Source: Salinilacihabitans rarus
Lineage (GTDB): Archaea; Halobacteriota; Halobacteria; Halobacteriales; Natrialbaceae
Direction of reading: 5' to 3'
DNA length: 64,000 bases
Assembly (NCBI RefSeq): GCF_024296665.1
Contig: NZ_CP100762.1
Span: forward strand, 620,001-684,000
In this document: one piece after another, positions 1-64,000 of the stretch
How the letters are laid out: every line of letters begins with the position of its first letter
Numbering within the stretch: the first letter of the stretch is position 1
Program-made: the position numbers and the translations under genes
The notes under the pieces: model-generated
Seen by the model: the letters and a program-made list of their open reading frames with translations, nothing else
What the model was told of the DNA's origin: nothing
The model's database searches: none

Positions 1-456
1 TCACGCCGTGGCGGTTGGACCACGGAACGGTACTTCCGATCGGAAGAGCTCGGATTGCATGGAAAGATTGACCTCGTCGAGAGTGATCATGGTTCGCTTA
101 CCCCTGTCGAGCGGAAACGGGCCGAGAGTGGGGATTACTATCTGAGTGATGAGGTTCAGTTGGCTGGATACTGTATGTTGCTTGAGTCTGCGATCGATGA
201 GCAAGTCAATGTCGGATATATTTATCTCTACTCGACAGACGAACGACACGCGATCCGAATTTCGGACAACCATCGACAAACCGTGGAAGAAACCGTCTCC
301 CGCATCAACTCGATGACTGTCAGTTCGATCCCACCATTCACGGATAATCCGAGTAAATGCGACGGCTGTTCTGCACGCGAATACTGCCTACCGGCTGAAA
401 CCGCCCGAATGGAACATGATAAAGTCCGTGGCACAGGCTGGGAGGACCAGCAATGA
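1..456 (+). CDS. cas4: Cas4 family CRISPR exonuclease, 5' end outside window
   Basis: The reading frame is open from base 1, so this is the C-terminal part of Cas4, the RecB-like nuclease with an Fe-S cluster that trims prespacers and helps select PAMs during CRISPR adaptation. Visible motifs are the acidic strand GKIDLVE, the nuclease motif VERKR (E-x-K), the QLAGY motif that follows it, and the C-terminal cysteine group CDGCSAREYC (C-x2-C-x5-C) that supplies three of the four cluster ligands. The fourth ligand and the true start lie upstream. The TTG at base 55 is an internal codon, not the start. The stop overlaps the cas1 start (ATGA), so cas4-cas1-cas2 is one transcription unit. Confidence 0.9.
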   Translation, partial: SRRGGWTTERYFRSEELGLHGKIDLVESDHGSLTPVERKRAESGDYYLSDEVQLAGYCMLLESAIDEQVNVGYIYLYSTDERHAIRISDNHRQTVEETVSRINSMTVSSIPPFTDNPSKCDGCSAREYCLPAETARMEHDKVRGTGWEDQQ

Positions 457-1457
457 AAGAATCAGAAGCGATCTTCGAGGATTCGGTCATCTTCGTGACC
501 AAACAAGGTACCCAAGTCCGGATCGACGGGGGGCAGGTCGTGATCTGGAACGTCGACGCCGAGGAAGATGAAGACCGAAAATTAGCTGGATATCCGATCG
601 AGCAGCTAGATACAATCAACGTCTTCGGCGGGGTCAACTTCTCGACGCCGTTCGTCGCGAAGGCAAACGAACACGGGATCGTCCTCAACTACTTCACCGA
701 GAACGGGAAGTACCGAGGAAGCTTTGTTCCTGAGAAGAACACAATCGCGGAGGTCCGTCGAGCACAGTACGCCCTCTCGAGGGATGATGAGATCGCTATC
801 GCTCGACAGATGATTCAGGCGAAGGTTCGCAACGCACGAACGCTGCTCTCCCGGAAGGGCGTGTACGGAACGGATGTCCTCAAGGACCTTGGTGTCCGGG
901 TGGAGGACGCGACGACGAAAGACGACATCCGTGGCGTGGAGGGTGAAGCTGCAGAGCGATACTTCCAGCGACTCGACGAGACGCTCATCGACGGCTGGAC
1001 GTTCGAAAAACGGACAAAACGACCACCGGAAGATCACATCAACTCGTTGTTATCACTGACCTACGTCTTCATGAAAAACGAGGTACTGGCTGCACTTCGA
1101 CAATATAATCTTGATCCGTTTCTCGGTGTGTTACACGCTGATCGCCACGGCCGCCCATCACTCGCATTGGACCTCCAGGAGGAGTTTCGACCGATCTTCT
1201 GCGATGCCTTCGTCACGCGGCTAGTCAACCGAGGGACGATTACCCACGACGACTTCCGGAAGGACAACCGACTCAACGGCGACGCGTTCAAGACCTACTG
1301 CGCGAAGTTCGACGAGTTCATGAAAGAAGAACTGACCCACCCACACTTTGAGTACACCGTCACGCGACGTAAGGCAATTCGCCAGCAAGCAATTCTCTTG
1401 CGAAAGACAATCACTAGCGAGCTCGACAAGTATCACTCATTTTCGTTTGTACGATAA
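453..1457 (+). CDS. cas1: CRISPR-associated endonuclease Cas1
   Basis: Cas1 is the integrase of CRISPR adaptation and acts as a complex with Cas2 to insert prespacers at the leader-proximal repeat. The 334-residue length is normal. The N-terminal beta domain (IFVTKQGTQVRIDGG, about residues 13-27) precedes the helical catalytic domain. Likely metal ligands are E164 (GVEGEAAERYF), H228 (GVLHADRHG) and D240 (LALDLQEEFRP). The ATG at 453 overlaps the cas4 stop and cas2 follows after two bases. The gene appears intact, so the array next to it may still acquire spacers. The subtype cannot be decided without the effector genes. Confidence 0.95.
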   Translation: MKESEAIFEDSVIFVTKQGTQVRIDGGQVVIWNVDAEEDEDRKLAGYPIEQLDTINVFGGVNFSTPFVAKANEHGIVLNYFTENGKYRGSFVPEKNTIAEVRRAQYALSRDDEIAIARQMIQAKVRNARTLLSRKGVYGTDVLKDLGVRVEDATTKDDIRGVEGEAAERYFQRLDETLIDGWTFEKRTKRPPEDHINSLLSLTYVFMKNEVLAALRQYNLDPFLGVLHADRHGRPSLALDLQEEFRPIFCDAFVTRLVNRGTITHDDFRKDNRLNGDAFKTYCAKFDEFMKEELTHPHFEYTVTRRKAIRQQAILLRKTITSELDKYHSFSFVR

Positions 1458-1459
1458 CC

Positions 1460-1732
1460 ATGCGTCTCGTGATCGCATACGACGTCAGCGACGATACAAA
1501 TCGCCGCCGTGTGTATCGGACGCTACAACGATACGGTGCTTGGCAACAGTACAGTGTCTTCGAACTCGAGATAGACAGTGCCCAACGCGTCGAGCTGGTA
1601 GACGAACTTGAGTCATACATCAATTCTAGCGACGGAGACCGAATTCGGATCTATCGACTCTGTAGTGCCTGCCAAGACGCGACGACGGATATCGGGAGTG
1701 AGCCACCCGACGAACAGTCGAACGTAATCTGA
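1460..1732 (+). CDS. cas2: CRISPR-associated endoribonuclease Cas2
   Basis: Cas2 is the ferredoxin-fold dimer that bridges two Cas1 dimers in the spacer integration complex. The 90-residue protein starts MRLVIAYDVSDD, with the characteristic Asp after the first beta strand (YDVSDD) and the YRTLQRYG helix. The end (IRIYRLCSAC, then a short tail) is typical of haloarchaeal Cas2. It starts two bases after cas1. The leader and the first repeat follow its stop directly, the usual cas4-cas1-cas2-array order of type I systems in haloarchaea. Confidence 0.93.
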   Translation: MRLVIAYDVSDDTNRRRVYRTLQRYGAWQQYSVFELEIDSAQRVELVDELESYINSSDGDRIRIYRLCSACQDATTDIGSEPPDEQSNVI

Positions 1733-1849
1733 CGGTCTCTCTTCGTGAACCTTTATTAACTCACTGTACAGCCCCAGTCGACGAATGCAGGTGAGGATTT
1801 CAGACCACAAGAAACGTTTTTGATTCCTCTGGTTGTATCTCGACCCCCT
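1733..1849 (+). promoter_or_regulatory. CRISPR leader
   Basis: This 117-base stretch between the cas2 stop and the first repeat is more AT-rich than its surroundings. It contains a TATA-like element (CTTTATTAAC near 1750) and a T-rich tract (CGTTTTTGATT near 1815). Position, composition and the polarity of the repeats identify it as the leader that promotes array transcription and directs new spacers to the first repeat. Exact promoter and integration motifs cannot be proven by eye. Confidence 0.75.
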
Positions 1850-4800
1850 GTCGCAGAGACCAGAAAACCCAGCACGGGATTGAAACAATTATCTGCTTGC
1901 AGGTACGCCCATTCGCGCCAATCGTCGCAGAGACCAGAAAACCCAGCACGGGATTGAAACCCTACTGGATCAGCTATACGATGCCCTCGCGCGAGGACGT
2001 CGCAGAGACCAGAAAACCCAGCACGGGATTGAAACTCTCAATCTCGAACGCGCCCGCCGGCGTGACGAAGTCGCAGAGACCAGAAAACCCAGCACGGGAT
2101 TGAAACTGCGTGGCATACCAGCGGAGCACTTCGGGCCACGTCGCAGAGACCAGAAAACCCAGCACGGGATTGAAACAGCTCCACATCCAACCCGGAGACC
2201 TTGAGGGCGACGTCGCAGAGACCAGAAAACCCAGCACGGGATTGAAACAATTGTGAGAGAGGTCGCGGAGTATGGAGGGTGGATGTCGCAGAGACCAGAA
2301 AACCCAGCACGGGATTGAAACATGAGTTCCGGTGTCAGAACAACGAGTGTTGGGTGGGTCGCAGAGACCAGAAAACCCAGCACGGGATTGAAACTCGTTG
2401 TTACTCATTCTGACCTCCGTCCGTACGGAGTCGCAGAGACCAGAAAACCCAGCACGGGATTGAAACACAAGACCTCGTCCGTCGCGGCCACCGCGACCGT
2501 GTCGTCGCAGAGACCAGAAAACCCAGCACGGGATTGAAACAGAGCCGCGAGTTTCCACGGCGCGAGTATCCACAACCCGTCGCAGAGACCAGAAAACCCA
2601 GCACGGGATTGAAACGTCGGCGAAGTCGTCGGGGATGTTGAACGAGGTCTGGTGTCGCAGAGACCAGAAAACCCAGCACGGGATTGAAACCGGGTATGCT
2701 GTGGGGAGCACACGGTGACCCACCTGGTCGCAGAGACCAGAAAACCCAGCACGGGATTGAAACAAAGCGTCGGAACCGATACGCTCACGGCAAACGGCAG
2801 TCGCAGAGACCAGAAAACCCAGCACGGGATTGAAACTCTACGCGATCGACATCAAGCAGGTGGACGCCGACGGTCGCAGAGACCAGAAAACCCAGCACGG
2901 GATTGAAACGAGAGTGGCGCGTAACGGCGGTCTACGACCGATACGTCGCAGAGACCAGAAAACCCAGCACGGGATTGAAACTTCCTGGGTGCGCGAGATC
3001 GACCAGAGTTCGCGTTGTCGCAGAGACCAGAAAACCCAGCACGGGATTGAAACAAGAAGACGACCACCCCCGGGATCGAGCAACTGTCGCAGAGACCAGA
3101 AAACCCAGCACGGGATTGAAACACGACGTCGACGACCGACACGCCGGTTAACGTCTCGTCGCAGAGACCAGAAAACCCAGCACGGGATTGAAACGACGAT
3201 GGCGCAGAGATGGCTGCACGGTCCCTCGTGGTGTCGCAGAGACCAGAAAACCCAGCACGGGATTGAAACTTAGCTACTCCGCTGGCAACCGAGGGCCGGG
3301 CAGGGAGTCGCAGAGACCAGAAAACCCAGCACGGGATTGAAACCCGACTACGTGGCCGGCATGGACTTCGCGGCCGAGAGGTCGCAGAGACCAGAAAACC
3401 CAGCACGGGATTGAAACACCAAAACGTCGGAATCGAACTCGGGGAGAGGGATGTCGCAGAGACCAGAAAACCCAGCACGGGATTGAAACCGTTTCTCACG
3501 ATCGGACACAAGTAACGATCCGTCGGTCGCAGAGACCAGAAAACCCAGCACGGGATTGAAACAGGGTCGTCGTCCGCTGAATCGTCTCCTCGGCAAGCGG
3601 TCGCAGAGACCAGAAAACCCAGCACGGGATTGAAACATATCCTCCTCGGGCTGGTGCTGTGGGTCCGCGCCGTCGCAGAGACCAGAAAACCCAGCACGGG
3701 ATTGAAACTCGCAGGAGTAGAGGCCGCCGTCGGCGTCGATGCAGTCGCAGAGACCAGAAAACCCAGCACGGGATTGAAACTACCATCGTTCCTGTGATAC
3801 ACAGATCAATAGAGTCGCAGAGACCAGAAAACCCAGCACGGGATTGAAACGGATTACGTCGAGACGAACGCTCCCGTGCCGGAGGTCGCAGAGACCAGAA
3901 AACCCAGCACGGGATTGAAACCGAGCCACGGGCCGGCGAGCGCGTCGCCCGCCGTCGGTCGCAGAGACCAGAAAACCCAGCACGGGATTGAAACAAAAAC
4001 GCGCGCGCGTCGTCGAACCAGCTCGGGTCGTCGCAGAGACCAGAAAACCCAGCACGGGATTGAAACAAAACGCTCCGGGGCCGATCCGATTTTAAAGATG
4101 TCGCAGAGACCAGAAAACCCAGCACGGGATTGAAACCTTCTGAATGTGATCGTGAAGACCGTCCATCGTCCGAAGTCGCAGAGACCAGAAAACCCAGCAC
4201 GGGATTGAAACAATAAACGATAGTTCGAAATCCTACCGCGATGGTCGATTGTCGCAGAGACCAGAAAACCCAGCACGGGATTGAAACAGGGGACGCGGCG
4301 GACGTACGTCGAGGGCGACGAGAGTCGCAGAGACCAGAAAACCCAGCACGGGATTGAAACATACATCGAACGGCGAAAGTCTCGGCGCGAGCGATCGTCG
4401 CAGAGACCAGAAAACCCAGCACGGGATTGAAACCCGAGATCGTCGTTGTCTACCTCGCGTGGTGCGGGGGTCGCAGAGACCAGAAAACCCAGCACGGGAT
4501 TGAAACGTAGCGAGCGGTAACCTGTTAATCCCGGCGCCCGGCGGTCGCAGAGACCAGAAAACCCAGCACGGGATTGAAACATACCGCAACCGATCTTACA
4601 TCGTCAGAGTGGCCGTGTCGCAGAGACCAGAAAACCCAGCACGGGATTGAAACAGGACGAGCAGCTCGCCCGTGTCGGCGACGACGTCCGTCGCAGAGAC
4701 CAGAAAACCCAGCACGGGATTGAAACCTCGTTCCAGGCCTCTTCGAGGAGGTCGCTCACATTGTCGCAGAGACCAGAAAACCCAGCACGGGATTGAAACC

Positions 4801-4870
4801 ATCGAGAAGGTCGCGATGGAGTCGGCCTTCGAGAGTCGCAGGAGACCGAAAACCCGAGAAGAGATGAAAC
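1850..4870 (+). CRISPR. CRISPR array: 41 identical 37-nt repeats plus a degenerate terminal repeat, 41 spacers
   Basis: Repeats of 37 nt begin GTCGCAGAGACC and end CACGGGATTGAAAC. By direct reading they start at 1850, 1924, 1999, 2070, 2140 and on to 4763, with a decayed copy at 4835. Spacers are 32-39 nt, most often 35-37. The last eight bases, ATTGAAAC, are the expected 5' handle of mature type I crRNAs if transcribed on the + strand, away from the leader. All full repeats look identical. The 37-nt length is longer than the ~30-nt repeat usual in haloarchaeal type I-B and may indicate subtype I-D; that is inference. The repeat has no stop in several frames, so long ORFs across the array are artefacts. 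Confidence 0.99.
4835..4870 (+). repeat. degenerate terminal CRISPR repeat
   Basis: After the last perfect repeat (4763-4799) and a 35-base spacer there is a 36-base sequence that keeps the start GTCGCAG, the core GAAAACCC and the end GATGAAAC but has several substitutions and one net deletion. A decayed copy at the leader-distal end is the usual sign of the oldest repeat and fixes array polarity. Beyond it comes AT-rich DNA with a T run (GGATTTTTTG near 4928-4937) that could terminate array transcription. Confidence 0.85.
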
Positions 4871-4997
4871 AGGGTCCGTTGAAACAATCTTTCGAGGACC
4901 GAATCGACCACTACACGTCCTTTCAAACGGATTTTTTGTAACTTAGAATAATCATCCCTTCACAGATCGACTCAATCTATTACTCGCTTAACCGCTC

Positions 4998-5150
4998 TCA
5001 CTTACCTATATTGTGTTCTTCTGCGATCGCGACGGCCAGCCACCGCGCCCGCCGCGCAAGATCGGGATCGACGTCCTCGTAGTCGTCGGCGAGACGCTGC
5101 AGTGCGACGATCACGAGCCAGTCCTCCAGCGGTGAGGTCTCGACGTGCAT
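4998..5150 (-). CDS. small haloarchaeal protein of unknown function (50 aa)
   Basis: The protein begins MHVETSPLEDWLVIVALQRL and is acidic and probably helical, with no cysteines or membrane segment. The ATG at 5150 is chosen over the in-frame ATG at 5192 because a TATA-like element (TTTATATC on the minus strand, near 5173-5180) lies about 27 bases upstream, the geometry of a leaderless archaeal gene. A truncated relative with the same promoter and start lies at 6504-6578. I do not recognise a function. It is the first gene right of the CRISPR array. Confidence 0.55.
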   Translation of the reverse strand: MHVETSPLEDWLVIVALQRLADDYEDVDPDLARRARWLAVAIAEEHNIGK

Positions 5151-5167
5151 CGCCGGCGTTGGCCGCG
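5143..5167 (+). repeat. 25-bp direct repeat, left copy (partner 6571-6595)
   Basis: Twenty-five bases starting ACGTGCATCGCCGGCG are identical to 6571-6595, and similarity continues more loosely into the TATA-like element beyond. The repeat covers the start codon and 5' region of the small minus-strand genes at 4998-5150 and 6504-6578, so it is most simply a duplicated promoter and gene start. Both copies lie in the same orientation and bracket the HExxH gene. Confidence 0.8.
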
Positions 5168-5473
5168 GCTTCGGATATAAACCTGAAATCAATAAGGCAA
5201 GTGAGGTTGGTGGATTCGGTGTTCAGTTATAAGGAGGGTCAGAGAACAGTCCGACCAGGACGATCGCTGCGCCCATGCTCGTATTAGTTTTGCAGGAGCC
5301 TAGGAAGGCGTGATAAATGCGTGTTCAGGTCTGGTGAAACTGTTGATGATTCCGCTAGTAGAATCGTCGCTGTCGTAGCCATTTCGGATCGTTTCAGCAC
5401 GAGCTAAATTCGTGCCTCGGACTGGATAAGACATTAAGAAAACGAATAAAAACCTAATCGCTTCGAGTCTAGC
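5151..5473. other. gene-free stretch, lower GC
   Basis: Apart from the promoter of the 4998-5150 gene I see no convincing gene. The DNA is more AT-rich than its surroundings (for example AAGAAAACGAATAAAAACC near 5436) and lies beyond the 3' end of the HExxH gene, so it probably includes that gene's terminator. Short frames, such as a 17-codon minus-strand one near 5275, have no support. Confidence 0.5.
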
Positions 5474-6442
5474 CTATCGCCACGGGTTTTCGTTCGCAGG
5501 AATCGACGATTTCATAACGGCATCACCCGCCGTACCGATTCCGTCGCCATAGTGGAAATCTCCTACAACCTGTGCCGTACATTTCGACATAATCGGCATA
5601 GGTTTATTCACGTATGCCCACCGTTCCCAGTCACGTCCTTCACAGTCTTCTTCACCATCCGGATATTCATCGTCATCCGTGCTTTTAGCCTGCGAAGTGT
5701 AGCCGGTAGCCATAACGGAAGGCGTGGCCATACCAGTATTCGAGGTGTAACTTTCCGAACAGACCGTAATACCCATACGATGGTCGTAATACCCGCTGTT
5801 ATCGTAAATTTCGGTGTTAAAGGTCTGACCGTGGATTAGTTCGTGAATAAAGATATTATATCCGTAGTCGTAACCGGTCTGGCTTCCAGTGTCGATGTCG
5901 AAGCCGATATCCGCGTGGTCAGCATTGGCAAAGGCGAAAATACCTTCGTCTGTCTGGATATCATCACCGCTCGGATCTGATTCGTAATTATACAGGCTTC
6001 CCCACGACTGGCCGAGATACGTATCAGTGTTCCGGATGATGGCGATATTCATATTTTCCGGCGAACGGCGATAGCTGGAAGCCGCATTACGCACGTCATC
6101 AGGGGAAAGAACTTCGCGGTCTATCTGAAGCGAAGACCAACCGTGTTCTCGTGCTGTATACACATCGACATTACCGACATAAGCGAACCAGCTTTCGAGA
6201 TACTGCGCGAAGTCGTGCGCGGCATCGATACAGCCGTCATAAAATTCACTATCCTGAGTTGTGATATTAGGTCCGTCGTAAACGTAAATAGTCAGGTCCT
6301 GATAGTCGGCTGAATCGTTCGTAAGATGCGAAGCCGACGCGAGTCCGGAAGTAGCACCGACTGCACCGGCGCTAGCACCTGCGACGGCGGCTGATCTCAT
6401 AAACGTACGTCGATCGATCGATCGGCAATTACCTTCAGACAT
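5474..6442 (-). CDS. Tat-exported HExxH (zinc-metalloprotease-like) protein
   Basis: A secreted 322-residue protein. The N-terminus carries a twin-arginine signal (RRTFMRSAAVAGASAG, residues 11-26, then an Ala-rich stretch ending near ASA). The motif HELIH at 200-204 fits the HExxH zinc site of metalloproteases, and Asp/Tyr-rich segments with a few cysteines surround it. The downstream third zinc ligand cannot be assigned by eye, so peptidase activity is inferred. I chose the ATG at 6442 (MSEGN) because the one at 6457 adds only five residues. GC is lower than the chromosome, suggesting transfer. It stands alone between two copies of a 25-bp repeat. Confidence 0.7.
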   Translation of the reverse strand: MSEGNCRSIDRRTFMRSAAVAGASAGAVGATSGLASASHLTNDSADYQDLTIYVYDGPNITTQDSEFYDGCIDAAHDFAQYLESWFAYVGNVDVYTAREHGWSSLQIDREVLSPDDVRNAASSYRRSPENMNIAIIRNTDTYLGQSWGSLYNYESDPSGDDIQTDEGIFAFANADHADIGFDIDTGSQTGYDYGYNIFIHELIHGQTFNTEIYDNSGYYDHRMGITVCSESYTSNTGMATPSVMATGYTSQAKSTDDDEYPDGEEDCEGRDWERWAYVNKPMPIMSKCTAQVVGDFHYGDGIGTAGDAVMKSSIPANENPWR

Positions 6443-6503
6443 TGCAGAACCACCCACAGCAGTGAGCTTAATAAAACCTTACTATAATCCGTCGGCACCT
6501 CGT

Positions 6504-6578
6504 TTAGACTCCCCGGTAATCGCGACGGCTCCCGCGAACCCTTAAGACTCCCCAGTCCCGTACCGAGCTAACGTGCAT
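6504..6578 (-). pseudogene. truncated copy of the small MHV-start gene
   Basis: The minus strand reads MHVSSVRDWGVLRVRGSRRD and stops after 24 codons. It shares the start MHV, an Asp-Trp pair and a later Asp-Tyr at about the same spacing with the 50-residue protein at 4998-5150. The 25 bases around its start codon are identical, and a TATA-like GTATAA (plus strand 6602-6607) sits at the same distance. This looks like a decayed duplicate that kept its promoter and start. A very short functional peptide is possible but unsupported. Confidence 0.5.
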
Positions 6579-6595
6579 CGCCGGCGTTGGCCGCG
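6571..6595 (+). repeat. 25-bp direct repeat, right copy (partner 5143-5167)
   Basis: Identical to 5143-5167. Here it covers the start of the truncated gene 6504-6578 and is followed by the TATA-like element GCGTATAACC. Confidence 0.8.
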
Positions 6596-6767
6596 ACCTC
6601 GCGTATAACCCTGTAGCAGAGAGGGGAGTGGGACGGAGATGGTAGTGCTCTGGACACCCCTGACTGGCAGAAGGTTGTTGTCCCAGCTGATGTGCCACCC
6701 CCTGCGAGTCGACGGTTCGACCAGAAGGCGATACGCCGACTGGCGAACGAGTTCGCCGCCGACGAGG

Positions 6768-6974
6768 CTACGCCGCGCCGCGAAGGCGACCATCGACCGC
6801 TTCGAGGCGGTCCTCCTCGAGGGCCAGGTCGATTGCCGAGCGCGCCTCGTCGGTCGAGAGATTCGAATGCTGGGCGACGACCATAATCGTCTCGAGGCGG
6901 ACGGCGTCCGGTTGCTTCGGGCTCGTCTGGGCGTCGACCATCGCGACGACGCGGTCGACCGGGTCCGTAGGCAT
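6768..6974 (-). CDS. small winged-helix-like protein of unknown function (68 aa)
   Basis: The protein starts MPTDPVDRVVAMVDAQ and contains a helix-turn-helix-like pattern (ETIMVVAQHSNLSTDEARSA then IDLALEEDRLEAV), like small haloarchaeal helix-turn-helix proteins that compare an early helix with a recognition helix. I chose the ATG at 6974 because the upstream extension reads into the neighbouring gene's 3' end in another frame and looks non-coding. It follows the 164-residue gene (7019-7513) on the same strand and probably shares its transcript. Function unknown; DNA binding is inferred. Confidence 0.5.
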   Translation of the reverse strand: MPTDPVDRVVAMVDAQTSPKQPDAVRLETIMVVAQHSNLSTDEARSAIDLALEEDRLEAVDGRLRGAA

Positions 6975-7018
6975 ATCCGAGTGTTCGCGAGGAGAAGGCA
7001 GCAGTCGGTCGGCCGTGG

Positions 7019-7513
7019 TCAGCCGTCGTGCTCCGCTTGCAGGCAGCGGTTGCATCTCTCGACGGGCGAATCGTCTGTACCGGATTGGCTATCGGTCGGT
7101 CGTCGACTAATCTTGGCCTCCTTGAGGACCTCGCCACATGCGAGTGTCACTTCATCGGTACCGAGCTCGACGACCCGGTGCCACTGGCCATCGTGACCGG
7201 TGGCCCACAACCCGAACGGCACTGACTCATCGACCAGATCGTACGGATCGGAAACCACTTCGCGATCGACCGTGGTTCCGGTCTGCATTCGAACTCGTTC
7301 GACGACGTGCCGGCCCTCATCATCGAGAACGAGGAGATCCTTCTCGAGGACCCGTCCGTCGATTCCCTCGACGTCGACGGGACCACGCATATGGTAGACG
7401 TGTTCCGAGGTCGTGCCGTCGGCCCAGTGGGTTTGCTCGATCGCCCAGTTCTCACCCCAGCGCTCGCGGGCGAGTTCCTCGAGCCGTTCGAGCCGGTCGT
7501 CGGAGTCACTCAT
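7019..7513 (-). CDS. haloarchaeal hypothetical protein with C-terminal Cys pair (164 aa)
   Basis: An acidic 164-residue protein with an N-terminal helix (DRLERLEELARERWG), a beta-rich middle (HMRGPVDVEGIDGRVLEKDL) and a C-terminal region with conserved-looking Cys and His (TLACGEV, CNRCLQAEHDG) that may bind zinc. It resembles proteins seen in haloarchaeal proviruses and plasmids, but I cannot assign a family or function. Its start overlaps the 3' end of the winged-helix gene 7506-7991, so the three minus-strand genes probably form one operon driven from the 8.0-kb promoter region. Confidence 0.6.
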   Translation of the reverse strand: MSDSDDRLERLEELARERWGENWAIEQTHWADGTTSEHVYHMRGPVDVEGIDGRVLEKDLLVLDDEGRHVVERVRMQTGTTVDREVVSDPYDLVDESVPFGLWATGHDGQWHRVVELGTDEVTLACGEVLKEAKISRRPTDSQSGTDDSPVERCNRCLQAEHDG

Positions 7514-7991
7514 CGGCTCCCCCCGCAGCCTCGCGGAGTCGCTGCATGGCGACGTCGACGTCCATTCCGCCGTTCGCGAGCGCGTGTTCGAGGTCCTCGA
7601 TCGCGCGGGCGAGCTCCTGCCGATCGGGCGCCTCGGCGAGCCGGTCGTGGCAGTCGTCGAGGCGCTCTTTGTACGCCTGCCGGTCCTCGCGCGCCTCGGT
7701 CAGCGACGCCTCCAGGTCGGCGATTCGCTCCTGGAGGTCGGCGGGATCGGCAGGTGGTTCGACGTCGTCGCGCGGGTCGTCGACGAGTTCGTAAAGGCCT
7801 GGAGCAACGCGTTCGGCGTGACCGTGTTCGAGCATTCGGATAAGTCGCTCGCTGGCGTACTCCCGACTCTTGTCGAGTTCGTCAGCCACGTACGGCGGCG
7901 TGACGCGCCCCTCGCGTAGTAGCCCGAGGATCGATCGATCCGTGTCGTTCAGGTCGTCGTTACTGAGCACTGGTGAGTCTTTCATGCTCAT
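7506..7991 (-). CDS. winged-helix transcriptional regulator with C-terminal coiled coil
   Basis: The N-terminal half is a winged helix (DRSILGLLREGRVTPPYVAD, then ERLIRMLEHGHAERVAPGLYELV), a form common in haloarchaeal virus and plasmid regulators. It is followed by an Ala/Glu/Arg-rich coiled coil (about residues 80-150) likely used for dimerisation. The start is at 7991 (MSMKD) or 7985. It is transcribed away from a 166-base divergent region holding a 32-bp palindrome at 8018-8049, so it is probably the local autoregulator controlling both this operon and the plus-strand genes from 8158. The regulatory role is inferred. Confidence 0.7.
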   Translation of the reverse strand: MSMKDSPVLSNDDLNDTDRSILGLLREGRVTPPYVADELDKSREYASERLIRMLEHGHAERVAPGLYELVDDPRDDVEPPADPADLQERIADLEASLTEAREDRQAYKERLDDCHDRLAEAPDRQELARAIEDLEHALANGGMDVDVAMQRLREAAGGADE

Positions 7992-8017
7992 GGCCTACTA
8001 TTCTACGGGTAACGACA

Positions 8018-8049
8018 AGTAAGCTACGACCTGCAGGTAATAGCTTACT
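8018..8049. promoter_or_regulatory. 32-bp near-perfect palindrome, probable operator
   Basis: AGTAAGCTA (8018-8026) is the exact inverse of TAGCTTACT (8041-8049), and the centre is a perfect CCTGCAGG (8030-8037) on the same dyad axis at 8033.5. Only the 3-base joints between them do not match. It lies in the 166 bases between divergent genes 7506-7991 and 8158-8538. Related half-sites occur on both sides (TACTATTCTACGGGTAA from 7996, TTACTATCCGTAAT from 8045). This is the expected layout for a dimeric repressor site covering two promoters. Confidence 0.6.
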
Positions 8050-8157
8050 ATCCGTAATCTATATGCCGCTGGGGAATAGAGTAGTAACTGAGCACGGGAC
8101 GGCCGCGGAAAATGGCCGACGCGTTGGAGCGCGTTCGACCGTGCCGGTGAACGGCAG

Positions 8158-8538
8158 ATGGCAACTACGCAGACTACCCACGAAACGGTTTCGACTCAGG
8201 GACAGCCCGACGACTACGACCACGACGACGAGGACGTCGTCTTCGAGCGGCGGTCGTGGAACTACGCCTACGTCGGCCGCGACGCCGAGGGGCGGTTCCA
8301 CCACGTCGACCGCAAGCGCGGGCGCATCGTCGTCACCGCGGGCGACCGCGAGCGCGACGACAGCGAGGCGATTCCTCGCTTCCGTGTGCGCGGACCGACC
8401 CTCCACACTGAGGCGATCGAAGACGATGAGACCCTCCGGCGCTGGATCGAGTTCGTTGACGAGGAGGTGTGCGGCTGGGCCGAGCGGCCGGTTTCGGCGG
8501 CCGACACGCTTCAGGACGCGCTCACGGAGGGGATGTAG
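8158..8538 (+). CDS. haloarchaeal hypothetical protein (126 aa)
   Basis: An acidic protein with an unstructured N-terminus and a beta-rich middle (RRSWNYAYVGRDAEGRFHHV, then GRIVVTAG), followed by a helical segment near VCGWAERP. No catalytic motif is visible. It is the first plus-strand gene after the 8.0-kb operator region. The SWIM-finger gene begins the base after its stop, so the two are co-transcribed. Pairing with a SWIM protein is a common arrangement in haloarchaeal plasmids and proviruses. Function unknown. Confidence 0.6.
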   Translation: MATTQTTHETVSTQGQPDDYDHDDEDVVFERRSWNYAYVGRDAEGRFHHVDRKRGRIVVTAGDRERDDSEAIPRFRVRGPTLHTEAIEDDETLRRWIEFVDEEVCGWAERPVSAADTLQDALTEGM

Positions 8539-9147
8539 ATGGCGGCCACCATCCAGACCGACGTCGACCTCGACGAGCGCGATCGGCGCGCGCTCGAACA
8601 GTATCTGACGGTGCTCGAGGACTACGGGCCCGCGAAGGGCGCCGAGGACCTCTACGTGGTCGTCTCGCAGTCGGGGAAGGAGTACCTCGTCGACGCGCGG
8701 ACGGGCGCGTGTGAATGCCCCGACGCGGAGTATCGCCGACCCACGGGCGGATGCAAGCACGTCCGGCGTGTCCAGTTCGCGACCGGACGGCGTCCGATTC
8801 CTGCCGGCGTCGACGTCGACCCGCAGCTGAGTGCGCACGTCTCCGAGGGCGAGCCGCGGTTCGTCGCGACCGACGGCGGCCGGGTGACGAAGGTGCCGCT
8901 CGACTCGTTTGACGAGCTCGCATACGGCGACCGAATCGTCTACGTCGGGCCCGACGACCTCCCCGGCGGCTGGGCGGCGCCGCGCGATCGCGACCAGCCC
9001 TACCGCTTCCTGCACGTCTGCGTCGGCGGGACGCTCACCTGCGAGACGCGGTTCAAGAGCCGGCGATATCTCGCGCCCGAGCACCCGGCGAACGACCCGC
9101 GGCACTGGCGGCGGGCGACCGAGGACGAGATCAAGCGGGGGCTCTAA
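8539..9147 (+). CDS. SWIM zinc-finger protein
   Basis: The 202-residue protein carries a SWIM-type zinc finger: C58-x-C60-x11-C72-x-H74 (CECPDAEYRRPTGGCKHV), preceded by the typical beta hairpin LYVVVSQSGKEYLVD. SWIM domains bind DNA or proteins. The C-terminal half (DRIVYVGPDDLPGGW to EDEIKRGL) is a separate domain I do not recognise. The gene starts directly after the upstream stop and is followed by a 50-codon zinc-binding ORF, consistent with an operon. Its exact role in the element is unknown. Confidence 0.75.
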   Translation: MAATIQTDVDLDERDRRALEQYLTVLEDYGPAKGAEDLYVVVSQSGKEYLVDARTGACECPDAEYRRPTGGCKHVRRVQFATGRRPIPAGVDVDPQLSAHVSEGEPRFVATDGGRVTKVPLDSFDELAYGDRIVYVGPDDLPGGWAAPRDRDQPYRFLHVCVGGTLTCETRFKSRRYLAPEHPANDPRHWRRATEDEIKRGL

Positions 9148-9149
9148 CG

Positions 9150-9302
9150 ATGCGCGTCACTGACCTGATTGAGACGCCCGACGGTCGCGACGAGATCGGC
9201 ACGCCCGACGAGCACCTCGAGCGGTGTCCGAACTGCGGCGCGCTCTACCGCGTTGACGGATGGCACCGGTGCCCCGACGGGACGGAGGTGAGCCCGGCGT
9301 GA
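9150..9302 (+). CDS. small CPxCG zinc-ribbon protein (50 aa)
   Basis: This short gene reads MRVTDLIETPDGRDEIGTPD, then a compact zinc-ribbon pattern CPNCGALYRVDGWHRCPDG. The CPxCG motif is typical of haloarchaeal micro-proteins. Its ATG lies two bases after the SWIM gene stop, and its TGA overlaps the GTG start of the next gene (GTGA at 9299-9302), which strongly supports it being a real operon member despite its size. Confidence 0.6.
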   Translation: MRVTDLIETPDGRDEIGTPDEHLERCPNCGALYRVDGWHRCPDGTEVSPA

Positions 9303-9748
9303 GCGACGACACGCCGAAGCGCCTGTGGGAGAACCTGAAGCACCGGCCCGCGGGCCTCCCCGAGAACGTCCCGGAGCCGCGGTGTGGGGACATGATCCAG
9401 TTCCGCGACCGCGACGATCTCGACTTCGAGCCCGGCATCTACCGCGTCGGGACGACGTCGCGCCGGCCGGACGGCGAGGGTGCGAACTACGGCCTCGTCC
9501 AGGTCGACGGGACGGACGTCGCGAACCTCTCGGGCGAGACGCTCGCCTCGCTGTGGGAGACCGAGAAGAGCGCGCTCTGGCCGGTGGTCTACCCGCGAGT
9601 GGACCTGATGAAGCGCCGGCGCGACATCGAGAACGGCGGCGTCACGTGGCACGGCGAGCCGTTGCACGCCGGCAAGGAACGCGCCCGGCGGAAGAAGAAC
9701 GCCGAGCGCTACATGCGGATCGTCACCGGCGAGGAGGTGGACGACTGA
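9299..9748 (+). CDS. haloarchaeal hypothetical protein (149 aa)
   Basis: The GTG at 9299 overlapping the upstream stop is preferred over the ATG at 9260, which would read inside the previous gene. The protein (SDDTPKRLWENLKHRPAGLP, then a beta-rich section IQFRDRDDLDFEPGIYRVGT and a basic C-terminal helix GKERARRKKNAERYMRIV) has no known catalytic motif. The basic helix may bind nucleic acid. It is followed by another ATGA-coupled gene. Function unknown. Confidence 0.6.
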   Translation: MSDDTPKRLWENLKHRPAGLPENVPEPRCGDMIQFRDRDDLDFEPGIYRVGTTSRRPDGEGANYGLVQVDGTDVANLSGETLASLWETEKSALWPVVYPRVDLMKRRRDIENGGVTWHGEPLHAGKERARRKKNAERYMRIVTGEEVDD

Positions 9749-9987
9749 TGGCCGCCCGTGACACGATCACGATCCGGTGGACACCGCCGGACGCCCGCCC
9801 CCGCCGGCTGGTGTTCGAGCCGCGTGACGCTGGCGGCTGGCTTCGCCGCGAGGAAGTCTGGCGCGACGTCGATGGCGAGGGCCCGCGGTGGACGGTCACG
9901 GGCGAGGAGATCGTTTCGAACGTCGGCCTCGAGGCACCCGCGGCGATCATCCCGCGGCCGGCCAGCAAGACCTGGCGCGGGCCGTAG
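9748..9987 (+). CDS. small hypothetical protein (79 aa), last gene of the 8.2-10.0 kb operon
   Basis: The ATG at 9748 overlaps the TGA of the upstream gene. The protein starts MAARDTITIRWTPPDARPRR and ends IIPRPASKTWRGP. No domain is recognised. Its last 26 or so codons plus stop region recur as an orphan fragment at 12629-12710, about 2.7 kb downstream in the same orientation, showing that DNA has been inserted or duplicated exactly at the 3' end of this gene. Confidence 0.6.
   Translation: MAARDTITIRWTPPDARPRRLVFEPRDAGGWLRREEVWRDVDGEGPRWTVTGEEIVSNVGLEAPAAIIPRPASKTWRGP
9906..9983 (+). repeat. ~78-bp direct repeat, left copy (partner 12629-12706)
   Basis: From GGAGATCGT to TGGCGCGGGCC, bases 9906-9983 match 12629-12706 with only a few substitutions at constant offset of 2723. 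Here the repeat is the 3' end of the intact gene 9748-9987. Confidence 0.85.
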
Positions 9988-10063
9988 AAGACGCTGTTTT
10001 TCACCGCAGTTCGATACTACGCGTGGTTAGTATTGGGGCTTCTGAGCGCTCGACGTCTGGATC

Positions 10064-10381
10064 TTAGTCGCTTCTAGCGTAGACGCGTACGTTTCCGGTG
10101 TCCTCGATTCGGATCTCATAGCCAGCATACCGGAACGTAACCTGTATTCCGGCGGGCTCCAATGGTGTCGTGAACAGTGTGTTGAGGGCATCGGGGTCGA
10201 TCGCCTCGTTGAGCGGGGGCAATTCGAGCGGGTCGGAGTCAGCCGCGTCTGCAACTGCAGAGGCGATTGCGTAGACCGGCGTCTGTCCCGGCTCTTGAGA
10301 CCATCTCGTGCTGCTGACTAGCATTGAATCGGGTGCAGAGGCGATCTCATTTCCCTGTGATTCTCCCCCGGTCATACTCAT
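10064..10381 (-). CDS. HalOD1 output-domain protein
   Basis: A 105-residue protein whose second half matches the halobacterial output domain 1 pattern: a helix-rich VYAIASAVADAADSDPLELP, PLNEAIDPDALNTLF, and a closing beta hairpin VTFRYAGYEIRIEDTGNVRV. Such domains occur alone or fused to signalling receivers in haloarchaea. A second protein of the family is encoded at 28409-28723. Here it is the first gene of the lower-GC cassette lying between the direct repeats at 9.9 and 12.6 kb. The specific signal or partner is unknown. Confidence 0.75.
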   Translation of the reverse strand: MSMTGGESQGNEIASAPDSMLVSSTRWSQEPGQTPVYAIASAVADAADSDPLELPPLNEAIDPDALNTLFTTPLEPAGIQVTFRYAGYEIRIEDTGNVRVYARSD

Positions 10382-10437
10382 GTAGCCAGCACCCTCTCTT
10401 ATAAAAAGGTTGGCGAATTCAGATAGAATATTTGATC

Positions 10438-10896
10438 TTAATGTATTGAGTATCCACTCTGCCGACCGGAGATCTCGTCAATCTGGAGCGCGTACCACGT
10501 TCGGTCGAACTCGTCGAGTTCTACTAATTGGGACTCGCCTGTCTCATCTTCCTCGACGAAGAAAATGGGAGCTAGCTGCACAGAGACTTCGGAGTCCGGA
10601 ATAGGTGCGATCGGCCCTGTGACGATAACGCTTCTCCAGGAGTCGACGTCGTCGTACTCGTAGATCGTCAGCGTCGCTTCCTCGGTCGCGACGGCGAATT
10701 GGTGTTTCTTACTCTCGGGGGTATTTACGAACCCAAAAATGAGACGGTCATTGGCTTCATCATACGCATATGATATCGGGAGACCATAGCTCCGGTCCCT
10801 ACTCGCAATGCTCAAGACGCCGTGGTCGTGTGACGTGAGCAACGAGCGGCTCTCCCTCTCGCTTAACTCCGCCCCTACTTCCGAAGCGCCCCCCAT
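10438..10896 (-). CDS. pyridoxamine 5'-phosphate oxidase-like flavin-binding protein
   Basis: About 152 residues with the split-barrel layout of the FMN-binding PNPOx-like family common in haloarchaea: SRSLLTSHDHGVLSIASRDR, PISYAYDEANDRLIFGFVNT, SKKHQFAVATEEATLTIYEY, SWRSVIVTGPIAPI. Members bind FMN, F420 or haem; which one cannot be read from sequence. The ATG at 10896 (MGGASEV) is preferred to the one at 10911. GC is lower than in neighbouring core genes, supporting recent acquisition within the cassette. Confidence 0.75.
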   Translation of the reverse strand: MGGASEVGAELSERESRSLLTSHDHGVLSIASRDRSYGLPISYAYDEANDRLIFGFVNTPESKKHQFAVATEEATLTIYEYDDVDSWRSVIVTGPIAPIPDSEVSVQLAPIFFVEEDETGESQLVELDEFDRTWYALQIDEISGRQSGYSIH

Positions 10897-11168
10897 AGGA
10901 AAGACAAACACACCTCAACGTCTTATGGCTTCTGCGGGAGCTAACAAGTCAGTTCTATCTCCCGAGTGAACTCCACAGCCCCCCATCTGAGACGGGAGAC
11001 TGCATACCGCGCATGTGTATTATTCACGGCAGATCACTCCTCTCTGGCAACGCTCCTTGTGATCGGCGAGGAGCACCCCCGCTACGCAAGAAAACGCCTC
11101 GAAATATACCATACTGATCACATAACAAAGGTGGTGTCAGTAGCACCTCGCTCGTGTGTGACTACCCT
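10897..11168. promoter_or_regulatory. divergent intergenic region
   Basis: Between the minus-strand flavin-binding gene and the plus-strand PadR-like gene there are 272 bases without a supported gene. Promoters for both directions must lie here; CATACTGATCACATAACAA near 11110 is a relatively AT-rich candidate upstream of the regulator. Small frames across it lack coding character. Confidence 0.45.
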
Positions 11169-11450
11169 ATGGACGACCTGACCGGCTTTCAACGTGACCT
11201 CCTGTACGTCATCGCAGGGATGGACCACCCATCCGGACAGGCGGTGAAAGACGAACTCGACACGTACTACAAGACTACAATCGACCACGGGCACCTGTAC
11301 TCAAATCTCGATATCCTTGTCGAGAAGGGTTTGGTCGAAAAAGGCCGGCAAGACCGTCGGACGAACTATTACGAGCTCACCGACGCGGGCGAGGCGGAAA
11401 TCCGCGACCGTCGAGCGTGGCGGACGCAATATATCGAGTTAGAGGTGTAA
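11169..11450 (+). CDS. PadR-family transcriptional regulator
   Basis: A 93-residue winged-helix repressor. It has the PadR-type layout: LTGFQRDLLYVIAGMDHPSG, GQAVKDELDTYYKTTIDHGH, LYSNLDILVEKGLVEKGRQ, and the wing RRTNYYELTDAGEAEI. The ATG at 11169 (MDDLTGF) is preferred because the family starts at this point. Haloarchaeal PadR-like genes often control an adjacent operon; here the divergent flavin-binding gene is the natural candidate. That regulatory link is inference. Confidence 0.85.
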   Translation: MDDLTGFQRDLLYVIAGMDHPSGQAVKDELDTYYKTTIDHGHLYSNLDILVEKGLVEKGRQDRRTNYYELTDAGEAEIRDRRAWRTQYIELEV

Positions 11451-11592
11451 GAGACGCAACTCTACACTTTGGAGGGTGTCTTCAGAAGGGCTCAAATGTT
11501 CAGTGCAGGTGATTTGTAGATTGTGAAAACTGGGCGTCTGCAACCGTTGCAGTGGCCAATTCACTTAAGGGAACCGATGGTGATTATTTAGA

Positions 11593-12000
11593 ATGATGAA
11601 AATTAGACTTGTAAATGGGAAACGTGTCATCGACAAATGGGACGATGTTTTCGCGGCTGTCATGGCCGAACCGCGCCGCCAGATCATCGTCTCACTGTTG
11701 GACACGCCACCGGACCACTCGACTCCACTGCCGGAGAGCGCGATGAATCCTAACGTTCCCGTCGACCCCGAAACACTCAGACGAGAACTTCTCCACCAGC
11801 ATCTCCCGATGCTAGCGGACAGGGATTTCATCGACTGGGAGGCAGACCCGTTCGTCGTTTCCCGCGGTCCTCGGTTCGAAGAGGTCGGTATCGTATTCGA
11901 AGCGCTACACGCACAAGCGGACGAGATCCCCGACTCTCTGGTCGTCGGTTGTCAGCGGCTCGAAGAAGAACGACAGTTTAGCTCCGGAGAGCTCCGCTAG
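11593..12000 (+). CDS. winged-helix (DUF7344/ArsR-like) regulator
   Basis: The 135-residue protein has a helix-turn-helix core (WDDVFAAVMAEPRRQIIVSL, LRRELLHQHLPMLADRDFID) and a wing ending in VVSRGPRFEEVGIVFEAL, the pattern of a very abundant haloarchaeal winged-helix family. Two ATG codons lie in tandem at 11593 and 11596. TATTTAG sits just upstream (near 11584). Ligand and targets are unknown. It lies in the low-GC cassette. Confidence 0.7.
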   Translation: MMKIRLVNGKRVIDKWDDVFAAVMAEPRRQIIVSLLDTPPDHSTPLPESAMNPNVPVDPETLRRELLHQHLPMLADRDFIDWEADPFVVSRGPRFEEVGIVFEALHAQADEIPDSLVVGCQRLEEERQFSSGELR

Positions 12001-12149
12001 TCCATCGGTCGTGTGCGCTACTCTCTCCCCCAATTCATTTAAGAATGTTAATGGAACTAACTGAGACTCGGTATCCGGGTATCTGAGGAGGGTAAGAGAT
12101 TCTATTTCAGCCTAGGTCTTTATTATAAAAGTAGACGTCACCCACAGGT

Positions 12150-12563
12150 ATGCCCTCCCGCCGCAATCTGCTGGTGTTAGCTTCAACTCTCTCCGTCCCC
12201 TTGTCGGGGTGTCAGACTCACTTCCGTGGTCAGCAGGCTGTCACACTTCATTCAATTGGAATTCGCAATGACGATCAAGAGTACCACACAATTTCAGTCC
12301 AAGTCGAAGAAAACGAAGAGACAGTGTTCCAGGAGGATTACGAGATTCAACCAGATATGGCGAAGGAGATCAAAGATCCCGGCGGTGAACCAGGCGCATA
12401 TACAGTTTCGGCTTCATTTGACGGGGGCAATTATAGCCGAGATACCACCGCTACGATTGATGAAGGTGACTCGTGCGTCCGCGTCATATGGCAAATTACG
12501 CCAGATGAGACATTAGCGTCTGAAGTACAGTCGTACACCCAGTGCAGTGAGGTAAGCGAATAA
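12150..12563 (+). CDS. Tat-type lipoprotein of unknown function
   Basis: The N-terminus has twin arginines (MPSRRNLLVLASTLSVPLSG) followed by the lipobox cysteine at about residue 21 (LSGC), so it is predicted to be exported and lipid-anchored. The mature part is a beta-rich, acidic immunoglobulin-like domain (GIRNDDQEYHTISVQVEENE, GEPGAYTVSASFDGGNY) seen in many haloarchaeal surface lipoproteins. A TATA-like TTATTATAAAAG lies about 25-30 bases upstream. GC is low compared with the chromosome. It is the last intact gene of the cassette. Confidence 0.7.
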   Translation: MPSRRNLLVLASTLSVPLSGCQTHFRGQQAVTLHSIGIRNDDQEYHTISVQVEENEETVFQEDYEIQPDMAKEIKDPGGEPGAYTVSASFDGGNYSRDTTATIDEGDSCVRVIWQITPDETLASEVQSYTQCSEVSE

Positions 12564-12628
12564 GTTTACTCATCCAGTATTACATCTCTCGTGGCCTATA
12601 ACGGTCTAGACTCGGTCACACTTGGGCC

Positions 12629-12710
12629 GGAGATCGTCTCGTACGTCGGCCTCGAGGTACCCACGGCGATCATCCCGCGGCCGGCGTCGAAGACCTGGCG
12701 CGGGCCCTGA
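12629..12710 (+). pseudogene. orphan 3' fragment duplicating the end of gene 9748-9987 (right direct repeat)
   Basis: The + frame reads EIVSYVGLEVPTAIIPRPAS then KTWRGP and a stop, almost identical to the C-terminus of the 79-residue protein ending at 9987. There is no start codon or upstream part of the gene. The nucleotide identity is high over about 78 bases. This is a second attachment-like copy bounding the 10.0-12.6 kb cassette, or the relic of a tandem duplication whose middle was replaced. Confidence 0.8.
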
Positions 12711-12818
12711 CCGCCGCAGCGGGACTCTTCTCTGATTGCCGGTCGTATCAAAAGAGGCAGCAGTGGCCGTGGTGATACCCTCAACCGGAGATAGTTGCAG
12801 AGGGAGAATATAGATCAA

Positions 12819-12917
12819 TTAAAAGTATAGAACGATAGCAGCACCCGTAAGGAAGACAACCAGCATCAGCAGCACAATCCAGTCAGGTAGATCCTGTAGT
12901 GACTCATCGTTGGCCAT
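12819..12917 (-). CDS. single-pass membrane micro-protein (32 aa)
   Basis: The minus strand encodes MANDESLQDLPDWIVLLMLV, continuing VFLTGAAIVLYF: a short acidic head then one hydrophobic helix. The start lies five bases after the stop of the nuclease-like gene 12923-13453, so the two are co-transcribed. Size and layout resemble small membrane partners of toxin or defence nucleases, but no homologue is recognised. The tight spacing and clean hydrophobic segment support it being real. Confidence 0.55.
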   Translation of the reverse strand: MANDESLQDLPDWIVLLMLVVFLTGAAIVLYF

Positions 12918-12922
12918 GTCGA

Positions 12923-13453
12923 TCAAATCCCAAACACATCGCCGAAACCGCCGCTGCCACCGAAGTCGTGCGGTTCACCAAAGTTCTCACGTCGTTTGAT
13001 GATAAACGTAAACTGTGTCTGGTCCATCCCTATTCCCATCCCGCGACCCTGTGTAAACTTGTTTTCTAACTCTCGCCACCCATTGATATCGTCAATGCCG
13101 CACGCAAGGGCGATCACATAGGGATAGTTGTCGGCATAGTCTTCCAACTGCCCTCGGAGTTTCTTCTTTTGTGAGTTAGAAAAATGGCGCTTCATCTCGA
13201 TGCCGACGATATCGTCAACAACGACATCTCCACGGGAAGCTCCGCGTTCCCGGTAGACCACATAGTTGCCGCCACCTCCAACCTCACCCAGAAGGTCGTC
13301 CATTCCACCGGCGGTCTGCTCGTTCAGCTGTTTGTCAAGATAATTAGCTAGTTCTTTCTGAAACTCTCTTTCATGCCCGTAATCCTGCGACGGTCGCCAT
13401 GCTTCAACTAGTTCAACCACTTTTTGATACGTTTGGTCGCCCTGTCCAAACAT
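12923..13453 (-). CDS. PD-(D/E)XK nuclease-like protein
   Basis: The 176-residue protein shows the restriction-endonuclease-like core: a helix with acidic residues (HEREFQKELANYLDKQL), D76 in RGDVVVDDI, then E86-x-K88 in VGIEMKR, and a helix QLEDYADNYPYVIALACG as in nuclease-like proteins that end their core with a hydrophobic strand. The C-terminus is Gly/Phe-rich (DFGGSGGFGDVFG). DNA or RNA cleavage is inferred from the motif only. GC is about 50 percent, below the chromosome. It is coupled to a one-helix membrane peptide, a pairing that suggests a defence or toxin module. Confidence 0.55.
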   Translation of the reverse strand: MFGQGDQTYQKVVELVEAWRPSQDYGHEREFQKELANYLDKQLNEQTAGGMDDLLGEVGGGGNYVVYRERGASRGDVVVDDIVGIEMKRHFSNSQKKKLRGQLEDYADNYPYVIALACGIDDINGWRELENKFTQGRGMGIGMDQTQFTFIIKRRENFGEPHDFGGSGGFGDVFGI

Positions 13454-13772
13454 GGTGATGTATCCAAATTAAAATATGATAAAGGTAGCGACTAACTAGA
13501 TGAATACTACGGCGAGGTCGACGATTCTTCGAGCTTGTATGGGTCAAGCAGGCGACTTATGAGCCCTCGTGGCACGCGGAGAGACGAAATCCCCGTCAGG
13601 ATTGACTATAGAGCTTGGGTTCCCGACTACTTTCAGTTTCCGTGACTCTCAGGTCGGGTTGTATTTCTGCCACAGGTACCTCCTACTGCCCGACAGAGCG
13701 GGATTTCCGAGAGAATCACTTTCGCTCTGGGGGAGAAAAACCGCTTTTATGTCACGTGTGGACGCCTCTGGT
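13454..13772. other. gene-free stretch of 319 bases
   Basis: I see no supported gene. The left end (AAATTAAAATATGATAAAGG near 13463) is the AT-rich promoter of the minus-strand nuclease-like gene. The right end (CCGCTTTTATG near 13741) gives a TATA-like element for the zinc-finger gene starting at 13773. The middle reads like decayed coding DNA without a recognisable match. Confidence 0.5.
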
Positions 13773-14039
13773 ATGGCGACGAAACAACGTGCCCGGGTGG
13801 TGCTCGACCGAACCAAAGCACACGTCCGCTATCGGTACGTCTGCCCCCACGGCCACATCGACTGGGACCAGACGAACAACCACATCTGGTGTCGCGGCTG
13901 CCGGCGCCAGGCGGAGAACGGCGACGACGTCGACCCCGAACACCGAGAGCTCGTCGATAAGAAGACCAGCGAGGTGATCCCGTGGGAGCGCATCGAGATC
14001 GTCGTGCCCGAACCGGAGGAGCGGGAAGCGGACGCATGA
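13773..14039 (+). CDS. small zinc-finger protein (88 aa)
   Basis: Begins MATKQRARVVLDRTKAHVRY and carries a CPHGH...CRGC zinc-finger pattern (YVCPHGHIDWDQ, IWCRGCRRQAE). The ATG at 13773 is preferred over 13749 because the TATA-like CTTTTATG sits about 25-30 bases upstream of it, as for a leaderless transcript. Such small zinc fingers are frequent in haloarchaeal viruses and plasmids. No specific function is known. Confidence 0.6.
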   Translation: MATKQRARVVLDRTKAHVRYRYVCPHGHIDWDQTNNHIWCRGCRRQAENGDDVDPEHRELVDKKTSEVIPWERIEIVVPEPEEREADA

Positions 14040-14121
14040 TCGCCGCACGCCATCACGACGATGTAAAGGAGCGTAGGATGGCCGCGACTACCGAGGAGCG
14101 AAACCAGCGAGGAGAACAGAC

Positions 14122-14316
14122 TCAATCAGCTGCTGCTGTTGCGGTGTCTCCGCCGTCCGTTTCGGTGTCGTTTCCCTCGGATTCCTCATTCGCTTCAACG
14201 TCTTCAAGTAACCGCTCGATGACGTCATCGAAACTGTCCCCAGGGCGCTTCCGGTTGTTAAGGCGCTTCCATGTCTCCTCGGTTACACGAATGTGGGTGT
14301 CGGCTTTTCGGCCCAT
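14122..14316 (-). CDS. ribbon-helix-helix/VapB-like small protein (64 aa)
   Basis: Starts MGRKADTHIRVTEETWKRLN and continues with GDSFDDVIERLLEDV, the strand-helix-helix layout of antitoxin-like ribbon-helix-helix regulators, then an acidic tail. A close paralogue is encoded divergently at 14443-14580 (HIRVTEETWKRLN against RIRVSEENWKRIN). No toxin gene is adjacent to either. The 126-base region between them is AT-rich. These proteins usually repress their own promoter; whether they are antitoxins is unclear. Confidence 0.65.
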   Translation of the reverse strand: MGRKADTHIRVTEETWKRLNNRKRPGDSFDDVIERLLEDVEANEESEGNDTETDGGDTATAAAD

Positions 14317-14442
14317 ACCTGCCTGTTATAGCCTGCACCTATATAAAATATGGGCTAAAACGGCCATTGTTAACCATGGTAACGTCCGGGTTAATTGTCC
14401 ATCCGGTAATTTTATGCCCCATGGAAAAGAAGGTTGGTGGTG
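14317..14442. promoter_or_regulatory. divergent promoter with near-palindrome
   Basis: This AT-rich spacer separates the two divergent ribbon-helix-helix-like genes. It holds TATA-like elements for both directions (CTATATAAAATATGG near 14339, GGTAATTTTATG near 14406). A near-palindrome GTTAACCATGGTAAC (near 14368-14382; one extra base breaks the symmetry) is a candidate operator for either small protein. This is inference from layout. Confidence 0.5.
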
Positions 14443-14580
14443 ATGTCGTCGGACACGAGAATCCGAGTCTCTGAAGAAAACTGGAAGCGGATCAACCGCG
14501 CACGCGAGCCGGGTGAGACGTTCGACGACACGCTTCAGAGGCTCTTAGACGGCGACAGTGACGAACCGGTTGAAGAGTAG
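14443..14580 (+). CDS. ribbon-helix-helix-like micro-protein (45 aa), paralogue of the 14122-14316 gene
   Basis: Starts MSSDTRIRVSEENWKRINRA and continues with GETFDDTLQRLLDG, matching the divergent 64-residue protein over the whole ribbon-helix-helix core but lacking its long acidic tail. The ATG is about 27 bases from a TATA-like TTTTATG, consistent with a leaderless start. It is too short for routine gene finding, but the conserved pattern supports it. No toxin follows; the next gene starts at 14658. Confidence 0.6.
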   Translation: MSSDTRIRVSEENWKRINRAREPGETFDDTLQRLLDGDSDEPVEE

Positions 14581-14657
14581 GCGCCGCCTGCGCGCTCGGC
14601 CTCGGGTACCAATCGACTCCGGGCGCGCAGGTGGATGCTCACCACACGTCAATACCC

Positions 14658-14954
14658 ATGACGTACGACGCCACGCGGGACGACACGTCCCGCAATGATA
14701 GGAGTATCGCATCAGACCAAGAGAGCGACGCCAAAACTGTTAGGGCCGATAATGTCGAGACCGGTGACACCACCCACACCCGGCGGACCCGCATCGTCAC
14801 GGAGTTCGACGCCGCCGAGGCGGACGCCCGCGACGCGCAGTACACCCGCCCCGTCGCGACGCTGACGCCGGCCGGCCAGCTGCACATCGTCGGCGCCGGC
14901 GACGACGAGTGGCTCACCACCACCTACGCGATCGCCGCGGGTGATGCGCGATGA
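14658..14954 (+). CDS. haloarchaeal hypothetical protein (98 aa), first gene of the 14.7-21.6 kb chain
   Basis: The protein (start MTYDATRDDTSRNDRSIASD) has a charged, probably disordered N-terminus and a short beta-rich C-terminal part (PVATLTPAGQLHIVGAGDDE). No known domain is visible. I chose the ATG at 14658 over 14631 as the extension lacks coding character. Its TGA overlaps the ATG of the next gene at 14951, beginning a chain of overlapping genes that runs to 21.65 kb. Confidence 0.5.
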   Translation: MTYDATRDDTSRNDRSIASDQESDAKTVRADNVETGDTTHTRRTRIVTEFDAAEADARDAQYTRPVATLTPAGQLHIVGAGDDEWLTTTYAIAAGDAR

Positions 14955-15283
14955 CGGGGTTCGTCGACGCCGACGACGTCGAGCCGATGCTCGAACCGGA
15001 GTACGTCGGCGCGCACTCCGCGCTCGCGAGTGCCGAGTGCCAGCACTGGGACGACGCCGACCCCGACGTCGAACGCACGGTCCCGACGAAGTGCGGCCAA
15101 CCAGCGACGCACACGATCGTCCTGCTCGGGAAGTACGGCCTGCGGGAGGTCGCGATGTGCGACATCCACGGCGAACCGGAGGACGTCACCGCCGGCGAAC
15201 GCGAGTGGACCGGCGCCCTGCGCGAGCACATCGTTGAAGCGACCGACGAGGAGGTCGCCGACCACATCGGGGGTGACGCCTGA
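14951..15283 (+). CDS. hypothetical Cys/His protein (110 aa)
   Basis: Starts MTGFVDADDVEPMLEPEYVG. Two cysteines and a His (AECQHW, PTKCGQPATH, AMCDIHGEPE) are spaced as in a small zinc-binding fold found in haloarchaeal accessory genes (CGQPATHTIVLLGKYGLREV then MCDIHG). It is ATGA-coupled to both neighbours. Function unknown. Confidence 0.55.
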   Translation: MTGFVDADDVEPMLEPEYVGAHSALASAECQHWDDADPDVERTVPTKCGQPATHTIVLLGKYGLREVAMCDIHGEPEDVTAGEREWTGALREHIVEATDEEVADHIGGDA

Positions 15284-15756
15284 TGGTCGACGCGGAGGTC
15301 CGCCCCGGCGACGTCGTCCACGACCTCGTCGAGCGGGGAAAGATGCAGGTCGTCGCCATCGCGGCCGACTCGGTCGCCGCCTACCGCGAGCGCGAGGACT
15401 TCGACCTCGCGGCGTACAAGAGCCACCCGCTGCTCGGCGTCGGTGACGACGAGCCGGTCTACACCTGCGTCTACCTGCCGGACGCACCGACGGCCACCTT
15501 CAGCGGGACCTACGACTTTCCGCGCTCGCGGCTGGCGCGCGTCCCCGTCGAGGAGGCGAACGCCGACCTCGACCGCATCCAGAACGCGCTGGCGATCGAC
15601 CTGCTCGAGAAGCTGTTCACCCGCGCGGCGGAGGATGACGAGAACGCGGTCGCGGTCCTCGAACGCTACGCGACCGACGCCGGGATCGACGCGGACGCCG
15701 TTGCGGCCGCGCGCGAGCTCGCCGCGGCCGACCAGATCGGAGGTGACGGGGCGTGA
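15283..15756 (+). CDS. haloarchaeal hypothetical protein (157 aa)
   Basis: Begins MVDAEVRPGDVVHDLVERGK with a beta-rich first half (MQVVAIAADSV, VYTCVYLPDAPTATFSGTYD) and a helical C-terminus (IQNALAIDLLEKLFTRAAED, AVAVLERYATDAGIDADAVA). The start PGDVVHD recalls SH3-like domains of haloarchaeal provirus proteins. No catalytic motif. It is coupled to both neighbours by start-stop overlaps. Function unknown. Confidence 0.55.
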   Translation: MVDAEVRPGDVVHDLVERGKMQVVAIAADSVAAYREREDFDLAAYKSHPLLGVGDDEPVYTCVYLPDAPTATFSGTYDFPRSRLARVPVEEANADLDRIQNALAIDLLEKLFTRAAEDDENAVAVLERYATDAGIDADAVAAARELAAADQIGGDGA

Positions 15757-16157
15757 CCCTCCGCGAGCGTTTCGGCCTCGGCTCGGAGGCCGGGCCGCAG
15801 GCCGAGGACGTCGACGTCGACGACCTGCTGGCGGCCGTCCGCAACCGGCGGCGACGCCACCTCGTCCAGCATCTCGCGCGCGACCACGGGCCCGAGGACG
15901 TCGTGACGATCTCGCAGCTCGCGGAGTACGTCGCCGCCGTCGAGTTCGGCCCCGATTTCGACGGGGCCGAGCGCAAGGCCGTCTACGTCGCGCTCTACCA
16001 GACCCACCTCGACGCGCTCGAAGACGTCGGCGCCGTCGAGTGTGTCGACGACCGCGAGCGCGCGTACCGTCCGGGGCCGAACGCCGCGGCCCTCGCCGAA
16101 GTGATCGACGTCGCCGAGCGCGTTGCCGGTGAGACCGTGAGGGGTGACGAGGCGTGA
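15753..16157 (+). CDS. DUF7344-like winged-helix protein
   Basis: GTG start overlapping the previous TGA. The core VDDLLAAVRNRRRRHLVQHL, VTISQLAEYVAAVE, then VYVALYQTHLDALEDVGAVE and RERAYRPGPNAAAL is the abundant haloarchaeal winged-helix family also represented at 11593-12000. It probably binds DNA. Being in the middle of the operon, it may regulate the element's own genes; that is inference. Confidence 0.7.
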   Translation: MTLRERFGLGSEAGPQAEDVDVDDLLAAVRNRRRRHLVQHLARDHGPEDVVTISQLAEYVAAVEFGPDFDGAERKAVYVALYQTHLDALEDVGAVECVDDRERAYRPGPNAAALAEVIDVAERVAGETVRGDEA

Positions 16158-16894
16158 TCGCCGGCACCCTCGCGTTCCTCGTCGAGCCGGCCGCCGAGCC
16201 GCTCGCGAACTACCACGACACCCACCGCGCACTCCACGTCGAGTCGGCAGTCAGCTACCTCGACGACCTGACCGTCCAGCGTGGGACCGTCGCCGGGCGC
16301 GTCCCGAAAGAAGAGGAGATCGTCTCGATGGACGGCCACGAGATCGAGGTCGAACGCGAGACGCGCACGCGCACGGTCGCTTCGGACTGGATCGGCGACG
16401 TCACTGGCGGCGGCTGGCTCGTCGCCGAGCGCACGCACTCCCCACGGCAGGAGGACGAACACCTCGACGTCGACTGGCCGTTTACGGCGTTCGTCAAGCG
16501 CACGGGCGTCGAGATCGAGCCGGTCGCCCTCTCACCCGCGCAGTTCGTCCGCAACCAGCGCGACGCCGACCGCGATTACACGATCGAGATGGCCTCGCGC
16601 GAGTACAACGTCGACGACGTCTCGATCCAGTGGGGGCAAGGTGCGCTCAAAAAAGACGCCATCAAGTCCGACGTCGGCGTCGCGCTGACGACCCTCTGGC
16701 GCGGCGAGTTCGTCCGGCTGGTCCTCTACGGCTCTGGATACTTCGCCGTCTGGGAGCCCGCCGAGTGGCCGATCGAGGAGTTCGCCCGGTTCGTCGACGA
16801 GGAGATCGTCCCGATTGCCTTCGTCCCCGAAGAGGACGAGACCGAGGCCGAACAGGAGACGCTCGACGGCGACCGCGAGCGGGTGAGCGCCTGA
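16154..16894 (+). CDS. haloarchaeal hypothetical protein (246 aa)
   Basis: Begins MIAGTLAFLVEPAAEPLANY. It is mostly beta/alpha mixed, with segments HVESAVSYLDDLTVQRG, DWPFTAFVKRTGVEIEPVAL, FVRNQRDADRDYTIEMASRE and DVGVALTTLWRGEFVRLVLY. I see no catalytic motif and cannot place it in a family. It is ATGA-coupled to the winged helix before and to the DUF5131 gene after. Co-transcription with the DUF5131 gene makes it a candidate partner, but it does not look like the TcmP partner known for that family. Confidence 0.55.
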   Translation: MIAGTLAFLVEPAAEPLANYHDTHRALHVESAVSYLDDLTVQRGTVAGRVPKEEEIVSMDGHEIEVERETRTRTVASDWIGDVTGGGWLVAERTHSPRQEDEHLDVDWPFTAFVKRTGVEIEPVALSPAQFVRNQRDADRDYTIEMASREYNVDDVSIQWGQGALKKDAIKSDVGVALTTLWRGEFVRLVLYGSGYFAVWEPAEWPIEEFARFVDEEIVPIAFVPEEDETEAEQETLDGDRERVSA

Positions 16895-17673
16895 TGTCGT
16901 TCACCGAGACCAACATCCGGTGGACGGACACGACGTGGAATCCCGTCCACGGGTGCTCGAAGACGAGCGAGGGGTGTCGGAACTGCTACGCCGAGGCGGT
17001 GAGCCGGCGCTACGGCCACACCGAGGCCGACTGGACGCACGTCAATGCAGAGGCGAACGTCCAGCTGAAAACGCACTACCTCGGCGACCGCCTCCGCGAC
17101 CCGCGCTGGGTGTTCGTCAACAGCATGTCTGACCTGCTGCACGCCGAGGTGCCCGACGCGTTCGTCGGGGCAGTCCTGGAGGCGTGCGCGGACATGCCCG
17201 CCTCCGCGTTTCAGGTTCTCACGAAGCACGGGCCGGACGCCGATCGGGACGTCCCGGTCGGCCTGCCGGAGAACGTCATGCTGGGCGTGAGCGTCGAGTC
17301 GGCGCGCCGCGAGTACCGCCTCGACTGGCTTCGCGAGCAGGACGCGACGACCCGGTTCGTCAGCTTCGAGCCGCTCGTCGAGCCCGTCACGGACCCTGAC
17401 CTCGCGGGGATCGACTGGGCGATCATCGGTGGCGAATCCGGCGCCGCCGACCACCGACGGGAGATGGATCCCGCGTGGGCGCGCGCCCTCGTCACCGCGT
17501 GCCGGGAGCAGGACGTCGCGGTGTTCTTCAAGCAGCACAGCGGGCCGCACCCGGAGCGCGACGTCCGCCTCGATCTCGGTGACGGCCCCGAACGAATCGA
17601 GGAGTTCCCCGCGCTGCCCGACGGCGTCGTCCCAGCACCGCAGGAGTTCCTTACCGACGAGGTGGTCGCATGA
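16894..17673 (+). CDS. DUF5131 (phage Gp37/Gp68-type) three-Cys protein
   Basis: The 259-residue protein begins MSFTETNIRWTDTTWNPVHG and carries the three-cysteine motif C21-x6-C28-x2-C31 (CSKTSEGCRNCYAE) that marks this radical-SAM-like family. It continues with VFVNSMSDLLHAEVPD, FQVLTKHGPD, LGVSVES, RFVSFEPLVEPV and IIGGESGA, in the order usual for the family. Members are found in phages and mobile elements of bacteria and archaea; their reaction is unsettled, and a nucleic-acid modification role is often suggested. The ATG overlaps the upstream stop, and a 47-codon gene follows with the same coupling. Confidence 0.85.
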   Translation: MSFTETNIRWTDTTWNPVHGCSKTSEGCRNCYAEAVSRRYGHTEADWTHVNAEANVQLKTHYLGDRLRDPRWVFVNSMSDLLHAEVPDAFVGAVLEACADMPASAFQVLTKHGPDADRDVPVGLPENVMLGVSVESARREYRLDWLREQDATTRFVSFEPLVEPVTDPDLAGIDWAIIGGESGAADHRREMDPAWARALVTACREQDVAVFFKQHSGPHPERDVRLDLGDGPERIEEFPALPDGVVPAPQEFLTDEVVA

Positions 17674-17813
17674 CGCTCCGCTACGAGGTCGTCGGCGCGG
17701 TCGATCGGTCGGTCGGGGACTCGCTCGACCTCGGCGGCGAGACCATCCTCGTCGACGACGGCGACGACGACCTGCTGCTCGCCCAGCCCACCGGCGGTGA
17801 TGCCGATGAGTGA
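17670..17813 (+). CDS. small acidic hypothetical protein (47 aa)
   Basis: Starts MTLRYEVVGAVDRSVGDSLD and ends in an acidic run. Its ATG overlaps the DUF5131 stop (ATGA) and its TGA overlaps the start of the next gene, so its place in the chain supports it being translated. There is no known domain. Confidence 0.5.
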   Translation: MTLRYEVVGAVDRSVGDSLDLGGETILVDDGDDDLLLAQPTGGDADE

Positions 17814-18075
17814 CGGTAACGCTTACTACGCCTTCGCGAACGGCGTCCAGACGGAAACGGTCTGCTACACCAATATCCGGAACACGCGCGCCTGCGTCGT
17901 TGTTCCGGAGGATATCCCGGTCGACCACCTCCACGAGGTGATGCACCTCTCCCGGTGCAACGGATTCGTCTGTACGCATGTCAACCCGCTCGACGGCGAA
18001 GCCTTTGACTTCGAACTCGAGTTCACGCCGATCGACGCCGTCGACATCAATCGGGGTGACGGCAGCGATGAGTGA
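17806..18075 (+). CDS. hypothetical protein (89 aa)
   Basis: Starts MSDGNAYYAFANGVQTETVC; the ATG at 17806 overlaps the upstream TGA and is favoured over GTG/ATG codons at 17797-17800. The protein has three cysteines and a His-rich middle (HLHEVMHLSRCNGFVCTHVN). It may bind metal. The next gene starts inside its 3' end (18068). Function unknown. Confidence 0.5.
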   Translation: MSDGNAYYAFANGVQTETVCYTNIRNTRACVVVPEDIPVDHLHEVMHLSRCNGFVCTHVNPLDGEAFDFELEFTPIDAVDINRGDGSDE

Positions 18076-19198
18076 CTGCGACGTCTGTGGCGGTCGCTCG
18101 TACCTCTGCCGGGAGTGTCGCCACGAGGCGCTCGAACGGCGCCACGGGACGCCTGCGGACAACCTCGACGATGACGTCGAGTGCTGGGTCCAGGACCTCA
18201 CCGAGATGTGGCACGCCTCGATGTACTTCGAGGGCGAGCGCCACGTCGCGGCCTGCGGCACGATCCTCGAGACGCCGGTCGCCGGCGTTCGCGACGACCC
18301 GCGGTTCGTCGACGGCGCCGACGCCTGCGAGGCCTGTGTCGCCTCCCTCGACCGCGAGAGCGACGAGCAGCGGCTCCCCGACGGCGGGGAGTTCGAGCGC
18401 GCGAGTGAACTGCGGGCGGATGGTGGTCGGCGACTCGACCCGGCGATCGACGTCGGTGCCGTTCGCGAGCGCGTCGACTGCTGGGTCCGGTTCCCCAGCC
18501 AGCGCGCGCAGGCGATCCACGTCCCCACGGACGCCGACCGCGAGGCGCCGGCGACGCCCTGCCGGCACAAGCCCCGTATCGGAGCGCCGAAGGCGTACGA
18601 CCTCGGTCACTTCACCGACGCCGACCTCGAGGCTCGGCTCTGCGAGGAGTGCGCCTTCGAGGCGCTCGGCATCCGGCGCGAGGTGGACACGAGCAAGTTC
18701 GGCCGGTCGCCTGCGGACGTCCTCGCCGCGGCCGGCCTCGACGAGCCCGACGATCGCGATCACGAACTCGTCACCGACGGCGGTCGTAATACAGCGACGA
18801 GCGAGAGTTATCGTTCGTTGTCACCCGGCAATCAGGCCCAGGGCTCCGACGATCGCCATTCCAACTCCCATAATTCGGGTGAGTGCCACTTTCCAATCTG
18901 CTGGTTCGACTTCGGACCAGGACCGCTTGCTCCCGATCGAGTCAAGTTGCTCCTCGAACCGCGCGAGCTTATACGGCCAGATCGCACCAGGGGCCCCGAA
19001 AACAAGAAGGAAGATTGCCAATGGCGTTTCCATATTTCGCCCTGCCAGTGTCAAGTAATAACTCTTCTGGGACGACTCTTCAGGCCAGCAGTCGCTTCAG
19101 ATCCCGACTCAGTTCCTTCTATCCAGTGCGCAAAGCAACGAACGCTCCGTGACATTTGCACGGGAGCTGAGCAGCGGGGTGGTCGGGATGCCGAGTAA
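18068..19198 (+). CDS. zinc-ribbon hypothetical protein with probably artificial C-terminal extension
   Basis: The first ~240 residues look real: MSDCDVCGGRSYLCRECRHE opens with a CxxC...CxxC zinc site, followed by further Cys/His clusters (HVAACGTI, DACEACVASL, TPCRHKPRI, ARLCEECAFEALG). After about base 18795 (HELVTDGG, a typical haloarchaeal C-terminus) the frame runs on through lower-GC DNA, antisense to a small membrane gene (18821-19033). The last ~130 residues therefore look fortuitous. I infer that an insertion removed the original stop codon. The gene is coupled to its upstream neighbour by overlap. Confidence 0.55.
   Translation: MSDCDVCGGRSYLCRECRHEALERRHGTPADNLDDDVECWVQDLTEMWHASMYFEGERHVAACGTILETPVAGVRDDPRFVDGADACEACVASLDRESDEQRLPDGGEFERASELRADGGRRLDPAIDVGAVRERVDCWVRFPSQRAQAIHVPTDADREAPATPCRHKPRIGAPKAYDLGHFTDADLEARLCEECAFEALGIRREVDTSKFGRSPADVLAAAGLDEPDDRDHELVTDGGRNTATSESYRSLSPGNQAQGSDDRHSNSHNSGECHFPICWFDFGPGPLAPDRVKLLLEPRELIRPDRTRGPENKKEDCQWRFHISPCQCQVITLLGRLFRPAVASDPDSVPSIQCAKQRTLRDICTGAEQRGGRDAE
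18821..19033 (-). CDS. DUF6199-like small membrane protein (70 aa)
   Basis: Begins METPLAIFLLVFGAPGAIWP and ends with a second hydrophobic helix (MGVGMAIVGALGLIAG), with a charged loop between (PYKLARFEEQLDSIGSKRSW). Two-helix proteins of this layout are a known haloarchaeal family of unknown function. The ATG at 19033 has a TATA-like TTATTACT about 27 bases upstream. It is the only minus-strand gene inside an otherwise plus-strand chain, and its GC is lower, so it was probably inserted. Confidence 0.7.
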   Translation of the reverse strand: METPLAIFLLVFGAPGAIWPYKLARFEEQLDSIGSKRSWSEVEPADWKVALTRIMGVGMAIVGALGLIAG

Positions 19199-19529
19199 CG
19201 GCGCGAACGTCGGTCCGATCATCTTCGCGAACGAGATCGCGCGCTCGCAGCTCGTCAACGAGGGCGAGGTCGTCTCGTTCCGGCAGGGCCGGCGAACCAC
19301 GGGCGAGACGTGGTGGCGAAAGAGCCGGACCAGCCCGAAGGAAGGTGACGTCCTCGTCGAGGAGATCGGGCCCGTCGATCCCGGCCTGCCGTGCAGCCGG
19401 TTCGAAGCCCACGCCGACCTGAGCGGGTTCGCCTCTGCTGACGAATGGCGGGAGGCGATCTACGACCTCTACGGCCGCTACCCGGACGGCTACCTCTACC
19501 GGGTTACGGAGCGTGGTCGCGATGCGTGA
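19188..19529 (+). CDS. ASCH-like hypothetical protein (113 aa)
   Basis: Starts MPSNGANVGPIIFANEIARS. The order of elements (VNEGEVVSFRQGRRTTGETW, GDVLVEEIGPVDP, FASADEWREAIYDLYGRYPD, YLYRVTE) resembles small ASCH/PUA-type domains that bind RNA or modified nucleotides, found often in haloarchaeal viruses. The assignment is tentative. The ATG at 19188 is preferred to the one at 19149, which adds residues of low-GC insertion origin. Confidence 0.5.
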   Translation: MPSNGANVGPIIFANEIARSQLVNEGEVVSFRQGRRTTGETWWRKSRTSPKEGDVLVEEIGPVDPGLPCSRFEAHADLSGFASADEWREAIYDLYGRYPDGYLYRVTERGRDA

Positions 19530-19740
19530 CGACGAGGGCGTCGTCTACGTGGCCTGCCACAGCGCGAGTCGGCGCGTCTACCACACCGACCCCGACTGCC
19601 GGTACGTCGCGCAGGCCGACCACCGCGTCCAGACGTGGCAGCGCGAGACTGCCGAGGCGTGGGACCTCCGAGAGTGCCAGCGGTGTGCTGGCGCCCTCGG
19701 CCCCGCCGCCGACACCGACGTCGGAGGTGAGTCCGCATGA
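19522..19740 (+). CDS. small Cys/His protein (72 aa)
   Basis: Starts MRDDEGVVYVACHSASRRVY and has the pattern YHTDPDCRYVAQAD...CQRCAGALGP, a His/Cys arrangement seen in short phage and provirus proteins that may bind zinc. Its ATG overlaps the end of the upstream gene and its own TGA overlaps the next start. Function unknown. Confidence 0.6.
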   Translation: MRDDEGVVYVACHSASRRVYHTDPDCRYVAQADHRVQTWQRETAEAWDLRECQRCAGALGPAADTDVGGESA

Positions 19741-20966
19741 GCCACGTCGACGACGCGCTCCATCGGCTCGCCGACGTCGTCGAGGCCCTCGAAGAGACGG
19801 CGGTCGACGTCGACCGCGCGCACGTCCTCGACTGGGACGACCAGACGGTCACAGGCCAACTGGTCGTGATCGCACCGGCCGACGGCGACCTCGCGATCGG
19901 GGCGGTCGCGCCGGCGACCGGTGCCGACGAGTCGGTAGCTGACGACCAGAACGCGGACACTGATCAGGAGGCCGACGAGTACGCCTGTGACGTCCCCGGC
20001 TGTGACTACACGGGATCGGAACGCGGTCTCGCGATCCACAAGGGCCGTGCGCACAAGGGCGGCGGCGACGCGGACGACGAGCCCGAGGACGAGGACGACG
20101 ACACCGGTGAGGACCCGTTCGTCGAGGCACGGAAACGCCAGCAGGACAGCGAGGAGAGCGACCCCTCCACCGAGGACGACACTACGTCAGAGGCCACGTC
20201 AGAGGCACCCGATGTCGACCTCGCGGAGGCGGACGCGGACGACGGCGCCGAAGGATCCGGCGCCGCCGGCGACGACGACCAGGACGAGAGCGCGGCGGCG
20301 GACGGCGCCCAAGAGACCGGTGCTGAATCCGAGAACGAGACCGAAACCGAGGCCGAAGACGGCGCCGACGCTGGGTCGTCGCGACGCTACCAGTGCGCCT
20401 GCGGCGTCGCCTGCGAAACCAGCTTCGAGTACTACGTCCACCGCACCGAGGACCACGGCGTCCCGCAGGCACACCTCGGCTACCTCGAACCCGGCGAGTT
20501 CGAGGAGATCGTTCGCGAGGGGGAGACGCTCCAGGACATCGTCGACGCGACCGGCTGGAGCCCCGAGCGGACGCTCCGGGCGCTCGGCGTCTACGGCCTC
20601 TCCGACGTCGTCGGACCCGACGGGATCGAACTCTCGAATCTGACCGACTACGAGTTCGAGGGCGTTGCCGCCGTCGACGAGGCCGGCGACGAGGAGACGG
20701 AGGCCGTCGACGAAGTGGCCGAGGAGCCTGAGCGATCGGTCGCGAACGATGGCGGCGCCGTCGCCTTTCGCGACTACTCCGGGTCGGCAGGTAACGCGAA
20801 CCGATGCTCGAATTGCGGCGCCCACCTCGACAAGAAGTTCACCCGGGTCTTTGAGCCCGACGAGGAGGGCGCCCCGCGGGCCTGCCCGAACTGCGACAAC
20901 CTCGTCCGCGAGGCGGACGCCCAGACGATCCGTGAGAAGCGCAGCAAGCGCGGGGGTGGTGTCTGA
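19737..20966 (+). CDS. multi-zinc-finger acidic protein (409 aa)
   Basis: The largest gene of the chain. An N-terminal helical part (about 1-40) is followed by a C2H2 finger (CDVPGCDYTGSERGLAIHKG, ending RAH), a long Asp/Glu-rich low-complexity linker (about 115-215), a second Cys/His finger (CACGVACETSFEYYVHRTED, ending H), a helical domain (LEPGEFEEIVREGETLQDIV, WSPERTLRALGVYGL) resembling a helix-turn-helix, and a C-terminal CSNCG...CPNC ribbon. The combination suggests a DNA-associated regulator or scaffold. I know no matching family. It sits before three short terminal genes and the integrase. Confidence 0.65.
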   Translation: MSHVDDALHRLADVVEALEETAVDVDRAHVLDWDDQTVTGQLVVIAPADGDLAIGAVAPATGADESVADDQNADTDQEADEYACDVPGCDYTGSERGLAIHKGRAHKGGGDADDEPEDEDDDTGEDPFVEARKRQQDSEESDPSTEDDTTSEATSEAPDVDLAEADADDGAEGSGAAGDDDQDESAAADGAQETGAESENETETEAEDGADAGSSRRYQCACGVACETSFEYYVHRTEDHGVPQAHLGYLEPGEFEEIVREGETLQDIVDATGWSPERTLRALGVYGLSDVVGPDGIELSNLTDYEFEGVAAVDEAGDEETEAVDEVAEEPERSVANDGGAVAFRDYSGSAGNANRCSNCGAHLDKKFTRVFEPDEEGAPRACPNCDNLVREADAQTIREKRSKRGGGV

Positions 20967-21067
20967 TGTGCGAGCGCGCGCAGCTGACCCCTAAGGGCAC
21001 GATCGGGTTCCTCGCCGCCTACCTCGCGGTCCTCGCCGGCGCCTACGTCGTGGGGGTGATCGTGTGA
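20966..21067 (+). CDS. single-pass membrane micro-protein (33 aa)
   Basis: Starts MCERAQLTPKGTIGFLAAYL and continues AVLAGAYVVGVIV: one hydrophobic helix after a short polar head. The ATG overlaps the stop of the zinc-finger gene and the TGA overlaps the next ATG, so it fits exactly into the overlapping chain. Confidence 0.55.
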   Translation: MCERAQLTPKGTIGFLAAYLAVLAGAYVVGVIV

Positions 21068-21444
21068 TGGCCACTGACACCGACGCCGACAGCGATGCCG
21101 ACCCTCGCCGGCGCTGGAACCCCGCGACCGACCCCGCGATCGACGAGGCGATCCGCGAGCGATACCGGGCCGTCGAGATGGCCATCGGGCACGTCAGCGA
21201 CCACGTCTACCGCAAGTGGGCCCGCCGGGCGCCCGCCCACACCGAGTGCGACGTCGTCACAGCGTGGCACGACGGCGAGCCCGTCCACTACCCGAGCGCG
21301 GCCAACGGCGCCGTCGCGCGCTACCACCGCGAGAGCGATATGCTCGTCCTCGCGCGGATGGGCGCGCTCGTCTCGACCGTCCCGCTGGGCGACCGCCCGC
21401 GTGACGAACAGCAGTACGTCCGCAATCAGGTGACCTCCGAATGA
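21067..21444 (+). CDS. haloarchaeal hypothetical protein (125 aa)
   Basis: Starts MATDTDADSDADPRRRWNPA; an acidic head, then a helix (IDEAIRERYRAVEMAIGHVS) and a mixed region (DVVTAWHDGEPVHYPSAANG, MLVLARMGALVSTVPL). No catalytic motif is visible. ATGA-coupled to the membrane micro-gene before it and to the short gene after it. Function unknown. Confidence 0.55.
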   Translation: MATDTDADSDADPRRRWNPATDPAIDEAIRERYRAVEMAIGHVSDHVYRKWARRAPAHTECDVVTAWHDGEPVHYPSAANGAVARYHRESDMLVLARMGALVSTVPLGDRPRDEQQYVRNQVTSE

Positions 21445-21647
21445 GTACGAGCAATACGCCGTTTGATTCAATTCGCAACGACGACGACGTCCGTGCCGGC
21501 ACTGAAGAGCTTGCAGAACGTGACGGGAAACTCGGCGCACTCGCCCGGATCACGCTCGCGATCGCGGACGGACAAGAACCGAACCCGGACGACTGCGAAG
21601 AAGCTGGCCTCGAGACGCTCCCGAAACTCGCGCGAGGTGAGGAGTGA
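21441..21647 (+). CDS. small acidic hypothetical protein (68 aa), end of chain
   Basis: Starts MSTSNTPFDSIRNDDDVRAG; largely helical and acidic (LGALARITLAIADGQEPNPD). Its stop at 21647 lies two bases from the integrase stop (21650), so the plus-strand chain and the integrase converge. Function unknown. Confidence 0.5.
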   Translation: MSTSNTPFDSIRNDDDVRAGTEELAERDGKLGALARITLAIADGQEPNPDDCEEAGLETLPKLARGEE

Positions 21648-21649
21648 TG

Positions 21650-22948
21650 TCAGTTCGAACTCTCGAGTTCGTCAGCGAGGGTGACTGGGTCGTCGATCGC
21701 CTCGAGGACGGTTCGGACGGCCTGACGTTCTTCGGCAGACAGCGGGTCGTCGCTATCGAGCGCCTCGTCAAGTGCGTCGTCGGACGCCGCGTCAGTCTCC
21801 TCGGCCAGCTGCTCGATGTCGGGGCCAAAGAGTTCGTCACAGGACGGGCACCGACGCCAGTGATCTTTGAGGAGTTCGCCACACGTCGGACAGGCGTCGG
21901 GAGTCATGGGGCTCTCGCGCTCGGGTTCGCGGTAGCCGACTGCAATCTCGGCCTTCTCGACGTACTCGTCGTTCGTTACGTGCGCGTAGACCGTCTCGAG
22001 GATCGTGCTGTCGGGTGCGACACCGAGCAACGACCGCAGCGTGTCGCTGTCGAGATCGTAGTCGCGCTTCATGACGGTCACGAAGTAGTGTCGGAAGTTG
22101 TGCGGATTCACCGGCTTATCGACGCCAGCCCGATCGGCGATGCGCTTCAGGTGTTGGCGGATCCCGGGATCGCTCCATGGCTCGTCGAGGTTCGTCCGGT
22201 GGTTCTTCGGATCGCCGACGAACAGCGGCGCGTCGGGGTCGTCCTTTCGAGGATGGTACTGCAGCCAGTCACGGACGTATTTCCGCGCGCCGAACATCGG
22301 TCGCTTCCGACCGCGATCGGCAGCGCCTTTCAGTCCGTCGACGTCGTCGTTGAGGTAGATCACGCCCTCTTGGACGTCGGCGTCCCGGATGCGAAGCGTC
22401 TGAAGTGCGGTGATGCGCTGACCGGTGAAGATGAGCAACTCGAGGAAGGCCCGGTCTCGCGGCGTCTCGCACGCCTCGCGAAGTGCGTCGACCTCATCGT
22501 GAGTGAACATATCCTGTTCGTCGTGGCGCGGCGGCGACCGCTCGCTGTAGACGTGGATATCGTCGGGGTCGACTCCGAGAGTATCGTGATAGCGGTAGAA
22601 GGTCCGTGCGGCGGACTGGTAGCGGGCGAGCGTCGTCTTCGAGAGGCCACGGTCGTCGTGCTGGCCATCGATGAACGCGTTGAACTCCTCGGCCGAACAC
22701 TTGAGGAGATCACAGCCGCGCTCGACGCACAGCCGGAGGCTCTGCAGGTAGGCCTCGATCGACCGCGGAGCGTAGGTCTTCTCGCTCCCGTCGGCGTCGA
22801 AGTATTTTCGGCGCGTCGTCTCGCCATCGAGCGCGTCAGCCCACTCAAGGAGCGCGTCGCGAACATCTCGCGAGAGTTCGCCGACGTCAGCGAGTTCGTC
22901 GATCGTGTTCTTCTCGCGGTTGAGTCGGTCGCGCGGCGTCGTAGCCAT
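21650..22948 (-). CDS. tyrosine recombinase/integrase with C-terminal zinc ribbon
   Basis: A 432-residue site-specific recombinase. The N-terminal SAM-like DNA-binding domain (about 55-135) is followed by the catalytic domain with R178 (LIFTGQRITALQTL), H283 and R286 (NPHNFRHYF) and Tyr321 (ILETVYAHV). The usual second His/Trp before the Tyr (LGH or LGW) appears replaced by Val310 (LLGVAPDS). A CPTC...CPSC zinc ribbon follows (C353, C356, C367, C370), a frequent addition in haloarchaeal integrases. The gene is transcribed inward, ending next to the plus-strand chain, with its start near the right border. It probably excises and integrates this element. Confidence 0.9.
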   Translation of the reverse strand: MATTPRDRLNREKNTIDELADVGELSRDVRDALLEWADALDGETTRRKYFDADGSEKTYAPRSIEAYLQSLRLCVERGCDLLKCSAEEFNAFIDGQHDDRGLSKTTLARYQSAARTFYRYHDTLGVDPDDIHVYSERSPPRHDEQDMFTHDEVDALREACETPRDRAFLELLIFTGQRITALQTLRIRDADVQEGVIYLNDDVDGLKGAADRGRKRPMFGARKYVRDWLQYHPRKDDPDAPLFVGDPKNHRTNLDEPWSDPGIRQHLKRIADRAGVDKPVNPHNFRHYFVTVMKRDYDLDSDTLRSLLGVAPDSTILETVYAHVTNDEYVEKAEIAVGYREPERESPMTPDACPTCGELLKDHWRRCPSCDELFGPDIEQLAEETDAASDDALDEALDSDDPLSAEERQAVRTVLEAIDDPVTLADELESSN

Positions 22949-22995
22949 GAACTATCTGGACAGTCAGGTTCTGACACAATAATGTTTGGCGTGTC

Positions 22996-23385
22996 TGCAA
23001 CACGGCGAACGCGGTGTTCGCCCTGTTCGCGCTCGCGGCGATCGGCCGGCCGCGGACCGGCGTGATGGTCGCCTTCGAGCGGGCGGACGCGCCGGTCGAC
23101 CTTCCGGTGCTGGTCGCGGCCGTCCTCCTCGCGGGGGCGCTGGCGTTCGCGCTCACGCTGGTCGTCGGCGACGCCTACCTCGAGGTGGTCGGCCGGACCG
23201 AGTACTGGAAGCTCTCGGCCGCGGTGCTCTCGCTGCTGGTCGCCCTCTCGTTTCTGTTCACCGGCCCGCTCGGGGTCGCCGTCTTCGCCGTCGCCGCGAC
23301 GGTCGGACTGGTCCCGGTCCGGTTCGGGGCTCGCCGGGTCCACCTCATGGGCGTCCTGATCGGACCGTTGATCTTCAGTTCGTGA
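22996..23385 (+). pseudogene. 5'-truncated TctA-like (tripartite tricarboxylate transporter permease family) gene
   Basis: From CNTANAVFALFALAAIGRPR onwards the frame matches the C-terminal third of the archaeal TctA-like membrane protein family, through LVVGDAYLEVVGR to the typical end ARRVHLMGVLIGPLIFSS, with four hydrophobic helices. Upstream the frame reaches a TGA at 22972-22974 inside non-homologous DNA, so roughly two thirds of the gene (the family is about 400 residues) is missing. The break lies right at the integrase side of the island, making this the probable target gene. The remaining piece cannot be a working transporter. Confidence 0.75.
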
Positions 23386-23478
23386 GCGGGGCCGCGAACT
23401 CGACGCCGACCGCCGCCGACGTTCGCGCCCGGAGTGGGAAAGACAATCGTTAAAAGCGGCGGGCGGAAAAGGGTGGGT

Positions 23479-23658
23479 ATGAGTACGACGGACGAGCGAG
23501 GGACGCGCTCCTGTGTCTCTTGCGGGATCAACATCGCGGGGACGAACGCCGCGTCGTTCAAGTGCCCCGACTGCGGGACGCAGATCTACCGCTGTGCGAA
23601 GTGCCGCAAGCAGAGCAACCTCTACGAGTGCCCCGACTGCGGGTTCACCGGACCGTAA
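23479..23658 (+). CDS. HVO_2753-like two-zinc-finger micro-protein (59 aa)
   Basis: A 59-residue protein with four CxxC motifs (CVSC, CPDC, CAKC, CPDC), the same length and layout as Haloferax volcanii HVO_2753, a structurally characterised zinc micro-protein reported to be needed for swarming and biofilm formation. It lies just before the aEF1B gene, as in Haloferax, and starts at the ATG at 23479. TTAAAAG near 23452 could be its TATA element. The conserved context makes the assignment firm; the molecular role is still unclear. Confidence 0.9.
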
Positions 23659-23660
23659 CC

Positions 23661-23927
23661 ATGGGAAAAGTCGCCGCCAAAATCAAGGTCATGCCGAACA
23701 GCCCCGAGATCGACCTCGACGCGCTCCAGGAGCGCCTCGAGAGTTCCCTCCCCGAAGGGGCGAAGATCAACGGCGTCGAGCGCGAGGAAGTCGCGTTCGG
23801 CCTCGTCGCCCTCTACCCGACCGTGATCGTCCCCGACGGCGCCGGCGGCACCGAGGCCGTCGAAGAGGAGTTCTCCGCGGTCGACGGCGTCGAGAGCGTC
23901 GGCGTCGAGAACGTCGGCCGGATCTGA
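23661..23927 (+). CDS. ef1B: translation elongation factor aEF-1 beta
   Basis: An 88-residue archaeal EF-1B, the guanine nucleotide exchange factor for aEF-1 alpha. The sequence [20 protein letters not shown] and the later [20 protein letters not shown] are family signatures, ending in the usual hydrophobic strand [11 protein letters not shown]. It starts two bases after the zinc micro-protein stop and is co-transcribed with it. Confidence 0.95.
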
Positions 23928-23948
23928 GGATCTAAACGGTTTTTTCGC
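23928..23948 (+). terminator. T-rich terminator after the aEF1B operon
   Basis: The sequence GGATCTAAACGGTTTTTTCG just after the aEF1B stop contains a run of six T, the usual archaeal intrinsic termination signal. The next gene is on the opposite strand, so a terminator is expected here. Confidence 0.55.
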
Positions 23949-23961
23949 GCGGGCGTCGCGG

Positions 23962-24654
23962 TCAGCCGTCCGAACTCGCGTTCGAACTCGACTCCGGGAG
24001 GCCGGCGTCGACGGCCTCCAGGTACTGTTCGAGGAGGGCGGGAAACTCCCGGCCCCTGAGATAGCGCAGGCCGAAGTCCTCCGTCCAGGCGACGATGCCG
24101 GTGTCCTCGGTGACGACGCCCGCGTCGAGTTCGCGGGCGAGGATCAGGAGGTCGAAGTCCTCCCGGGAGTCGAGGACGCCCCGTCGCATCGCCCGCCGGT
24201 ACTTCTCGCGCAGGTCTGCGATCACCGCGTCGACCTCGGTCTTGTACTCGTGGTCGTCGAGGGGTTCGTTCGCGGAGGCCTCCGCGCGCCTGACGGCCTC
24301 CTCGGAGACGCGCAGGCCGCGGTCGACGCGGTCGCTCATCTCGTCGACGAAGCTGTAGACGACGTTCGCGGGGATCGTGACCGCGTACCGGTCGGGGTGT
24401 TTGCGGATCACCCAGGTGTTGAGCCTCGCGAAGAGGTCCTCGTCGACGTCGCGGTCCGCGAGCATCGTCGTCAGTTCGTCGTGGATCGTCGGCGGCACGT
24501 AACAGGAGATGCCGAGGTGGAGGCGAGCCCGCGCGATCAGGTCGAGGAGGCGGTGGATCGCCTCCTCGGCGGACTCGTCTCCCCGACGGATCTCCTCGGT
24601 GAGGAACGTGGAGGTGTCGAGGACGAACCGCTGTTTGAACGGATCGGCTGCCAT
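23962..24654 (-). CDS. RNA ligase partner/HARP-type PIN nuclease
   Basis: The 230-residue protein from the ATG at 24654 ([20 protein letters not shown]) belongs to the PIN-like family called RNA ligase partner, also known as homologues of Aquifex RNase P (HARP), which can process tRNA 5' ends as a single protein. PIN acids are visible in VLDTSTF near the start and in [20 protein letters not shown] near the end, around the helical insertion of the family. A matching RNA ligase gene lies 0.55 kb away on the other strand. Haloarchaea also have normal RNase P, so its role here is uncertain. The longer start at 24681 is not needed. Confidence 0.85.
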
Positions 24655-24702
24655 GTCGCGACCTTGGGTCCGCGACGGCAAATAAGTGGACCGCGCCGGC
24701 AG

Positions 24703-25101
24703 TCAGGAGAGCAGTCGCGCCGCCTCCGGGGAGAGGTCGACCGTGACGTCCTCGTCGACGACCTTGCTGACCTCGTCGAGGTTGCCCGCGAGCACCTTCA
24801 GTATGTCCCCCGGGTTTGGGTAGACGAGCATGGTGCCGTCCTCGCCCTCGGCGACCAGTTGCGTGTCGTTCAGGACGATCTGGTCGTTCTGGATCGTCGC
24901 CGTGACGACCGGCAGCGTCTCCGGTTTCCCGCCGTCGGTCCCCGTTACCTTCTGGATGTTCACGGTCTCGAGTCCGAGGACGTCCTTGTACTCCTTGACC
25001 CGCTCGGCGCAGGCGACCATGTCGTTGAGGATCGCCGTCCGGCGCTCGTCGCCGTGGTCGCCGTCGAGACAGTGCTGGCAGACGCGGAGTTCGAGTCGCA
25101 T
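24703..25101 (-). CDS. haloarchaeal hypothetical protein between HARP and RNA ligase (132 aa)
   Basis: Starts MRLELRVCQHCLDGDHGDER with a CxxC pair, then a helical part (VACAERVKEYKDVLGL), a beta-rich core (NIQKVTGTDGGKPETLPVVT, ATIQNDQIVLNDTQLVAEGE) and an acidic tail. I do not recognise a family. The ATG at 25101 is chosen; codons further upstream overlap the ligase gene antisense and lack coding character. It is transcribed toward HARP and divergently from the RNA ligase, so a link to RNA processing is plausible but unproven. Confidence 0.6.
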   Translation of the reverse strand: MRLELRVCQHCLDGDHGDERRTAILNDMVACAERVKEYKDVLGLETVNIQKVTGTDGGKPETLPVVTATIQNDQIVLNDTQLVAEGEDGTMLVYPNPGDILKVLAGNLDEVSKVVDEDVTVDLSPEAARLLS

Positions 25102-25206
25102 TGGCGGACGTTGTCGGCGCGCGCCGATGACGGTTTCGACTCTTCGACCCGACCGCGGACAGCCGTTATGGGCGCGGGACGCGTACCCCCGACCGGGTGA
25201 CAGACC

Positions 25207-26331
25207 GTGGCGGAGCCGTACCACAGGCGACTCGGGATGGGGGAGGAGGCCTTCGAGGACCTCGCCGAGCACCTCCAACGTCGCGAGTACGAGGGCCGGG
25301 AGTACCGACACGTCCCCGACTACCGGCGCGGCGTCGAGCGCGGGACGGTCCTGCTGGAGGGGGTCGTCGTCCGCGGGTTCCCGAAGGTGCCCCGGACGCT
25401 CGTCCTCTCGGAGGGCGTCCCGAACCACTTCGAGGACGCCGAGGTGGCCGTCGAGGAGAAGTTAAACGGGTACAACGTCCGCGTCGCGTGCGTCGACGGC
25501 GACGTCCTCGCGTTCACCCGCGGAGGGCTGATCTGTCCGTACACCACGTGGCTGCTCGACCGGCGCCTCGACGTCGACTTCGAACCGATCTTCGAGGCCT
25601 ATCCGGAGGCGATGCTCTGTGGCGAGGTGATCGGCCCGGAGAACCCCTACACGAGCCACGACTACCCCGCGGTCGACTCGATCGCCTTCCGCGCGTTCGA
25701 CTGGCGCGACCGCGAGTCGGGCGACCCGCTGTCGGTCCGCCAGCGCCGCGAGCGCTACGAGTCGTTCGGCGTCCCGCAGACGCGGCTGTTCGGCGTCTAC
25801 GACGTCGACGAGACGGCCGCGGCCGTCCGCGAGGCCGTCGCCGAACTGGACGCCGAGGGTCGCGAGGGCGTCGTGATGAAGTCGGCCGACGCGCGGACCC
25901 AGTTGAAGTACACGACCTCGGCGGCCAACCGGGGCGACCTCGCGTTCGCGTTCTCGCTGCCGTTCGACTACGGGCAGGCGTTTATGTTCCGGCGGCTCAT
26001 CCGCGAGGCGTTCCAGTCGGTCGAGTGGGACGAATCCGACGAGCGGGCCCGCGAGCGGGCCCACGACCTCGGCGAGGCGATCCTGCTCTCGATGCGCGAC
26101 TCCCTCCGGACGGTCGACGAGGGCGGCACGGTCGGCGAGCGCCACACCGTCCGGGGCGACGACGAGGCGATCGACGCGCTGGTCGAACACCTCCGCGGTC
26201 AGGGGCTCTCACTCGAAGTCGAGACGGACCGGCGCGAGGACGGCGACCGGGTGCTCACGTTCCGCAAGCGGGCGCAGTCGACGAACGACAAGATCCGCAA
26301 CTACCTCGACGGACACGTCGTCCGCGAGTGA
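25207..26331 (+). CDS. archaeal ATP-dependent RNA ligase (Rnl3/Pab1020 type)
   Basis: A 374-residue nucleotidyltransferase that seals or circularises RNA through a lysyl-AMP intermediate. Motif I is EEKLNGYNVR with K85 as the adenylated lysine; later motifs include FTRGGLICPYTT, EVIGPENPY, FRAFDW and EGVVMKS. Length and order match the archaeal RNA ligase 3 family. The GTG at 25207 is the likely start; an ATG at 25237 would remove ten residues. The HARP-type RNA ligase partner gene lies just upstream on the other strand, the association that gave that family its name. Confidence 0.9.
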   Translation: MAEPYHRRLGMGEEAFEDLAEHLQRREYEGREYRHVPDYRRGVERGTVLLEGVVVRGFPKVPRTLVLSEGVPNHFEDAEVAVEEKLNGYNVRVACVDGDVLAFTRGGLICPYTTWLLDRRLDVDFEPIFEAYPEAMLCGEVIGPENPYTSHDYPAVDSIAFRAFDWRDRESGDPLSVRQRRERYESFGVPQTRLFGVYDVDETAAAVREAVAELDAEGREGVVMKSADARTQLKYTTSAANRGDLAFAFSLPFDYGQAFMFRRLIREAFQSVEWDESDERARERAHDLGEAILLSMRDSLRTVDEGGTVGERHTVRGDDEAIDALVEHLRGQGLSLEVETDRREDGDRVLTFRKRAQSTNDKIRNYLDGHVVRE

Positions 26332-26393
26332 GGGCCACACATCTAGATCGGGCGACACACCTAACTCCGTCCCCTTCCACGTCACGGCTGTCA

Positions 26394-27389
26394 ATGAGCG
26401 ACGAGTTCCGCTCCCTTTCGAAGAGCGACGTGGAGCGATTGCGAGACGACGTGGCGACCCACGACCTCCCGGCGGCCGTCGAACCCGTACTCGACGAGTA
26501 CGCGCGCGTCGCGGGCGACCGCGACTCGTTCATCTGGCGGTGGCTCCACCGGCTCTTTCCGCACGTCAGGCTCTCCTGTGTCGATCCGGCGGCGGCCGAG
26601 CGAGTGCGGACCGCCAAACTGCTCGCGTCGATCTACGTCTCGGCCGTCGACGACGTCGCCGAGTCCCACGGCGACCGGGCCACGTTCGAGGAGGCGTCGA
26701 AGGTCCCGTTCGACCACCTGCATCCGCGCCCCGACCGCGAGGGGGTCGACGCCGACCTCGTCTCGTTCGCGGCGACCGTCTGGGACCGGTTCGATGGGAT
26801 CGTCGCCGACGCCCCCCGCGCCCCGGAGTTCGCGGACGTGCTCCGGTTCGACTTCCGGCAGGCGCTGACCGCGATCGAGTTCTCCGCGCTCGCGAACCGG
26901 CACCTCGAACTCCTCGCCCCGGAGGAGGTCAGCCGCTACGACGCCCACAACATGCTGGTCTACGTCTGCGCCGACGTCGATCTGTTGCACTCGCCCGAAT
27001 TCGACGCGACGGAGTTGGCGCCGCTGCGGCGGGTGCTCGCGCGCACCCAGCGGATGGCGCGGATCGGCAACTGGCTCACCACGTGGAAGCGCGAACTCGC
27101 GGAGGGCGACCTGAGTTCGGGCGTGATCGCCCGCGCGCTCGATCGCGGGGTCGTCACGCTGGCGGAACTCGAGGCGCTGCGGGACGAACCGACGGACGAG
27201 CGGGTCGAGACGATCGCCCGACGGATCGACGAAAACGATGTGGAGGATTTTTACCTCCGGCAGTGGCACGAGGACTTCGCCGCCGTCGAGGCGCTCGAAC
27301 CCGTCATCGAATCGGTCGACGTCGAGTCGTACCTCGAGGGGTTCGAGACCGTCCGCCGGTACCACGTCGCCAGCGAGGGACTGAAGTGA
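26394..27389 (+). CDS. class I terpene-synthase-like protein
   Basis: The 331-residue all-helical protein carries every class I terpene synthase landmark: a DDxxE motif (D86-D87-V-A-E90), an NSE-type triad N226/T230/E234 (NWLTTWKRE), a basic residue R181 about 45 residues before it as in pyrophosphate sensors, and a C-terminal RY pair (R322-Y323). The 140-residue distance from DDxxE to NSE is exactly that of canonical enzymes. Such enzymes bind Mg2+ and prenyl diphosphates and form cyclic terpenes. Overall similarity to known synthases is not obvious by eye, so substrate and activity are inference. Its TGA overlaps the start of a regulator gene (27389). Confidence 0.6.
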   Translation: MSDEFRSLSKSDVERLRDDVATHDLPAAVEPVLDEYARVAGDRDSFIWRWLHRLFPHVRLSCVDPAAAERVRTAKLLASIYVSAVDDVAESHGDRATFEEASKVPFDHLHPRPDREGVDADLVSFAATVWDRFDGIVADAPRAPEFADVLRFDFRQALTAIEFSALANRHLELLAPEEVSRYDAHNMLVYVCADVDLLHSPEFDATELAPLRRVLARTQRMARIGNWLTTWKRELAEGDLSSGVIARALDRGVVTLAELEALRDEPTDERVETIARRIDENDVEDFYLRQWHEDFAAVEALEPVIESVDVESYLEGFETVRRYHVASEGLK

Positions 27390-28207
27390 TGACCGCTACC
27401 GGACCACGAGAGACCCACACCGTCGAACCGCCACCCGACGAGGACGATTGGCCCGCGGGGATCGATCGGGACCTGCTCATCGAGGCGGTTCGCCGCTCGA
27501 ACGTCCTCGCCGAACTACGATCGGGGCCCGCCGACGCCAGCGAACTGGAAGCCGCCCTCGACGTCTCCCGGTCGACGATCCACCGGGCGACGAAGTCGCT
27601 CGAGGAACTGAACCTGATCGAGAAGTCGAACGGCCGGTTCGAACTCACCGGCGTCGGCGACGTCGTCGCCCGGGAGACGGACGTCTACGGGCGGCGCATC
27701 GCGGCCGCGATCTCGCTCGAACCGTTCCTGAACCTCGTCGACGTCGAGGACGTCCCGATCGAACACTTCGCCGACGCGACGGTGACGGTGCCGAAGCCGC
27801 GCCAGCCACACTTTACCGTCCGCCGGATCATGGACCTGATCGAGGAGGCCGACTCCCTCCGGCTTTTCACGTCGGTCATCTCCCCGTTCTACGTCGACGT
27901 CGCTCACCGCGAGATCCTCGAGGGGACCGAGGTCGAGGCGATCTTCGACGCCGACATCCTCGACATCGTCCTCGCGGAGTACGAGTCGGAGGCGAGGGGG
28001 GCGATCGAGACGGGGAACTTCGACGTGTACGTCCACGACTCGGTCCCGTTCGAACTGTTCCTCCTCGACGGGAAAATCGGGATGGCCGCCCACGACGAGA
28101 ACGGCATCGCGCGGGTGTTCGTGGAGGCGGACTCCCCGGAGGCGATCCGGTGGGCCCGTCGCCTCTACGACCGGTACCTCGCGGAATCGCGGCACAAAGC
28201 CCCCTGA
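27389..28207 (+). CDS. FilR1-like winged-helix transcriptional regulator
   Basis: A 272-residue regulator. The N-terminal winged helix (LLIEAVRRSNVLAELRSGPA, LEAALDVSRSTIHRATKSLE, LTGVGDVVARE) is followed by the alpha/beta domain of archaeal FilR1-type regulators (VRRIMDLIEEADSLRLFTSV, AHREILEGTEVEAIFDADI, VYVHDSVPFELFLLDGKIGM). It starts within the stop of the terpene-synthase-like gene (ATGA) and so shares its transcript. It may control that gene; this link is inference from the overlap. Ligand unknown. Confidence 0.85.
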   Translation: MTATGPRETHTVEPPPDEDDWPAGIDRDLLIEAVRRSNVLAELRSGPADASELEAALDVSRSTIHRATKSLEELNLIEKSNGRFELTGVGDVVARETDVYGRRIAAAISLEPFLNLVDVEDVPIEHFADATVTVPKPRQPHFTVRRIMDLIEEADSLRLFTSVISPFYVDVAHREILEGTEVEAIFDADILDIVLAEYESEARGAIETGNFDVYVHDSVPFELFLLDGKIGMAAHDENGIARVFVEADSPEAIRWARRLYDRYLAESRHKAP

Positions 28208-28408
28208 ACTGCCGTCCCCGTTCGGGGCTCCGGTCGTCGTTTCACGAGTGACACCGTTGTCGGAGCCGAACGAGTTTCACCTCCGGAATCGACGTCGGGG
28301 GTCGTACTGGTTGCGGCGGTGAATATAAGCGCCGACGAGAGGTAGGGTGGACGACGTCGGGTACCCCTCCCGTCCGACGGGTCGGGCGGGCCCGAGCGAG
28401 AGACGACC

Positions 28409-28723
28409 ATGAGTTCCACGATGACCGATCGACCATCCCCGGACCTGAAGTACGACGCCGACGCCGAGGCGTACGTTCTCGTCCCCTCGCCCGAGGCGGA
28501 CGTGAGCGTCGAACTCGTCCTCGCGATCGCCGAGATAACCGACCGCGACCCGCTCGAGATGCGTCCGATCTACGAGTGTTGCGATCCGGAGACGATCGAC
28601 GCGCTGTGTGCGGCCCGTCGAAACGACGCGGTCGAGATCGACGGCGACGTCTCGGTGACGATCGCCGACCACCGGGTGACGATCGAAGCCGACGGGACGT
28701 TCCGCGTCGAACCGCCGGCGTGA
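28409..28723 (+). CDS. HalOD1 output-domain protein
   Basis: The 104-residue protein has the HalOD1 pattern: VELVLAIAEITDRDPLEMRP, PIYECCDPETIDALC, and the closing hairpin VSVTIADHRVTIEADGTFRV. It resembles the island gene at 10064-10381. Such single-domain proteins are abundant in haloarchaea and their partners are unknown. GAATATAAGCG near 28321 is a possible TATA element but lies about 85 bases upstream of the start. Confidence 0.8.
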   Translation: MSSTMTDRPSPDLKYDADAEAYVLVPSPEADVSVELVLAIAEITDRDPLEMRPIYECCDPETIDALCAARRNDAVEIDGDVSVTIADHRVTIEADGTFRVEPPA

Positions 28724-28725
28724 CC

Positions 28726-29886
28726 CTAGCGTAACGCGGCGTCGATCGCCGCCTCGAGGTCGGCGATCAGATCGTCGACGTGTTCGATGCCGACGCTGAC
28801 GCGGATCAGGGCGTCGGTGAGGCCGGCCTCGATGCGCTCCTCACGCGGGATCGCCGCGTGGGTCATCGGCGCCGGCTGTTCGATCAGGCTCTCGACGCCG
28901 CCGAGGCTCTCCGCCAGCGTGAACACCTCGGTGTTCGAGACGACCGCGCTCGCCTCCTCCATGCCCGCGTCGAGTTCGAAGCTCAGCATGCCGCCGAAGT
29001 CGTCCATCTGCTCCGCGGCGACCTCGTGGCCGGGGTGGCTCTCGAGGCCGGGGTAGTAGACGCGCTCGACGTCCGGGTGGTCCTCGAGCCACGCGGCGAT
29101 GGCGCGGGCGTTCTCGCAGTGGCGCTCCATCCGGACGGGCAGGGTCTTCGTCCCGCGGAGGACGAGAAAGCAGTCGAACGGGCCGGGCGTCGCGCCGACG
29201 GCGTTCTGGTAGAAGCCGAACTGCTCGTCGAGGTCGGGGTCGTTCGTCAGCAGGGCGCCGCCGACGACGTCGGAGTGGCCCCCGAGGTACTTCGTCAGCG
29301 AGTGGGAGACGACGTCGGCGCCCAGTTCCAGCGGTCGCTGGAGGTACGGCGTCGCGAACGTGTTGTCGATGGCGCAGATCGCGTCGTGGTCGTGGGCGAT
29401 TTCGGCCGCACCCTCGACGTCGACGATCGACATGAGGGGATTGGTGGGCGTCTCGAGCCAGAGCAGTTCGGTCTCCTCGCGGAAGGCCGCCTCGATCGCG
29501 TCGAGGTCGGTCATGTCGACGAACGAAAAGTCGACGTCGTAGTCCTCGTAGACCTGCGTGAAGATGCGGTGGGTGCCGCCGTAGACGTCGTTGCCGGTGA
29601 CGACGTGATCGCCGGCGGAAAGCAGGTTGAGGACGGTGTTGATCGAGCCCATGCCGCTGGCGAAACAGCGGCCGTACTCCGCCCCTTCGAGGCTCGCGAG
29701 GTTCTCCTCTAGGTCCGTGCGGGTCGGGTTGCCGGTCCGGGAGTACTCGTAGCCGCGGTGGTCGCCGGGGGCGTCCTGCTCGTAGGTGGAGTTCGCGTAG
29801 ATCGGCGTCATCAGCGCGCCGGTCTCCTCGTCGGGCTCCTGGCCGGCGTGAATCGCGCGGGTCTCGATCCGCTGGTCGTCGTCCAT
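28726..29886 (-). CDS. metB: cystathionine gamma-synthase/lyase (PLP-dependent)
   Basis: A 386-residue Cys/Met-metabolism PLP enzyme. The PLP lysine is K199 (SHSLTKYLGGHSD). Other signatures are YEYSRTGNPTR, ASGMGSINTVLNLL, ETPTNPLMSIVD, DNTFATPYLQ and the C-terminal SLGGVESLIEQPAPMTHA. It makes or cleaves cystathionine in methionine/cysteine metabolism; direction cannot be told from sequence. It stands alone here, but the split methionine synthase pair lies 5 kb away. Confidence 0.92.
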   Translation of the reverse strand: MDDDQRIETRAIHAGQEPDEETGALMTPIYANSTYEQDAPGDHRGYEYSRTGNPTRTDLEENLASLEGAEYGRCFASGMGSINTVLNLLSAGDHVVTGNDVYGGTHRIFTQVYEDYDVDFSFVDMTDLDAIEAAFREETELLWLETPTNPLMSIVDVEGAAEIAHDHDAICAIDNTFATPYLQRPLELGADVVSHSLTKYLGGHSDVVGGALLTNDPDLDEQFGFYQNAVGATPGPFDCFLVLRGTKTLPVRMERHCENARAIAAWLEDHPDVERVYYPGLESHPGHEVAAEQMDDFGGMLSFELDAGMEEASAVVSNTEVFTLAESLGGVESLIEQPAPMTHAAIPREERIEAGLTDALIRVSVGIEHVDDLIADLEAAIDAALR

Positions 29887-29952
29887 ACGCGGGGCGACGG
29901 CGCGGAGGTAAGTTACGCTTGCCTTCTCCGCCGGCGTCGACGGGTCGCCGCC

Positions 29953-30519
29953 TCAGCGACGACCCCGGTCCGGGCCGTCCCACTCCGTCCGGAGGAGGCC
30001 GTAGATCACGCAGTCGACGTGCGTTCCGTCGACGAACATGAACTTCCGGAGCCGTCCCTCCTCCGCGAAGCCCAGCGACTCGAGGAGCCCTCGCGAGGCG
30101 TCGTTGAACGCGAACGCCCGCGCGCTGACCGCGGGGGTTCCGTACGTGCGAAAGACGTAGTCGACGGCGAGCGCGACGGCCTCCGAGCCGTAGCCCTCGC
30201 CGTGGACCTCCGGGACGAGCCAGTAGCTGAGTTCGGGGCGCTTCCAGTCGACGTCCTCGACGTTGACGACCCCGATCGGACGGGTCTCGTCGGCCTCGGG
30301 CGCGCCGGGTCCGGCACCGTCCGCGTCGAGGCAGACGAGTAGCCTGTCGTCGTCGCTCTCGGCCAGCGCGGCCTCGATCTCGTCGCGAGTTCGCACTCTG
30401 GAGGCCAGCGGATACCGGATCTCCGGGTTCGTACACCCCCGCTGCAGGAACTCGACGTCCTCGGACTCGGCCGTACGGAGGGTCACGCGGTCGCCGCGCT
30501 CGATCGCTGCGCCGGGCAT
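29953..30519 (-). CDS. GNAT-family N-acetyltransferase (RimJ/RimL-like)
   Basis: Starting at the ATG at 30519 (MPGAAIERGDRVTLRTAESE), the 188-residue protein shows the RimJ-like GNAT core: PIGVVNVEDVDWKRPELSYW, then the acetyl-CoA loop HGEGYGSEAVALAVDYVF and AFAFNDASRGLLESLGFAEE. It transfers an acetyl group to an amine, perhaps a protein N-terminus; the substrate is unknown. The upstream extension to 30603 overlaps the divergent ribosomal-protein promoter and looks non-coding. Confidence 0.85.
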   Translation of the reverse strand: MPGAAIERGDRVTLRTAESEDVEFLQRGCTNPEIRYPLASRVRTRDEIEAALAESDDDRLLVCLDADGAGPGAPEADETRPIGVVNVEDVDWKRPELSYWLVPEVHGEGYGSEAVALAVDYVFRTYGTPAVSARAFAFNDASRGLLESLGFAEEGRLRKFMFVDGTHVDCVIYGLLRTEWDGPDRGRR

Positions 30520-30656
30520 GGCACGGAGCACTCGGCCGGCGCGGATAAGCCTGTTTGAAGCGTGGTATCCTCCGACGGGAGGAGCGCCTCGACCGGCGCG
30601 CACGGACGCGGAACGTGCGTTTTATAACGGTCACCGGACAAGAGGGGCGTACGACT

Positions 30657-30974
30657 ATGCCGAACTCCAATGGACCTCGCCAGGGAACCCGGAAGAAACT
30701 CGCCAACGATCCCCGAGAGCGCGGCACCTCCCCGCCACAGCGGGCGATCCAGGAGTACGACGTGGGCCAGAATGTCCACCTCAAGATCGACCCGAGCGTC
30801 TCCAACGGACGCTTTCACCCGCGCTTCGACGGTCAGACCGGCGAAGTCGTCGGCAAGCAGGGCAGCGCGTTCAAGGTACGCGTCACCGACGGCGGCAAAG
30901 AGAAGACGCTGATCGTGACGGCTGCCCACCTCACGGGCCAGAAAGGCGAGGACAACCTGCCCGACCAGGAATGA
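30657..30974 (+). CDS. rpl21e: 50S ribosomal protein L21e
   Basis: The 105-residue protein ([20 protein letters not shown], later [20 protein letters not shown] and [17 protein letters not shown]) is archaeal L21e, a large-subunit protein. The ATG at 30657 has a TATA-like TTTTATAACGG about 35 bases upstream. Its stop overlaps the rpoF start. It opens the conserved archaeal run rpl21e-rpoF-DUF655-ksgA. Confidence 0.95.
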
Positions 30975-31327
30975 CGATCTTCAAGGAGATCGTCGACGAG
31001 GAGTACCTGACGGTTCCGGAGGTCAAGGAGCTACTCGCCGACATCGAGGCCGAGCGCGCCCTCGACGAGGACCGCGAACTCCGCTACGAACTCGCGCGGG
31101 CGATCGAACACGTCAACCGGTTTGCGGTCCTCGACCCCGAGGAGTCCCGGGAACTGGTCGAGGAACTGCGCGAACTCGAGAAGGTCGACGAGGCGACGGC
31201 GTACAAGATCGCCAACCTCCTGCCGCGGAACCGCGACGAACTGCGGTCGGTCTTCGCCCAGCAGCGCTACTCGCTCTCCGGGGACGAACTCGACGAGATT
31301 CTGGACGTGGTCGCCCGCTACGTCTGA
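30971..31327 (+). CDS. rpoF: RNA polymerase subunit F (Rpb4-like)
   Basis: A 118-residue Rpb4 homologue that forms the polymerase stalk with RpoE. It begins [20 protein letters not shown] and has the HRDC-like C-terminal helices ([38 protein letters not shown]). The ATG overlaps the L21e stop. Placement after L21e is conserved across Archaea. Confidence 0.95.
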
Positions 31328-31372
31328 ACTCGGGCAGACTATTTAAGTGACCGGTCGCCGTACTCTCCTGCA

Positions 31373-31963
31373 ATGAGTGACTCCGAACGCGACGAGGGCG
31401 ACGTTCGCCGCGCGGTCGTGCTGGACTACCTCCCGCACGGCCTCTCCGGCGACGACCGTCCGCGGTACCAGAAGTCGCCGGCGGGATACGCGATGGGCGT
31501 CGACGACTTCCAGCTGTACGAGGTCGCCTTCGACGAGGACGTCCGCGTGACCATCGGTCGGCGCGTCGTCGTCGAACCGACCGAAGAGCGCGAGGCGGTC
31601 GTCCAGTGTCGGTCCGTCGAGTACGGGGACCTCTCCTCGGGCGCCCAGTCCGAGATCGAGTACGTCGTCCACGACCTCGTCGAGGAGGACGAGGAGCGGT
31701 TCGTCGACTTCTACAACGAGGCCCAGCCGATCACGCTGCGGCTCCACCAGCTGAATCTCCTGCCCGGCATCGGGAAGAAGCTACGAAACGGCATCCTAGA
31801 GGAGCGAAAGCGCAAGCCGTTCGAGAGCTTCGATGACCTGGAGGAGCGCGTCTCGGGGCTGCACGACCCCGACGAGATCCTCGTCGAGCGGATCCTCGAG
31901 GAACTGCGCGACGACGACCTGAAGTACCGCACGTTCGTGGGCCGGCGCGAGCGCGCGGAGTGA
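31373..31963 (+). CDS. DUF655 family protein (helix-hairpin-helix domain)
   Basis: The 196-residue protein pairs an N-terminal OB-like domain (VVLDYLPHGLSGDDRPRYQK) with C-terminal helix-hairpin-helix repeats (LNLLPGIGKKLRNGILEERK, FESFDDLEERVSGLHDPDE). Members are encoded between RpoF and KsgA in many archaea and are presumed nucleic-acid binding; the role is unknown. CTATTTAAGTG about 30 bases upstream is a TATA element, so the gene probably also has its own promoter. Confidence 0.9.
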   Translation: MSDSERDEGDVRRAVVLDYLPHGLSGDDRPRYQKSPAGYAMGVDDFQLYEVAFDEDVRVTIGRRVVVEPTEEREAVVQCRSVEYGDLSSGAQSEIEYVVHDLVEEDEERFVDFYNEAQPITLRLHQLNLLPGIGKKLRNGILEERKRKPFESFDDLEERVSGLHDPDEILVERILEELRDDDLKYRTFVGRRERAE

Positions 31964-32060
31964 GACGGGCGCGGTTTCCCCCGAACCGGCGAATCGGGCC
32001 CCGCACAGTCGCGCGCCCGAGACGGTGCGTTTACGGCGGCCCCGCGCGTAGCCGGCGGCG

Positions 32061-32900
32061 ATGAGAGACCCAGACGGGCTGCTCGCCCGGGCCGGCGTGC
32101 GCGGCGACCCGGACCGCGACCAGCACTTCCTCGTCGACGACCGCGTCCTCGACCGGTTGCCGACGTACCTCGGGGACGCCGACGCCTCCCACCTGCTGGA
32201 GGTCGGCGGGGGGACGGGCGCGCTGACCGACCGCCTGCTGGCGGCCGGCGACGAGGTGACCGTCGTCGAGCGCGACCGGACGCTGGCCGGGTTCCTCCGC
32301 GAGGAGTTCGCCGACGAACTCGCGAGCGGCCGGCTCACCGTGATCGAGGGCGACGCACTGGAGGTCGACCTCCCCCCGTTCACGGCGTCGGTCTCGAACC
32401 TCCCGTACGGCGTGTCGAGCGAGGTCACCTTCCGGCTGCTGCCCGAGAAGCGCCCGCTCGTGTTGATGTACCAGCGGGAGTTCGCCGAGCGGATGGTCGC
32501 CGACCCCGGAACGTCCGAGTACGGCCGGCTCTCGGTGTCGACCCAGCACTTCGCCGACGCCGAAATCGTCGAGACGGTGCCGAAGGAGGCGTTCTCGCCG
32601 CCGCCGGCCGTCGAGAGCGCCGTCGTCCGGCTCACCCCCCGCGAGCCCGACTACGAGGTGGCCGACGAGGCGTTCTTCCTGCGGTTCGTGAAGGCGCTGT
32701 TCACCCAGCGGCGCAAGACGATGCGCAACGCGATCCGGAACACGGCGCACATCTCGGGGCTCGACGACCCCGACGCGGTCGTCGACGCGGCAGACGAGGA
32801 CCTGCTCGGCGAGCGCGCCGGCGCGGTGACGCCCGCCGAGTTCGCGTCGCTGGCGCGGCTCGCGGCCGACGTCGGGGGGATCGAGGACGACGATGAGTGA
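32061..32900 (+). CDS. rsmA: 16S rRNA dimethyladenosine transferase KsgA/Dim1
   Basis: A 279-residue SAM-dependent enzyme that dimethylates the two adjacent adenosines near the 3' end of 16S rRNA. Signatures: DQHFLVDDRVLDRL, the SAM motif LLEVGGGTGALTDRLL, the acidic VVERDR, VIEGDALEVDL, and the catalytic NLPYGVSSEV. The C-terminal domain (FVKALFTQRRKTMRNAIRNT) is complete. Position after DUF655 is typical for archaea. Confidence 0.95.
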   Translation: MRDPDGLLARAGVRGDPDRDQHFLVDDRVLDRLPTYLGDADASHLLEVGGGTGALTDRLLAAGDEVTVVERDRTLAGFLREEFADELASGRLTVIEGDALEVDLPPFTASVSNLPYGVSSEVTFRLLPEKRPLVLMYQREFAERMVADPGTSEYGRLSVSTQHFADAEIVETVPKEAFSPPPAVESAVVRLTPREPDYEVADEAFFLRFVKALFTQRRKTMRNAIRNTAHISGLDDPDAVVDAADEDLLGERAGAVTPAEFASLARLAADVGGIEDDDE

Positions 32901-32921
32901 ATCCACTCCCGAACGAAGGCC

Positions 32922-34073
32922 ATGTCCGAGCTAGTCAGCGCCCTCGACGCCCTCGCCAGGCAGTTCCCGACGACCGAGCAGCGGCTGGCGGTGACGTTCG
33001 CCGCCGTCGGCACGCTGCTGTTCGTCCTGCTTTCCTACCGCGACCTCCAGGAGCGGGTCGCCGAGCGGACGCGTCCGCTGTACGCCGACGTCGTCTCGAC
33101 GGTCGTCCTCGCCGGGACGACCGCGCTGACCATCGCGGTGACCCTCGGCGTCTGGGGGCAGACGACCCGGGTGCAAGACGCCTACGCCAGCCTCGGGCTG
33201 GGAGAGTCCGTTCTGCCCAACGCGATCCTCTCGCTCGTGATCGTCGTCGTCGCGATGGTCGTCTCGCGGTTCATCCGCCGGATCCTCCAGGAGTTGCTGA
33301 GCAACGCGACCGCCGTGACGGACCACCAGCGGGAGGTGACGAACCGGCTGACGCAGGCGGTCATCTGGTCGGTCACGCTCGTCGCCGTCCTCGCGACCTG
33401 GATCGACGACCTGAGCGGGGTCATCGTCGGGGCCGGCGTGCTCGGCGTCGTCATCGGGATGGCTGCCCGCCAGACCCTCGGGACGATGCTCGCGGGGTTC
33501 GTCCTCATGTTCTCGCGGCCGTTCGAGATCGGCGACTGGATCGAGATCGAGGGCGACGAGGGGATCGTCACCGACATCTCGATTTTCAACACGCGGATCC
33601 AGTCGTTCGACGGCGAGTACGTGATGGTCCCGAACGACCTCGTCGGGTCGAGCATGGTGACGAACCGCTCGCGGCGCGGGCGCCTGCGCGTCGAAGTCGA
33701 GGTGGGCGTCGACTACGACGCGGACCTCGACCGGGCGGCCGAACTCGCCGAGGCGGCGATCGAGGAGGTAGAGCAGGCGATGGACGCGCCGTCGCCGCAG
33801 GTCGTCGCGAAGGCGTTCGGCGACTCGGCGATCGTACTCGGGGTGCGCTTCTGGATCGACAAGCCGAGTTCGCGCCGGCGCTGGCGGGCCCGCACGGCCG
33901 CCATCGGGGCGATCAAGCGCGCGTTCGAGGCGGAGGGGATCAAGATCCCCTTCCCGCAGCGCGAACTCTCCGGGCGGGCCGAGACCGGCGGCTTCCGCGT
34001 CGACGACGGCGGGAGGGGACCCGAGGACGACCGACAGGCGGGCGTCGCCGAAACGCCCGCGGAGGACGACTAG
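32922..34073 (+). CDS. MscS-family mechanosensitive ion channel
   Basis: The 383-residue protein has four or five N-terminal membrane helices, the pore helix VIVGAGVLGVVIGMAARQTL (Ala/Gly-rich TM3), and the soluble beta domain FEIGDWIEIEGDEGIVTDIS, with VMVPNDLVGSSMVTNRSRRG. It would open under membrane tension and protect from osmotic downshock. It lies between ksgA and the hemK-like gene; the next gene starts the base after its stop, suggesting co-transcription. Confidence 0.9.
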   Translation: MSELVSALDALARQFPTTEQRLAVTFAAVGTLLFVLLSYRDLQERVAERTRPLYADVVSTVVLAGTTALTIAVTLGVWGQTTRVQDAYASLGLGESVLPNAILSLVIVVVAMVVSRFIRRILQELLSNATAVTDHQREVTNRLTQAVIWSVTLVAVLATWIDDLSGVIVGAGVLGVVIGMAARQTLGTMLAGFVLMFSRPFEIGDWIEIEGDEGIVTDISIFNTRIQSFDGEYVMVPNDLVGSSMVTNRSRRGRLRVEVEVGVDYDADLDRAAELAEAAIEEVEQAMDAPSPQVVAKAFGDSAIVLGVRFWIDKPSSRRRWRARTAAIGAIKRAFEAEGIKIPFPQRELSGRAETGGFRVDDGGRGPEDDRQAGVAETPAEDD

Positions 34074-34646
34074 ATGGACCTCGCCGACCGCCGCGGCCTC
34101 GAAACGGACGTCTACCAGCCCGCCGAGGACTCGCGGCTGCTGGCGGAGGCGGCCGTCGACCGACTCGACGACGACGCCCTCGTCCTCGAAGTCGGTACCG
34201 GCTCGGGGTACGTCGCCGAGCGGATCGCCGCGGGGACCGACGCCCGCGTGATCGCCTCGGACCTGAACCCGCACGCGTGCGAGCAGGCACGCGAGCGCGG
34301 CCTCGAAGCCGTCCGTGCCGACCTCGTCTCGCCGTTCGCCGACGGCGCGTTCGACGCGGTGGCGTTCAACCCGCCGTACCTGCCGACCGACCCCGACGCC
34401 GAGTGGGACGACTGGATGGAGCGTGCCCTCTCGGGCGGCGCGGACGGCCGGGCGGTGATCGACCCGTTCCTCGACGCGGTCGGTCGGGTGCTCGCGCCCG
34501 ACGGCGTCGTGTTCCTGCTCGTGAGCAGCCTCACCGGCGTCGACGACGTGGTCGAGCGCGCCGGCGAGGCGGGCTTCGGCGCGGTCGCCGTCGCCGACGA
34601 GTCGTTCCCGTTCGAGACGCTGACGGTGCTGGAACTGGTCCGGTGA
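34074..34646 (+). CDS. HemK2/PrmC-type protein methyltransferase
   Basis: The 190-residue SAM-dependent methyltransferase has YQPAEDSRLLAEAA, the SAM loop LVLEVGTGSGYVAERIA, the acidic ASDLNPHACEQA and the catalytic FNPPYLP. Archaeal members methylate the Gln of the GGQ motif in release factor aRF1, usually with the partner Trm112. Order ksgA-mscS-hemK is common in haloarchaea. Confidence 0.9.
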   Translation: MDLADRRGLETDVYQPAEDSRLLAEAAVDRLDDDALVLEVGTGSGYVAERIAAGTDARVIASDLNPHACEQARERGLEAVRADLVSPFADGAFDAVAFNPPYLPTDPDAEWDDWMERALSGGADGRAVIDPFLDAVGRVLAPDGVVFLLVSSLTGVDDVVERAGEAGFGAVAVADESFPFETLTVLELVR

Positions 34647-34687
34647 GAGCCGCGGTCGCCGCCCGTCGAGTTCGTCGTTGGATTACT

Positions 34688-34703
34688 CTCGCGTATTCGC
34701 GAG
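34688..34703. promoter_or_regulatory. perfect inverted repeat upstream of the methionine synthase pair
   Basis: CTCGCGTATTCGCGAG is a 6-bp-arm perfect palindrome with a 4-base centre. A TATA-like AAAATATTAAAC follows at about 34709-34720 and the metE-type gene starts at 34748. Location directly upstream of the TATA element suggests an activator or repressor site. It could instead be a hairpin at the end of the hemK transcript, but no T-run follows. Confidence 0.5.
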
Positions 34704-34747
34704 GATGGAAAATATTAAACAGTGGCATAGCCTAGCCGCGAGTACGC

Positions 34748-35749
34748 ATGACCGACTACGTCTCGACCACTCCGGGGCTGTTCCCGCTCCCGGACTGGGC
34801 GAAAGACGACCTCTCGGACCGCAAGGGCCACCAGAAAGGCGACCTCATAAGCGGCGACGAGGGCGAGGAGATCACCGCCGTCTACGAGGACGCGCGCGAG
34901 GACGTGATCGACCTCCAGCGCGAGGCCGGCCTCGACCGCGTCGTCGAGGGGCAACTCCGCTGGGACGACATGCTCGCACACCCCCTCGCGGTCCACGACG
35001 CCGTCGAGACCCGCGGCATCGTCCGCTACTACGACAACAACAACTTCTACCGCGAACCCGTCGTCACCGACGACCTCGGCTTCTCGGGCGACGTCGCGGG
35101 CGAACTCGAGTCCGCGGCCGACCTGACCGACGGCGGTCTACAGGCGGTCCTCCCCGGCCCGTACTCGCTTTCCGACCTCGCGACCGACGAGCACTACGGC
35201 GACGATGCGGCGTTTCTCGCGGCCGTCGCCGACTTCCTCGCCGGCGAGGTCGAGGCGTTCCCCGACCACGAGACGCTGTTCCTGCTCGAACCCTCGCTCG
35301 TCGAGACCCCGCCGGACGACGGCGCCGACGAGCGCGCAAGCGAGGCCATCGACGCCGTCGCGGCCGCGACCGACGCGGACGTCGTCGTCCAGCCCTACTG
35401 GGGCGCCCTCGACGAGAAGGTCCACGCCCACCTGCTCGACGCCGACGTCGACGCGGTCGGCTACGACTTCGTCGCCGACCACGAGGCGAACCGCTACCTC
35501 CTGCAGGAGTACGGGACGAAAGGCGACGTCGCGCTCGGACTGGCCGACGGCCAGAACACGCTGGTCGAGGAACCCGAGGCGATCCGCGAGCGCGCCGACT
35601 GGGTGTTCGAGCACCTCCCCGTCACGGAGTTCGACACCGTCTACCTGACGACCAACACCGAGACGTTCTACCTGCCCTACGGCAAGTTCGAGGAGAAACT
35701 GGCCGCCCTCGCCGAGGCCGCGACCCTCCCGGAGGTGACCCCCGCATGA
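34748..35749 (+). CDS. methionine synthase (MetE-like), paralogue lacking the zinc site
   Basis: A 333-residue TIM-barrel protein of the MetE superfamily (MTDYVSTTPGLFPLPDWAKD, EGQLRWDDMLAHPL, LPGPYSLSDLA, LALADGQ-like GLADGQNTL). The residues that hold zinc in the catalytic protein (HxC and PDC) are replaced here by QPYWG and TTNTETFY, so it probably does not activate homocysteine. It is coupled to the catalytic gene by an ATGA-type overlap. In haloarchaea the two are always adjacent; they probably form one enzyme, this one perhaps binding the methyl donor. That role is inference. Confidence 0.8.
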   Translation: MTDYVSTTPGLFPLPDWAKDDLSDRKGHQKGDLISGDEGEEITAVYEDAREDVIDLQREAGLDRVVEGQLRWDDMLAHPLAVHDAVETRGIVRYYDNNNFYREPVVTDDLGFSGDVAGELESAADLTDGGLQAVLPGPYSLSDLATDEHYGDDAAFLAAVADFLAGEVEAFPDHETLFLLEPSLVETPPDDGADERASEAIDAVAAATDADVVVQPYWGALDEKVHAHLLDADVDAVGYDFVADHEANRYLLQEYGTKGDVALGLADGQNTLVEEPEAIRERADWVFEHLPVTEFDTVYLTTNTETFYLPYGKFEEKLAALAEAATLPEVTPA

Positions 35750-36810
35750 GCACGAAAGACCAGTTCCGACCCGAGGACCACCCGAACGACCACTTCCTCC
35801 TGACGACCGTCGTCGGTAGCTATCCCAAGCCGAAGTGGCTCAACCGCGCGACGGACCTGTACGAGGACCCCGACCACGAGTTCGACGCCGACGACTGGCG
35901 GGAGGCGAAAGACGACGCCGCGCGCCTGATCACCGACGAGCACGAGCGCGCCGGCCTCGACGTCGTCGTCGACGGCGAGATGCGCCGCAACGAGATGGTC
36001 GAGTACTTCGCCCACCGCATCGAGGGCTACGAGTTCAACGGCCCCGTCAAGGTCTGGGGGCACAACTACTTCGACAAGCCCTCCGTGGTGTCGGAGGTCG
36101 AGTACGACGAGACGTGGCTCGTCGACGAGTACGAGTTCACCGCCGCCGCGAGCGACCGCCCCGTCAAGGTGCCGATCACGGGGCCGTACACGCTCGCGAA
36201 CTGGTCGTTCAACGAGGCCTACGACGACGAGGAGAGCCTCGCGTACGACCTCGCGGACCTCGTCAACGAGGAGATCGAGAAACTCGTCGACGCCGGCGCC
36301 CGCTACATCCAGATCGACGAACCCGCCCTCGCGACGACGCCCGACGACCACGCCATCGTCGGCGAGTGTCTGGAGCGGATCGTCGACGACGTCCCCGAGG
36401 ACGTCCGCGTCGGCCTGCACGTCTGCTACGGCGACTACTCGCGTATCTACCCCGAGATGCTCGAGTTCCCCGTCGACGAGTTCGACCTCGAACTCGCCAA
36501 CGGCGACTACGAGCAACTCGACGTCTTCAAAGACCCCGCGTTCACGAAGGACCTCGCGCTCGGGGTCACCGACGCCCACGTCGCCGAGGTCGAGTCCGTC
36601 GAACGGATCGAGGAGAACATCACGAAGGGACTGGAGGTCGTCCCGCCGGAGCAACTCGTCGTCTCGCCGGACTGCGGGCTGAAACTCCTGCCCCGCGAGG
36701 TCGCCTACGGCAAGATGGCCAACATGGTCGAGGCGGCCCGCAACGTCGAGGCCAGACTCGACGCCGGCGAGGTCGACGTCGAGCGCGCGCCCGCGCCCGC
36801 CGACGACTGA
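35746..36810 (+). CDS. metE: methionine synthase, catalytic MetE C-terminal type
   Basis: The 354-residue protein has TTVVGSYPKPKWL, a GEMRRNEMVEYFA segment, ITGPYTLANWSFNE, IQIDEPAL and the zinc ligands His/Cys in GLHVCYGDYS and Cys in VVSPDCGLKLL. It transfers a methyl group to homocysteine to make methionine. Archaeal enzymes of this core type use a donor other than folate-triglutamate in some cases; the donor here is unknown. Translation is coupled to the upstream paralogue. Confidence 0.92.
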   Translation: MSTKDQFRPEDHPNDHFLLTTVVGSYPKPKWLNRATDLYEDPDHEFDADDWREAKDDAARLITDEHERAGLDVVVDGEMRRNEMVEYFAHRIEGYEFNGPVKVWGHNYFDKPSVVSEVEYDETWLVDEYEFTAAASDRPVKVPITGPYTLANWSFNEAYDDEESLAYDLADLVNEEIEKLVDAGARYIQIDEPALATTPDDHAIVGECLERIVDDVPEDVRVGLHVCYGDYSRIYPEMLEFPVDEFDLELANGDYEQLDVFKDPAFTKDLALGVTDAHVAEVESVERIEENITKGLEVVPPEQLVVSPDCGLKLLPREVAYGKMANMVEAARNVEARLDAGEVDVERAPAPADD

Positions 36811-36998
36811 GCGCGTTCCCGGCCTGCGGTCCGTCGTCCTCGTTCGCGCCGGAACGCCGTCGAGTCCGTCGCGGTAACGCGAGCGTACACCGGCGATGGC
36901 CGATCCCGATCGAACTACCGGTCAGCTACGCAGAATGTCCTCCGGAACTGATAACGTACCAAATATTTATCTAGATCTGTATTGTGGTATGCCGTTCC

Positions 36999-39569
36999 AT
37001 GTCCGATGATCGAACGGCCGACGCCGATGGCGTCGACGCGTCCCGGCGGACGTTCATGCGAGCGACCGGCGCGGCGACCGCGGCGTCCGCGGTCGGCGCC
37101 GGCGCCGCGGGTGCGACGACGGGAGAGGCAAAGCGCACGAAACGGACCGTCGAGGACCTGATCGAGTCGATGACCCTCGAACAGAAGGTCGGCCAGATGA
37201 CGCAGGTGGCGGTCGACGACCCGGAGGAGGGGTTCGACCCCGACGATCCGTTCCTCATGCACGACCAACCGGACACCGTCGGCGAGTTGTTCACCGACCT
37301 CCACGTGGGATCGATACTCAACGGCGGCGCCTCGGGGCCGACCTGGGACGGCGAGGAGTTCGTCGCGGGACTCAACGGCCTCCAGCGGCACACCGTCGAG
37401 AACACCGAGCACGGAATCCCGTTCCTCTGGGGCGGCGACGCGCTGCACGGGAACTGCCTGCTCGACGGCTGTACGAGCTTTCCCCAGCGGCTGAACATGG
37501 GCGCCACGCGGGACCTCGACCTCGTCGAGGCGGCCGCGACCCACACCGGCGAGGCGGTCGCGGCGATGGGCGGTCACTGGAACTTCGGGCCCACGACCGA
37601 CCTCCTGCGTGACATGCGCTGGGGCCGGTTCTTCGAGGGTCACAGCGAGGACTCGATGCTGCTCGGCGAGATGGCCGCGGCCCGGGCGCGGGGCTTCGAG
37701 GACAACGGCCGCGTCGCCGCGACGGTCAAACACTTCGCCGGCTACGGAACCCCCAACACGGGGAAGGACCGCGCCCACGCGCGTACGTCGATGCGCGACC
37801 TCCGCACGCGGCAGTTGCCCGCGTACGCCCGGGCGCTCGCGGAGGCGAAGACGGTGATGGTAAACAGCGGCGCGGTCAACGGCAAGCCCGCCCACGCCTC
37901 CGACTGGCTGCTGACGCAGGTGCTACGCGACCGCTACGGCTTCGACGGCGTGATCCTGAGCGACTGGGACGACTTCCTGCGGCTGATCACCAACCACGAG
38001 TACCTGCCCGACACCGAGGAGGGGTGGCGACGGGCGATCACGGAGGGCATTCTGGCCGGCGTCGATATGCACATGTGCGGCGGCGAGGTCGCCCCCGCCG
38101 ACTTCATCGAGACGACCGTCGACCTCGTCGAGAGCGGCGAGATCCCCGAGGAGCGGATCGACGAGTCCGTGCGGCGCATCCTCGAACTCAAGGCCGAACT
38201 CGGGCTGTTCGACGACCCCTACGCGCCGGAGGACGAGATCGGTGACCTCGTCGGCGGCGCACGGGACGTCTCCGAGGGGTTGGCAAAGGAGTCGCTCGTC
38301 CTCCTGAAGAACGAAGACGGGACGCTCCCACTTTCCGGGACGGAACGGGTCCTCCTGACCGGACCCGGCGTGGAGGACGGGATGCCGAACCGCTTTTTGA
38401 TGCAACACGGCGGCTGGACGCTCGGCTGGCAGGGGATCGAGGAGGGGTACCCGACCGAGGACGGGCCGCGACCCCGCCAGAGCACCCTCGAAGGGGCGCT
38501 GGCCGACCGGCTGGGCGACCGCCTGACACACGTGCCGACCGAGTTTTCGGCCGCACCCTACGCGAGCATCTACGAGACCTTCGACAACGGCTTCTTCGAC
38601 GTGACCGACGAGCAGGAGGCCGCGATCCGCGAGGCGGCGCCCGAGTCGGACGCGGTGGTCGTCGTGCTCGGCGAGGGGCCGCACAACGAGGGCTTCGGCG
38701 ACCGCGACAAGATGCGCTTCCCCGAAGCGCAGCGCGACCTCGTCGAACTGCTGGCCGCCGAGACGGGCGCGGACACCCCGCTCGTGGGGGTCGTCCTCGC
38801 CGGGAGTCCCCGCGGAACGGAGGCGACGTTCCAGCACCTCGACGCGGTCCTCTTCGCCGGTCAGCCGGGGAGCGACGCCGGCGTCGCGGTGGCGGACACG
38901 CTGTTCGGCGACTACAACCCGTCCGGGCGGCTCCCGTTCACCTGGGAGGCGAACGTCGGCCACGTGCCGCTGTTCTACGACGACTACCCGCCGCGACAGT
39001 CCGTCGGCGCGAGCGCGGGGACCGTCCAGTTCGAGTTCGGCCACGGCCTCTCGTACACCGACTGGGCGTACTCGAACCTCTCGATCGACCCCGACTCGGT
39101 GGCGAACCCGGCCAAAAAGGCGACCGTCACGGCGACGGTGGCAGTCGAGAACGTCGGCGAACGACCGGGCGAGCACGTCGTCGAGGTGTACAACACCGAG
39201 TCGTACGGGTCGGTCCTCCAGCCCCACCGTCGGCTGATGGGCTTCGCGCGCGTCGACCTCGACCCCGGCGAGTCGACGACGGTCGAGATCGATCTCGACC
39301 TCTCGACGCTCGAGGTGATCCCCGGCGACGTGCCCGGCCACCGCGTGCGCGTGGTCGAAGCCGGCGAGTACGAGATCGCCGTCGGCTCCGACTGGGTCTA
39401 CGGCGGGGACGACGGCGAGGACGGCGCGACGGCGACGCTGACCGTCCGCAAGACCGTCCCCGTCACGGATCCCGAGCCGATGCCCGGCCGGTACGACATC
39501 GACAACGACGGCGACGAGGACTTCGACGACGCGATGGAACTGTACCGACGGCTCAAACGGCGCGAGTAG
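36999..39569 (+). CDS. Tat-exported GH3 beta-glucosidase-like glycoside hydrolase with dockerin-like tail
   Basis: An 856-residue family 3 glycoside hydrolase. The start at 36999 (MSDDRTADADG) precedes a twin-arginine signal (SRRTFMRATGAATAASAVGA). The TIM-barrel has GGDALHGN, ATVKHFAGYG and the nucleophile Asp in VILSDWDDF (about residue 322). The second domain contains RLPFTWE and FGHGLSYTDWAYS, followed by a fibronectin-III-like domain. The last 29 residues hold a Ca-binding DIDNDGDEDFDDA loop as in half a dockerin. AAATATTTAT near 36961 is the TATA element. It probably hydrolyses extracellular beta-glucosides or oligosaccharides. Confidence 0.9.
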   Translation: MSDDRTADADGVDASRRTFMRATGAATAASAVGAGAAGATTGEAKRTKRTVEDLIESMTLEQKVGQMTQVAVDDPEEGFDPDDPFLMHDQPDTVGELFTDLHVGSILNGGASGPTWDGEEFVAGLNGLQRHTVENTEHGIPFLWGGDALHGNCLLDGCTSFPQRLNMGATRDLDLVEAAATHTGEAVAAMGGHWNFGPTTDLLRDMRWGRFFEGHSEDSMLLGEMAAARARGFEDNGRVAATVKHFAGYGTPNTGKDRAHARTSMRDLRTRQLPAYARALAEAKTVMVNSGAVNGKPAHASDWLLTQVLRDRYGFDGVILSDWDDFLRLITNHEYLPDTEEGWRRAITEGILAGVDMHMCGGEVAPADFIETTVDLVESGEIPEERIDESVRRILELKAELGLFDDPYAPEDEIGDLVGGARDVSEGLAKESLVLLKNEDGTLPLSGTERVLLTGPGVEDGMPNRFLMQHGGWTLGWQGIEEGYPTEDGPRPRQSTLEGALADRLGDRLTHVPTEFSAAPYASIYETFDNGFFDVTDEQEAAIREAAPESDAVVVVLGEGPHNEGFGDRDKMRFPEAQRDLVELLAAETGADTPLVGVVLAGSPRGTEATFQHLDAVLFAGQPGSDAGVAVADTLFGDYNPSGRLPFTWEANVGHVPLFYDDYPPRQSVGASAGTVQFEFGHGLSYTDWAYSNLSIDPDSVANPAKKATVTATVAVENVGERPGEHVVEVYNTESYGSVLQPHRRLMGFARVDLDPGESTTVEIDLDLSTLEVIPGDVPGHRVRVVEAGEYEIAVGSDWVYGGDDGEDGATATLTVRKTVPVTDPEPMPGRYDIDNDGDEDFDDAMELYRRLKRRE

Positions 39570-39594
39570 TCGGCCCCGGCGACCGAAGCCGAAC

Positions 39595-39966
39595 TCAGTC
39601 GCTCTCGACGGGCGTCGCCTCGCGTCCGGACGCGAGACCGGACCGGCCGGATCGCCACTCCGAGAGGAGCGTCGCCGCGACGAAGCACGCGAGCAGCGCC
39701 GCCGCGACCCGGCCCGAGTTGGTCGGGTCCAGTCGGTCGAGCGTCCGGTGGAGCCAGAAGACGTCCGCCAGCGGCGAGGCGTGGAACGCGGCCAGGTGCT
39801 CCTCGGCGACCGGGAGCGGGAGCGGGAGCACCTTGTAGGCGTCCGGGACCATCGCCCACCCGCCGCCGACCGCGACGATCGTTCGCGGGTACCGCGTTTC
39901 CGGGCGCGACGCCGCGACGACGAGCGTCGTCAGCGCGGCCCCGAGCGCGAAGTGTGCGACGCCCAT
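39595..39966 (-). CDS. membrane protein of unknown function (123 aa)
   Basis: Starts MGVAHFALGAALTTLVVAAS with an N-terminal hydrophobic helix, a second (TIVAVGGGWAMVPDAYKVLP) and a C-terminal one (RVAAALLACFVAATLLSEW). Early His and Asp residues (AHFALGA, WAMVPDAYK) recall the membrane hydrolase-like YdjM family, but the protein is too short to be sure. Convergent with the GH3 gene. Function unknown. Confidence 0.6.
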   Translation of the reverse strand: MGVAHFALGAALTTLVVAASRPETRYPRTIVAVGGGWAMVPDAYKVLPLPLPVAEEHLAAFHASPLADVFWLHRTLDRLDPTNSGRVAAALLACFVAATLLSEWRSGRSGLASGREATPVESD

Positions 39967-40089
39967 CGACACGGTCTATCGGTCGTACTCGCTACGGCGT
40001 CGCCTTCAGTGTTCCTATCGCGGTTCCGGTCGGGGCGGGACGTAAGCGTACCACAAAACGCTAACTACCGTCCGCGTGAACGTCCACGT

Positions 40090-41190
40090 ATGACGCTACG
40101 AGTCGGCGTACTTGGGTACCGCTTCATGGGCAAGGCCCACGCGAACGCGATGGCGCGGCTGCCGATGTTCTTCCCGGACGCCCCCGACGTCGAGCGCGGC
40201 GTGCTGGTCGGCCGCGACGAGGCGGCGCTCGCGGCGGCGGCCGACAGGCTGGGGTTCGAGGAGATCTCGACCGACTGGGCCGACGTGGTCGAGTCGGTCG
40301 ACGTCTTCTACAACCTCGGGCCGAACCACGTCCACGCCGAGCCGTCGATCGCGGCGCTCGAAGCCGGCACCCCGGTGTTCTGCGAGAAGCCGCTGGCGCC
40401 GACGCTCGACGAGGCCGAGGAGATGGCCGCCGCGGCCCGCGAGGCGGGGGTGCCGGCCGGGGCGGCGTTCAACTACCGGTTCGTCCCCGCGATCCGGTAC
40501 GCGAAGGAACTGATCGAGGCCGGCGAACTGGGCGAAATCCACCACGTCCGGGGCCGGTACCTCCAGGACTGGCTGGTCGACCCCGAGGCGCCGTGGTCGT
40601 GGCGCAACGACGCCGAGATGGCCGGTTCGGGCGCGCTGGGCGACCTCGGCGCGCACACGGTCGACCTCGTGCGCTTTCTCGTCGGCGACGTCGCGCGCGT
40701 CAGCGGCCAGTTGACGACCTTCGTCGACGAGCGGCCCGTCGAGGGGAGCGACGAGACCCGCCCCGTCACCGTCGACGACGCCTACACCGCCCAGATCGAA
40801 CTCGAGAACGGCGCCGTCGGCACGCTCGAAGCCTCGCGGTTCGCGAACGGCCACAAGAACGACCACACGATCGAGATCAACGGCTCGAAGGGGAGCCTGC
40901 GGTTCTCGCTCGAACGGCTGAACGAACTCGAACTGCTGTCCGAGGGCGACCGCGGCTACGAGACGATCCTCGTCACCGACGAGGACGACCCCTACGTCGA
41001 CCACTGGTGGCCGCCGGGCCACGTCATCGGCTGGGAGCACACGTTCGTCCACGAGAACTACGAGTTCCTCTCGGCCGTGGCCGACGACGGCGCGTTCGAA
41101 CCCGGATTCGAGGACGGCCTCGCCGCCCAGCGGGTCCTCGCGGCGATCGAGGAGAGCGACGACCGTGGCGAGTGGATCGCGACCGAGTAG
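40090..41190 (+). CDS. Gfo/Idh/MocA-family NAD(P)-dependent oxidoreductase
   Basis: The 366-residue protein has a Rossmann nucleotide-binding N-terminus (RVGVLGYRFMGKAHANAM), the EKPLAPT motif with the catalytic-domain lysine (CEKPLAPTLDEAEEM), and the C-terminal beta-sheet domain with GSGALGDLGAHTVDLVRFLV. Such enzymes oxidise sugars or inositols; proximity to the GH3 hydrolase hints at sugar metabolism. Starts at the ATG at 40090. Confidence 0.9.
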   Translation: MTLRVGVLGYRFMGKAHANAMARLPMFFPDAPDVERGVLVGRDEAALAAAADRLGFEEISTDWADVVESVDVFYNLGPNHVHAEPSIAALEAGTPVFCEKPLAPTLDEAEEMAAAAREAGVPAGAAFNYRFVPAIRYAKELIEAGELGEIHHVRGRYLQDWLVDPEAPWSWRNDAEMAGSGALGDLGAHTVDLVRFLVGDVARVSGQLTTFVDERPVEGSDETRPVTVDDAYTAQIELENGAVGTLEASRFANGHKNDHTIEINGSKGSLRFSLERLNELELLSEGDRGYETILVTDEDDPYVDHWWPPGHVIGWEHTFVHENYEFLSAVADDGAFEPGFEDGLAAQRVLAAIEESDDRGEWIATE

Positions 41191-41399
41191 CGACTGGGTC
41201 GATCCGACAACATCGAGGCCGATTCTTCCCGATCGTCCCCGCTTCGGATCGGTTTCGTCGCGCAGTACGATGTCGGTCCAGATGCGCATCGACCGCTCGA
41301 ATTACGCTGAGATGTGATCTCGAACGTGATGGCAAGCCCGTTCGGGACGTTCGCCGCGTCGCCACCAGCACCGTCATCTCGCTAGCAACACCCGGCGCA

Positions 41400-42491
41400 T
41401 CACTCGGCGAGGAGCGTGCTCGCGAGTGGGGGAAATCTCCGGTGGGCGAAATGCACCGCGAGGACGACGACGATCGGCCCGAGAAACAGGCCGTACCAGC
41501 CGAACGCCAGCGTCCCGAGGAAGTATCCGAGGAGGACGAGCCCCATGTGAATCCCGCTCCGTGCGGAGAGCAACGACCGGGCGAAGAAGTCCGGAACGGT
41601 GTCGACGACGGTAAACGAGAGGAGGAAAAACGCGATCGGCTGCCAGAGCGGCGCCGGACCCGCGAGCGACAGGACGAGGAGGTACAGCCCGTACGGGACG
41701 TAGACGATCTTCATCCCGACGGCCGGGATCAGCGTCCCGATCCCGATCAGAAAGGCGAGCAACACCGGCGTGGCGACGACCTGACCGCCGGGCGCGAACA
41801 GGTTCAGGGCGAGGTAGGTGCCGGCGGCGATGACGGCCGCGACCCCGACGATCGCGAGGTTGCCGACGAAGATCGTCTCGAGGTCGTCGTCGACCGCTTC
41901 GAGGAACGAGACGAGGTCCTCGTCGTGGTCGACGCTCCTCGAGAACCACCGTCGAAGCTTCGAGTCGTCCCGCAGCAGGTAAAAGAGGAACGTGATCATG
42001 AGGAAGATCCGCGCGAGGATTCCGAAGACGGATCCCGCGATCGACGAGAGTGGACCGAAGGCGGCCGGAATCCCCTGCTGGAGCGCCGAGGTGACCGATC
42101 GGCCGGTGTCCGAGGCGAGCGCCTCCCGAAGGCGACCCACGTCCCGTTCGCGAGCCATCGAGAGGTACGGTTCGAGGGCCGACCGGTAGGCTTCGAGGTC
42201 GCTGGCGGCGAGGAACTGGTCGAGTTCGCGGAGGGCCGCGAGGGCCGCATAGCCGACGACGGCTAGCATCGGCAGGACGACGAGCAGGATCGTGATCGAG
42301 GCCGTGACGTTCGGGTGGGCGACGCGCCGATCGAGCAGGCGGTAGAGTGGACGGGTGGCGTAGTAGAGGAAGATCGCGAAGAGCAGGGTCCCGAGGTAGC
42401 TGTAGAGGGCGAATCCGATCGCGACGGCGATTGCCAGTCCGAGACCCGCCCAGACGGAACGGCGGCCGTCCCACTCGTGGAACGCGCACAT
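41400..42491 (-). CDS. AI-2E family transporter (membrane permease)
   Basis: The 363-residue protein from the ATG at 42491 has seven or eight hydrophobic helices arranged as in the AI-2E/TqsA-like superfamily: paired N-terminal helices (WAGLGLAIAVAIGFALYSYL), a long amphipathic middle region with FLFYLLRDDSKLRRWF, and the C-terminal FLIGIGTLIPAVGMKIVYVP, IHMGLVLLGYFLGTLAFGWY and GLFLGPIVVVL. Members export diverse small solutes or ions; the substrate is unknown. Confidence 0.88.
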   Translation of the reverse strand: MCAFHEWDGRRSVWAGLGLAIAVAIGFALYSYLGTLLFAIFLYYATRPLYRLLDRRVAHPNVTASITILLVVLPMLAVVGYAALAALRELDQFLAASDLEAYRSALEPYLSMARERDVGRLREALASDTGRSVTSALQQGIPAAFGPLSSIAGSVFGILARIFLMITFLFYLLRDDSKLRRWFSRSVDHDEDLVSFLEAVDDDLETIFVGNLAIVGVAAVIAAGTYLALNLFAPGGQVVATPVLLAFLIGIGTLIPAVGMKIVYVPYGLYLLVLSLAGPAPLWQPIAFFLLSFTVVDTVPDFFARSLLSARSGIHMGLVLLGYFLGTLAFGWYGLFLGPIVVVLAVHFAHRRFPPLASTLLAE

Positions 42492-42611
42492 GGTCGGTAC
42501 ACGGGCGTGAACGGCAAAAGTGACCGGCGTGACACTGCACGCGCCGGCAGGGACGTTCGACCCCGTCCCCGCGGCACGACGGTTTTTGTGGGAGAACGCC
42601 GAATCGGGGGC

Positions 42612-43838
42612 ATGAAGATCATCAAGGACAGCGTCCACGACCACATCGCGGTCGACGGCGTCGCCCGCGACCTCCTCGACACCCCGGCGGTCCAGCGGCT
42701 CCGGGGGATCAAGCAACTCGGGACGGTCTCGCTGGTCTACCCCTCCGCGAATCACACCCGCTTCGAGCACAGCCTCGGGGTCTACCACCTCGCCTGCGAG
42801 GCGCTCGACGGCCTCGGCGTCGGCGGGGTCGAGGCCGAGCGCGTCCAGGCCGCCGCCCTGTTGCACGACGTCGGCCACGGCCCGTTCAGCCACAACCTCG
42901 AAGCGCTGACCCACCGTCACACCGGCCGGTACCACGACGACGTCCACGGCCTGCTCGCGTCGGGGCGGGTCGGCGAGGTGCTTCGCGAGCACGGCCTCGA
43001 TCCCGCGGACGTGGCGGATCTGGTCGCCGGCGAGGGCCGGTTCGGCCAACTGGTCTCGGGCGAACTCGACGTCGACCGCATGGACTACCTCGTCCGCGAC
43101 GCCCACCACACGGGGGTGCCGTACGGGACGATCGACCACGGGCGACTGGTGCGCGAACTGCGGTTCGTCGACGGCGAACTCGTCCTCGGGGAGGGGAACG
43201 TCCAGACCGCCGAGAGCCTGCTGGTCGCGCGGGCGCTGATGAACCCGACGGTCTACAGCCACAGCGTCGCCCGGATCAGCAAGGCGATGCTCCGGCGGGC
43301 CGCCGAGCGCCTGCTCGAATCCGACGACGTCGACGCCGAGACGCTCCAGCGGATGGACGACCACGACCTGATCGTCGCGCTGCGCTCGACGGCCGCGACC
43401 GAGGCGTTCTCCCGCCGACTGGATCACCGCGACCTCTACAAGCGCGCCGTCTGGGCCGAGATCGACGACGTCCCCGGCGGGATCATCGAGGCCGACCACG
43501 AGTCGATCCGCGAGTTCGAGCGCGAGATCGCCGCCGAGGCCGACGTCGACGCCGAGTCGGTGATCCTCGACGTGCCCGGCCGGCCGTCGATGACCGAGTC
43601 GACGACGCGGGTGATGGTAAACGGCGAGATCCGCCGGCTCGGCCACCAGTCGCCGCTGGTCGACGCCCTGCGGTCGGCCCAGTACTCCCAGTGGCGTCTC
43701 GGGGTCTACTCGCCGGCGCCGGCCCGCGACCGGGTGGGCCGGGCCGCGGTGGACGTCCTCGGACTGGACATCGACGGCTCGCTCGTCAGCGAGGTCCGCG
43801 ACGGCCTGTACGCGACGCTCGACCAGTTCGTCGACTGA
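42612..43838 (+). CDS. HD-domain phosphohydrolase (SAMHD1/dNTPase-like)
   Basis: The 408-residue protein has the HD metal site: H in NHTRFEHSLGVYHLA, HD in ALLHDVGHGPFSHNLE, and D in SGELDVDRMDYLVRDA. This is the arrangement of deoxynucleotide triphosphohydrolase-like proteins such as SAMHD1 and its archaeal relatives. The substrate (dNTP or another phosphate ester) is not determined. The ATG at 42612 is the natural family start (MKIIKDSVHDHI). Confidence 0.88.
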   Translation: MKIIKDSVHDHIAVDGVARDLLDTPAVQRLRGIKQLGTVSLVYPSANHTRFEHSLGVYHLACEALDGLGVGGVEAERVQAAALLHDVGHGPFSHNLEALTHRHTGRYHDDVHGLLASGRVGEVLREHGLDPADVADLVAGEGRFGQLVSGELDVDRMDYLVRDAHHTGVPYGTIDHGRLVRELRFVDGELVLGEGNVQTAESLLVARALMNPTVYSHSVARISKAMLRRAAERLLESDDVDAETLQRMDDHDLIVALRSTAATEAFSRRLDHRDLYKRAVWAEIDDVPGGIIEADHESIREFEREIAAEADVDAESVILDVPGRPSMTESTTRVMVNGEIRRLGHQSPLVDALRSAQYSQWRLGVYSPAPARDRVGRAAVDVLGLDIDGSLVSEVRDGLYATLDQFVD

Positions 43839-43892
43839 CCGTCGGCGTCCCGATGACGAACGCTTCAAGGGCTCGACGCCGAAACCCGAGGT

Positions 43893-44915
43893 ATGGAACT
43901 CACCGGCACGATCCTCCGGGGCCGCGAGTTCGAGCCGGTCGAGGGTCGTCTCGTCGTCGACGACGCGGGTCGGATCGACCGGATCGAGGCGGAACCCGTC
44001 GGCTCCACGGACCTGATCGTCCCGGCGTTCGTCAACGCCCACACGCACGTCGGGGACTCGATCGCCAAGGAGGCCGGCGGCGGCCTCACGCTCGCGGAAC
44101 TCGTCGCGCCGCCGGACGGGCTGAAACACCGGCTCCTGCGCGCGGCCGACCGCGAGGAGCTCGTCGCGGCGATCCGCTCGTCGCTGCGGTTCATGCGCCG
44201 CGGCGGCACCGCCGCCTGCCTCGACTTCCGCGAGGGCGGCATCGAGGGCGTCCGGCTGCTCCGGGAGGCCGCCGACGACCTCGACGTCGACGCCCTCGCG
44301 TTCGCCCGGGGCTCGGTCGAGGCGATGCGCGAGGGCGACGGCTTCGGCGCCAGCGGAGCCAACGACGGCGTCTTCGACCGCGAGCGTGCGGCGACCCGCG
44401 AGGCGGGCAAGCCGTTCGGCATCCACGCCGGCGAGGCCGACCCGAGCGACCTGACGCCCGCGCTCGACCTCGATCCCGACTTCCTCGTCCACGTCGTCCA
44501 CCCGGAACCCCACCACCTCGAACGGATCGCCGACGCAGAGGTTCCGATCGCGGTCTGTCCGCGCTCGAACCTCGTCACCGGCGTCGGCCTCCCGCCGGTC
44601 GAGGACCTCGTCGAGCGGACGACCGTCGCGCTCGGGACGGACAACGTGATGCTCAACTCGCCGTCGATGTTCCGCGAGATGGAGTTCTGTGCGAAGCTGA
44701 CGGACCTCCCCGCGGCCGAGGTTCTGCGGATGGCGACGGTCAACGGCGCCGAACTCGCCGGCCTCGAGTACGGCCTCCTCGAAGCGGGCCGCCCCGCCCG
44801 GCTGGTCGTCCTCGACGGCGACTCCGACAACCTCGCGAACGCCCGCGACCCGGTCCGGGCGGTCGTCCGCCGGGCCGGCGTCGACGACGTCCGGGACGTG
44901 GTAGTCGCCCGTTGA
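43893..44915 (+). CDS. amidohydrolase-family metal-dependent hydrolase (cytosine deaminase/chlorohydrolase-like)
   Basis: The 340-residue protein has the HxH metal site in VNAHTHVGDS, a metal-binding His in GIHAGEA, another in VHVVHPEPHHLERI, and the Asp in LGTDNVMLNSPS. The shape (N-terminal beta sandwich ILRGREFEPVEGRLVVDDAG, TIM barrel, C-terminal RPARLVVLDGDSDNL) fits aminohydrolases acting on nucleobases or related compounds; substrate unknown. GTG/ATG alternatives upstream are not needed. Confidence 0.85.
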   Translation: MELTGTILRGREFEPVEGRLVVDDAGRIDRIEAEPVGSTDLIVPAFVNAHTHVGDSIAKEAGGGLTLAELVAPPDGLKHRLLRAADREELVAAIRSSLRFMRRGGTAACLDFREGGIEGVRLLREAADDLDVDALAFARGSVEAMREGDGFGASGANDGVFDRERAATREAGKPFGIHAGEADPSDLTPALDLDPDFLVHVVHPEPHHLERIADAEVPIAVCPRSNLVTGVGLPPVEDLVERTTVALGTDNVMLNSPSMFREMEFCAKLTDLPAAEVLRMATVNGAELAGLEYGLLEAGRPARLVVLDGDSDNLANARDPVRAVVRRAGVDDVRDVVVAR

Positions 44916-44997
44916 CCGGCGCCGTCCGGGAGTACGAGCGGATTACCCGAAAATCGAACCCGCGAGCCGGGATAACGTTATTACGGTTCGCCGTGGT

Positions 44998-45522
44998 ATG
45001 TCATTTGCTACCGCGATGTACGATCGCATCCTCGTCCCGACCGACGGCTCGGTCGAGGGCGAACGCGCAGTCGAGTACGCCATCGACCTCGCGAGAGCAC
45101 ACGACGCGACGATCAGGGCGATCTACGTCGTAAACGCCGCGAGCTACGGGGGGCTGCCGATGGAGACCGCCTGGGACGGCATCAGCGACGCCCTCCGCGA
45201 GGAGGGCGAGGTCGCCGTCGAACGGGTCGAGGAGTTGGCGCCGGAGGACGTCACCGTCGAGACGAAGGTACTCGAGGGGTCGCCCAGCCGCGTCATCGTC
45301 TCGGAGGCCGCCGCCGTGAGTTGCGACCTCGTCGTGATGGGTACCCACGGCCGCGGCGGGATCGACCGCCTCCTGCTCGGCAGCGTCGCCGAGCGGGTCG
45401 TCCGCTCCGCGCCGGTGCCCGTGCTGACGGTGCGCGTCGGCGGCGACGAACCCGCGGTCACGGAGGACGTCCGCGCGGCCGCGCCGGGCGGGCGCGGGGA
45501 GCGGGACGTCCCCGTCGAGTGA
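44998..45522 (+). CDS. universal stress protein (UspA family)
   Basis: The 174-residue protein has the Usp fold: MYDRILVPTDGSVEGERAVE, then the ATP-binding motif GTHGRGGIDRLLLGSVAERV and VPVLTVRV. Two starts are possible: ATG at 44998, or 45016 (MYDRIL), the usual family start; a TATA-like GTTATTA near 44977-44983 fits transcription starting at about 45000-45008. The acidic C-terminal tail beyond VRVGG is an extension. It probably acts in stress response, as typical in haloarchaea. Confidence 0.9.
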   Translation: MSFATAMYDRILVPTDGSVEGERAVEYAIDLARAHDATIRAIYVVNAASYGGLPMETAWDGISDALREEGEVAVERVEELAPEDVTVETKVLEGSPSRVIVSEAAAVSCDLVVMGTHGRGGIDRLLLGSVAERVVRSAPVPVLTVRVGGDEPAVTEDVRAAAPGGRGERDVPVE

Positions 45523-45567
45523 CCGGTCGGCCAGCGTCCGTCGCGTCGGCTCTCGCCGAGCGGTCGC

Positions 45568-46503
45568 TCAGGCCGGCCTGAGGTGCTCGCAGTCGCCCGC
45601 GGCGACGGTCACGCGCTCGTTTTCGTCGGTTTCGACCACCAGCGCGCCCGACTCGGTGACGTCGACGGCGGTCCCGACGACCGCCCCGTCGGCGCGTTCG
45701 ACGCGCACCCGGCGGCCGAGGGTGGCCGCGAGGTCCCGCCACGCCGGGACGACGCCGTCGAGGTCCGCGCGCAGCCGGTGGAACTCCGCGAGCAGGCGCT
45801 GGACGAACCGCCGGCGGTCGACGTCGCCGGCCTCCGCGCGGACGCTCGTCGCCCCGTCCGGGAGGCCGTCGGGGTCGAGGTTCGCGTTGACGCCGACCCC
45901 GACGACGAGCCACTCGACGCGGTCGGTCTCGCCTTCCATCTCCGTCAGGATGCCCGCGAGTTTGCGATAGTCGCCGTCCTCGGGGACGATCACGTCGTTG
46001 GGCCACTTGATCCGGGCGTCGACGCCCGCCTCGCGCGCCGCGCGCGCCGTCGCGACGGCGGCCGCGAGCGTGTACAGCGGCGCGTCGGCCGGCGGGACCG
46101 CCGGCCGGCAGACGAGGCTGAGCCAGACGCCGCCGCTCGGTGCGGCCCACTCGCGGTCGAGGCGGCCGCGCCCCCCGGTCTGCTCGTCCGCGACGACGGC
46201 CACGTCCGCGGCGCCGTCGGCGGCCAGTTCCCGCGCGCGGTCGTTCGTGCTCCCGATCGACTCGTGGAACTCGACCGAGAACGGCGCGTCGAGACCGAAC
46301 TCGATCGCCGGCGCGCTGTACGCCGTCGCGTCGACCAGTTCGTAGCCGTCGGCCCCGCTCTCGACCTCGAAGTCCGCCTCCCGGAGCGCCTCGACGTGCT
46401 TCCAGACGGCGGCCCGGGAGACGCCGAGGTCCGCGGCGAGCGCCGGCCCCGCGACCGGCCCGTCGGCGAGCGCCTCGAGGATCGCCCTGCGGGTGTCGTT
46501 CAT
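45568..46503 (-). CDS. birA: BirA bifunctional biotin-protein ligase/repressor
   Basis: The 311-residue protein has an N-terminal winged helix (RRAILEALADGPVAGPALAA, VSRAAVWKHVEALREADFEV) and the ligase domain: HESIGSTNDRAREL, the biotin loop GGRGRLDREWAAPSGGVWLS, IKWPNDVIV and KLAGILTE, and the C-terminal SH3-like domain. It biotinylates carboxylase carrier proteins and may regulate biotin genes. The ATG at 46503 (MNDTRRAIL) is preferred. Confidence 0.93.
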   Translation of the reverse strand: MNDTRRAILEALADGPVAGPALAADLGVSRAAVWKHVEALREADFEVESGADGYELVDATAYSAPAIEFGLDAPFSVEFHESIGSTNDRARELAADGAADVAVVADEQTGGRGRLDREWAAPSGGVWLSLVCRPAVPPADAPLYTLAAAVATARAAREAGVDARIKWPNDVIVPEDGDYRKLAGILTEMEGETDRVEWLVVGVGVNANLDPDGLPDGATSVRAEAGDVDRRRFVQRLLAEFHRLRADLDGVVPAWRDLAATLGRRVRVERADGAVVGTAVDVTESGALVVETDENERVTVAAGDCEHLRPA

Positions 46504-46562
46504 GCGTTCGAGAGGGGGACGACGGCACTTGAATCGGCCGAAACGGGGCGGTCGGCGGCGGC

Positions 46563-46760
46563 TCAGTCGGTCGCGGTCCGTCCGGAGCCGTTCGGCCGCT
46601 CCGCCTCGCTCAGGTCGACGAACTCGCGCCCGCCGCAGCGACACTCGTTGCTGCGGCCGATCAGGCGAATCGACCCGTCGGAGAACTTCCGCGCCGCGTA
46701 CGTCGCCCCGCAGCGTTCGCAGGCGGCCGCTGTCCGGTGAAAATCGTCCCTGTTTATCAT
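46563..46760 (-). CDS. small zinc-ribbon protein (65 aa)
   Basis: Starts MINRDDFHRTAAACERCGAT and ends with NECRCGGREFVDLS, giving a CERC...CRC zinc site. A short haloarchaeal family of unknown function. Start at 46760 is preferred; it lies between birA and tyrS on the same strand as both. Confidence 0.65.
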   Translation of the reverse strand: MINRDDFHRTAAACERCGATYAARKFSDGSIRLIGRSNECRCGGREFVDLSEAERPNGSGRTATD

Positions 46761-46823
46761 GCGGTGTGTGCCCACGAGTCAGTCCGGCGGGGACGGGGAT
46801 AAGGTGCGCGTCGGCGGCCGTAT

Positions 46824-47804
46824 TCAGTCCCGTAGTTCGCGGAGTTTCTCGCGGCCGGGGGCGATCAGTTCGTCGAGGTAGCGCGCCAGCGTCGACTTCG
46901 CGTCCGCCGGGTGGAGGTCGCCGCTTTCGAGGTCCGCCGCCAGCGTCTCGAAGGCCCCGTAGGCGACGTCGCCGCCGTACTTCTCGGGGCGCTCGACGAC
47001 GACCTCCTCGAAGCGGGGGAAGACGTGGTACTCGAACAGTTCGAGGACGGGGTTCTCGAGGTCGCCCTCGGGGTCGCGCGTCGGCGGGCAGAACGCGGAG
47101 TTGACCTTCTCTTCGAGGTCCTCGGTGGAGTCCTCCATCGAGATGGTGACGCCCGCGCTCGAGGACATCTTCCCCTCGCCGGTCGTGAGGTCGGCGACGA
47201 TGGGCGTGTGCAGGCAGGGCCGGGCCTCGTACCCCAGCCCCGGAAGCTCCTCGCGGGCGAGCATGTGGACCTTCCGCTGGTCGAGTCCGCCGACGGCGAG
47301 GTCGAGGTCGAGGTACTCGATGTCCAGCGCCTGCATCAGCGGGTAGACGACGTGGCTGACCTTCGCGGTCTCGCCGCTCTGGAGTTCGGCCATCGCCCGC
47401 TGGGCCCGGTTGAGCGTCGTCGACAGTTCGAGTTCGTGGAGGTCGAGGGCGTACTCCTCCTCTAGCTGGTACGACGAGCCGTAGACGAACTCCGTCTTCT
47501 CCTCGTCGAGACCGTAGGCGAGAAACTGGGCTTGCATCCGCTCTGCGGTCTCGCGGATCTCCTCGAACGTCCCCTTCCCGTTGAGGTAGGCGTGGACGTC
47601 CGCCAGCAGGACGACGACCTCCATCCCCGCCTCCTGGAGGTCGATCAGCTTGTTCGCCGTCAGCAGGTGCCCGAGGTGGAGCACACCCGAGGGCTCGTAG
47701 CCGACGTAGACGCGCTTGCCCTCGGGGTCGGCGGCGAGTTCGCGCACCTCCGCCTCGGTGACGACCTCCTCGGCGTTTCGCGTGATCAACTCGTAGGCGT
47801 CCAT
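46824..47804 (-). CDS. tyrS: tyrosyl-tRNA synthetase
   Basis: The 326-residue class I synthetase has the HIGH motif as HLGH (43-46, GVLHLGHLLTANKL) and KMSSS in GEGKMSSSAGV. Other family landmarks: VLLADVHAYLNGKG, YPLMQALDIEYLDLDLAVGG and the anticodon region at the end. It charges tRNA-Tyr. Length fits the archaeal/eukaryotic form. Confidence 0.95.
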   Translation of the reverse strand: MDAYELITRNAEEVVTEAEVRELAADPEGKRVYVGYEPSGVLHLGHLLTANKLIDLQEAGMEVVVLLADVHAYLNGKGTFEEIRETAERMQAQFLAYGLDEEKTEFVYGSSYQLEEEYALDLHELELSTTLNRAQRAMAELQSGETAKVSHVVYPLMQALDIEYLDLDLAVGGLDQRKVHMLAREELPGLGYEARPCLHTPIVADLTTGEGKMSSSAGVTISMEDSTEDLEEKVNSAFCPPTRDPEGDLENPVLELFEYHVFPRFEEVVVERPEKYGGDVAYGAFETLAADLESGDLHPADAKSTLARYLDELIAPGREKLRELRD

Positions 47805-47880
47805 GTGGGACGAAAGCCGGAGGAGGGATTTATGACTTCTTGAACGGCGCTACCGCACCGATCGCCCGCGGCCGCCCCGG

Positions 47881-48105
47881 TCAGCCGCCGCCGAACAGCC
47901 TGAGCGCGAGGCCGACGAGGATCACGAGCGCGCCGAGCGCCGTCGCCACCGGCGGGATCGGCACGAACAACAGCCCGATACCGACGAGGATCACGACCGT
48001 GGAGGTGCGGACCATGCGAATCAGGTCGGCGGCCTCGCGGGTAGGCGTGGTGCCGGCATTGCCAGCGCCCGCGTCAGTCGCAGTCGACCGCCCGCGAGGG
48101 CTCAA
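47881..48105 (-). CDS. small membrane protein (74 aa)
   Basis: A charged head (ending TREAADLIR) precedes two adjacent hydrophobic helices ([36 protein letters not shown]). The ATG at 48105 lies inside the 3' end of the aspartoacylase-like gene, coupling the two; an internal ATG at 48015 would give only the helices. No known family. Confidence 0.6.
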
Positions 48106-48877
48106 GCACGTCGAGCTTGCGCGCGGCGTAGCCGAAGACGTCGCGGTAGCCGTACGGCGACATGAGAACGGGGTAGAAGGGGTCGTCGGCGACCCGCTCC
48201 TCGCCGTCGGCGGCCGCGAACGTGTCGCCCGCCTCGACGCGCTCGAAGTTGTCGACGAACACCTCGTAAGTGTCCGCGCTGTCCTTCCGGATGCGGTCGG
48301 TCAGCCGGTAGACCGGCAGGTCGCGGACGACGGTGTCGCCGGGGAGGACGCCGACGGCTGTCAGGAACGCCCGGGTGAGCCGGTCGGCGTTCTCGGCGGC
48401 CGCGTCGGTCCCCTGGAGGCCACACTCGACCTCGACCGTCTCGATCTCGGTGAACAGCCGCCCCTCGGCGAACGCGCCCGTCTCGACCATCGCGGTCACC
48501 GGCAATCGCGGGACCAGTTCGCGGGCCGTCTCGGTGACCCCGTTGACGATCGCGAACGGCTCGGCGTGGCTCTGGGTCGAGTGCATCGAGAACGTCAGGC
48601 AGTCGCCGAGTTCCTCGGTCAGTTCGTGGGCCAGCCGCTTCTCGTGGCTCTTCGCGTCCGGGTCGCCGGGAAAGGCGCGGTTGAGGTCCTCGTCGACGAA
48701 CCTGACCTGCCGTTCGAGGGCCGCCTCGTTGGCGACGACGAGCTTGACGGGTCGCTCGACGGCCGGCCGCTCCTCGAGCAGTCGCTCGACGGCGCGGACG
48801 CCGCAGGGCTCGTCGCCGTGAACGCCGGCGACGACCGCGACCTCCGGCGTCCCCGATCCCAGCTGTGCGACTCTCAT
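48074..48877 (-). CDS. succinylglutamate desuccinylase/aspartoacylase-family zinc hydrolase
   Basis: The 267-residue M14-like hydrolase has HGDE in [15 protein letters not shown] (zinc His and Glu), [18 protein letters not shown] (third ligand region) and VECG near the catalytic Glu. It probably removes an acyl group from an N-acyl amino acid; the exact substrate is unknown. It overlaps the downstream membrane gene. Confidence 0.88.
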
Positions 48878-48964
48878 CGACTATCCTAGGAATCGATCCC
48901 TCAAAGGCGGTTCGATCTTCGCTCCCCGCGACCGGCGAGCGACGCCCTCGCACGCCCGTCGGCG

Positions 48965-49403
48965 CTACTCCGTCGCCGGGACGACCGTCACCGACACCCG
49001 GCGTCCGCGGCCCGTCGCACTCGACCAGCAGGATCGACTGCCAGCGTCCCAGCGCGAGGTCGCCGTTCTCGACGGGGACCGTCACCGACGGCCCCAGCAG
49101 CGACGCCCGGAGGTGGGAGTCGGCGTTTTGCGGTTACACCGCAAAGCTCGTTGAGCTTCGCTCAACGCTGTTACCGTCGAGTTCGTCGTGGGCGTGGCCC
49201 TCGTCAGGGACGACGTCGGCGAGAAACGCCTCGACGTCCCCGCGGAGCCGCGGCTCGGTCTCCTGGACGAGGAGCCCGGCGGTGGTGTGGCGGACGAACG
49301 CCGTACAGAGCCCGGACGCGAGGTCGGCAGGCACCGCGTCGGCGACGCGGTCGGTCACGTCGACGGTCGTCAGCCGCGCGTCGGTCTCGACGGACAACTC
49401 CAT
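48965..49403 (-). pseudogene. yjbQ-family gene (UPF0047/thiamine phosphate synthase-like), interrupted by a 45-bp insertion and a frameshift
   Basis: The frame starts MELSVETDARLTTVDVTDRV and continues with the family motif FVRHTTAGLLVQETEP and HAHDELDGN, then reads into a foreign 45-bp segment with an in-frame TAA (stop at 49134-49136). After that segment the same frame resumes the family sequence ([35 protein letters not shown]) but then loses frame near 49000-49010; the natural end ([14 protein letters not shown] at 48965-48967) lies in another frame. So a stop and a frameshift inactivate it, unless translation restarts. Confidence 0.8.
49125..49169. mobile_element. 45-bp insertion made of two 8-bp-stem hairpins
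   Basis: Exactly 45 extra bases sit between the codons for DGN and ADSH of the yjbQ gene. They form two consecutive hairpins, each with 8-bp perfect arms and a 3-base loop: TTTGCGGT-TAC-ACCGCAAA (49127-49145) and CGTTGAGC-TTC-GCTCAACG (49149-49167). GTT occurs at 49125-49127 and again at 49170-49172, a possible 3-bp target duplication. Being 45 bases, it keeps the frame but adds a stop. It resembles a miniature inserted palindromic element; I know of no named match. Confidence 0.6.
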
Positions 49404-49432
49404 ACGCGGACTGCGACCGGACGAGGTAAAGC

Positions 49433-50512
49433 CTACGCCTCCTCTCGCTTCTCGGACCGACCGAGTTTCGAGAGCGCCCACGCCGCCCGCTCGCGGACGT
49501 CCGGGTCGGGGTCGTCGGCGGCCAGTTCTTCGAGGCGGTCGCGGGCCTCCTCGACCCGGCCGTGTCCCAGCGCGACGCAGACGTTGGCGCGGACCGGCGC
49601 GTGATCGTCGTCGAGGCGCGCTCGCAGCCGCTCGCGGGCCGGATCGACCGCGGACTCCGAGCCGGCGGCGACGCGGGCGACCGCGACCGCGGCGTTCGCC
49701 CGCGCCTTCTCGTCCGGGTCGTCGAGGGCGTCGGCGACGTCGGGGCAGGCCCCCTCGACGGCCGCCGGGTGGTGGGCGGCGACGTCCCCGAGACAGCCGA
49801 GCGCGTTGTTGCGCACGGCGGCGTCGGCGTGGTCGAGCAGCGCCGTCACCTCCGCGACGAACTCGACCGAGACCGTCGGGCTCGCCCGGGCCAGCCGACC
49901 CAGCGCGGACAGCCCCGGGGGGCCACAGACCGTCGGCGCGTCCGCGACGGCGTCGGCGAGGGCGGGTGCCGCCGGTTCGATCTCCTGGGGGTACTCGCGT
50001 GCGAGCCGCGAGAACGCGTCGACGCCCCACCGCCGCCCGTCGAGGGCCGCCTCGGCCGCGAGGGCGTCGGCGAGCGGATCGACGTGGTCGACCACCGCGT
50101 CCGGGCGCTCGCCCGCGACGGCGGCGAGACACCGGAACACGTGGGGCGTCGCGGGGTGGGGCGCGCGCTCGACGGCGAACGAGACGATGGCGTCGACCGA
50201 GGGGGCGACGTCCTCGGGCGACTCCTCGGCCAACTCCGCGAGGCAGTACGCGACGTCGCCGTGGCAGTCGACCGACGCGGAGCCGAGTAGCGCGCGTAAC
50301 TTCGGGACGGTCGGAACGCACACCGCCGGACGCTCCTCGACCGTCGCCGCGACCCGCTCGACGGCCGCCCGCCGGACTTCCGGGTCGTCGTCGTCGAGTC
50401 GCGCGAGCACCGCCGGCAGGTCGAACGAGTCGAGCGGCGCCGCTCCGGGCCCGGAGTCGGACGTGGGCTCCGATCTCCGTCGGATCGTCGAACCGTCCCC
50501 CTTCCCAACCAT
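49433..50512 (-). CDS. HEAT-repeat protein
   Basis: The 359-residue protein is a solenoid of alpha-helical HEAT/PBS-lyase-type repeats, seen as DDDDPEVRRAAVERVAATVE, LDHADAAVRNNALGCLGDVA and DDHAPVRANVCVALGHGRVE. These form protein-binding scaffolds. Partner unknown. It is followed downstream by the broken yjbQ gene on the same strand. Confidence 0.82.
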   Translation of the reverse strand: MVGKGDGSTIRRRSEPTSDSGPGAAPLDSFDLPAVLARLDDDDPEVRRAAVERVAATVEERPAVCVPTVPKLRALLGSASVDCHGDVAYCLAELAEESPEDVAPSVDAIVSFAVERAPHPATPHVFRCLAAVAGERPDAVVDHVDPLADALAAEAALDGRRWGVDAFSRLAREYPQEIEPAAPALADAVADAPTVCGPPGLSALGRLARASPTVSVEFVAEVTALLDHADAAVRNNALGCLGDVAAHHPAAVEGACPDVADALDDPDEKARANAAVAVARVAAGSESAVDPARERLRARLDDDHAPVRANVCVALGHGRVEEARDRLEELAADDPDPDVRERAAWALSKLGRSEKREEA

Positions 50513-50570
50513 TCACGCGGATAGCGAGGCGAGAGCCGGAAAAGCGTTCCGGCCGTTCGGTCCCGGCCGG

Positions 50571-52586
50571 TCAGGCCAGCCACTCCTCGGGCTTGGTGTC
50601 GTAGTCGACGTCGTCGGCCGCGAGGTGCTCGACGGCCTCCCACGGAACGTCCTCGACGGTCACCTCCTCGCCGTCGTAGCGCAGCAGTTTCCCGCGCTCT
50701 TCGGGTTCGGGCTCGCGGTTGCGCCGCTTGGCCACCTCGACGTCGTGTTCGTCGACCTCCTTGACGATCGTCAGCAGGTTCACCGGGCGGCCCCACAGTT
50801 CGAAGACGCGCTTCAGCGTCTCCCGTGCCTGCCCGAGGTCGAGCATGACCCCGTTGTACTGGTGGCCGAGCAGCAACTCGCCGGCGTTGTCGTAGTTGCC
50901 GTCGTAGACCGCGATCGTCGGCTTCCCGAAGTTGGTAAACTGCAACAGCAGTTTCTTCTTGACGTCCTCGGGGTCGGTGCTCGCGACGTGGAAGCCGCCG
51001 GTCGCCTTCGAGTACTCGTAGGTGAAGTAGTCGTTGGCGGTGATGAACTCCCGGGTGAGAAACTCGTCGAGGAACGTCACGTCGTTGTGGCTCTCCCGGA
51101 CGTCGAACATCCGGTCCCAGCCGGCGGTGAAGTCGACGTGGTCGAGTGCCTCCTCGACCGACGCGTACCGGGCGTCGTCGAACAGGTAGCGGCCGATCCG
51201 TTCGAGTTCGTTCTGGGAGACACGCGAGAGGAAGCCGCGGTGCTGGGGCGTGACCAGCGAGTAGTGCCGGCGGGCCAGCCCCTCGTAGGAGAGTACCTTC
51301 CACGGGTACGCCTCGACGTCGACCTCGCCCTCGCGGGCGGCCTCCAGGGCCTCGCGGTCGACGTACTCCTCGGGCACCTCCTCCAGCGCGTCGAGGCTCT
51401 CGGGCCCGATGGACCGGATCGCCGCTGGCGGTTCGAGCGCCTCGCGGACCGCCTCGAAGTCGACGACGTCGTCGAGGTTGCGCCAGCTGATCCCCTCGAC
51501 GCGCAGCAGGTGTTCGAGCACCTCCCGGCGGTTGGTCCGGTTCTCGACGTACTCCCACAGCTCCATCCCGAGGCTGTACGGGTTGAGCCCCGGCGAGGCG
51601 AGCACCTTCGCCATGTGGTCGGCGTAGTTGAGGAACTCGTCGGCGCCGGCGAACGCCTCGTCGCTCATCATCGTCGACTCCCAGTAGGCGGCCCACCCCT
51701 CGTTCATCACCTTCGTCATCTTCTGGGCGGCGAAGTAGTACGCCTCCGCGCGCATCATGTCGAGCACGTCGCGTTGCCACTCCGCCATCTCGACGGCCTT
51801 GCCGCTCTCCTCGTCGAACTGCTTGCCGTGCTCGCGGACGAACGCCAGCAGGTCCTTCTGGGGCTTCTCGGGGAAGTTCGTCGGGGCCTCCTCGGCCTCC
51901 AGAGCCTCGATCCACTCGTCGGTGAACACCTCGGCTCTCACCTCCTCGGAGAAGCCGAGTTCGTCGAGTTTCTCCGCGAGGTCCTCGTCGAGGTCGCGCT
52001 CGGGGCCGTCGACGTCGAGGCGACGCTCGAAGACCCGGTGCTGGTCGATGTTGTCCTCGAGGGTGAGCGCGTGGTCGACCCACTTCTCGACCTCCGCGCG
52101 GTCGACGTCGGGGTCGGCCATGTACTCGCCGATGGCGCGGGCGTGGCGTTCGAGCATCGCCGCGGCGTCGACGGCGTCGTCCTCGGCGCGTCCCTCGGTG
52201 AACAGACCGAACCACTCGTTGTTCGCGAAGAAGTCCGAGTGGGCCTCGACGTGGGTGATGACGGCCTTCTGGTCGGCCACCGTGTTCGACTCCTGCAGGA
52301 ACGCGTGGGCGGGGTTGTCGTTGTTGACGATCTCGAAGGCCTTCCCGCCGCCGTACTGGCCCTGCTTTTGCTGCTTGTCGTACTGCATCCCCCACCGCCA
52401 GTGGGGGTACCGGTTCTGGAACCCGCCGTAGGCGATGAGTTCGTTCATCTCGTCGTAGTCGACGATCCAGTAGTTGACGGGGTACGGTTCGAGGCCCAGT
52501 TTCTCCGCGAGGTTGCGCGCCTCGACGACCGGCTCTTCGAGGTCGGTCGCGATCGCCTGCTTGCGGAAGCGGTCGGTTTCACTCAT
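50571..52586 (-). CDS. SpoVR family protein
   Basis: The 671-residue protein belongs to the SpoVR/YcgB family. It begins [20 protein letters not shown] and shows [20 protein letters not shown], the strongly conserved [36 protein letters not shown] and [14 protein letters not shown]. Its role is unclear; in bacteria it is co-expressed with YeaH and PrkA in stress or sporulation. Its ATG overlaps the yeaH-type gene stop region (52579-52586), consistent with one operon. Confidence 0.93.
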
Positions 52587-53898
52587 CGGTCTCACCCTCC
52601 GTGCTGAGGATCTCGTAGATCGCGTCGGTCACGTCCGCCTCGCCGTTGACGTACGCCACCGCGACGTCGCCGGTCTCGCCGAAGTGCCGCTCCAGTTCCT
52701 CGGCGTGGGTGGCGTTGATCGCGTTGCCGCTGGGCTGGGTCTCGACGTAGGCGTGGAGGTTCGCGTCGATCTCCTCCATCAGCGGGACGACCCGCTGTTC
52801 GGTGTCGTTCGACGAGTTCTCGGAGTCGCCCGCGGCGAAGACGTACCGGTTCCAGTCGCTCCACGGGTACTCCTCGAGCAACTCGGCGGCGAGTTCGTAC
52901 GCGCTGGAGATGCGGGTGCCGCCGCCAGAGCGAATCCCGAAGAACTCCTCGCGGGAGACCTGCCAGGCGTCGGCGTCGTGGGCGATGTAGAGGAACTCCG
53001 CGTTGTCGTACTTGCCCGTGAGATACCAGTCCAGCGGCGTGAACGTCCGCTCGACGAGTTCGCGCTTCTTCTCGCGCATCGACCCCGAGACGTCGCGGAT
53101 GTTGACGACGACGACGTTCTTCTCTTTCTCCTCGACGATCTCCGGGTAGCGGTAGCGTTCGTCCTCCCGGCGGAAGGGGACGTGTCTGATCCCCTCGCGG
53201 CGGATCTTCTGCTGGACCGACTGGCGCTCGACGTTCTCCTCGACCTCCTCGATGGAGTCCCACACGCCCCGCTCGTCGGCGACTTCCTCGTGGGCCTCCT
53301 CGATCCAGGCCATCGACACCGGCAGGTTCTCGCCGCGGGCCCACTCGTAGACCTCGCGGGGGGAGATGCCGTCGACCTTGCAGACCTCGCGGAGGAACTC
53401 CTCGTCGAAGTCCATCGCGAGCTTTCGCTTGAGCCCCTCCTTGAACATCCGCTCGAAGTCGAGCGTGCTGTCCGGGCCGGAGCGCGTGAGGTCCGTGAAC
53501 GGCCCCTCCTTCTCCTCGATCACCTTCTTGCCCTTCGGATCGAGGTCGAGGCCGAGTTCCTCGTCGAGTTCCTGGGCGAACTCCTCGGGGTCCATCTCGT
53601 AGTACTCGTGCTCGCCACCCTCCTCGCCGGGGTCTCCCTCCTCGTCGCCGTCGCCGGGCTGTGGCTGGGGCTGGCCGACCGGCTGGCCCACGTCGGGCGT
53701 GTCGCCGTCGCCCTGACCGACGCCGCCCTTGTCGCGCTGGTCGTAGGCGAACTCCGGCAGGGAGACGATCTTGACGGGGATCTTGATCTCGCCGGGGCGG
53801 CTCCGCCCGAGGTCGCCGTACTGGATGAAGTCCGCGAGGTCCTCGCGGCGTTCCTCCCCGACCTCGCGGAACCGCTCGACGTCGTCTCTCAGTCCCAT
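52579..53898 (-). CDS. YeaH/YhbH (DUF444) family protein
   Basis: The 439-residue protein has an N-terminal charged region and a Pro/Asp-rich linker, then a VWA-like core with [20 protein letters not shown] (MIDAS-type DxSxS), [39 protein letters not shown] and [14 protein letters not shown]. Homologues partner with PrkA and SpoVR in stress response. The ATG at 53898 lies inside the 3' end of the upstream prkA gene, so translation is coupled. Confidence 0.93.
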
Positions 53899-56177
53899 CT
53901 GTAGCTCACCTGTCCCATGACATGCCTGCTGGTCAACTCCGCCGAGGCCGCCGAGTAGCCGTACTCCTCGACCATGCGCTCGGTGGTCGCCTCCTTGACC
54001 GCCTCGGTCTCGGTGCCGCTTGGCGGGTCGTCCCACTGGCGCGGGTCGAAGTCCTCGAAGGTCCGCCGGACGTCGTCCCAGTCGTGGCTCTCGAGGACCG
54101 TCTTGATGACGGGGATCGAGGTGAGGTCGACGTCCTCGACGGAGAAGTCCGCGTCGCGTTGCTCCCACGCGTGGCGGTTCAGCGCCGTGATCACCTTCTC
54201 CCGGCGGAACGTCCGGACGCTCTCGCGGGGGCGGTTCCCCTCGTAGGCCCCGTTCGAGAACCGCCCGAGGTGTTCGACCTCGAACAACTTCATCTTCAGC
54301 GGGTCGGGTTCGATCTCCTCGCCGCGGTCGTTGTACAGCGCCTCGTCGGTCTCCCAGGCGTAGACGTGTTCGACGTACTCGGCGACGGTCTCCTCGTCGA
54401 CGCGCTTGTCGTGCATGATCGCCTCGATGACGTCGGCCTCCTGACGGTCGAAGACGTAGTTTTTCACCGGGACGACCCGGTTCTCGAACTCGGTGCGCTC
54501 GCCCGTCGAGAACACCGGCGCCTCCGAGAGCCCCTGGACCATCTCGTTGAGCACGTCCCGCGGCATGACGACGTCCTCGACTGGCAGTTCGGGGTGGTGG
54601 CGATCGGCGTCGGCCTGCAGGAGGTCCGCCAGCCCGTCGCGGGTGTAGGTGACGGGGATGCCGTGCTCGCCGTCGTGGCCGTCGTCGTCGAAGTCGAACT
54701 CGTCTTTCTCCCGGCGGGTGTCGCCCTCCTGGAGGTAGCCGCGGTCGTAGATCAGCGCCTTGTCGACGAGGTCCAGCCCGGCCGGGAGGTCCTCCTCGTC
54801 GAGTCGCGTCGCGACGGCGTACATCGCCGCCGCTTCGAGCGCGTGGGGCGCGAACTCCCGCTCGCGGGCCCGACCCTCGCCGTCTTTGACCGTCACCGTC
54901 ACCGCCTCGCGGATTCGTTCTTCGAGGTCGTCGTACTCCTCCGCCTCCCAGACCTCGGTCTCGTCGGTCAGCTCCCGGCGGATCAGCTCGGTTTCGAGGC
55001 TGAGGTTGGTGAGGTAGCCGAACTCGTGTTTATCGAGGCGGCGCTTGAGCGCCTTCAGCGGGTCCATCCCGTTGCGGTCGGCGTGCTGGTTGAGCTGGGC
55101 CTCGAGGTCGGGGTTCGAGATGATCATCATCTGCGTGTCGAGGTCCATCCCGATGCCCTTGTCCAGTTTGACGGACTGCTCGTCGGGAACGTTCAGCAGC
55201 TTCTGCAGCAGGTCGGCGTGCTGGGCGGCGTCCTCGACGATGGTGAGCACGCCGTTGCCCTGCGAGAGGACGCCGTCGTAGCTGAACGCCTGCGGGTTCT
55301 TCCGGCCGCGGGAGTCGAGTTCCTGGAGCATCCCGTGCATCCACGAGCCGACGAGTCGCTCCTTGGGGCTGCCGTCGTCCTCGGAGTGGAGGACGCCGAC
55401 GCCCTGTCCCACGTCGACGACGTAGTTTTTCACCCGGAGGTGGTTCCCGTCGGTGATCGCCGAGAACAGCCCCGACTTGCCCTGCCGGCGGTACCGTTCT
55501 TCGAGGTACTCGTACGCCTCCCGCGAGAACGGGTCGAGCCGCGAGTTGACCCGGATCGGGACGTGGTCGTCGAGTTCGGCGTTTAACTCCGCGAGCAGTT
55601 CCTCGCGGATCTCCTCGGGGAACACCGAGAGGGGGTGGACCTGGACGGGGCTCTCGTACCAGTGTTCGTCGTCGGCGGCGGTCGGGTCGCCGCCGTAGCT
55701 CAGCCCGCGGGTGTCGGCGTCGGCCGTGTTGACGTTCCACTCGACGGTGTAGCGCCGGCCGGCGGGGGTCTTCGAGTACTCCCGGAGGCCGTTGACCAGA
55801 CAGCGCTTGAGTTCGGACTTGCCGGTCGCGGTCGGCCCCTCGAACCAGACGATCTTCTCGTCTTTCCCCCGGCCCGCGGCGATCGACCGCAGGTCGTCGA
55901 CGAAGCCGTTGAGCACCTCGGTGTTGCCGAGGATGGCGTGTTCGCCGTCGTTGTGCGGGTCGTCGAAGAAGCGGTAGCGCTGTTTCTCCTCGCCCTCCTC
56001 GACGACCGTCCGCGTGCCCGCGGCCTCGATCGCCTCCAGCAGGTACTTCGAGGCGTGGGAGGCCACGGTGGGGTTCTCGAAGATCCGGTCGACGTACGCC
56101 GACAGCGACATCGGCTCCTCGTAGGTCTCCTCCAGCGCGCGGTCGGCGTCGCGGACGTACTCGTCTCCTCTGGTCAT
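53889..56177 (-). CDS. prkA: PrkA-type serine kinase/AAA+ protein, paralogue 2
   Basis: The 762-residue protein has Walker A GPTATGKS (114-121) and PrkA core segments such as [38 protein letters not shown] and the C-terminal part ([40 protein letters not shown]). PrkA proteins are ATP-binding stress kinases, some with protease activity. It starts one base before the end of the other prkA gene (56179), so the two paralogues are co-transcribed. Confidence 0.92.
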
Positions 56178-56178
56178 G

Positions 56179-58251
56179 CTAGTCCTCGATTTCGGCCTTG
56201 GCGACCTCCGCGCCGGCGAACTCGAGGACCTCCTTGGCGCCGTCCTCGGAGTACCCCTGCTCTATCAGCGCGTCGATCCACGAGGAGCGTTCGTCGTCGT
56301 CGAACTCGTTGGCGCTCACGAGGGCGGAGAAGTTGATGTTGTGCTTCTTGTCCTCCCAGAGCTTGCGCTCCAGGGCGCGGCGGAGGCGCTCGTTGTCCTG
56401 CGGGTTGAACGCCTCGCCCTCGCGGGCCCGGCGGGAGACCCAGTTCGAGACCTCCTGACGGAAGTCGTTCTTGCGGTCCTCGGGCACCGAGAGCTTCTCC
56501 TCGACCGACCGCAGGAACGTCTCGTCGGGCTCCTGTTCGCGGCCCGTGAGTTCGTCCTCGATGGTGTCGTCGTCGATGTAGGCCATCACGTGGTCCATGT
56601 ACTTCTCGCCCTGACGCTGGATCTCGTCGATGTCGTAGGCCAGCGCGTGGCGGACGTCCTCGATGGCCCGCTCGCGGTACTCCTCGCGGACGACCTCGAG
56701 GTAGCGGTAGTAGGTCTCGAAGTTCTCCTCGGGGATCGAGCCGTGGTGTTCGAGGTTCTCCTCGAAGAAGTTGAACACCGTAAGCGGCGAGAGGAAGCCG
56801 CGTCCGCGGTGTTTCGAGTCCATGATCGCCTCGGCGATCTCGTCGCCGATGAACCGGGGCGAGACGCCGACCATGCCCTCGCCGATCTCGGCTTTCGCGG
56901 CGGCCTCCTCGCGGAGCTTCTTCACGTCGACGTCGTCGCCCTCGTCGATCTCGCCGTTGTACGCCTTCGCCTTCGAGAGCAGGTCGACCGTCTCGTTGTC
57001 GGGGTCCTCGATCCGCGTGAGCACGCCGAACAGCCCCGCCATCTCCAGGGTGTGGGGCTCGACGTTGATGTCGGGGACGTCGGCGTTGTTCAGCATCTTC
57101 TGGTAGATCTGGGCCTCCTGCTCGTAGGAGAGGACGTACGGGAAGTCGATCCGCTTGGTGCGGTCGTTGAACGCCTCCATCTTCTCGTCGCCTTTCTTGT
57201 CCTTGTACTCGGGCATGTTCGTCCGCCCGACGATCACCTGGTCGATGTCGATCCGCGGGTTGTTCTTCGGCTTGATCGTCATCTCCTGGGTGGCGTGCAG
57301 GAAGTCGTAGAGGAACTCCCGCTGGAGTTTCAGGAGCTCCTCGCCGGAGAAGACCCCGCGGTTTGCGTTACAGAACGCTCCCGAGTAGTCGAACGCCCGC
57401 GGATCGGACTCGCCGTAGATGGCGATCTTCGAGTAGTTGACGTCGCCCGTCAACTCGGTTTCGTCCTGATTCTTCTTGTCCTTGGGCTCGAACGTCTCCA
57501 GACACTGGCGCTTGTTCTCGTCGGCGACCAGCCGAACGATCTCGACGTGGTTTTCGAGGACCTGCTGGAGGTCGTCTTCGTAGTACGCCAGCAGCTTGTC
57601 CATGTAGAACTCGCTTTCGGGATCGAGGCTCTGCTCGTTCTGGATCGTGTATGGTGCATCGAGGCGCTCGTTGAGGTCGTCGATCACCGACTGGCGCTGC
57701 TCCAGCGGCAAGAGCACGAGCGGGTCCTGGTTCATCGGCGAACGGACGGTGTCGTCGGCGGGGTCCTGATCCTTGACGACGTCACAGAGGTTCGTCCACC
57801 GGAAGGTGTACATCCGACCCTCCTCGCGCAGCGTGTAGTCCTCGAAGTACCGACGGACCTGCCGGTCGAAGTGGGACTTCCCGGAGCCGACCGGCCCGAG
57901 CAGGAGTTTGATCCGGCGTTCGGGCCCCAGTCGCCTCGCGCCCGACTTCACCTTGTTGACGAACTCGTGGATCGACTGGTGGATGACGGTGCCGTAGAAG
58001 GTGTTCTCGCCGTCGCCCAGCGGGTCCTCGCTCGCGAGCCGGTACTCGACGACGCCCTCCGTCTCGTCGTAGGTCGTCCCGTAGTAGTCGAACATGTCCG
58101 CGACGCGCTGGTGGGCGTTGCGGGCGATCTTCGGGTCCTCGTAGGCCTCTTCGAGGTACCAGTCGAACCCTCTGGTCTCCCGCAGGTCCGCGGGCATCGA
58201 CTCCTTGTAATCGGTACTGAGCTTTTCGAGCGTCTCGATGTCACCGGTCAT
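56179..58251 (-). CDS. prkA: PrkA-type serine kinase/AAA+ protein, paralogue 1
   Basis: The 690-residue protein has Walker A GPVGSGKS (119-126) and PrkA landmarks FRWTNLCDVVKDQDPADDTV, DPLVLLPLEQRQSVIDDLNE, GAFCNANRGVFSGEELLKLQ, IGRTNMPEYKDKKGDEK-like VGRTNMPEYKDK, RTKRIDFPYVLSYEQEAQIY and EAIMDSKHRGRGFLSPLTV. The ATG at 58251 (MTGDIETLEKLS) is chosen; upstream codons lie in non-coding DNA. It leads the operon prkA-prkA-yeaH-spoVR. Confidence 0.93.
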   Translation of the reverse strand: MTGDIETLEKLSTDYKESMPADLRETRGFDWYLEEAYEDPKIARNAHQRVADMFDYYGTTYDETEGVVEYRLASEDPLGDGENTFYGTVIHQSIHEFVNKVKSGARRLGPERRIKLLLGPVGSGKSHFDRQVRRYFEDYTLREEGRMYTFRWTNLCDVVKDQDPADDTVRSPMNQDPLVLLPLEQRQSVIDDLNERLDAPYTIQNEQSLDPESEFYMDKLLAYYEDDLQQVLENHVEIVRLVADENKRQCLETFEPKDKKNQDETELTGDVNYSKIAIYGESDPRAFDYSGAFCNANRGVFSGEELLKLQREFLYDFLHATQEMTIKPKNNPRIDIDQVIVGRTNMPEYKDKKGDEKMEAFNDRTKRIDFPYVLSYEQEAQIYQKMLNNADVPDINVEPHTLEMAGLFGVLTRIEDPDNETVDLLSKAKAYNGEIDEGDDVDVKKLREEAAAKAEIGEGMVGVSPRFIGDEIAEAIMDSKHRGRGFLSPLTVFNFFEENLEHHGSIPEENFETYYRYLEVVREEYRERAIEDVRHALAYDIDEIQRQGEKYMDHVMAYIDDDTIEDELTGREQEPDETFLRSVEEKLSVPEDRKNDFRQEVSNWVSRRAREGEAFNPQDNERLRRALERKLWEDKKHNINFSALVSANEFDDDERSSWIDALIEQGYSEDGAKEVLEFAGAEVAKAEIED

Positions 58252-58755
58252 GCTATCATTGCCTGTGGTCTCTCCCGTTTCCGTCCGTGGCAGCACGCGC
58301 CCGGCGGCCGGCGCCTCGGGTGCGTCGACGTCTCGTCGGAACCCGTCCGGCACGGCGGGCCGTACCCTCTCGAGTCGGGACTCCCCGGAGGGCGAGAGCG
58401 CGCGGGCGGCGTGGCGTGCCAGTTGTGAACCTGTACCACTCGCGACGTCGCGACGACCGGGTCGGCGGCGTTGCAACGACCTCGCGCCGGGGACGGGCGC
58501 GGAGTGGATCGGTCCGTCGAACGGATACCGATAGTGTTTAATGAGTGCGTAATCCAACTACTTAAACTTGGTCCCAAAAGATATTTACCAGAAGCTAATT
58601 TCAGCCGGAAACTGACGGTATCGTATATCGTCACACCGTACCACACCGGTTTCACGGCCGTCTCGCACATAAACGGCCGGCCGGCGAGAGCCGGGGGTCG
58701 CCGGCGCGCACCCGACGCCGGTGGTGATTTACGCGCGCCGACCCAAGCCGCGGCC
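58252..58755. promoter_or_regulatory. 504-base gene-free divergent region upstream of prkA
   Basis: No gene is supported here. The part near 58540-58640 is distinctly AT-rich (TGTTTAATGAGTGCGTAATC near 58534, AAAGATATTTACCAG near 58577) against a GC-rich background and probably holds the promoters. For the prkA operon this would leave a 5' leader of about 280 bases, unusual for haloarchaea, where most transcripts are leaderless. A leader RNA or a small RNA is possible but I see no defined structure. Confidence 0.5.
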
Positions 58756-59163
58756 ATGACGGAGTTTGCGGACCGGAGCCTCCCCGACGGCTGGGTCGTC
58801 TGGAGCGACGAGGACGACGGCCGGGCCGTGCTGGCGTACCACCCCGAGGTGTTCGACGCCGACGCGTTCCCGCCGGCGTGTCTCCCCACGCTCTACCTCA
58901 CTCACGGCCGGCGCAGCCGCCGGCCCGGCGTCAACCCGAACGACCGCCGCGTCGACCGCGACTGGCACGTCACCCTCTACCTCGAACCCGACGTCTACCT
59001 CCGCGGGGAGTTTCGCTTCCCCACGCGCGAGGCGGCCGTGGAGTGTGCCGTCGACCTCGCCCGCCGGTTCGACGGCGGCGAGATCGACTACCGCGCCCTC
59101 TACCAGATCCCGCGCGAGGAGTACTTCGACGCGCTCGACGACCTCACCGGCCGGGACGAGTAG
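58756..59163 (+). CDS. haloarchaeal DUF5820-like protein of unknown function (135 aa)
   Basis: Starts MTEFADRSLPDGWVVWSDED and contains HVTLYLEPDVYLRGEFRFPT and REAAVECAVDLARRFDGGEI, ending in DDLTGRDE. It belongs to a haloarchaeal family of unknown function that I believe is DUF5820. No catalytic motif is apparent. The next gene, UPF0179, follows on the same strand after 43 bases. Confidence 0.7.
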   Translation: MTEFADRSLPDGWVVWSDEDDGRAVLAYHPEVFDADAFPPACLPTLYLTHGRRSRRPGVNPNDRRVDRDWHVTLYLEPDVYLRGEFRFPTREAAVECAVDLARRFDGGEIDYRALYQIPREEYFDALDDLTGRDE

Positions 59164-59206
59164 CGCGGACGTGAGTCTTAACCCCGCGCGGGGAGAATTC
59201 GTTACC

Positions 59207-59653
59207 ATGTCCACCGTCACCCTCATCGGAACCCGCCTCGCGGAGCCGGGAACCGAGTTCGTCTACGAGGGCGAGGCCGACGCCTGCGCGGGCTGTCCCT
59301 ACCGCAGCCAGTGTCTCAACCTCTCGGTCGGCACGCGCTACGAGGTCACCGACGTCCGCGAGAACGCCCAGACCCTCGAGTGCGCGATGCACGACGGCGG
59401 CGTCCGCGCCGTCGAGGTCGAACCCGCCGCCGTGCGTGCGAACGTCCCGTCGAAGGGGACCTTCGGCGGGAGCAAGGCGAGCCTCAAGGGCCCCTGCCCG
59501 TACGTCGAGTGCCCGAGCCACGAGTACTGCGAACCCGACGGCGTCTCCTTCGACGAGGAGTATCGCATTCAGGAAATCCTCGGCGACCCGCCCCACGAGG
59601 TCTGTCACCTCGACCGTTCGCTCCGGCTGGTCGAACTCGAACCCGGGGAGTGA
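59207..59653 (+). CDS. UPF0179 family cysteine-rich protein
   Basis: The 148-residue protein starts MSTVTLIGTRLAEPGTEFVY and has clustered cysteines (CAGCPYRSQCLNL, then GPCPYVECPSHEYCEPDG), as usual for this archaeal family, which may bind zinc or an Fe-S cluster. Function unknown. The ATG at 59207 is the natural start. Confidence 0.85.
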   Translation: MSTVTLIGTRLAEPGTEFVYEGEADACAGCPYRSQCLNLSVGTRYEVTDVRENAQTLECAMHDGGVRAVEVEPAAVRANVPSKGTFGGSKASLKGPCPYVECPSHEYCEPDGVSFDEEYRIQEILGDPPHEVCHLDRSLRLVELEPGE

Positions 59654-59742
59654 CCCCGGCGCGCCGCTTCTGCTCTCTCCGGCCGCCACACCCGACGCCC
59701 ATCTCGACGCCAACGAGTAGTCGGGCGCCGTCCCTCGGACGT

Positions 59743-60096
59743 CTAGTCGGCCAGCGCCTCCTCCTCGAGCCAGCTGTCGGCCCAGCACTCGATCTCGTCG
59801 AAGACGGGTTCGAGGGACTCGCCTTTCGGGGTGAGGCTGTAGTAGGTGGCGATGGGGGCGTCCTCCTCGATGCGGCGGTCGACGAACCCCGTCTCGCCGA
59901 GGTCGTCGAGCACGCGCGAGAGCGTCCGGGCGTTCGCCCCCGTCGCGCGTTTGAGTTCGTTGAACCGGAGTTCGCCGTCCTGCAGTTCGTGCAACACCGC
60001 GAGACGCCACCGGGACCCGATCTGTTCGAGCGACGCGATGACGGGACACGCGCCGTCGTCCTCGCGGACCGTCGTTCCGGACGATTTCGAAGCCAT
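59743..60096 (-). CDS. HxlR-family transcriptional regulator
   Basis: The 117-residue winged helix has the HxlR signature CPVIASLEQIGSRWRLAVLH, then GELRFNELKRATGANARTLS, DDLGETGFVDRRI and YYSLTPKGESLEPVFDEIEC. The N-terminal Cys near ACPV may sense redox or an electrophile, as in HypR-type members. It is divergent from the penicillin-acylase gene and might regulate it; that link is inference. Confidence 0.9.
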   Translation of the reverse strand: MASKSSGTTVREDDGACPVIASLEQIGSRWRLAVLHELQDGELRFNELKRATGANARTLSRVLDDLGETGFVDRRIEEDAPIATYYSLTPKGESLEPVFDEIECWADSWLEEEALAD

Positions 60097-60232
60097 CTCC
60101 GTTCCCGGCGGCTACGGCCCGGTCCGGTATAGGCGGTTCGGTTTCGAACCAGATGACGCGACGTTAGTCGCCCCCGCGGCCGCACGTGATCCGGGGGCGA
60201 CACGTTATTAGGCCCGAGTCGAATGGTAGCCC

Positions 60233-62611
60233 GTGACATCCGATACGACGCGACGGGGCGTACTCGCCGCCGCGCTCGCCGCGGGGGTCGGTGGGCTGTC
60301 GCTGTCCTCCGCGCGCGGGCTGGTCGAGGCGTTCGCCCCGCTCTCGGGCGACGCGTGGGACGCCACCGACCGTACGCTCTCGGGGTCGGTCCCGAGTCCC
60401 CACGGCGAGGCGACCGTCCGGACCGACGACGACGGCGTGCCGTACGTCCGGGCGGACGACGAGGCGGCGGCGTACTTCGCCGTCGGCTACTGCCACGGCT
60501 TCGACCGGCCGTTCCAGCTCGACCTGCAGCGGCGGGTCATGCGGGGGCGACTCTCCGAGATCGTCGGCGAGGCGACGCTCGATAGCGACGAGTTCCACGT
60601 CCGGATGGACTTCGCGGCCGCGGCGGAGGCGACCTGGGAGGGCATCGCGGACACGCCCGCCGGTCCCCTCGTCGAGGCCTACGCCGACGGCGTGAACGCC
60701 GCGCTCGAACGCGAACGGCTCCCCCTCGAGTTCGAACTCCTCGAGTACGAGCCCCGGCCGTGGACGCCCGTCGACTCGATGCTGATGGAGAAACAGATCT
60801 CCTGGAGCCTCACGGGCGACTTCGGCGAACTCCGCCGGGCGCTGGTCGCCGACCGCCTCGGCGCGGACGCCGCCGCGGAACTGTACCCCGACCGGATGGG
60901 CCACGACGTCCCGATCCTCCGCGGGGGCGACGGCGAGACCGGCGAGGTCGGCGGCGTCGCGGGGCGGGTCGACGCGCGCGGCGACGCGGCCATAGTCGAG
61001 TGGCTCTCGGCGTTCGAGTCGCCGACCGGCGTCGGCTCGAACAGCTGGGTCGTCTCGGGCGAGCACACCGAGAGCGGGCGACCGATCGTCGCGAACGATC
61101 CACACCTCTCGCTGTCGGCGCCGCCGGTCTGGTACGAGCAGGCCGTCGAGACCCCCGAGACTTCGGTCCGGGGCGTGACGTTCCCCGGGGTGCCGTTCGT
61201 CGTCATCGGCGCGAACGACCGCGGCGCGTGGGGGTTCACCAACGTCGGCGCGGACGTACTCGACTGCTACGAGTACGAGATCGACGACGAGGGCGGGCGC
61301 TACCGCTACCGCGGCGAGTGGCGCGATTTCGAGACCGACGAGCGCGAGATTCCCGTCGCCGGCGGCGAGGACCGGACCGTCGAGGTCCGCAGGACCGTCC
61401 ACGGGCCGACCCTCGAACGCGAGGGCCGGACCGTCGGCGTCGCCTGGACGGGGCTCGCGGCGACGCGGACGACCGACGCGATCCGGTCGATCTGCCGGAG
61501 CGAGGGGGTCGACGACGTCCTCGACGCGGTCGAGCGGTTCGACCTGCCGACCCAGAACCTCGTCTACGCGGACGCCGACGGGCGGACGCTGTACTACGTG
61601 ACCGGCCAGTTGCCGATCCGCCGGGTCGACGGCGAGCCCGTTTCGGGGAACCGGATCTTCGACGGGTCGGCCGGCGAGGGCGAGTGGGAGGGGTTCGAGC
61701 CCTACGGCGACCCCTCCTGGGAGGGGTTCGTCCCCTTCGAGGAGAAGCCCCACGCGATCGACCCCGGCTACGTGGCGACGGCGAACCAGCGGGTCGTCGA
61801 CGACCCCGCCCACTACGTCGGCGTCTCGTACGCGACGCCCTACCGCGGCGCGCGGATCTACGACCACCTCGACGAGCGCGCCGCTGCGGGCGAGCCGACC
61901 GACCCCGCGTTCCACCGCGACCTCCAGCGGGACGTCCGCGACGGCCGGGCCGCCGAACTCGTCCCCGACCTGCTCGCGGCCGTCGACGGCCGGGACGTCC
62001 CCGAAGCGGTCGCGGACGCGGCGGCCGCCCTCGACGGCTGGGAGTACCGGATGGAGCGAGACTCCCGCGGCGCGCTCGTCTTCGCGCGCTGGCTCGCCGC
62101 GTTCCGCCGCGTCACCTTCGAACCTGCCTTCGGGGAGGCCGACCTCGACGCGTCGTACTACCCGAACGACTGGGTGCTCGCGCGGCTCCCGGACGACCAC
62201 CGCTTCTTCGAGACCACGCGCGCGGACGCGATGGTCGAGGCGCTGGCGGCGGCGGCAGACGAGATCGACGCCGAAGGCTGGGAGGTCTACGGCGACTGGA
62301 ACTCGACGCGGGCGATCGAGCACCCGTTCGGCTCCGAGGCGCCGTTCCTCGACTACCCCGATCTGCCCGCGGACGGCTCGGCGGCGACCGTGAACAACTA
62401 CCGCGTCGAATCGGCGGTCGGCAGTAGCTGGCGGATGGTCGTCGAACCCGGCGGCGAGGCGTCGGCCATCCTCCCCGGCGGCAACTCAGGGGACTACTTT
62501 TCACCCCACTACGACGATCAGCTCCGCCGGTGGGTCGACGCCGAGTTCAAACCGATGCGATTCGAGACCGACGGCGAGGTCGCGGTCGCCTTCGAGGAGG
62601 GGTCGTCGTGA
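60233..62611 (+). CDS. Tat-exported penicillin-acylase-family Ntn hydrolase
   Basis: The 792-residue protein starts at GTG 60233 with a twin-arginine signal (TTRRGVLAAALAAGVGGLSL). The alpha chain region (VPYVRADDEAAAYFAVGYCH, FQLDLQRRVMRGRLSEIVG) is followed by the autocatalytic site VGSNSW, with Ser269 as the nucleophile after cleavage, and the beta chain (ANDPHLSLSAPPVWYE, GAWGFTNVGADVLDCYEYEI). Such enzymes cleave amides, for example acyl-homoserine lactones or beta-lactams; substrate unknown. A membrane gene overlaps its stop. Confidence 0.9.
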   Translation: MTSDTTRRGVLAAALAAGVGGLSLSSARGLVEAFAPLSGDAWDATDRTLSGSVPSPHGEATVRTDDDGVPYVRADDEAAAYFAVGYCHGFDRPFQLDLQRRVMRGRLSEIVGEATLDSDEFHVRMDFAAAAEATWEGIADTPAGPLVEAYADGVNAALERERLPLEFELLEYEPRPWTPVDSMLMEKQISWSLTGDFGELRRALVADRLGADAAAELYPDRMGHDVPILRGGDGETGEVGGVAGRVDARGDAAIVEWLSAFESPTGVGSNSWVVSGEHTESGRPIVANDPHLSLSAPPVWYEQAVETPETSVRGVTFPGVPFVVIGANDRGAWGFTNVGADVLDCYEYEIDDEGGRYRYRGEWRDFETDEREIPVAGGEDRTVEVRRTVHGPTLEREGRTVGVAWTGLAATRTTDAIRSICRSEGVDDVLDAVERFDLPTQNLVYADADGRTLYYVTGQLPIRRVDGEPVSGNRIFDGSAGEGEWEGFEPYGDPSWEGFVPFEEKPHAIDPGYVATANQRVVDDPAHYVGVSYATPYRGARIYDHLDERAAAGEPTDPAFHRDLQRDVRDGRAAELVPDLLAAVDGRDVPEAVADAAAALDGWEYRMERDSRGALVFARWLAAFRRVTFEPAFGEADLDASYYPNDWVLARLPDDHRFFETTRADAMVEALAAAADEIDAEGWEVYGDWNSTRAIEHPFGSEAPFLDYPDLPADGSAATVNNYRVESAVGSSWRMVVEPGGEASAILPGGNSGDYFSPHYDDQLRRWVDAEFKPMRFETDGEVAVAFEEGSS

Positions 62612-62970
62612 GCGCGGCCGACGCGGCCGACGCCCGGGACGCCCCCGCGGGAACGCTCGAACGCGTCCGGACGGAGCCACGGACCCACGCGGCGGCGGTG
62701 CTCGCCGCCGTCGTCGTCGGGCTGGCCGCGGCGTGGCTCCACTGGCTCGGGCTGGTCGTCGGCGGCGCGCTCGTCGGGCTGACCGCCGCCAGCCTCCCGC
62801 GGGCGCTCGCCGGCGGCGTCGGCTTCGGTCTGCTCGCGCTGGCCGCGTTCGCCGTCTCGCTCGGGGGCGACGCGTTCGCGGTCGTCGAGATGGCGCCCGC
62901 GGTCTACGTCACCGTCGCCGCGGGCCTCGGGTTACCGCTGCTCGGCTCGCTGGTCAGGGGCGTGGTCTGA
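62608..62970 (+). CDS. small membrane protein (120 aa)
   Basis: GTG start overlapping the acylase stop (GTGA). Following an acidic head it has about four hydrophobic helices (THAAAVLAAVVVGLAAAWLH, LVVGGALVGLTAASLPRAL, GFGLLALAAFAVSLGG, VYVTVAAGLGLPLLGSLVRG). The overlap suggests joint expression with the exported acylase. Function unknown. Confidence 0.65.
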   Translation: MSAADAADARDAPAGTLERVRTEPRTHAAAVLAAVVVGLAAAWLHWLGLVVGGALVGLTAASLPRALAGGVGFGLLALAAFAVSLGGDAFAVVEMAPAVYVTVAAGLGLPLLGSLVRGVV

Positions 62971-62993
62971 GCCGGCCCGTTCCGTCGACGCGG

Positions 62994-63569
62994 TCACGGG
63001 ACCGACGCCGGCGGGCGGAGTCGGCCGTCGAGGTAGGCCGCGCCGTCGGCCGCGATCCGGTACTTGCCGCGCTCGACCCGCTCGACCAGCCCGCCGCCTT
63101 CGAGTTTCGCCAGCCGGCGGTTCACCTCCGCGCGGCTCCGGCCGAGGTTGAGCGCGACGACCGCGGGCGTGAGCACGAGGTCGCTCCCGCGGAGGAGGTC
63201 GAGTATCTCGTCGTCCATCGGCGTCATCCACTCGGCCGACCGCCTCGCTCGCGCCGTCCCCGCGAGCGGCTCCGCCGACGGATCGCCCCGGAGGTCGGCC
63301 GTGGCGGGAACGTAGATGCCGGCGACGACGAGGACGGCCCCGGCGCCGTGCAGCCAGTGGACCAGCTCGGGGACCGTCACGGCGGCGACGGACCCGCCGA
63401 CGACGAACAGGAGCAGTCCCGCGAGCGTCGTCGCGAGGTACCGGTCGGCGCCGCGCTCGCGGAGGACGGCGGCCGCGGCGAGCGCCGCGAGCGCGCCGAG
63501 CGCGAGGTTGTACCCCGTCGCGGGCCCGAGGTCGACCCCGACCGTGGAGACGGCGTCGAGCACGCTCAC
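62994..63569 (-). CDS. membrane protein fused to a winged-helix domain (191 aa)
   Basis: Starting at GTG 63569 (SVLDAVSTVGVDLGPATGYN), the N-terminal half has three hydrophobic helices (LALGALAALAAAAVL, YLATTLAGLLLFVVGGSVAA, WLHGAGAVLVVAGIYVPATA). The C-terminal half is a winged helix (DDEILDLLRGSDLVLTPAVV, LGRSRAEVNRRLAKLEGGGL, VERGKYRIAADGAAYL). Membrane-bound winged-helix proteins are known in haloarchaea and may relay envelope signals to DNA. Its start overlaps the upstream gene's stop. Confidence 0.7.
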   Translation of the reverse strand: MSVLDAVSTVGVDLGPATGYNLALGALAALAAAAVLRERGADRYLATTLAGLLLFVVGGSVAAVTVPELVHWLHGAGAVLVVAGIYVPATADLRGDPSAEPLAGTARARRSAEWMTPMDDEILDLLRGSDLVLTPAVVALNLGRSRAEVNRRLAKLEGGGLVERVERGKYRIAADGAAYLDGRLRPPASVP

Positions 63570-63865
63570 CTCCCGGGCGCGGCCCGGCGGAACCGTTCCC
63601 GGGCCGCCAGCGCGAGCACGAACGCGGCCAGTCCCGTGTACGTCGCGCTCTCGAGGCCCTCGACGAGCGGCGAGCCGGCCCCCTCGACGAGCAGTAGCGC
63701 GTGGGCGGCGGTCAGGAACGCCATCGACCCGGCGAGCAGGGCGACGCCGGCGGCGAACGGCGCGTTCCGGCGGCGGGTCCACCACAGCCACGAGAGCACG
63801 CCCGCTGCGGTTCCGGCCACGAGCGCGAACGGGACGCTCGCGAGGTGAAGCGTCGAATCGACCAT
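63566..63865 (-). CDS. small membrane protein (99 aa)
   Basis: Starts MVDSTLHLASVPFALVAGTA with about three hydrophobic helices (VPFALVAGTAAGVLSWLWW, FAAGVALLAGSMAFLTAAHA, YTGLAAFVLALAARERF). It is translationally coupled to the membrane winged-helix gene, so the two are likely partners in one membrane complex. The last 135 bases of the window beyond it hold no supported gene. Confidence 0.65.
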   Translation of the reverse strand: MVDSTLHLASVPFALVAGTAAGVLSWLWWTRRRNAPFAAGVALLAGSMAFLTAAHALLLVEGAGSPLVEGLESATYTGLAAFVLALAARERFRRAAPGR

Positions 63866-64000
63866 GCCGGACCTCCCCTCGGGACCGAGTTAACGTCTCG
63901 ACCGGTGAGTGCAGGGTGGCCGCGACCGGCCGCCGCGGGGCGGGAGGCCGGCGGGGTCGGCGCCCGCGACCGTCGCAACGATCTGTTACCGGGACGAAAC

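Follow-up and report, generated by a model that had tools for sequence, protein, structure and literature searches.

Archaeal membranes are built of isoprenoids, yet cyclic terpene chemistry in archaea is barely charted, and the locus described here raises the question of whether a haloarchaeon encodes a terpene synthase that is controlled by signalling genes at its side. The window, a 64,000-nucleotide stretch of the Salinilacihabitans rarus genome (contig NZ_CP100762.1, positions 620,001 to 684,000), contains an open reading frame with an ATG start that a preliminary description took for a class I terpene-synthase-like gene coupled to its own regulator. The GC contents at the three codon positions of this frame were 0.74, 0.42 and 0.92, a coding pattern with strong third-position GC. 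The elements from which the protein had been recognised were all present, namely DDVAE, the N226/T230/E234 triad, R181 and a C-terminal RY pair (Table 1), and the spacings of 140 residues from DDxxE to NSE and 96 residues from NSE to RY were confirmed. However, shuffling of the protein produced a pair of DDxx[DE] and [ND]x3[ST]x2[KR]E at a spacing of 120 to 160 residues in 349 of 200,000 shuffles (0.17%), and thus a few such pairs are expected per proteome and the motif on its own is little proof.

Table 1. Coordinates of the features discussed, in window positions unless stated otherwise.
Feature	Position	Strand	Evidence
Class I terpene-synthase-like protein, 331 aa	26394..27389	+	Translation, 88-sequence alignment, AF2, Foldseek, weak Pfam PF19086
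DDxxE motif DDVAE, residues 86-90, putative Mg2+ ligands	26649..26663	+	D86 88/88, D87 88/88, E/D at 90 88/88
NSE-type triad NWLTTWKRE, residues 226-234 (N226, T230, E234; basic R233)	27069..27095	+	N226, T/S230, R233, E234 each 88/88
R181, not conserved	26934..26936	+	R at 181 in 37/88, R at 180 in 14/88
RY pair, residues 322-323, not conserved	27357..27362	+	R+Y together in 11/88
FilR1-like transcription regulator (HVO_A0261_N winged helix + FilR1_middle)	27389..28207	+	Pfam E 1.1e-21, 1.1e-33
Small protein with halobacterial output domain 1 (HalOD1), third and recurrent member of the locus	28409..28723	+	Pfam PF18545 E 5.4e-17
Natrinema ejinorense island, L167/L168	contig positions about 543,960-560,400		

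Homologues with about 40 to 52% identity to the window protein were spread over many other haloarchaeal genera. The family alignment comprised 88 sequences, of which 50 were non-redundant at 70%, and pairwise identities were as low as 21%. The complete signature, DDxx[DE] and Nxxx[ST]xx[RK]E, was kept by all 88 sequences, with the seven key positions (D, D, E/D, N, S/T, R and E) intact in every row, and the motif of the window protein is therefore beyond chance. DDxxD and Nxxx[ST]xx[RK]E were also retained in the intact methanogen relatives recovered by a profile search, with the form NxxxTxx[RK]E in those of Methanosarcina. These motifs are the ones that a review gives as conserved in class I enzymes, i.e., DDxxD/E and the NSE/DTE triad (PMC10563020). 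The second residue of the NSE motif was W in every aligned sequence and never D, and it was T, A or C in some methanogens. The Methanosarcina branch was long, and N-T or N-A replaced N-W in its NSE motif. In addition, R43, W50, D153, D196, R212, R223, W231 and D239 were invariant residues specific to the family. The two remaining elements of the preliminary description fared differently. An arginine expected to act as a pyrophosphate sensor about 46 residues before the NSE asparagine was not conserved at either position 180 or 181, nor was the C-terminal RY pair, and since R181 was found in only 37 and RY in only 11 of the 88 rows, neither is a feature of the family.

The AlphaFold (AF2) model of the window protein, built from the 88-sequence alignment, had a pLDDT of 94.9 and a pTM of 0.92 and adopted the alpha terpenoid-synthase helical bundle. 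The best 50 Foldseek matches in the PDB were all class I terpene synthases or related prenyl synthases (probability 1.00, E-values from 3.1e-4), with modest TM-scores of 0.43 to 0.60 and large rmsd values. The top matches were pentalenene, hydropyrene and T-muurolol synthases, at 11 to 17% identity over the fold alignments. In the model, the helix of residues 205 to 237 bears the NSE triad, the helix of residues 65 to 90 ends in DDxxE, and a helix break was observed at residue 188, presumably at the site of the G1/G2 break of terpene synthases. Computation thus shows both the fold and the conservation of the metal ligands, and the terpene-synthase reading stood in its fold, DDxxE, NSE and regulator, though not in R181 and RY as conserved motifs.

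Profile matches to Pfam Terpene_syn_C_2 (PF19086) were obtained for 72 of the 88 members at E<=1, the best being 2.2e-8. The curated cut-off of 23.7 bits was exceeded by the relatives L024 (25.5 bits) and L056 from Haloarcula sebkhae (32.7 bits), whereas the window protein itself stayed below it (E 0.028, 14.6 bits). Searches of PDB sequences gave nothing significant, either with the window protein in phmmer (Apaf-1 CARD domains at E 0.06) or with the family profile (best match Sat1646, E 0.38, aligned over the NSE helix), and a Haloarcula sebkhae query and a Haloarcula-centred profile returned chance matches only. There was no match in NCBIfam. When the family profile was compared with that of 14 Streptomyces synthases, the NSE motif was superposed but the match was weak (probability 4.5%, P 0.009). 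The insignificant direct Pfam match of the window protein, like the frequency of the motif pair in shuffles, would suit a chance motif in an unrelated helical protein, but the full conservation in 88 sequences, the fold match and the significant Pfam matches of relatives refute this in practice, and we give it hardly any credence. Other enzyme identities were also rejected. A polyprenyl synthase (PF00348) is contradicted by the single DDxxE at residue 86 and the lack of a PF00348 match in Pfam, a phytoene/squalene synthase (PF00494) by the lack of a Pfam match, and a class II terpene cyclase by the absence of the DxDD motif from the window protein.

Bacterial class I terpene synthases of PF19086, such as pentalenene, hydropyrene, T-muurolol and geosmin synthases, resemble the archaeal family in predicted fold, in size (about 330 amino acids) and in having DDxx[DE] and Nxxx[ST]xx[RK]E at matching spacing. 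However, differences were found in other residues. In the comparison set, consisting of 14 synthases from a Streptomyces clavuligerus plasmid, the sensor arginine (R174, 46 residues before the NSE asparagine), the NSE asparagine and the RY arginine (R314) were all invariant. The archaeal family has no conserved sensor arginine at -46 and no conserved RY; of such functional residues, just the metal ligands and the basic residue of the NSE motif are invariant in it. Furthermore, almost all synthases of the bacterial set have D as the second NSE residue, as opposed to the W of the archaeal family, and the invariant residues of the family listed above also distinguish it from the bacterial synthases. 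Among them, R43, R212 and R223 are candidates that may supply the missing diphosphate contacts.

Squalene/phytoene and polyprenyl synthases share the superfamily fold with terpene synthases. Those of haloarchaea (PF00494 and PF00348) have two DDxxD-type motifs, in contrast to the one DDxxE and the NSE triad of the window protein, and the Salinilacihabitans rarus genome has separate genes for both, with PF00348 at three loci. A different reaction on the same fold, either that of a prenyl diphosphatase yielding linear alcohols or prenyl transfer to an acceptor rather than cyclisation, would agree with the presence of the prenyl synthase PcIDS1 among the Foldseek matches and with the class I synthases known to form linear products; we nevertheless consider it unlikely, given the single DDxx[DE] with an NSE triad in place of two DDxxD motifs and the lack of any PF00348 or PF00494 match of the window protein in Pfam.

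The proposed coupling of the gene to its own regulator was borne out. The last base of the synthase's TGA stop (27387-27389) is at once the first base of the start codon (ATG) of the FilR1-like gene, a 1-base overlap, and the order of synthase, regulator and HalOD1 protein was also found in Halorussus halophilus (L171) and Halobaculum halobium (L173). In RefSeq, the Halorussus halophilus plasmid has the same order as the window, with a synthase named 'hypothetical', an HTH regulator and a HalOD1 protein. A FilR1-like gene lay directly downstream on the same strand in six distinct lineages (the window, L002/L022, L003, L007, L017/L076 and L171), and other sensor types were found elsewhere. A Bat-like PAS/GAF/BAT/HTH_10 partner occurred in 34 places, divergent in 17, upstream on the same strand in 13 and downstream in 4. 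PAS histidine kinases were the partners at some other family loci, and a PAS-HisKA_2-HATPase kinase adjoined three Methanosarcina-type homologues. Multi-PAS histidine kinases were seen next to the methanogen homologues L133, L135, L138 and L139.

Among 80 named loci, 45 had a sensor or regulator gene (Bat-like, PAS histidine kinase, FilR1-like or HalOD1) no more than 1.2 kb away, and the share of signalling genes among the neighbours of family genes fell with distance, from 29% up to 700 bp away to 5% at more than 3 kb. No such neighbour was recognised for many Natrialbaceae copies. Each neighbourhood arrangement was strongly clustered on the tree, and mere synteny among relatives was considered as the origin of the signalling neighbourhood. 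However, on the tree, which came from a quick search and whose labels omitted the FilR1-like neighbours of L003 and L007, the context must have switched at least 15 times between the seven classes distinguished, and the signalling gene is found divergent from, upstream of, downstream of or fused to the synthase. One inherited fixed locus therefore does not explain the signalling neighbours.

The fused arrangement was represented by two complete proteins from two species and one truncated at a contig end. These are only a small part of the ~160 family frames checked, a count that includes some loci twice. The protein of the halophilic archaeon SHRA6 (505 aa, L070:5446-6963) matched Pfam Response_reg, HalX and Terpene_syn_C_2, the last just below the cut-off, and that of a Halodesulfurarchaeum MAG (481 aa, L055:5494-6939) has a receiver N-terminal to the synthase domain. 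The full synthase motif was retained in both. The third protein, L082, begins at a contig end, inside the apparent tail of a receiver domain. The AlphaFold model of the L070 protein (mean pLDDT 83.2, with the receiver partly low) exhibited receiver-like strand/helix alternation, followed by long helices and the bundle. The long frames upstream of other homologues, e.g., L023, L024 and L148-L151, were checked for receiver domains as well, and no fusions were found. A PAS histidine kinase gene lies immediately 3' of the L055 fusion, and a kinase-type gene is located two genes from the L070 fusion.

Response regulators with enzymatic output domains are known for the GGDEF, CheB and PP2C types. 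The family fusions are like them in that the receiver (with HalX in L070) is N-terminal to a putative enzyme domain, and differ from them in that the output is a terpene-synthase domain, which is in no catalogue of response-regulator outputs known to us. The sensor neighbours and the receiver fusions suggest that the terpene output is regulated and signal-responsive. The same frequent sensors and regulators nearby, the C-terminal position of the synthase domain in receiver proteins and the missing canonical sensor arginine and RY would also be consistent with a catalytically silent prenyl-diphosphate sensor on the terpene-synthase fold, which would bind Mg2+-FPP or Mg2+-GGPP and, through protein contact, inform the regulator next to it of the isoprenoid supply. 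However, a mere binder is expected to tolerate changes, whereas every metal ligand was kept in the 88 aligned sequences and in the intact methanogen relatives, and one paralogue (L083) lies in a biosynthetic island. We regard such a sensor as improbable.

This paralogue, the second copy in Natrinema ejinorense, is only ~38% identical to the window protein. The island in which it lies is low in GC, ~16.5 kb long and bordered on either side by a set of succinate-dehydrogenase-like membrane-subunit genes. Judged by their sequences, its genes include two each of the P450 and FAD-monooxygenase types and two for methyltransferases, together with UbiA, SnoaL, hydrolase and aminotransferase-like genes, and Pfam confirmed the P450, UbiA, SnoaL, both methyltransferases and one FAD-binding protein. 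The island looks like a mobile terpenoid or meroterpenoid cluster. Most homologues, however, adjoin sensors rather than biosynthetic genes, and the window gene has no recognised P450 or other tailoring gene as a neighbour. At three loci (L069:4993-5928, L074:7063-7761 and L080:5020-5934), a gene with the appearance of a short-chain dehydrogenase adjoins the synthase in either orientation and may possibly provide a terpenoid oxidation step.

Fold, motif and context make it likely that the product of the window gene is a catalytically active class I terpene synthase belonging to an archaeal clade, and that the gene is controlled by local signalling. This explanation is favoured by the predicted fold, the motif conserved in 88 of 88 sequences, the PF19086 matches, the L083 island, the three PF00348 loci as substrate supply, the fusions and the signalling neighbours. 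Counted against it were the unconserved sensor and RY arginines, the W in the NSE motif, the low TM-scores, the weak profile-profile match, the Pfam score below the cut-off and the few biosynthetic neighbours. In such an enzyme, DDVAE at residues 86 to 90 and N226/T230/E234 would likely hold Mg2+ ions, R233 may help diphosphate binding, and an allylic prenyl diphosphate from the cell, with FPP or GGPP as the most likely choices, would probably be ionised. The cation would then be quenched or cyclised to a terpene hydrocarbon or alcohol, of which a cyclic skeleton is presumed. Expression would be controlled by the local signal-transduction unit of the overlapping FilR1-like regulator and the HalOD1 protein, as their positions suggest, and in the fused homologues the activity, too, is probably under signal control.

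By analogy with LuxI/LuxR, a terpenoid signalling or signal-responsive system can be tentatively envisaged, although we hold it to be doubtful. A PAS/GAF or FilR1-type receptor would stand beside a synthase making a small isoprenoid signal, and in the receiver-HalX-synthase proteins synthesis would be turned on or off directly by phosphorylation of the receiver; the role of the terpenoid as a signal is speculation.

A family member was present in 121 of 394 sampled haloarchaeal genomes (about three in ten), and the phylum sample added methanogens, including Methanosarcina. All six members found in plasmid records are named 'hypothetical protein'. This is a large archaeal family, so far unnamed, with the fold and metal-binding motifs of cyclic-terpene enzymes. 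The preliminary statement that terpene synthases are hardly described in archaea is outdated. Judging from its title and from two citing papers (PMC12797696 and PMC13235557), the preprint of Samusevich et al. (10.1101/2024.01.29.577750) reports that terpenoids are synthesised in archaea and that archaeal terpene synthases are active; the mere occurrence of such enzymes in archaea is therefore not new. No paper on the window terpene-synthase family was found in literature searches. The conserved, unannotated family provides an experimentally accessible set of candidate enzymes in haloarchaea and Methanosarcina, with which the products that these archaea make, and whether isoprenoids signal in archaea, can be tested in culturable species. 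To our knowledge, neither the association with signalling genes, nor the receiver fusions, nor the change of diphosphate-binding residues has been described.

Some minor observations concern the family and the surroundings of the window gene. L143, L144 and the G608 matches are copies from one methanogen-related family that are truncated or interrupted by stops, with L144 lacking intact motifs; these copies are either decaying or contain an in-frame TAG that is read as an amino acid. In the window, a phage-type integrase gene (PF00589, 21650-22948, minus strand) ends a run of mostly unknown genes at ~15,000-21,450, which is possibly an integrated element beside the synthase locus. Upstream of the synthase lie genes for a PINc ribonuclease (PIN_5, 23962-24654, minus strand) and an archaeal RNA ligase (25207-26331, plus strand). 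The synthase of Halorussus halophilus (L171) also has a gene annotated as RNA ligase partner nearby, and six further loci carry an RNA-ligase-like gene.

Follow-up and report, generated by a model that had tools for sequence, protein, structure and literature searches.

A 45-bp twin-hairpin insert in a haloarchaeal yjbQ gene probably belongs to a mobile palindromic coding family present in most haloarchaeal genomes searched

The window analysed here is a 64,000-nt stretch of the Salinilacihabitans rarus genome (contig NZ_CP100762.1, positions 620,001 to 684,000), and all coordinates are counted from its first letter. Its minus strand carries a yjbQ gene in two parts. The 5' part (49170–49403, ATG at 49403) runs up to ...HDELDGN, and the 3' part (48965–49124) starts with ADSHLRA... 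and ends, in another frame, at a TAG (48965–48967). Between them lies a 45-bp twin-hairpin element (49125–49169, minus strand) of the general form AG-H1-RGC-H2-RAC. In the minus-strand reading, GGT AAC | AGCGTTGAGCGAAGCTCAACGAGCTTTGCGGTGTAACCGCAAAAC | GCC GAC, the insert consists of AG, a 19-base hairpin, AGC, a second 19-base hairpin and AC. Hairpin 1 (H1; 49149–49167) reads CGTTGAGC-GAA-GCTCAACG and hairpin 2 (H2; 49127–49145) reads TTTGCGGT-GTA-ACCGCAAA; the AGC spacer (49146–49148), which is RGC in most family members, leaves a gap of 3 nt between them. Both stems are perfect over 8 bp and both loops have 3 nt, exactly as a first-pass annotation of this DNA had described them.

The same annotation had proposed that the insert sits between two yjbQ codons, keeps the frame and brings a TAA stop. 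This is confirmed on the minus strand: the gene is split between codons (N|ADSHL), with an in-frame TAA at 49134–49136. Intact haloarchaeal yjbQ orthologues have an empty site, with nothing between the flanking residues; nor is there an insert at this place in the two YjbQ homologues of solved structure that were inspected, out of nine matched. The stop arises from the loop of H2, where GTA has replaced the usual CAG, GAG or AAG codon with TAA, so that the window copy truncates YjbQ. Further downstream, a frameshift near 48996–49008 (coordinates of the shift assigned by eye) leaves the conserved end VSVTV out of frame with ...ECDGPRT, which indicates that the window yjbQ is a pseudogene. The window copy is therefore aberrant in two respects, its stop-bearing loop and its frameshifted host gene. 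The insert had been called disrupting, which is right for this copy, whereas in most others the reading frame stays open.

Single perfect hairpins of the 8-3-8 kind carry no signal, whereas close pairs are rare by chance. Thus, the window holds seven of the former against a mean of 4.6 in 200 order-3 Markov shuffles, and a sample of the same genome holds 32 perfect hairpins with 3-nt loops where 31.5 are expected, which is no excess. The window contains one pair of such hairpins no more than 6 nt apart, and the 200 shuffles combined yielded just one. The insert folds as DNA with a z-score of −3.7, which none of 200 shuffles equalled. In the suggested search for the 45-mer, no second full copy was found in its own genome, and a BLAST search of 125 family genomes returned one copy, identical at 44 of 45 positions, in a genome of another genus (G072). 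Weaker BLAST matches covered hairpin 1 only, and in several of these a second hairpin again followed a few bases on.

Nine units, each exactly 45 bp long, aligned without gaps, and a covariance model (R1) was built from them. The window copy, itself one of the seeds of the model, scores 64.1 bits (E 7e-12); its genome contains in addition one clear older unit (G000:C1:1882419) at 41.9 bits and, at 32.3 bits, a third that is doubtful. Across the haloarchaeal order, R1 matched at E ≤ 0.05 in 347 of 392 genomes, where about 20 genomes would be expected by chance; since 16 candidates were scored per genome, copy numbers are lower bounds. At the stricter E ≤ 0.001, 36 of 246 genomes sampled from the phylum matched, 35 within the order and one among the roughly 203 outside it, and at least eight genomes within the order had no match at this threshold. 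The single outside genome (G551) has 12 hits, the best at E 5e-5, and may hold an unrelated repeat. A pattern scan of genome contigs with hairpin 2 gave 17 matches, none haloarchaeal by title, and was set aside as noise. The family consensus matched no viral contig and no phage, and Rfam has no family for window positions 48000–50500 or for six non-coding loci. Neither an earlier description of such a family in haloarchaea nor a match to its peptide letters was found in the open-licence literature; the family is apparently undescribed so far, subscription papers being a place where a description may exist.

The consensus, taken from 106 loci (77 distinct 45-mers) picked among high-scoring hits, is AG[CGAGGAGC-GAA-GCTCCTCG]GGC[AGTCGGAC-GCA-GTCCGACG]AC. 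Canonical units have 45 bp, and length variants of 48 and 51 bp were recognized by eye. The stem letters differ between copies yet remain Watson–Crick paired, with hardly an exception among the inner pairs; the outermost ones (3-21 and 25-43) are often unformed. Because the loci listed are top-scoring hits, perfect pairing is in part selected. In the nine aligned units, both partners have changed in 13 of the 16 pairs. This figure is partly by construction, as some units were chosen for their hairpins, although several had been found without use of hairpin 2. When loci from different genomes were matched by the similarity of their flanks (40 pairs, not independent and drawn from ranked hits that favour pairing), 590 stem pairs were unchanged, 34 differed in both partners and 16 in one only. 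Tandem units retrieved with a sequence-only model gave 124 Watson–Crick pairs among 126 core pairs and no G-T pair, counted in the nine of 17 tested units that had the required length. The lack of G-T steps in the stems argues for a constraint on DNA rather than RNA.

Copies lie inside housekeeping genes, including those for aconitase, valyl-tRNA synthetase, RsmB/F and a PPDK domain. The gene frame, called from third-position GC in the flanks, was clear for 42 of the 77 distinct copies, the other 35 being dropped as unclear; among the 42, 41 lie in sense orientation and phase 0. Such a unit adds 15 residues, for example SEERSSSGSRTQSGD. In agreement, all five annotated plasmid genes examined (aconitate hydratase, ppsA, cobN, and phosphatase-family and hemolysin-family genes) carry the unit in sense and phase 0, the phase being assigned by hand; these are the five annotated records opened out of nine, one of which has no annotation and one of which is not haloarchaeal. 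In addition, the Pfam matches of RsmB/F and aconitase exceed the profile length by exactly 15 residues across the unit, in a check that covered eight proteins, two of them without a match. In-frame stops are rare among the copies. By hand inspection the consensus itself is free of stops in all six frames, so the single frame reflects the mechanism or selection on the peptide, not stops.

Mobility is indicated by identical units at unrelated places. In each of three pairs of loci at unrelated sites, both members have an identical 45-mer (L137/L170, within one genome; L126/L127; and L177/L254). Listed by host gene, identical 45-mers were found in two unrelated genes of genome G191, one of them phosphomannomutase-like by eye; in two genes of G212 that are of CBS type by domain match; and in genes of G410 and G040 that are unrelated, the gene names being assigned by eye. 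Together with the 44/45 twin in G072, which is inverted relative to its yjbQ host, these identities point to a mobile palindromic coding element. The first-pass annotation had likewise seen a compact, hairpin-based mobile unit, and relatives do recur in many genes and genomes. It had also read the GTT on both sides as a possible target duplication. The GTT triplets (AAC on the gene strand) do border the insert, leaving its boundary ambiguous by 3 bases. However, the duplication does not hold up: among the 77 distinct copies the preceding triplet is GAC in 43 and AAC in 20, the last triplet of the element is GAC in 66 and AAC in 10, and there is no covariation between them (Fisher p = 0.23). 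This pattern implies that the element prefers certain sites and has an end that is nearly fixed. A MITE-like nature is not borne out either, there being no target duplication and the ends AG...AC not being, by eye, inverted repeats of each other.

What is observed, then, is that most haloarchaeal genomes searched contain units of one fixed design: two short hairpins separated by an RGC spacer, with RAC at the end. We consider it probable that the window insert belongs to a non-autonomous, mobile palindromic coding family, canonically of 45 bp, that is spread throughout the haloarchaea. New copies of the unit would be made as DNA, often behind an RAC triplet, by machinery that it presumably does not encode, and selection would retain those with a tolerable frame and peptide; we infer such selection because one frame dominates although the consensus is stop-free in six. 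Several facts count against this explanation: no fresh insertion was observed, the insert's own genome has no donor copy, no enzyme could be assigned to the movement, the two yjbQ units of G072 are antisense to their gene, and 16 stem pairs changed on one side only.

Tiny hairpin units within genes also include the small dispersed repeats of cyanobacteria and the mitochondrial byps, the latter skipped by the ribosome; these have other hosts and other sequences. The closest parallel is with the Rickettsia palindromic elements (RPEs), which, in the parts of the source drawn on here, are of about 150 bp, in ten families, within one bacterial genus (PMC10969869). Like these and the repeats of Wolbachia and Methanocaldococcus jannaschii, as far as the cited accounts go, the haloarchaeal units are palindromes lying in frame within unrelated housekeeping genes and encoding a recurrent peptide (PMC10969869, PMC2996958). 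The palindromic unit, its presence in unrelated genes of one genome (G191) and the recurrent in-frame peptide thus make the haloarchaeal family a differing form of the same kind, a likeness that does not extend to a claim of common family membership. Unlike RPEs as portrayed there, its units have 45 bp, two separate hairpins, freely re-lettered stems and one dominant frame, and they span an archaeal order. PARCELs share palindromic coding units, tandem arrays and horizontal spread with the twin-hairpin units; they differ in being protein-domain repeats, and the portion of that report used here lists none in archaea (PMC2996958). REP and REPIN sequences and the GTAG- or CGTC-tagged palindromes are also short hairpins, sometimes paired, but are extragenic and tagged according to the sections cited (PMC3116915, PMC3733652), whereas the present units are intragenic and have no constant tag beside the stem. 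By eye, no GTAG or CGTC tag is present in the window copy and none is constant in the 77 copies. The earlier suggestion of a REP-like element served by a REP-type TnpA is not supported, the copies being mainly intragenic and in sense and their number being unrelated to the presence of the Y1 family.

Among other explanations, the strongest is that units arise or spread by recombination and not transposition, riding on horizontally exchanged genes and being copied between sites through short flanking homology or template switching; we regard it as a real contender, though less likely than not. The G072 twin also lies in yjbQ, at a different site and in the opposite orientation, and a HEAT-repeat-like gene adjoins yjbQ in both genomes. 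Ten of the 12 bases adjoining the two sites agree, as do only 0.06% of background window pairs, which as an account of the coincidence is no more than suggestive; when the yjbQ flanks are aligned locally, however, they stand out only modestly (1.7% and 3.3% of background). Similar sites are occupied by units in several genera, and tandem arrays exist, as recombination might predict; against it, identical units also reside in genes that are unrelated, at flank identities of less than 0.5. The very site of the window insert is occupied elsewhere: G170 has a 45-bp unit there, with TAG at the same codon in an otherwise intact gene, G044 has a 51-bp unit and G244 a degraded insert. Four compensated pairs and three loop bases distinguish the G170 unit from that of the window, and both have the GTA loop that creates the stop. 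Upstream in the G072 yjbQ (locus L092) lies another twin-hairpin unit, 48 bp long, that contains an in-frame TGA; both units of that gene are antisense to it, contrary to the orientation rule. The YjbQ proteins of G028 and G048 looked long and on inspection had no such insert.

A less likely alternative, to which we give little weight, is that the unit is a terminal-only derivative of an IS200/IS605 element, moved in trans by a TnpA acting on single-stranded DNA hairpins. The missing target duplication and the hairpins near both ends are what it would lead one to expect. In the passages drawn on, the PATEs of Haloquadratum, SMRs and IS605-type elements likewise lack target duplications and have palindromes near their ends, the repeats being devoid of a transposase; PATEs share palindromes with IS605-type elements, and a terminal-only 52-bp form from this haloarchaeon, HqIRS46, keeps one (PMC3119063). 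The haloarchaeal units differ in their in-frame coding use, none being described for PATEs in the part of that paper cited (PMC3119063). Two element-rich genomes, G040 and G073, with 16 units each, have no Y1_Tnp match. In 38 of 40 genomes, two without a unit count being omitted, the median was seven units without Y1 (n = 11) and five with it (n = 27; p = 0.65). Across 30 Y1 loci from the 40 genomes, the sole strong R1 hit (L318) was over 1 kb distant from the gene, and the gene ends gave no clear match, only a weak hit (E 0.024) at the end of the Y1 gene match in L302. Stems also vary widely inside one genome, which would be unlike the ends served by a single TnpA. Thus, no transposase could be linked to the element, the Y1 family having been tested by presence and by gene ends, and Y1 is not needed in present genomes. 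It seems quite improbable, too, that YjbQ is still produced because the ribosome skips the insert in the manner of a byp or translates past the stop: the intact G170 gene would fit, whereas the window gene has its further frameshift, and the rarity of in-frame stops and the one frame in 41 of 42 copies are as expected of a translated peptide. An assembly or sequencing artefact, conceivable for a copy that is single in its own genome, is refuted by hundreds of relatives and by the 44/45 copy, which comes from an independent genome.

Returning to the mobile coding family, the unit would most likely be copied by host recombination or by some other enzyme. Template switching inside the hairpin may be what keeps the stems perfect: intrastrand, hairpin-templated copying would repair one arm from its partner. 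Putting these elements together, the family would be class-wide, would spread without a transposase of its own through hairpin-templated copying that rewrites stems in matched pairs, and would repeatedly add 15-residue hydrophilic loops to conserved enzymes. We hold this full version only tentatively, and rate it as doubtful. If its transposase-free reading is true, it would describe a mobile element without a transposase and a standing source of protein insertions. The paired re-lettering of the stems provides a natural test of hairpin-templated mutation.

Selfish palindromes in genes are described, in the portions of the papers cited, for some intracellular bacteria and one methanogen (PMC10969869, PMC2996958). 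The family documented here is a smaller version inside core enzymes of most haloarchaea searched, in hosts that are culturable and genetically tractable, so that insertion rate, site choice, frame preference and the effect on the protein can be tested. VEHGSTS repeats that follow the N-box of haloarchaeal proteins, which from the motif we take to be sensor kinases, resemble family members. This suggests that they, and the 15-residue loops of the type SxERSS...GSRTxSGD, are remnants of DNA elements and not features of the proteins.

Some copies are non-coding, namely those in larger repeats of genus g33 and at one conserved locus. The latter (L172, L173, L226, L248 and L255) holds a TAG-containing unit, lacks both a conserved protein frame and a match in Rfam, and is kept across four genomes, twice in G333. 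In genus g33, the larger dispersed non-coding repeats (L163–L166, L200–L204 and L205–L212) contain twin-hairpin units followed by CTCGCGCGTGC. Finally, 45-bp units form tandem arrays at L167, L168, L169 and L138, several of them in kinase-like genes with VEHGSTGSRTESDD repeats.
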